Source: Pseudomonadota bacterium (GTDB lineage: Bacteria; Bdellovibrionota_C; UBA2361; OMIW01). From it: 13,336 bases of DNA. Position numbers and translations under genes: made by a program. Each line of letters starts with the position of its first letter. Positions within the stretch are counted from its first letter, which is position 1. The notes beneath the pieces were generated by a model. It was not told the DNA's origin, did no database searches, and saw nothing but the letters and a program-made list of their open reading frames with translations. The stretch is taken from contig OMIW01000117.1 in the NCBI GenBank assembly GCA_900299205.1, forward strand, positions 1 through 13,336, read 5' to 3'. Below, piece after piece: positions 1 through 13,336 of the stretch.

Positions 1-296
1 ATTCCTTAACTAGTGTTCCCTGAAGTCCTCGCTTTCTGAGGCTGAGAGCTCAGAAAGCGAGGATTTAATGAGCGCTCAGGAAAACATAACCAGATAGGAC
101 CACCCAAAAAAGAGCGACCGAAGAGAATCCCACCCTTCGAGACATGCTTATCTGTTGACTCTGTTGTGCCGATTTCCTCCGACTGGTTCACTTCGGAGTA
201 AGCGCTCGTAGTACAAGGGGGAGGAGGGACGGGGCATCACAGGCCTTCCTGGGGCCCACCCCTCCTAAAGGTTTAACCTGACGATGTTTATCCCTA
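1..296. other. Non-coding left edge with hairpins
   Basis: No open frame here looks like a real protein. The stretch holds a strong hairpin (23-66, listed separately), a 10-bp perfect palindrome TGAGCGCTCA (69-78), a 6-bp hairpin (177-182 with 193-198), a short palindrome AGGTTTAACCT (269-279) and a G-rich run near 218-236 faced by a C-rich run near 254-265. It follows the stop codon of the leftward gene ending at 297, so part of it is probably that gene's 3' untranslated region. A rightward gene may end just outside or at the very left edge, but too little is visible to say. Confidence 0.55.
23..66 (+). terminator. Strong hairpin, possible terminator at left edge
   Basis: Bases 23-40 pair with 49-66 to give an 18-bp stem around an 8-base loop. 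The only non-Watson-Crick pair is G25-T64. That pair is a G-U wobble in a rightward transcript but an A-C mismatch in a leftward one, which favours a + strand RNA. Only three T residues follow (ATTTAATG), so it is not a textbook Rho-independent terminator. It may close a rightward gene lying left of the window or serve as an mRNA end barrier. Confidence 0.5.
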
Positions 297-2231
297 CTAA
301 ATCCCTTCCTCCGTGAGGGGGGCTGTATCGGACAAACCGAGCTCAATCGGAGCAACTTCGTCCGATTGCGAATCATCCTCAACTTCTACATGAGATGTCA
401 TCGTAATGGCCCGCTTTACAAAGAGGGGAGAGCCCTCGAATGAATGCCCTTCGAGCGAGCCGAGGCTTTTGCCGGCCTCCTTTTCGTCGATATCGAGGAA
501 GCCAAAATGCTTCCGCATACTGACATGCAGAATTGCTTCCTGCGGAACCCCAGCGGAAGTGAGAATTGAGATGACCCCGTCTCGAGTCAGCCCTTCTCCT
601 TCGCCCTTACCCAAATAGAAACGAGTTGACCGTTGAGCTATCGTTCGGGGGCGAGGGGAATGCTGGTCATGCTGTTCGCCCCGCTCACGATTCTCCTGAC
701 GTTCACGACCTTCAGGTCGTTCCCGGTGTCCACCCCGCTCACGATGTTCCCCACGCTCTTTGGGGTTGGGCCGTTCACGTTTTTCTTGACGATGTTCCTG
801 TCTATCTCGAGGCTGAGCTTCACGTGGTTGTAGGTCCCGAGGCTGACCCGGTTGTCTATCTTCTCGATGATCCCGTCCACGCTGGCCCCTTCCATCGCGC
901 CCTCGACGGTCGTCTCCCTGACGGGGGAACCGATCGCGTCGATCTTGTTCCTCTCCCGCATCTGGCCCCTCTGCTCCTTCGGCTTGAGTGTTGAGTCCCT
1001 GAATGGCGAGTTGAATCGCTGCATTCAGGAGCTCCTCTTTCTGGGGATCTCCCTCGATAACGGCCCGTAATGCCCCGATTGAGCGGGAATCCGTTACCGG
1101 TATTGAGAGGAGTCGAGCTTTGAGGCCCGCAAACTTGGCCCGTTCAATCTCCTCCGCTGAGGGAAGGACGGCTTGTTCAAAGGATGCCTCCACAATCTTC
1201 CGAAGGTAGAAGAAGTTTGCCCGGTCTAGCGGGCCGACGATGTTAAGGACCTCACGAAGTTTACTCGCAGCCCGGGATGGTTCGGTTCGGTGGTAATAAA
1301 TCTCTGGGTCACTCGGGATGGAGTAATTAATGGCGAGCTTGAAGTCACCAACCTCTATTGACCGGGCGGTCCCATCGGTCACGACGAGTGCGGTAACTTC
1401 ACCAGAGGAGACCTGAGCAACGGACTGGGCAATCTTCTGCGGCGAAACGTGTCCGACGAGCTTCCGCGACGATATGGCGGCTTTCCGAAGGATTGTCTCT
1501 ACCAAATCTGCGTCAGAGGGCTGATTGCAGAAAACGACCGTGGGCGGAAGATTGAAACCCTGAATGAAATCGGTTAGGGCCTGTCCCTTCGCGAGCAGTT
1601 CTCCACCAACCTCATGAAAGAGGTGCTTTATCTGAACAGCTGAAGACTGAAAGTAGGGTTGCATCAGCTCTTCGAGAGCCGGGGATATTTCCGGTGCCAA
1701 TAGTACCAACTGCGGACGTTTACCCCGTTTGCACACTGTTGTCAGAATATCGCGCAGTGGTTGTACATCTTCGGCGGTCACTGGTTGGGAGACTACCAGG
1801 ATCACCCGAGCAATATCGGTAGCTCGCCCTCCGTCCCCTGCAAGGAACTCACAGACCTCGGAGCCAATACCAACAAGAAGGGCTGAATCTTCAATCGGTT
1901 CTGCGATTGCACCCCCCAAAATGCCGCGATTTTTAATTATTGTGGTGATAGCTGAAGCTGCGGAAGGAGTCTCAACAACTAATATTGAGGTCCCATTGCC
2001 GGGACGCACCGATTGCTCTACGAAGATCGCATCAACGATGCTTTCGGCCCCTGATACGCTGGGGAGGAATGCATCTTTGCCGGAGCGAAAGAGAGGAATG
2101 AGCTGAGAGGTTTGGGGGTTGGCTGCATCGGGGCCCAATCCATCGAGCACTGCTGATTCACGTTCTTGGAGTTCGGGACTGCCCAGATCGTTCTCGGAAA
2201 GATTACTTCGAGTTTGTTGGTTCATACTCAT
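297..2231 (-). CDS. DEAD-box-like RNA-binding protein lacking ATPase motifs
   Basis: 644 residues. The order of parts follows a DEAD-box RNA helicase with a DbpA-type tail. Residues 37-66 align with the Q-motif/motif I region (IPLFRSGKD present), 143-185 with motifs II-III, 228-322 with the second RecA domain (VVFCN 232-236, VVTDGTAR 283-290, INYSIP 301-306), 417-532 is an Arg/Glu/Asp/Gln-rich disordered linker, and 534-608 resembles the DbpA RNA-binding domain. The catalytic residues are missing: the GSGKT position reads GAESI (61-65), DEAD reads about SQPV (148-151), SAT reads about APE (179-181), and HRIGRTGR reads HRTEPSRA (314-321), losing the arginine fingers. From this I infer an RNA-binding protein without ATP-driven unwinding. 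There are no internal stops, so it is not a decayed gene. ATG codons at 2231 and 2225 are both possible starts, and the ribosome site is weak. It is transcribed away from its divergent neighbour. Confidence 0.8.
   Translation of the reverse strand: MSMNQQTRSNLSENDLGSPELQERESAVLDGLGPDAANPQTSQLIPLFRSGKDAFLPSVSGAESIVDAIFVEQSVRPGNGTSILVVETPSAASAITTIIKNRGILGGAIAEPIEDSALLVGIGSEVCEFLAGDGGRATDIARVILVVSQPVTAEDVQPLRDILTTVCKRGKRPQLVLLAPEISPALEELMQPYFQSSAVQIKHLFHEVGGELLAKGQALTDFIQGFNLPPTVVFCNQPSDADLVETILRKAAISSRKLVGHVSPQKIAQSVAQVSSGEVTALVVTDGTARSIEVGDFKLAINYSIPSDPEIYYHRTEPSRAASKLREVLNIVGPLDRANFFYLRKIVEASFEQAVLPSAEEIERAKFAGLKARLLSIPVTDSRSIGALRAVIEGDPQKEELLNAAIQLAIQGLNTQAEGAEGPDAGEEQDRRDRFPRQGDDRRGRDGRGQRGRDHREDRQPGQPRDLQPREAQPRDRQEHRQEKRERPNPKERGEHRERGGHRERPEGRERQENRERGEQHDQHSPRPRTIAQRSTRFYLGKGEGEGLTRDGVISILTSAGVPQEAILHVSMRKHFGFLDIDEKEAGKSLGSLEGHSFEGSPLFVKRAITMTSHVEVEDDSQSDEVAPIELGLSDTAPLTEEGI
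636..983 (-). repeat. Low-complexity region encoding the charged linker
   Basis: This part of the DEAD-box-like gene encodes residues 417-532, an Arg/Glu/Asp/Gln/His/Gly/Pro-rich linker with recurring RERG, HRER and RDR-like units. The DNA is correspondingly repetitive; for example CCCGCTCACGAT occurs at 680-691 and again at 734-745. Such tracts are common in RNA helicase tails, where they bind RNA non-specifically and can drive condensation. They often vary in length between strains through slippage. Confidence 0.65.
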
Positions 2232-2247
2232 CTACCTGTGTGTTGTG

Positions 2248-2266
2248 GTGCTCTTGTCGCGAGCAC
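2248..2266 (-). promoter_or_regulatory. Leader hairpin upstream of DEAD-box-like gene
   Basis: GTGCTC (2248-2253) and GAGCAC (2261-2266) form a perfect 6-bp stem with a 7-base loop, ending 17 bases upstream of the ATG at 2231. In the leftward mRNA it would sit just before the ribosome entry region. A role in translational control is an inference; the stem is short and could be chance. Confidence 0.3.
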
Positions 2267-2633
2267 GGATATTAAAAGCTAGTGGGGTATTGTTCTTTTC
2301 GACCTTGCAAATCATCGGAATTGGTCGTCTGGTCCATTTCGATCTCAGCAGTTATTGACCAACCCGCGAGAAATCAGAAACCCGACGGCACCGAGAATAT
2401 CTTGGTCTTGGGTGCTCAGCCCTTCTCTGGTGTGCAAGGTCTTTCTTGAGAAGAGGGACCGTTTCTCTGGGGGAGACAGTCTCTCATCGAAGCACAAAAA
2501 GCGGAGGCGAGCAAAAACGAACCCCGGATGCGCCGAGCGGGGACCCCCGAGGAGGACTTCCCCCCGAGTTGGTGAGGACTTCTCATCGGAATATTGCCGC
2601 AGATAACCCGCTGAAAACGGTGGGAAAAGTACC

Positions 2634-2668
2634 CTCAGCAGTGGTTTGCGGAACAAACCTCACCTGAG
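2634..2668 (+). other. Hairpin in intergenic region
   Basis: CTCAG (2634-2638) pairs with CTGAG (2664-2668). Inside it, GTGGTTTG pairs with CAAAC-CTCAC apart from a single-base bulge, closing a CGGAA loop. An upstream GCTGA (2610-2614) could instead pair with TCAGC (2635-2639), so two mutually exclusive folds exist. No T-run follows, so it is not a terminator. It ends about 23 bases before the -35 of the rightward promoter, so it belongs either to a separate RNA or to a longer leader. Confidence 0.35.
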
Positions 2669-2690
2669 CGGAAGACGAGTGCCCTATCGT

Positions 2691-2719
2691 TTGACCAATT
2701 CATACCTGGAGTTTACCCT
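2691..2719 (+). promoter_or_regulatory. Sigma-70-type promoter for WD40 lipoprotein gene
   Basis: TTGACC (2691-2696) and TACCCT (2714-2719) are separated by 17 bp. The -35 is a 5/6 match, and the -10 keeps the key T, A and final T. Transcription would begin near 2726, giving a leader of about 65 bases before the ATG at 2792. That leader starts with a tandem TCTGTCC repeat (2725-2731, 2732-2738). CTGTCC (2733-2738) can pair with GGACAG (2748-2753). Confidence 0.45.
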
Positions 2720-2791
2720 CTCTTTCTGTCCTCTGTCCAATGTTTCCGGACAGGTTGATGGTGCTAACGTCGTTCTATTGAGCCGGCTACT

Positions 2792-3937
2792 ATGAAGATG
2801 GTTTCGCTGTTACCGGGGAAGGTGGGGAGGCTGAGAATAGCCTCTTTGGGTATCTGCTCTGTGCTTCTCGGCGGATGTGTTGTTTTCGGGGGGGCGAATC
2901 CGAACGTTGTTGGTGCTTCTGAGGATCGAATTTCGCAAAAAGGTCCGTCAAATCTTGTGATCGGAGCTCGCGTAGACAATGGCCGGGTGACCGTCGTGCG
3001 GGCAGATGGGCGGGTTTATTCGGCGGTTCCGAGCTCAGATGGAAATTACTCCGTGACGCCCCGTTGCGCCCATCGCGGTGTCGGGGGACCCTTCTTTGCT
3101 TCAGCCCTATCCGAAGATGGGCGAACGGTTGCGCTGAGTGGGCGAGGCGTGGTCCGGGTGACGTCTCTCTTCGATTGTCGAGTGATTGCTGAAACCCGTT
3201 CGGTGCTGAGTCGGGTCGGGTCTCTTTCATTCTCACCCGACGGACAATCCTTGCTGTTGGGGGCATTCGATGGAAAGGTCTATCGGTGGCGTTTTTCGGA
3301 GCAGGTTCAATTCCATCGGAATCCGGTGCTTTTGTTTGAGCGATATGTCGGTCACGGTGGGGTGGTAAGCTCGGTTGTTTTTCATCCGGCGGGTCGAGTG
3401 TTTTTCTCTGGAGATTGGACTGGTTCCCTCCGGGCGTGGTTGCGGTATGACGAGGATGATTACAGGGGTAGGTGGGATGTCGTCTCCGTACCCGGTCGCT
3501 TTTACACCGAAATCGCGGTGTCAGCTTCTGCCGCGCGATTGCCAGAGGCAATAGAGGCGGTGGCCGTCTCAAAAGATGCCGAGAGCCTTCTATCCGCGAC
3601 GCGCGATGGCAATCTCCAGCTATGGTCCATCCGAGGATTCGCGAATCGGGGCGAGGTGAAGGCCCACGAGGGTGAGGTTCGGAGTATCGCGTTAGACCGT
3701 TCAGGAACATTGGCAGCTTCCGGCGGAAGAGATGGGTTTATTCGGTTGTGGCGAATATCCTCGCCGAACGAGGGAGAGGAAAAGAGAGAGGTAACTTTCC
3801 TTAAAGTTGGTGAGTGGTATCTCCCTAACACGCGAGCTGTCTCGTTGGCGCAGGATGGTTCGGTGATTGCCGTGTCGGATGATTCGATTCGCAGGTTCGG
3901 TGAGGAGGGCCCGAGAGCATCGGGTGAGCGACGTTAA
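2792..3937 (+). CDS. WD40-repeat beta-propeller lipoprotein
   Basis: 381 residues. The N-terminus is a lipoprotein signal peptide: basic residues to 14, a hydrophobic core, then lipobox LGGC with the modified cysteine at 29. A chain of WD40-like units follows, at about 58-80, 98-135, 139-170, 187-219, 254-281, 291-322 and 347-370. Several carry the typical 'SPDG...DG.V..W' pattern (148-166, 260-278, 302-320). Seven units fit a single complete seven-bladed propeller. The mature protein would be membrane-anchored and face the periplasm or outer-membrane interior, probably as a protein-binding scaffold; the partner is unknown. No enzymatic motif is seen. The ribosome site before the ATG at 2792 is weak, and an ATG two codons later is an alternative. 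lspA, the peptidase that would process it, starts 37 bp downstream, so the two are probably co-transcribed. Bacterial WD40 lipoproteins exist, but I do not recognise a named homologue. Confidence 0.8.
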   Translation: MKMVSLLPGKVGRLRIASLGICSVLLGGCVVFGGANPNVVGASEDRISQKGPSNLVIGARVDNGRVTVVRADGRVYSAVPSSDGNYSVTPRCAHRGVGGPFFASALSEDGRTVALSGRGVVRVTSLFDCRVIAETRSVLSRVGSLSFSPDGQSLLLGAFDGKVYRWRFSEQVQFHRNPVLLFERYVGHGGVVSSVVFHPAGRVFFSGDWTGSLRAWLRYDEDDYRGRWDVVSVPGRFYTEIAVSASAARLPEAIEAVAVSKDAESLLSATRDGNLQLWSIRGFANRGEVKAHEGEVRSIALDRSGTLAASGGRDGFIRLWRISSPNEGEEKREVTFLKVGEWYLPNTRAVSLAQDGSVIAVSDDSIRRFGEEGPRASGERR

Positions 3938-3974
3938 TATATCGGCCCGGGCCGTTTGTAGGAAAAAAGGGGGG

Positions 3975-4511
3975 ATGGTGACTCAGCAGTTTAAGATTCA
4001 AACGCTCGTGGGCCTCGTGGTGCTTGTGGCCTCCTTTACCACCCTCATCGATCAGGCGACGAAATGGGCTATTGTGCAGCTGCTGAGTACGGGCGAACAG
4101 GTCGAAGTAATTCCGGGTTTTTTCTCTCTGACTCTTCTTTTTAACAAGGGGGCGGCATTCGGTCTTTTTGCCGGGATAGAATCGGATGCCCTGCGCTACA
4201 CTCTTCTTGGACTATCGACGCTTGTTGCCCTGTCGATCCTCGGATATGTCCTTTTAAAGGACTTTTGTGATGATGTGCCAGGGCAGTGTGTGGTGGGAGC
4301 CGTTTTGGGGGGAGCCGTAGGAAATATTATTGATCGGGTGCGACTCGGAGAAGTGATTGATTTTCTCGATTTTTACGTAGGATCTCGCCACTGGCCGGCC
4401 TTCAACGTAGCCGATTCAGCAATATGCGTAGGGGTCATTCTGCTTCTTTTAAGAAAACCTCGACGTGCCCCTGATTGTCTTGTTCCCCCTTCCGAGAAAA
4501 GCATGTCTTGA
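3975..4511 (+). CDS. lspA: Lipoprotein signal peptidase (signal peptidase II)
   Basis: 178 residues, close to the family norm of about 160-180. LspA is an inner-membrane aspartic peptidase that removes the signal peptide from diacylglyceryl-modified prolipoproteins. The family motifs are intact: NKGAAFGLF (57-65), GNIIDR with catalytic Asp120, and FNVADSAI with catalytic Asp147. Four hydrophobic segments are visible, at about 10-25, 60-68/73-94, 105-118 and 148-159. I chose the ATG at 3975 because a purine-rich AGG/AAGGGGGG run precedes it directly and the family N-terminus fits. A longer in-frame reading back to 3867 would overlap the end of the WD40 gene and add a charged, non-membrane extension. 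It sits among lipoprotein genes, its own substrates. The C-terminal tail after 160 is polar and unremarkable. Confidence 0.95.
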   Translation: MVTQQFKIQTLVGLVVLVASFTTLIDQATKWAIVQLLSTGEQVEVIPGFFSLTLLFNKGAAFGLFAGIESDALRYTLLGLSTLVALSILGYVLLKDFCDDVPGQCVVGAVLGGAVGNIIDRVRLGEVIDFLDFYVGSRHWPAFNVADSAICVGVILLLLRKPRRAPDCLVPPSEKSMS

Positions 4512-4567
4512 GGGAATCCCCCTGTTTTCCGATATTGCGCCCCGAGATTAAAGCGGGTGATCATAAG

Positions 4568-4583
4568 GCAATCTAACGATTGC
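4568..4583 (+). other. Short perfect hairpin after lspA
   Basis: GCAATC (4568-4573) and GATTGC (4578-4583) pair perfectly around a TAAC loop, in the 140-bp gap between lspA and the next gene. No T-run follows (TGTGTTGG), so termination is doubtful. It may be a processing or leader structure, or chance. Confidence 0.3.
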
Positions 4584-4651
4584 TGTGTTGGAGAATTCGA
4601 CGAAGGAGCGAAACGGAAGCACTTCGGTTGCCGTGCGGACGAAGAGGGGCT

Positions 4652-5758
4652 ATGGTCAGATCAGGATCAACATTCCTTACGCAGAGGTTTCAGAAAAGCG
4701 AAATGGTGTGGCGATCTGCTCTCGCCTTATTTTTGATTCTTTTTCTTGCCTCACCTTCAATTCAGCGTTGCCGAGCAGAGGACGTTGCTCGTGGCCCGTT
4801 CGTTAGCAAAGAATGGGGCTTTTCGATCGATTATCCACGGGGCATCTTCGAGGAACGTGTCGTCGATGATCGACCGGGACTTGCTCTCGTCTTGTCGGGT
4901 TCGGGCGGATTTCCGACATTTACGGTGACTGTAGCGAGAGGCGAGTACGAACCCTCGTCATCGAAATCGCATGCCGAGCGGGTAGTCCGAGAATATCATG
5001 AGGCGGGTTTTCGCGATGCGCGAGTTGTCAGGATATCCCGGTACGTTCACCGAGGAGTTCCGCTGCGTGCTCCCCTCGTGACGCTGCTGTTCATGCGTTC
5101 ACAATCAGGGGAGGGGAGAGGTTGCCAGGACCATACTGGTTTGGGGGGTGTAGAAAATACCCGATGTAACGGCGAGTCCGAGACAGTTCAACAAATTGTT
5201 AGGTCAAAGGTCCTCTTTATCTCGACTCCCAATCAGCACTATGTGCTCACTTATCTGGATGATGCCGAAAACTCGGATCCCCATTTGGCGAGGATTCTAT
5301 TCGATAGTTTCGTAGTGACTCCTCTAAAGGTCGGCACCTCGGAAGATGTCGAAGGTAGCGATGCTGGTCTCCCAGTTGGAGAACCTCGGAATGCTGAGCG
5401 GCTTTCGAGGTTCTTTAGCAACCCCCTAGCTCGATTATGGGGAGCTCTGTCGCCGACTTTTTTTAGTATCCTCGATTCCTCTTCCTGGGAGAGGCCAGCC
5501 GAACTCGAATCTAGGGAGGAAGCTGAATCAGACGAGCCGTCAGGTAAGCGGCGTGATTCGCGGGCTTGGTATCCTCCCTCGTCCCCAGCCGACTCGTTTT
5601 GGCGAGACGACAAGCGGAGGGATGATGGTAGTGAGTCTCACTTTTTTCTCTCCCAGCTGGCGAAACTTGTGCTGCCGACCTCTTCGGGTGGACAGCTAAT
5701 GAGTATGCTGATGCTCTTTGCCTCTGGGGTTATTGTGAACCGGTGGCGACGGCGGTAG
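4652..5758 (+). CDS. Secreted protein with PsbP-like domain and C-terminal anchor
   Basis: 368 residues. A Sec-type signal peptide is visible (hydrophobic 19-36, likely cut near CRA-ED at 42). The segment 47-224 starts with the pattern 'F.SKEWGFSIDYP' and ends with 'ARILFDSFVV', which resembles the PsbP/Mog1/DUF1795-type fold; this is a weak, shape-level match. It holds two cysteines (158, 172) that could form a disulfide. Residues 225-335 are polar and Ser/Asp/Arg-rich, probably disordered. The end is three-part: LPTSSGG, a hydrophobic helix (about 349-363), then RWRRR at the terminus, like a tail anchor or a sorting signal. I chose the ATG at 4652 for the GAGGGG just upstream; a TTG at 4580 and an ATG at 4703 are alternatives, and the last also leaves a good signal peptide. 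Function unknown. It lies downstream of lspA and before a terminator. Confidence 0.7.
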   Translation: MVRSGSTFLTQRFQKSEMVWRSALALFLILFLASPSIQRCRAEDVARGPFVSKEWGFSIDYPRGIFEERVVDDRPGLALVLSGSGGFPTFTVTVARGEYEPSSSKSHAERVVREYHEAGFRDARVVRISRYVHRGVPLRAPLVTLLFMRSQSGEGRGCQDHTGLGGVENTRCNGESETVQQIVRSKVLFISTPNQHYVLTYLDDAENSDPHLARILFDSFVVTPLKVGTSEDVEGSDAGLPVGEPRNAERLSRFFSNPLARLWGALSPTFFSILDSSSWERPAELESREEAESDEPSGKRRDSRAWYPPSSPADSFWRDDKRRDDGSESHFFLSQLAKLVLPTSSGGQLMSMLMLFASGVIVNRWRRR

Positions 5759-5796
5759 GCTCGTGTTGCTCGACAGAGAGATTTCCCTTAATTAAC

Positions 5797-5818
5797 CACC
5801 TCGGCGAGGGGTGTTTTT
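5797..5818 (+). terminator. Rho-independent terminator after secreted-protein gene
   Basis: CACCTC (5797-5802) pairs with GGGGTG (5808-5813) with one wobble, around a short GC-rich loop, and is followed at once by TTTTT (5814-5818). It lies about 40 bases after the stop codon at 5758. If it works, the WD40-lspA-secreted protein group is one transcript and the glycine-zipper pair is another. Confidence 0.55.
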
Positions 5819-5872
5819 GGGGGGGGCAGCAGGAATATATTGCGTAGTGAGGGTGAGAGCTACAAATTCGGG

Positions 5873-5896
5873 GGGAGCGGTTAGTCAACCGCTCTC
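5873..5896 (+). promoter_or_regulatory. Leader hairpin before TPR lipoprotein gene
   Basis: GAGCGGTT (5875-5882) and AACCGCTC (5887-5894) pair perfectly around the tetraloop AGTC. A G-U (5874-5895) and a G-C (5873-5896) pair extend the stem to 10 bp. It ends just before the ribosome-binding region (GGAG at 5897-5900, GGAGG at 5915-5919). No T-run follows, so it is not a terminator. It could protect the mRNA 5' end or modulate initiation. Confidence 0.4.
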
Positions 5897-5928
5897 GGAG
5901 AAGGATTAACTTGCGGAGGCGGGCGACT

Positions 5929-7485
5929 ATGGCGCGGCGTGCGGGGGTGTTAAGGAATAAAGGGTTACGGAGGATAATGCTCAGAACTCCTTTGAATCCG
6001 GGGGTAGCAGGCCGGGTCGCTACCCTCGGTATTATTGTCGTGATGTCGGCCTCGTGTGCTACCGATCCGGGCCGGATGACGGGAATCGGAGCGGCAACTG
6101 GTGGCGCGATTGGCGCTGGCTTGGGAGCGTTGGTCGGGGCCCAAGCGGGAGATCCGACAACTGGTCTTCTTCTTGGGGGAGCGGCGGGCTCAGTAGCGGG
6201 TGGGGTAGTTGCGAATCAATTTGAGGCTGAGGATCGGTATCAGGATGAGGCTCAGGCCCTTGCGCGACAACAAGGACTCCAGATATCGCGGCAGAGGCGG
6301 GAGATTGCGACCTTGAGGAGTCAAGGGCTGCTTGATGATTCTCCGGCGGCAACAGATATCTATCCGACCTCTCGGGTGACACAAAGGGACTATCGGATTT
6401 CAGCCTCTTCACAGCGGGGACTCAAGCCGATGGATCAGGAGGATCTTCGGGCGATTTACGTTGAAAGGAGGAACGGTCTTGCAGCGCGTTCCGATGAAAC
6501 GGGCTTCGAGGGAAGGACGGAAAGATTTGAGAACAAAAACGTCCCGACCTCCGAGTTAGGTAGTATCTCTCAGGGAGAGCCTTCATCCCGCAGCCCATCG
6601 GCTCAGGTTCCCGCGGTGGCAGTGGCGCCGGCGCAGCGTCGTCCATCTCAAGTCGTCGCAGATAATAGTTTGCACAAAGGTAAGGCGGTCGACCCTGAAG
6701 CTCGTACCTCGCCAACAGAGAGTAGTCAGCGTTCAGACCGAGGAGGCCCTCTTCCCAGTCCATTAGTCGAGAAAAAGGTTCTCCAACAAAGCGCGACTCA
6801 GGAGAAGCTTGAAAAGACTCGAGTTCTCGCCAGTGCACCAAAGGCTCGGCAAGAGAGTACAGGGATATCGGAGGTAAAGACAGTCGGCGGCCCGAAGGGT
6901 GACTCTCGGTTACCAGAATCTAAGGTCGTTAAGAAAACAGAACTTGCTCAAAGTGAGATAAAGCCCTGGGATAGTCGTATTCGTGAATCATCGAGGGGTG
7001 ATAGCTCCAAGGTTTCTGTGCCCGTGCGGAAGGCTCCGGGTCTTGAATCTTCCCGAGAGATGAATAAGGTGGCAGCTCGAGAGGAGGTGATACCGGCCTC
7101 TGCGAGGGTCGTACCGGTAGCACGACCGAAGGAGTTGCAATCGACGGATACCTCGAAGCCACTGGTTGAGGATAACGCTGCATTACTGGAGAAGCCGAGT
7201 GGCGTGCAACAGGTGGGCGGAAAGGCATCGCCGGGTGAATGTGCGCAGGCTGCACAGGAAATAGAAAAGTCAAATCAGTCATCTGAATCTTCTGAGAAGC
7301 TATTTCACTATCGCAGGGCGTTGCGCCTGTGTCCCTCTGATGCGCGATATCACATCAAGCTTGGAGACCACTACCGATCCCTGAAGCGATTGGCTGATGC
7401 AAATTTTGAATACAAGGAGGCGCTTGCTCTTGATCCTGCAAACGGAGAGGCCAAGCAACGGATGGAAGACTTAAAAAACGGATAA
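5929..7485 (+). CDS. Glycine-zipper exported protein with C-terminal TPR
   Basis: 518 residues. A signal peptide ends at SASC-A (Cys43). The lipobox is imperfect, with Ser rather than Leu/Val at -3, so either lipidation or ordinary signal peptidase cleavage is possible. Residues 52-94 form a glycine zipper (GGAIGAGLGALVGAQAG and GGAAGSVAGG), which in related families inserts in or lines a membrane. A charged helix follows (about 98-133). Residues 135-430 are polar, Ser/Lys/Arg/Glu-rich and probably disordered. The last 80 or so residues form TPR-like helices ('YRRALRLCPSDARYHIKLGDHYR', written here without its end, then 'EYKEALALDPANGEAKQRM'). I chose the ATG at 5929 for GGAGG nine bases upstream; a TTG at 5911 and an ATG at 5977 (shorter signal peptide, GGAGG only three bases away) are alternatives. 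It is followed after 16 bp by a second gene with the same N-terminal module. Probably an envelope scaffold; function unknown. Confidence 0.75.
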   Translation: MARRAGVLRNKGLRRIMLRTPLNPGVAGRVATLGIIVVMSASCATDPGRMTGIGAATGGAIGAGLGALVGAQAGDPTTGLLLGGAAGSVAGGVVANQFEAEDRYQDEAQALARQQGLQISRQRREIATLRSQGLLDDSPAATDIYPTSRVTQRDYRISASSQRGLKPMDQEDLRAIYVERRNGLAARSDETGFEGRTERFENKNVPTSELGSISQGEPSSRSPSAQVPAVAVAPAQRRPSQVVADNSLHKGKAVDPEARTSPTESSQRSDRGGPLPSPLVEKKVLQQSATQEKLEKTRVLASAPKARQESTGISEVKTVGGPKGDSRLPESKVVKKTELAQSEIKPWDSRIRESSRGDSSKVSVPVRKAPGLESSREMNKVAAREEVIPASARVVPVARPKELQSTDTSKPLVEDNAALLEKPSGVQQVGGKASPGECAQAAQEIEKSNQSSESSEKLFHYRRALRLCPSDARYHIKLGDHYRSLKRLADANFEYKEALALDPANGEAKQRMEDLKNG

Positions 7486-7501
7486 GTGAGGAAAAAGTTT
7501 T

Positions 7502-8257
7502 ATGGCGTTAGTTGTAACTAAAAAAGGCAGAGATTCCCAAAACGGTTGGAGGGGCTTTTTAAATCCATTTGCTGCGGTGGTATTGCTGTCGCTGTGTGTC
7601 ATGTCGGGGTGTGCTGGAGGATTACGAGCGCCGAATGCTCGCGAAAAAGGCGCTCTCGCGGGAGGAGCACTTGGAGCGGGTCTTGGAGCAATTGTCGGGA
7701 ATCAGGTCGGTAATCCTGGAGCTGGTGTTGCAATCGGTACGGCCTTCGGAGCGCTCTCAGGAGGGGTCATCGGTCATGAGATACAACGTGGCAACGAGGA
7801 GATGGCCGAGCGGGACGATCGGATCTCCCGCAATGAAGAGATGTTGGCGGAGAATCGGCGACTTCTCGAGGGACTTCGAGCAGGTGGCCTCGATGTCCGG
7901 GAGACTGAGAGGGGTATTGTTGCGAACCTTCCTGATGTCCTCTTCCAGTTTGGGAGGTCGGATCTGACTATCGGCGCTCGAGATGCCGTAGCGCAGATAG
8001 CTCGCGTCGCTGACCGGGCTCCCGGGCGGCGAATCTCGATAGAAGGGCATACCGATTCAGTAGGCTCTCCTGATTTTAACTATAGGCTGTCTCAGCAGCG
8101 GGCACGTTCCGTGGCGGATGAGCTTGTCGCCTCAGGTATCGCGGGATCTCGGGTTCGGACTCGAGGTTTTGGGGAGGACCGTCCAATTTCCTCAAACGAC
8201 TCGGATGATGGTCGTCGGCGGAATCGACGGGTCGAGGTAATTATCGAAAACCGTTAG
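7502..8257 (+). CDS. OmpA-family peptidoglycan-binding lipoprotein, glycine-zipper type
   Basis: 251 residues. The signal peptide ends in MSGC with Cys37 as the lipidation site. A glycine zipper follows (about 50-90, GGALGAGLGAIVGNQVG then GTAFGALSGGVIG), then a charged helix (92-127) and an OmpA C-terminal domain (about 140-250). The OmpA core is complete: VLFQFG, IEGHTDSVGS (180-189), Asp191 and Arg200 at the positions that hold meso-diaminopimelate in OmpA/Pal, and the final NRRVEVII (241-248). The layout resembles YiaD/YfiB-type lipoproteins that tie the outer membrane to the cell wall. The ATG at 7502 has AGGA about nine bases upstream and lies 16 bp after the previous stop, so both genes share a transcript. 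Its first 130 residues match those of the upstream gene in order and spacing, which suggests tandem duplication. Confidence 0.92.
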   Translation: MALVVTKKGRDSQNGWRGFLNPFAAVVLLSLCVMSGCAGGLRAPNAREKGALAGGALGAGLGAIVGNQVGNPGAGVAIGTAFGALSGGVIGHEIQRGNEEMAERDDRISRNEEMLAENRRLLEGLRAGGLDVRETERGIVANLPDVLFQFGRSDLTIGARDAVAQIARVADRAPGRRISIEGHTDSVGSPDFNYRLSQQRARSVADELVASGIAGSRVRTRGFGEDRPISSNDSDDGRRRNRRVEVIIENR

Positions 8258-8312
8258 TTCGTGGGGTGAGTCCCTCCCAATCGGACTCCTTGAGCAACGA
8301 GGAACGGCCTGA

Positions 8313-8352
8313 ACATCAATCATCTACTCTTTGAAGGGTGGATGGTTGATGT
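8313..8352 (+). terminator. Long hairpin after OmpA-family gene
   Basis: Bases 8313-8331 pair with 8334-8352 without a bulge, giving 18 or so pairs with a TTGA loop. Three pairs (8320-8345, 8325-8340, 8328-8337) are G-U wobbles in a rightward RNA but A-C mismatches in a leftward one, so it looks built for the + strand transcript ending 56 bases upstream. The following tract is GTCTTTCCC, weak in T, so it may act as an end-protecting stem rather than a classical terminator. Confidence 0.55.
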
Positions 8353-8384
8353 GTCTTTCCCGGAAAAAAACTAACAAATGTTGC

Positions 8385-8420
8385 CGGCGGCCAGTGATCA
8401 GTAGTTCACGAGAGCCGCCG
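8385..8420 (-). terminator. GC-rich hairpin after clpX
   Basis: CGGCGGC (8385-8391) pairs with GCCGCCG (8414-8420), and GTGA/TCAC (8394-8397, 8406-8409) can extend it inward past a small internal loop. It lies about 30 bases beyond the clpX stop codon. On the leftward RNA a seven-T run comes only about 14 bases after the stem (8364-8370), so terminator function is plausible but not textbook. Confidence 0.4.
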
Positions 8421-8450
8421 TTTCACCTCGTTGTGGCCAGCGAACTAGGA

Positions 8451-9713
8451 CTAGGACGCCAATTTTTTGCGTTCATCACCCCCAAGCACAACCATCGGCT
8501 GATCTGAGCCGAGAATGACACCAGGGGTAATAACAATTTCTTTGATGTTTGGATTGCTCGGGACATCGAACATTACATCAAGCATCGCCTTTTCAATAAT
8601 CGCTCGAAGCCCTCGGGCACCCGATTTTCGCTCAAGAGCTTTCGTCGCAACGGCTTCAAGGGCATCGGCCGTAAAGGTTAATTCAACGTTGTCCATCGAG
8701 AGGAGGTGCCTGTACTGCTTAACAAGAGCATTGCGTGGCTTTGTGAGAACCTCAACAAGAGCCGCCTGATCGAGTTGGTCAAGAGGGGCAATAACTGGAA
8801 TACGACCGACAAATTCTGGAATCATTCCGAATTTTACGAGATCCTCGGTTTCGAGATCCCGTAGAAGTGAGGAGTCGTCTTTTGCCACTCGGGCCGTGGT
8901 CTGCCCAAATCCGAGGGTTTTCTTGCCAATTCGTTGTTTGACAATCCGATCAAGCCCCTCGAATGCACCCCCGATAATAAAAAGAATATTAGTGGTATCT
9001 ACCTGGATGAATTCTTGTTGGGGGTGCTTTCGCCCCCCTTTGGGAGGCACATTTGCCCGAGTACCCTCAAGAATCTTAAGCAACGCTTGTTGAACTCCCT
9101 CTCCCGAAACATCTCGAGTCACCGAGGGAGTTTCGCTTTTCCTCGCTATTTTATCGATTTCATCGATGTAGACGATTCCACGCTGGGCGCGCTCTAGATC
9201 GTAATCACAGGCCTGAAGGAGATTGACGATTATATTCTCAACATCCTCACCTACGTATCCAGCCTCAGTAAGGCTGGTGGCATCGGCGATGGTGAACGGA
9301 ACGTTAAGCACTCGGGCCAATGTTTGTGCCAGAAGTGTTTTTCCCGAGCCAGTCGGACCGATAAGGAGTACGTTTGATTTCTGAATTTCTACAGGTTGTC
9401 TTTTAAGGGAGTTGTTTTGAATGCGTTTGTAATGATTGTGGACGGCGACCGCAAGAACCCTCTTGGCGTAGTCTTGCCCGATTATGTATTCATCGAGCTC
9501 GCTCTTGATGTCGAGCGGGGTGGGGACGAAGACCTTATCTCCTGACGGGGTATCTCCCCGAATCTCTTCGGTGAGTATGTCGTTACAAAGGTCTACGCAC
9601 TCATCGCAGATAAAGACCCCTGGGCCGGCTACAAGCTTTCTTACTTCGTCCTGGTTCTTGCCGCAGAACGAACAGACTAGTTGCGAGCCACCCTTAACGC
9701 CATCTTTCGCCAT
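8451..9713 (-). CDS. clpX: ATP-dependent Clp protease ATP-binding subunit ClpX
   Basis: 420 residues, the usual ClpX length. ClpX is a hexameric AAA+ unfoldase that feeds tagged proteins to ClpP. The N-terminal zinc-binding domain has Cys14, Cys17, Cys36 and Cys39. Walker A is GPTGSGKT (119-126), Walker B VYIDEID (181-187), the GYVG pore loop is at 152-155, the RKH loop at 228-230, and the sensor-2 Arg370 is in GARGLR. The ClpP-docking loop reads LGFG (267-270), so ClpP binding is expected to be retained. I chose the ATG at 9713 because GGAGG stands seven bases upstream; the frame stays open to 9809 and an ATG at 9755 is possible, but those would add a non-conserved leader. clpP, tig and lon, the usual neighbours, are absent here. 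The gene converges on the envelope block and diverges from the small gene at 10046. Confidence 0.97.
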
Positions 9714-10045
9714 CCAGCGTCCTCCCAGAAGATTTTGCTCTGCTACTTGAGACATACCCCCTCTAAGCCCCTCGGGAGGGACCTCAGCTTGGTATGACCG
9801 TGCACCCAACTTCTACCTAATGAGATGCACCCCTTCGGCATTCGGTGTGACATTAGGGAGATAAAATATTAAACGCTGTATAAGGCGCGAGGGGAGGAGC
9901 CATAGTAAGATGAATCGTTCCAAGAGCTTGGAGGAAGCTTGTTTTCGGGATGACCTTTTAACGAATCTGCATTACCCTAAGGGGATAAAAAGATGCGCCG
10001 TATCAGGTTGGCGCGTCTTAAGATGATTGATTGCGGGGGATCAGG
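9714..10045. other. Divergent intergenic region between clpX and small gene
   Basis: 332 bp. The clpX frame stays open to 9809, but the better start is 9713, so I treat this as regulatory DNA. It holds CCAAG-AG-CTTGG (9920-9931), a second AGCTTG exactly 11 bp after the first (9925-9930, 9936-9941), and a 10-bp hairpin (9990-10019). AT-rich tracts at 9862-9873 could supply -10 elements, but I found no -35/-10 pair good enough to call for either gene. Confidence 0.4.
9990..10019 (+). promoter_or_regulatory. Leader hairpin before the 65-residue gene
   Basis: AAGATGCGCC (9990-9999) pairs with GGCGCGTCTT (10010-10019) over 10 bp, with one G-U wobble in the rightward RNA, around a 10-base loop. 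It ends about 15 bases before the GGGGGA ribosome site at 10035-10040. On the leftward strand it would be followed by TTTTATCC, so it could instead be a weak leftward terminator, though the wobble pair becomes a mismatch there. Confidence 0.35.
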
Positions 10046-10243
10046 ATGGGTAAGACAACGTTTAAGCCGAATGACCGGGTCAAGCGAGTGTTCGGTGGGG
10101 GATGTGTCGGTACTGTTCAGGAGGTTAGAGCGGAGGTGTCGGTGTCCTCTGAGCCGAAGCGGGAGGTTGGCTACATCATCGTGGTGCTGTGGGATAATGG
10201 CACCCTCTCCTCATTCAGCCCTGACGGCCTCGTCGCCGTTTAG
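10046..10243 (+). CDS. Small SH3-like/KOW-like protein of unknown function
   Basis: 65 residues, with no signal peptide or membrane segment, so cytoplasmic. The pattern 'F.PNDRV...FGGGCVGTVQEV' (6-27), then 'VLWDNGTLSSFSPDGLVAV' (47-65), is typical of small SH3-like beta-barrels, the shape shared by KOW, CarD N-terminal and Tudor-like domains that bind RNA polymerase, ribosomes or nucleic acid. I do not recognise the specific family. The ATG at 10046 is chosen for GGGGGA about five bases upstream; the frame opens earlier with a TTG at 10031. It stands alone on its strand, divergent from clpX, and its stop lies only 12 bp from the stop of the convergent plsY. An overlapping long frame from 9993 is a shadow of plsY and this gene. 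Confidence 0.65.
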   Translation: MGKTTFKPNDRVKRVFGGGCVGTVQEVRAEVSVSSEPKREVGYIIVVLWDNGTLSSFSPDGLVAV

Positions 10244-10255
10244 CGTCCGCTTTGA

Positions 10256-10870
10256 TTATCGGGGCGTTTCGACCGGTGGTTTTGGTGAGCCGCCGAGGGA
10301 AAAAGTCGGCTCCTTGCCCGAGAGGATACGTTCGATGTTAGGTCGGTGCCTCCAGATCACAAGAGCGCCGATCGTTGCCAGGGGCCACCATAGTTCGAAC
10401 GGAATACCGACCACAACTCCCACCAGCGGTACTCCGACGGCAGCTGCGAGAGAGGCTACTGAGACCGTCTGCGAAATTTTAAATGTCGCCAAGAAGATAG
10501 CTATAGCAGTAGCACTCAGAAGGGGAGATACGACGGCGATTACCCCGAGACTTGTTGCCACACCCTTCCCTCCGGTAAGAATCCCAGGAATGCTGAAGCA
10601 GTGACCGGACACGGTTGCCAGACCAGCAATCGCGGCTCCGGAGGAAGAGTCGAGGTACCAATAGCCTATCAACGCACCAGATATCCCCTTCGCGATATCT
10701 CCGGCGAGGGTAATGATTCCGGCAGCCTTCCCGGCGGTCCTCGCCACATTCGTAGCACCCACATTGCCGCTTCCCGCGCGCGTAATTTCGATGCCCCGAG
10801 CTTTGGCGACCATTCGCCCCGTGGGCACGGTTCCGAGGAGATAGGCGACAAAAATAATCAGTAAATTCAT
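10256..10870 (-). CDS. plsY: Acyl-phosphate glycerol-3-phosphate acyltransferase PlsY
   Basis: 204 residues, normal for the family. PlsY is an inner-membrane enzyme that moves the acyl chain from acyl-phosphate to glycerol-3-phosphate, the first step of phospholipid synthesis in the PlsX/PlsY route. The three conserved motifs are present: SGNVGATNVAR (34-44), FSIPGILTGGKGVATS (92-107) and the loop with RHRPNIERILSG (174-185). Hydrophobic segments at about 3-15, 48-72, 78-90, 103-130 and 138-172 match its multi-pass topology. The N-terminus MNLLIIFVAYLLGTVP is typical, supporting the ATG at 10870, although no Shine-Dalgarno sequence is visible. It is the last gene of the def-fmt-rpe-plsY group, 62 bp after rpe. 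plsX is not in the window. Confidence 0.95.
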   Translation of the reverse strand: MNLLIIFVAYLLGTVPTGRMVAKARGIEITRAGSGNVGATNVARTAGKAAGIITLAGDIAKGISGALIGYWYLDSSSGAAIAGLATVSGHCFSIPGILTGGKGVATSLGVIAVVSPLLSATAIAIFLATFKISQTVSVASLAAAVGVPLVGVVVGIPFELWWPLATIGALVIWRHRPNIERILSGKEPTFSLGGSPKPPVETPR

Positions 10871-10932
10871 GGCTAATTAAGAACGAACGGAATTCAGGAA
10901 ATTCTTCTCGGGAACCTCTTGTGGACACGCAT

Positions 10933-11592
10933 TTAACCGTTCCGAGCAATCGATTGGAGTTCACGAAAGCGCGTGGCAACATTCTGTGCGGCGAAAAGAG
11001 CGGTCCCAGTAACAAGGAGTGATGCTCCGGCGGTAACGCACTGTGGGATTGTGAGGTCGTTAACTCCGCCATCAACCTCGATAAGGGTTGCAGCGCCTCT
11101 TTCATTAATAATATCAGCAATTTCCCGAACTTTTTCCAAGCATTTTGGAATGAATGGTTGCCCCCCCCATCCCGGATTCACCGTCATAACGAGAATGACG
11201 TCAGTTATTTCTATAACCTCGCGAAGGAGGGATGCGGGAGTCCCCGGATTAATTGCGACCCCCGCTGAAATCCCCAGTTGCTTGATTCGACCTAGCACCC
11301 GGTGAAGATGGGGTGTTGCCTCTTGATGGACAATGATGCGATCAGCACCTGCTTCGGCAAAGGTCTCGAGGTGTCGCTCCGGACTAACGGTCATGAGGTG
11401 AGCCTCAACGACCGGCGATCCGAGCGACTTCGCCAAGGTGACCATGTTGCTCCCAAATGTTATGGGGGGCACAAACTGACCGTCCATTATGTCGACATGA
11501 ATAACCTGGGCACCTGCTGTTAAAACCGTTGCGACGCTGGCACTCAGGTCTCCGAAAGGGGCGGCGAGAAGGGAAGGGGCTATTTCAATCAT
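10933..11592 (-). CDS. rpe: Ribulose-phosphate 3-epimerase
   Basis: 219 residues, standard length. Rpe interconverts ribulose-5-phosphate and xylulose-5-phosphate in the pentose phosphate pathway and the Calvin cycle; it is a cytoplasmic metal-dependent TIM barrel. Visible active-site elements are Ser7 in APSLLAA, His32 and Asp34 in HVDIMDG, His65 in EAHLM, the phosphate and substrate loop MTVNPGWGGQPF (136-147) and Asp174 in EVDGG. The usual Asp-Val-His before the second histidine reads Glu-Ala-His, a mild variant. The ATG at 11592 starts 6 bp after the fmt stop, so translational coupling is likely; no Shine-Dalgarno sequence is visible. Gene order def-fmt-rpe recalls the common def-fmt-rsmB-rpe arrangement, with rsmB missing. 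Confidence 0.97.
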   Translation of the reverse strand: MIEIAPSLLAAPFGDLSASVATVLTAGAQVIHVDIMDGQFVPPITFGSNMVTLAKSLGSPVVEAHLMTVSPERHLETFAEAGADRIIVHQEATPHLHRVLGRIKQLGISAGVAINPGTPASLLREVIEITDVILVMTVNPGWGGQPFIPKCLEKVREIADIINERGAATLIEVDGGVNDLTIPQCVTAGASLLVTGTALFAAQNVATRFRELQSIARNG

Positions 11593-11598
11593 GGTGTA

Positions 11599-12645
11599 TC
11601 AGTCGTTCAGGGAGGAGGTCGATTTCGGTGAGGTCTCTGAGCCTTCTCCCGCCTTAGCGCCCAGAATCATCCCGCTCCGAAGAGAGCGGCCACGGAGGAG
11701 GTCTTCAATCGTAACCGGTTGACGTCCCTCTCGCTGAACAACTCGAGGGGCAAGGGTACCAGAGCCAGTTGCGATAAGACAGGGTGGATAACCATCCTGA
11801 ACGATCACCTCGCCAGGAACGAGGCCTAACGGTGTCTCGTCATCATGCGCCAACCCTTCAAGAATCCGAAAACGCTCCTTATCTAGATGGGTAAAGGCAC
11901 CCGGCGAGGGAGAAAGCCCAAGCACCTTGCGCTGTATCTCGCGAGCCGAGCAACTCCAGTCGATCTCCCCCTCATCGCGCCCCAGCTTGTGGGCGTACGT
12001 TATTCCGACTGAGCTCTGGGGCTCTGGCACCCGCTCTCCGGCGAGAATCAGCGCCAGATCTGAGGCGATGAGGGTACAAGCCTCTTGGCAGAGCCGGTCG
12101 TGAAGAGAGCCGGTTGTCTCGGTTGGTCCAATCGGAACTCTCACCGAAGAAAATATCGGGCCAGTATCGAGGCCCTCCTCCATCTGCATGAGACAAATCC
12201 CTGTTTCACGATCGCCCGCCATTACGGCTCGATGAATGGGGGCAGCTCCCCGCCATCGGGGAAGAAGCGATGCATGAACATTAATACATCGGTGATGCAT
12301 TTTTTCTAGGAACGCCGGCGGGAGCAGTCCCCCATACGCAACCACCACTGCCCCGGCTGTCGGTTCGCAGCTATCGATGAACGCATCAACTTCAGCCTTT
12401 TCCCTCTTAATTGATAATGGTTGCAGAACGGGGATTCCCCATTTTTCCGCCGTCTGCTTGACCGGCGGCGCCGCGAGCCGTTTTCCACGCCCGGCAGGTC
12501 GGTCTGGCTGAGAGATAACGAAGGCCACCTTGAACTGAGGCATCGTCAGAATATGCTGGAGAATACGATCGGCGAACACGGGGGTCCCGAGGAATCCGAT
12601 GCGGAGAGGGGGGGACGCGCTGAGGGAGTTCTCGAAAGCGTTCAT
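11599..12645 (-). CDS. fmt: Methionyl-tRNA formyltransferase
   Basis: 348 residues, longer than the usual 310-320, partly through a 13-residue N-terminal lead and a charged C-terminal tail. Fmt uses 10-formyltetrahydrofolate to formylate initiator Met-tRNA. The catalytic Asn-His-Asp set is visible as Asn122 and His124 (INVHASLLP) and Asp160 (EGLDTGPIF). The folate-site signature SLLPRWRGAAPI (126-137) is intact. The N-terminal Rossmann core begins at LRIGFLGTPVFA (14-25), and the PDRPAGRGKRL loop (47-57) is the tRNA-contacting insertion. The C-terminal barrel domain runs from about 220 to 330. The ATG at 12645 has no good ribosome site; a start nearer residue 14 cannot be excluded. It lies 46 bp after def, whose product later removes the formyl group. 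Confidence 0.97.
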   Translation of the reverse strand: MNAFENSLSASPPLRIGFLGTPVFADRILQHILTMPQFKVAFVISQPDRPAGRGKRLAAPPVKQTAEKWGIPVLQPLSIKREKAEVDAFIDSCEPTAGAVVVAYGGLLPPAFLEKMHHRCINVHASLLPRWRGAAPIHRAVMAGDRETGICLMQMEEGLDTGPIFSSVRVPIGPTETTGSLHDRLCQEACTLIASDLALILAGERVPEPQSSVGITYAHKLGRDEGEIDWSCSAREIQRKVLGLSPSPGAFTHLDKERFRILEGLAHDDETPLGLVPGEVIVQDGYPPCLIATGSGTLAPRVVQREGRQPVTIEDLLRGRSLRSGMILGAKAGEGSETSPKSTSSLND

Positions 12646-12691
12646 GGTGGATCTTATTCCTGATGACCGTTATTGCCTGAATGGACGAGAG

Positions 12692-13189
12692 TCACGCAGG
12701 CTTGTGCTTTGCCCACCAACGGCGGAATAGGTCCCGCTTCAGTTGACTGAGGTGGTCGATAAAAAGAACGCCGTCAAGATGATCGATCTCGTGTTGAAAG
12801 CAAACTGCTTGTAACCCCTCGGCCTCAATCGTTAGGGGATTACCAGAGGGATCAAAGCCAGCTATTTTAACCGAGGCGGATCGACCTACCATCCCGCGGT
12901 ATCCAGGAATACTGAGACATCCCTCTTCCCACTGGACGGCGCCGGCACGCTCAACGATTATTGGATTGATGATGCACACAGGAGCGTTTCGCTCTGTTGA
13001 TACATCGGCGACAAAAACCCGCTGCGAGACTCCCACTTGAGGCGCCGCAAGACCGACACCATCCGCGTGATACATCGTCTCCACCATATCTGCAGCGAGC
13101 TTTCGCACTTCACTGGAATACTCAGTTACCTCTGCGGCTCTGCGAGTAAGAACGGGGTCAGGATAAATAATGAGGGGAAGAACGCTCAT
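12692..13189 (-). CDS. def: Peptide deformylase
   Basis: 165 residues, typical for the type 1 enzyme. Def removes the N-formyl group from new proteins using a bound metal ion. The three family motifs are intact: GVGLAAPQVG (44-53, Gln51), EEGCLSIPG (88-96, Cys91 metal ligand) and QHEIDHLDG (132-140, His133 and His137 metal ligands, Glu134 catalytic). The ATG at 13189 is preferred. The frame stays open to a TTG at 13237, but that would place the start inside the predicted promoter, and the family N-terminus begins with a short strand such as 'LPLIIYPDPVL', as here. The ribosome site is weak (GGG eight bases upstream). It is the first gene of the leftward operon with fmt, rpe and plsY. Confidence 0.97.
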   Translation of the reverse strand: MSVLPLIIYPDPVLTRRAAEVTEYSSEVRKLAADMVETMYHADGVGLAAPQVGVSQRVFVADVSTERNAPVCIINPIIVERAGAVQWEEGCLSIPGYRGMVGRSASVKIAGFDPSGNPLTIEAEGLQAVCFQHEIDHLDGVLFIDHLSQLKRDLFRRWWAKHKPA

Positions 13190-13227
13190 AACAACCCAGG
13201 AAGGAACACATGCGAAGGGTGTCAACA

Positions 13228-13255
13228 AGACTAGCACAGCACCCCTCTAATTCAA
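13228..13255 (-). promoter_or_regulatory. Extended -10 promoter for the def operon
   Basis: On the - strand TTGAAT (complement of 13250-13255) and TAGTCT (complement of 13228-13233) are separated by 16 bp, and TGC directly precedes the -10, an extended -10 element. Transcription would start near 13221, about 30 bases before the def ATG. An overlapping TTGACT at 13254-13259 offers an alternative -35 at a spacing of 21, too long to be preferred. Confidence 0.5.
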
Positions 13256-13259
13256 GTCA

Positions 13260-13286
13260 ACGCGCCTGATTAGGGAGGGGGCGCGT
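13260..13286. promoter_or_regulatory. Inverted repeat next to def promoter
   Basis: ACGCGCC (13260-13266) and GGCGCGT (13280-13286) are a perfect 7-bp inverted repeat with a 13-base spacer, starting four bases upstream of the -35 of the def promoter. It could be the end hairpin of a leftward gene outside the window, or a protein-binding site. Neither strand has a T-run after it. Confidence 0.35.
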
Positions 13287-13336
13287 AATAACAGTTAAAA
13301 TCGACAGGTGCAGGGGGTGTTTGCGAGGCCAAAGTA

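Follow-up and report, generated by a model that had tools for sequence, protein, structure and literature searches.

A DEAD-box pseudohelicase clade with a conserved DbpA-type domain, probably derived from a split bacterial RNA helicase

The gene described here encodes a protein of DEAD-box descent that has lost its catalytic residues and has kept a DbpA-type domain, a predicted RNA binder. It lies in a stretch of 13,336 nucleotides, which was analysed as a whole and is called the window in the following. A search of related genomes found relatives of the protein in 48 of 57; the class, and with it the phylum, was sampled with 45 genomes and the order of uncultured bacteria to which the window belongs with 28. 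We distinguish the pseudohelicase (P), the full-length intact orthologue of sister orders (F) and a relocated short paralogue (S). It is probable, in our judgement, that an ancestral helicase was split into the catalytic copy S and the non-catalytic RNA-binding copy P, and that P now serves as an ATP-independent RNA-binding protein that offers its RecA2 domain for docking.

The P gene of the window is a single continuous frame of 644 codons (Table 1), as an earlier reading of the sequence alone (the sequence-only reading) had stated, and the motif readings and positions given there were right. A DEAD-box enzyme is expected to carry motifs I and II, the SAT of motif III and the HRxGRxGR of motif VI; in their places the window protein reads GAESI, SQPV, LAPE and HRTEPSRA. 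The model places the GAESI site between a strand (residues 54-57) and a helix (62-75). The earlier statement that every catalytic motif is lost is right for motifs I, II, III and VI in that all their catalytic residues are absent, and fails for motif IV (VVFCN, residues 232-236), for T285 and D286 of motif V and for R315, the first arginine of motif VI, which are retained. Pseudohelicases have been judged by sequence, structure and function (PMC9539457); of these traits the protein shows inactivating motif changes within a predicted helicase fold, and in the matter of function it shows purifying selection. An Rfam scan of the window gave no matches. About 230 bases beyond the end of the pseudohelicase gene, at window positions 26-63, there is a perfect, terminator-like inverted repeat of 15 bases (TCCTCGCTTTCTGAG / CTCAGAAAGCGAGGA); elsewhere (window 5911-8257) two neighbouring genes have a glycine-zipper segment in common, one ending in TPR repeats and the other in an OmpA domain (Pfam).

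Table 1 Features of the P locus (positions in the window; residues of the P protein in brackets)
Feature	Positions	Strand	Evidence
Pseudohelicase gene (P), 644 aa	297..2231	-	Single open frame; family present in 25/28 genomes of the order
Degenerate RecA1 domain (15-200)	1632..2189	-	No Pfam DEAD match; Z 17 of the fold model against RecA1 structures of DEAD-box proteins
Walker A position, reads GAESI (61-65)	2037..2051	-	
DEAD-box position, reads SQPV (148-151)	1779..1790	-	
SAT position, reads LAPE (178-181)	1689..1700	-	
RecA2 domain (201-358), best-conserved part	1158..1631	-	Pfam Helicase_C; structural match; dN/dS
Motif V, VVTDGTAR (283-290)	1362..1385	-	TD kept family-wide: T 24/25, D 25/25
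Motif VI position, HRTEPSRA (314-321)	1269..1292	-	First Arg kept, other two lost
Helical extension (359-415), aligned with Hera dimerization region	987..1157	-	VIA-align
Arg/Glu-rich linker (420-533)	633..974	-	30 Arg + 17 Glu among 114 aa
DbpA-type domain, putatively RNA-binding (534-612)	396..632	-	Pfam DbpA 537-606; invariant residues
Divergent WD40 gene, conserved neighbour of P and intact orthologues	2792..3937	+	Synteny; Pfam WD40
lspA (signal peptidase II), second conserved neighbour	3867..4511	+	Synteny; Pfam Peptidase_A8 1.1e-39

In the profile search that had been proposed for the window protein, Helicase_C matched residues 219-315 (1.2e-8) and DbpA (PF03880) matched residues 537-606 (2.3e-4, at 21.6 bits below the curated cut-off of 25.6); no DEAD domain was matched, so that RecA1 is not recognisable by sequence, and it is the fold by which it can be recognised. 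Sequence matches in the PDB fell nearly all on RecA2, those to Hera and DeaD being the best. An AlphaFold2 model of residues 1-415, built on 18 related sequences, has a mean pLDDT of 86, contains both RecA domains and matches the two-domain DEAD-box proteins CshA, Hera, DbpA and eIF4A; its large whole-length rmsd presumably means that the two domains are oriented differently (pTM 0.58). The modelled RecA2 alone superposes on DEAD-box RecA2 structures at 2-2.6 Å. When residues 1-200 were modelled alone (pLDDT 75), DEAD-type RecA1 domains headed the list of structure matches, with a Z of 17.2 and an rmsd of 2.9-3.3 Å over 173-175 residues. A RecA1 domain with nearly no sequence signal left is thus still predicted to fold as RecA1. 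The sequence-only reading had let the helicase framework align from end to end; this stands for RecA2 by its Pfam match and for RecA1 by fold, not by sequence, and the structure prediction that it called for returned both DEAD-type RecA folds. Further downstream, residues 199-411 of the model align with the RecA2-dimerization unit of Hera (3i32/3ear; Z 21.6, rmsd 4.2-4.8); the Pfam family DeaD_dimer had no match in the window protein. The Arg/Glu-rich linker and the DbpA-like domain noted earlier were both recovered, the former with 114 residues and the latter through its sub-cut-off match. In an alignment of P with the full-length orthologues this domain shows the invariant residues R, Y, G, G, R, F, D and A, and in one relative (L019) PF03880 is matched above the cut-off (6.6e-12); the PDB profile match to the domain of YxiN, whose subfamily (DbpA/YxiN) is marked by specific binding to hairpin 92 of 23S rRNA, has an E of only 0.029. 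Profile match and conserved residues together place it among the DbpA-type domains. Two RecA-like domains of DEAD-box descent are indicated by the model for both domains, by the position of RecA2 in a tree with intact helicases and by synteny. As an enzyme, judged by four motifs, P stands outside the DEAD-box proteins, and by descent and predicted fold it stands inside.

P is carried by 25 of the 28 genomes of the order and was not found in the remaining three (G011, G022 and G025, 84-88% complete). Motifs I, II and III are each disrupted or missing in all 25 proteins; the alignment shows a Walker A lysine in a single protein and a DEAD glutamate in none, and the first, second and third arginine of motif VI are present in 25, 2 and 0 proteins, respectively. 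The DbpA-type domain is retained in every member. The 11 F sequences of the sister orders, by contrast, have all motifs intact together with a linker of like type and a DbpA-type domain, and the 14 S likewise have intact catalytic residues (one DEAD box of S reads DEVD). This contrast indicates that the loss of the catalytic motifs in P is more than chance. A tree of the RecA2 domain unites 24 P in one clade (100/100), which lies with F and S and apart from DeaD and RhlE; its stem is long, at about one change per column. The P of G008 (L179; L068 2687-4669) has motifs IV and V decayed too (LVVTNT, TNDASIQ), with the RNA-binding domain intact and the WD40-lspA locus present, and that of G015 (L002 1315-2904), which has no RecA1, still reads HRMGRTGNAG at motif VI, the least decayed form of this motif in the clade. 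Proteins consisting of RecA2 and a DbpA-type domain also occur in other families of the class (L047 1726-3102 in G037, L048 1359-2846 in G035, L036 1243-2358 in G028); their RecA2 motifs are degraded as well, the genes of G037 and G035 adjoin WD40, and those of G035 and G028 are near lspA. They are perhaps further, independent pseudohelicases; their grouping with P has a support of just 75/61. Matches of a pattern scan in Spirochaetes and Bacteroidia were discarded as further candidates, the motifs being intact in all.

Most pairwise dS values were saturated, and dN/dS was thus taken from close pairs only. For these P pairs it amounts to 0.01-0.06 in RecA2 and to 0.03-0.18 in the RNA-binding domain, and in the one usable pair with a residual RecA1 to 0.15 in RecA1 versus 0.05 in RecA2. 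P is therefore maintained by purifying selection, most strictly in RecA2, and RecA1 is the relaxed part. RecA1 is wholly gone in 14 of the 25 P, in which the frame starts at RecA2 and is often preceded by a purine-rich stretch resembling a ribosome-binding site. The change between a degenerate and an absent RecA1 requires at least five changes of state on the tree. A separate upstream gene for RecA1 in these species was considered and rejected: tblastn with eight RecA1 queries detected no RecA1 remnant beside the RecA1-less genes, and there is no room for one, since only 17-463 bp separate the frame from the divergent WD40 gene at these 14 loci and RecA1 takes about 560 bases.

That the genomes are MAG-type assemblies of many contigs might suggest a decaying pseudogene or an assembly artefact. 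Against this stand open frames with the identical loss across many families (25 species), a dN/dS far below 1 and conserved synteny, and we regard this explanation as hardly credible; a pseudogene or a frameshift is ruled out by the open frame and dN/dS. P is neither an isolated oddity nor a decaying gene. The proposal of a pseudohelicase under selection is accordingly borne out by a motif-less clade of 24 proteins, dN/dS well below 1 and confidently predicted RecA folds; homologues with intact motifs, named at the outset as evidence to the contrary, were found only as F of the sister orders and as the separate S, which represent the ancestral state, and in no member of the P clade. One could also imagine that P still binds or hydrolyses ATP through non-canonical residues, since the RecA folds are kept in the models and the TD of motif V and the first arginine of motif VI in the proteins. 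However, 14 P lack RecA1 altogether, and the near-complete absence of the Walker A lysine and the complete absence of the DEAD glutamate add to this, so that residual use of ATP seems very improbable.

The origin of P is indicated by its locus. Throughout the order P is divergent from the WD40 gene, which is followed by lspA; of the 11 loci read in sister orders, 8 have F beside this WD40 gene, lspA lies within reach in several, and both neighbours are absent at all six S loci examined. Because P and F have the WD40/lspA locus and S is without it, P is to be regarded as the orthologue of F by position, which has decayed at the original site, and S as the copy that moved; this direction, with P staying and S relocating, is the one suggested by synteny. 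S was found in 14 of the 28 genomes of the order as a protein of 370-526 aa with intact motifs. Three S proteins scanned with Pfam have DEAD and Helicase_C and no DbpA domain. P and S are thus complementary, P keeping the RNA-binding domain and S the motor. In the RecA2 tree S is not one clade, and the tree therefore gives no exact node for the duplication. Among the 16 genomes of the order that carry P and are at least 90% complete, S is present in 12 (in G013 incomplete, at the edge of a contig) and was not found in four (G002, G003, G014 and G017). Nor was it found in family f4 or in the genome of the window (G000, 89.75% complete), where the search gave canonical DeaD (C79) and otherwise only weaker matches to helicases. 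In the longer S proteins a helical region homologous to that of P is present, and the S of G004, G009 and family f11, of about 400 aa, are without it. In family f11 (L031, L032, L033, L043 and L044) the S gene is followed by a gene for a RhlE-like helicase with intact motifs.

These data bear on the idea that P is the subunit of a heterodimer, in which its Hera-like helical region pairs with the active S, delivers it to RNA and so rebuilds the ancestral enzyme in trans. The complementary domain losses, the modelled match of residues 199-411 to the dimerization unit of Hera and the homologous helical region of the longer S would fit such an arrangement, but the short S proteins have no such region and P stays in f4, G002 and G000, where S was not found; we consider a heterodimer of this kind unlikely. 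As P persists where S was not found, S is not its only partner, unless the assemblies miss S, and the candidate role of S as sole partner is weakened accordingly. The RecA2 domain of P has changed in a specific manner: FCN-x-K has become FCN-x-P, R has become K at 250 and S has become G at 260, all three nearly invariant in P, and the arginine of QxxR, which in known DEAD-box proteins contacts RNA, is lost in all P, with C235, N236, T285, D286, Y312, R315 and F340 retained. These changes would be in keeping with a domain that has given up closure on ATP and has acquired a new conserved surface, possibly one for the docking of a protein. They can also be read in favour of P as mainly a protein scaffold or regulator acting through RecA2, for example a platform of a degradosome-like assembly or of ribosome factors, with RNA binding being secondary, as RecA2 is the slowest-evolving part despite having no catalysis left and carries clade-specific near-invariant residues. 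Every P, however, has the RNA-binding domain, with invariant residues common to the active orthologues, and it is rather doubtful that the scaffold function prevails.

For the split that we favour the following course is probable. The ancestor would have been a full-length DEAD-box helicase, consisting of the core, an Arg-rich linker and a DbpA-type domain, of the kind that is encoded beside WD40 and lspA in much of the class. Sequence, synteny and tree suggest that it was duplicated, presumably in the ancestor of the order. The copy that stayed in place would have lost the residues for binding and hydrolysis of ATP and the arginines of motif VI, becoming the pseudohelicase, and the relocated S would have retained its catalytic core without the RNA-binding domain. 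In P the DbpA-type domain and the basic linker may bind a structured RNA, for which rRNA or an intermediate of ribosome assembly is the likeliest candidate, and RecA2 may be the surface on which a partner docks; this partner is plausibly an active helicase, namely S where it is present, or DeaD. RecA1, deleted several times, would be dispensable to this role, and most likely P works as an ATP-independent RNA tether or assembly cofactor. A function in ribosome assembly or beside an active helicase had already been suggested from the sequence; both remain conjectural here, and the idea of a partner gains from the S copy.

P probably works most like Utp25/Def, a pseudohelicase of the eukaryotic SSU processome for which binding of pre-rRNA and a role as cofactor of a helicase have been proposed (PMC9539457). 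Both have a DEAD-box-like fold of two RecA domains (predicted in the case of P) with vestigial motifs, Utp25 being inactive and P predicted to be so; eIF4A is among the best structural matches of both, and both would have originated by duplication and divergence. Utp25, in contrast, is eukaryotic, keeps both RecA domains and has a disordered N-terminal extension, whereas P is bacterial, has RecA1 deleted in many species and carries a DbpA-type domain instead; the essentiality of Utp25 has been tested, and for P an active sister copy has been identified. The more specific picture of P as a motor-less RNA-binding "handle" with a repeatedly deleted RecA1, which as a stand-alone, ATP-independent factor of ribosome or RNP assembly would be the bacterial counterpart of Utp25 with its motor residing in S, is put forward tentatively, at somewhat less than an even chance. 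Utp25 was counted in 2022 as only the second proposed pseudohelicase, the only other one named being PriA of Deinococcus radiodurans (PMC9539457). The latter is likewise a bacterial helicase-family protein that has lost helicase function, but it is a biochemically characterised helicase of DNA-replication restart and no DEAD-box RNA helicase (PMC4504706). DbpA/YxiN, Hera and DeaD/CsdA have the same order of core, helical extension and RNA-binding domain as P, and the structures of Hera and DeaD match its modelled RecA2 and extension; they are, however, active ATPases with intact motifs, and P has none intact of I, II and III. The full-length orthologues of the sister orders (L018, L066, L046 and others) have the locus, the linker type and the RNA-binding domain of P and differ from it by intact motifs I to VI. 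Domains of the DbpA type differ in the RNA that they bind: those of Hera and YxiN recognise distinct parts of one rRNA fragment (PMC3695512).

In the literature searched, mostly outside subscription journals, we found no bacterial DEAD-box pseudohelicase, and priority is not established by this. Pseudohelicases have rarely been documented, and a dead enzyme that is kept for its grip is rare in bacteria. In the 45 sampled species the ancestral enzyme, an active copy and a graded decay from a degenerate to a deleted RecA1 coexist, and with these stages side by side it becomes directly testable what role is left to a helicase that does not use ATP.
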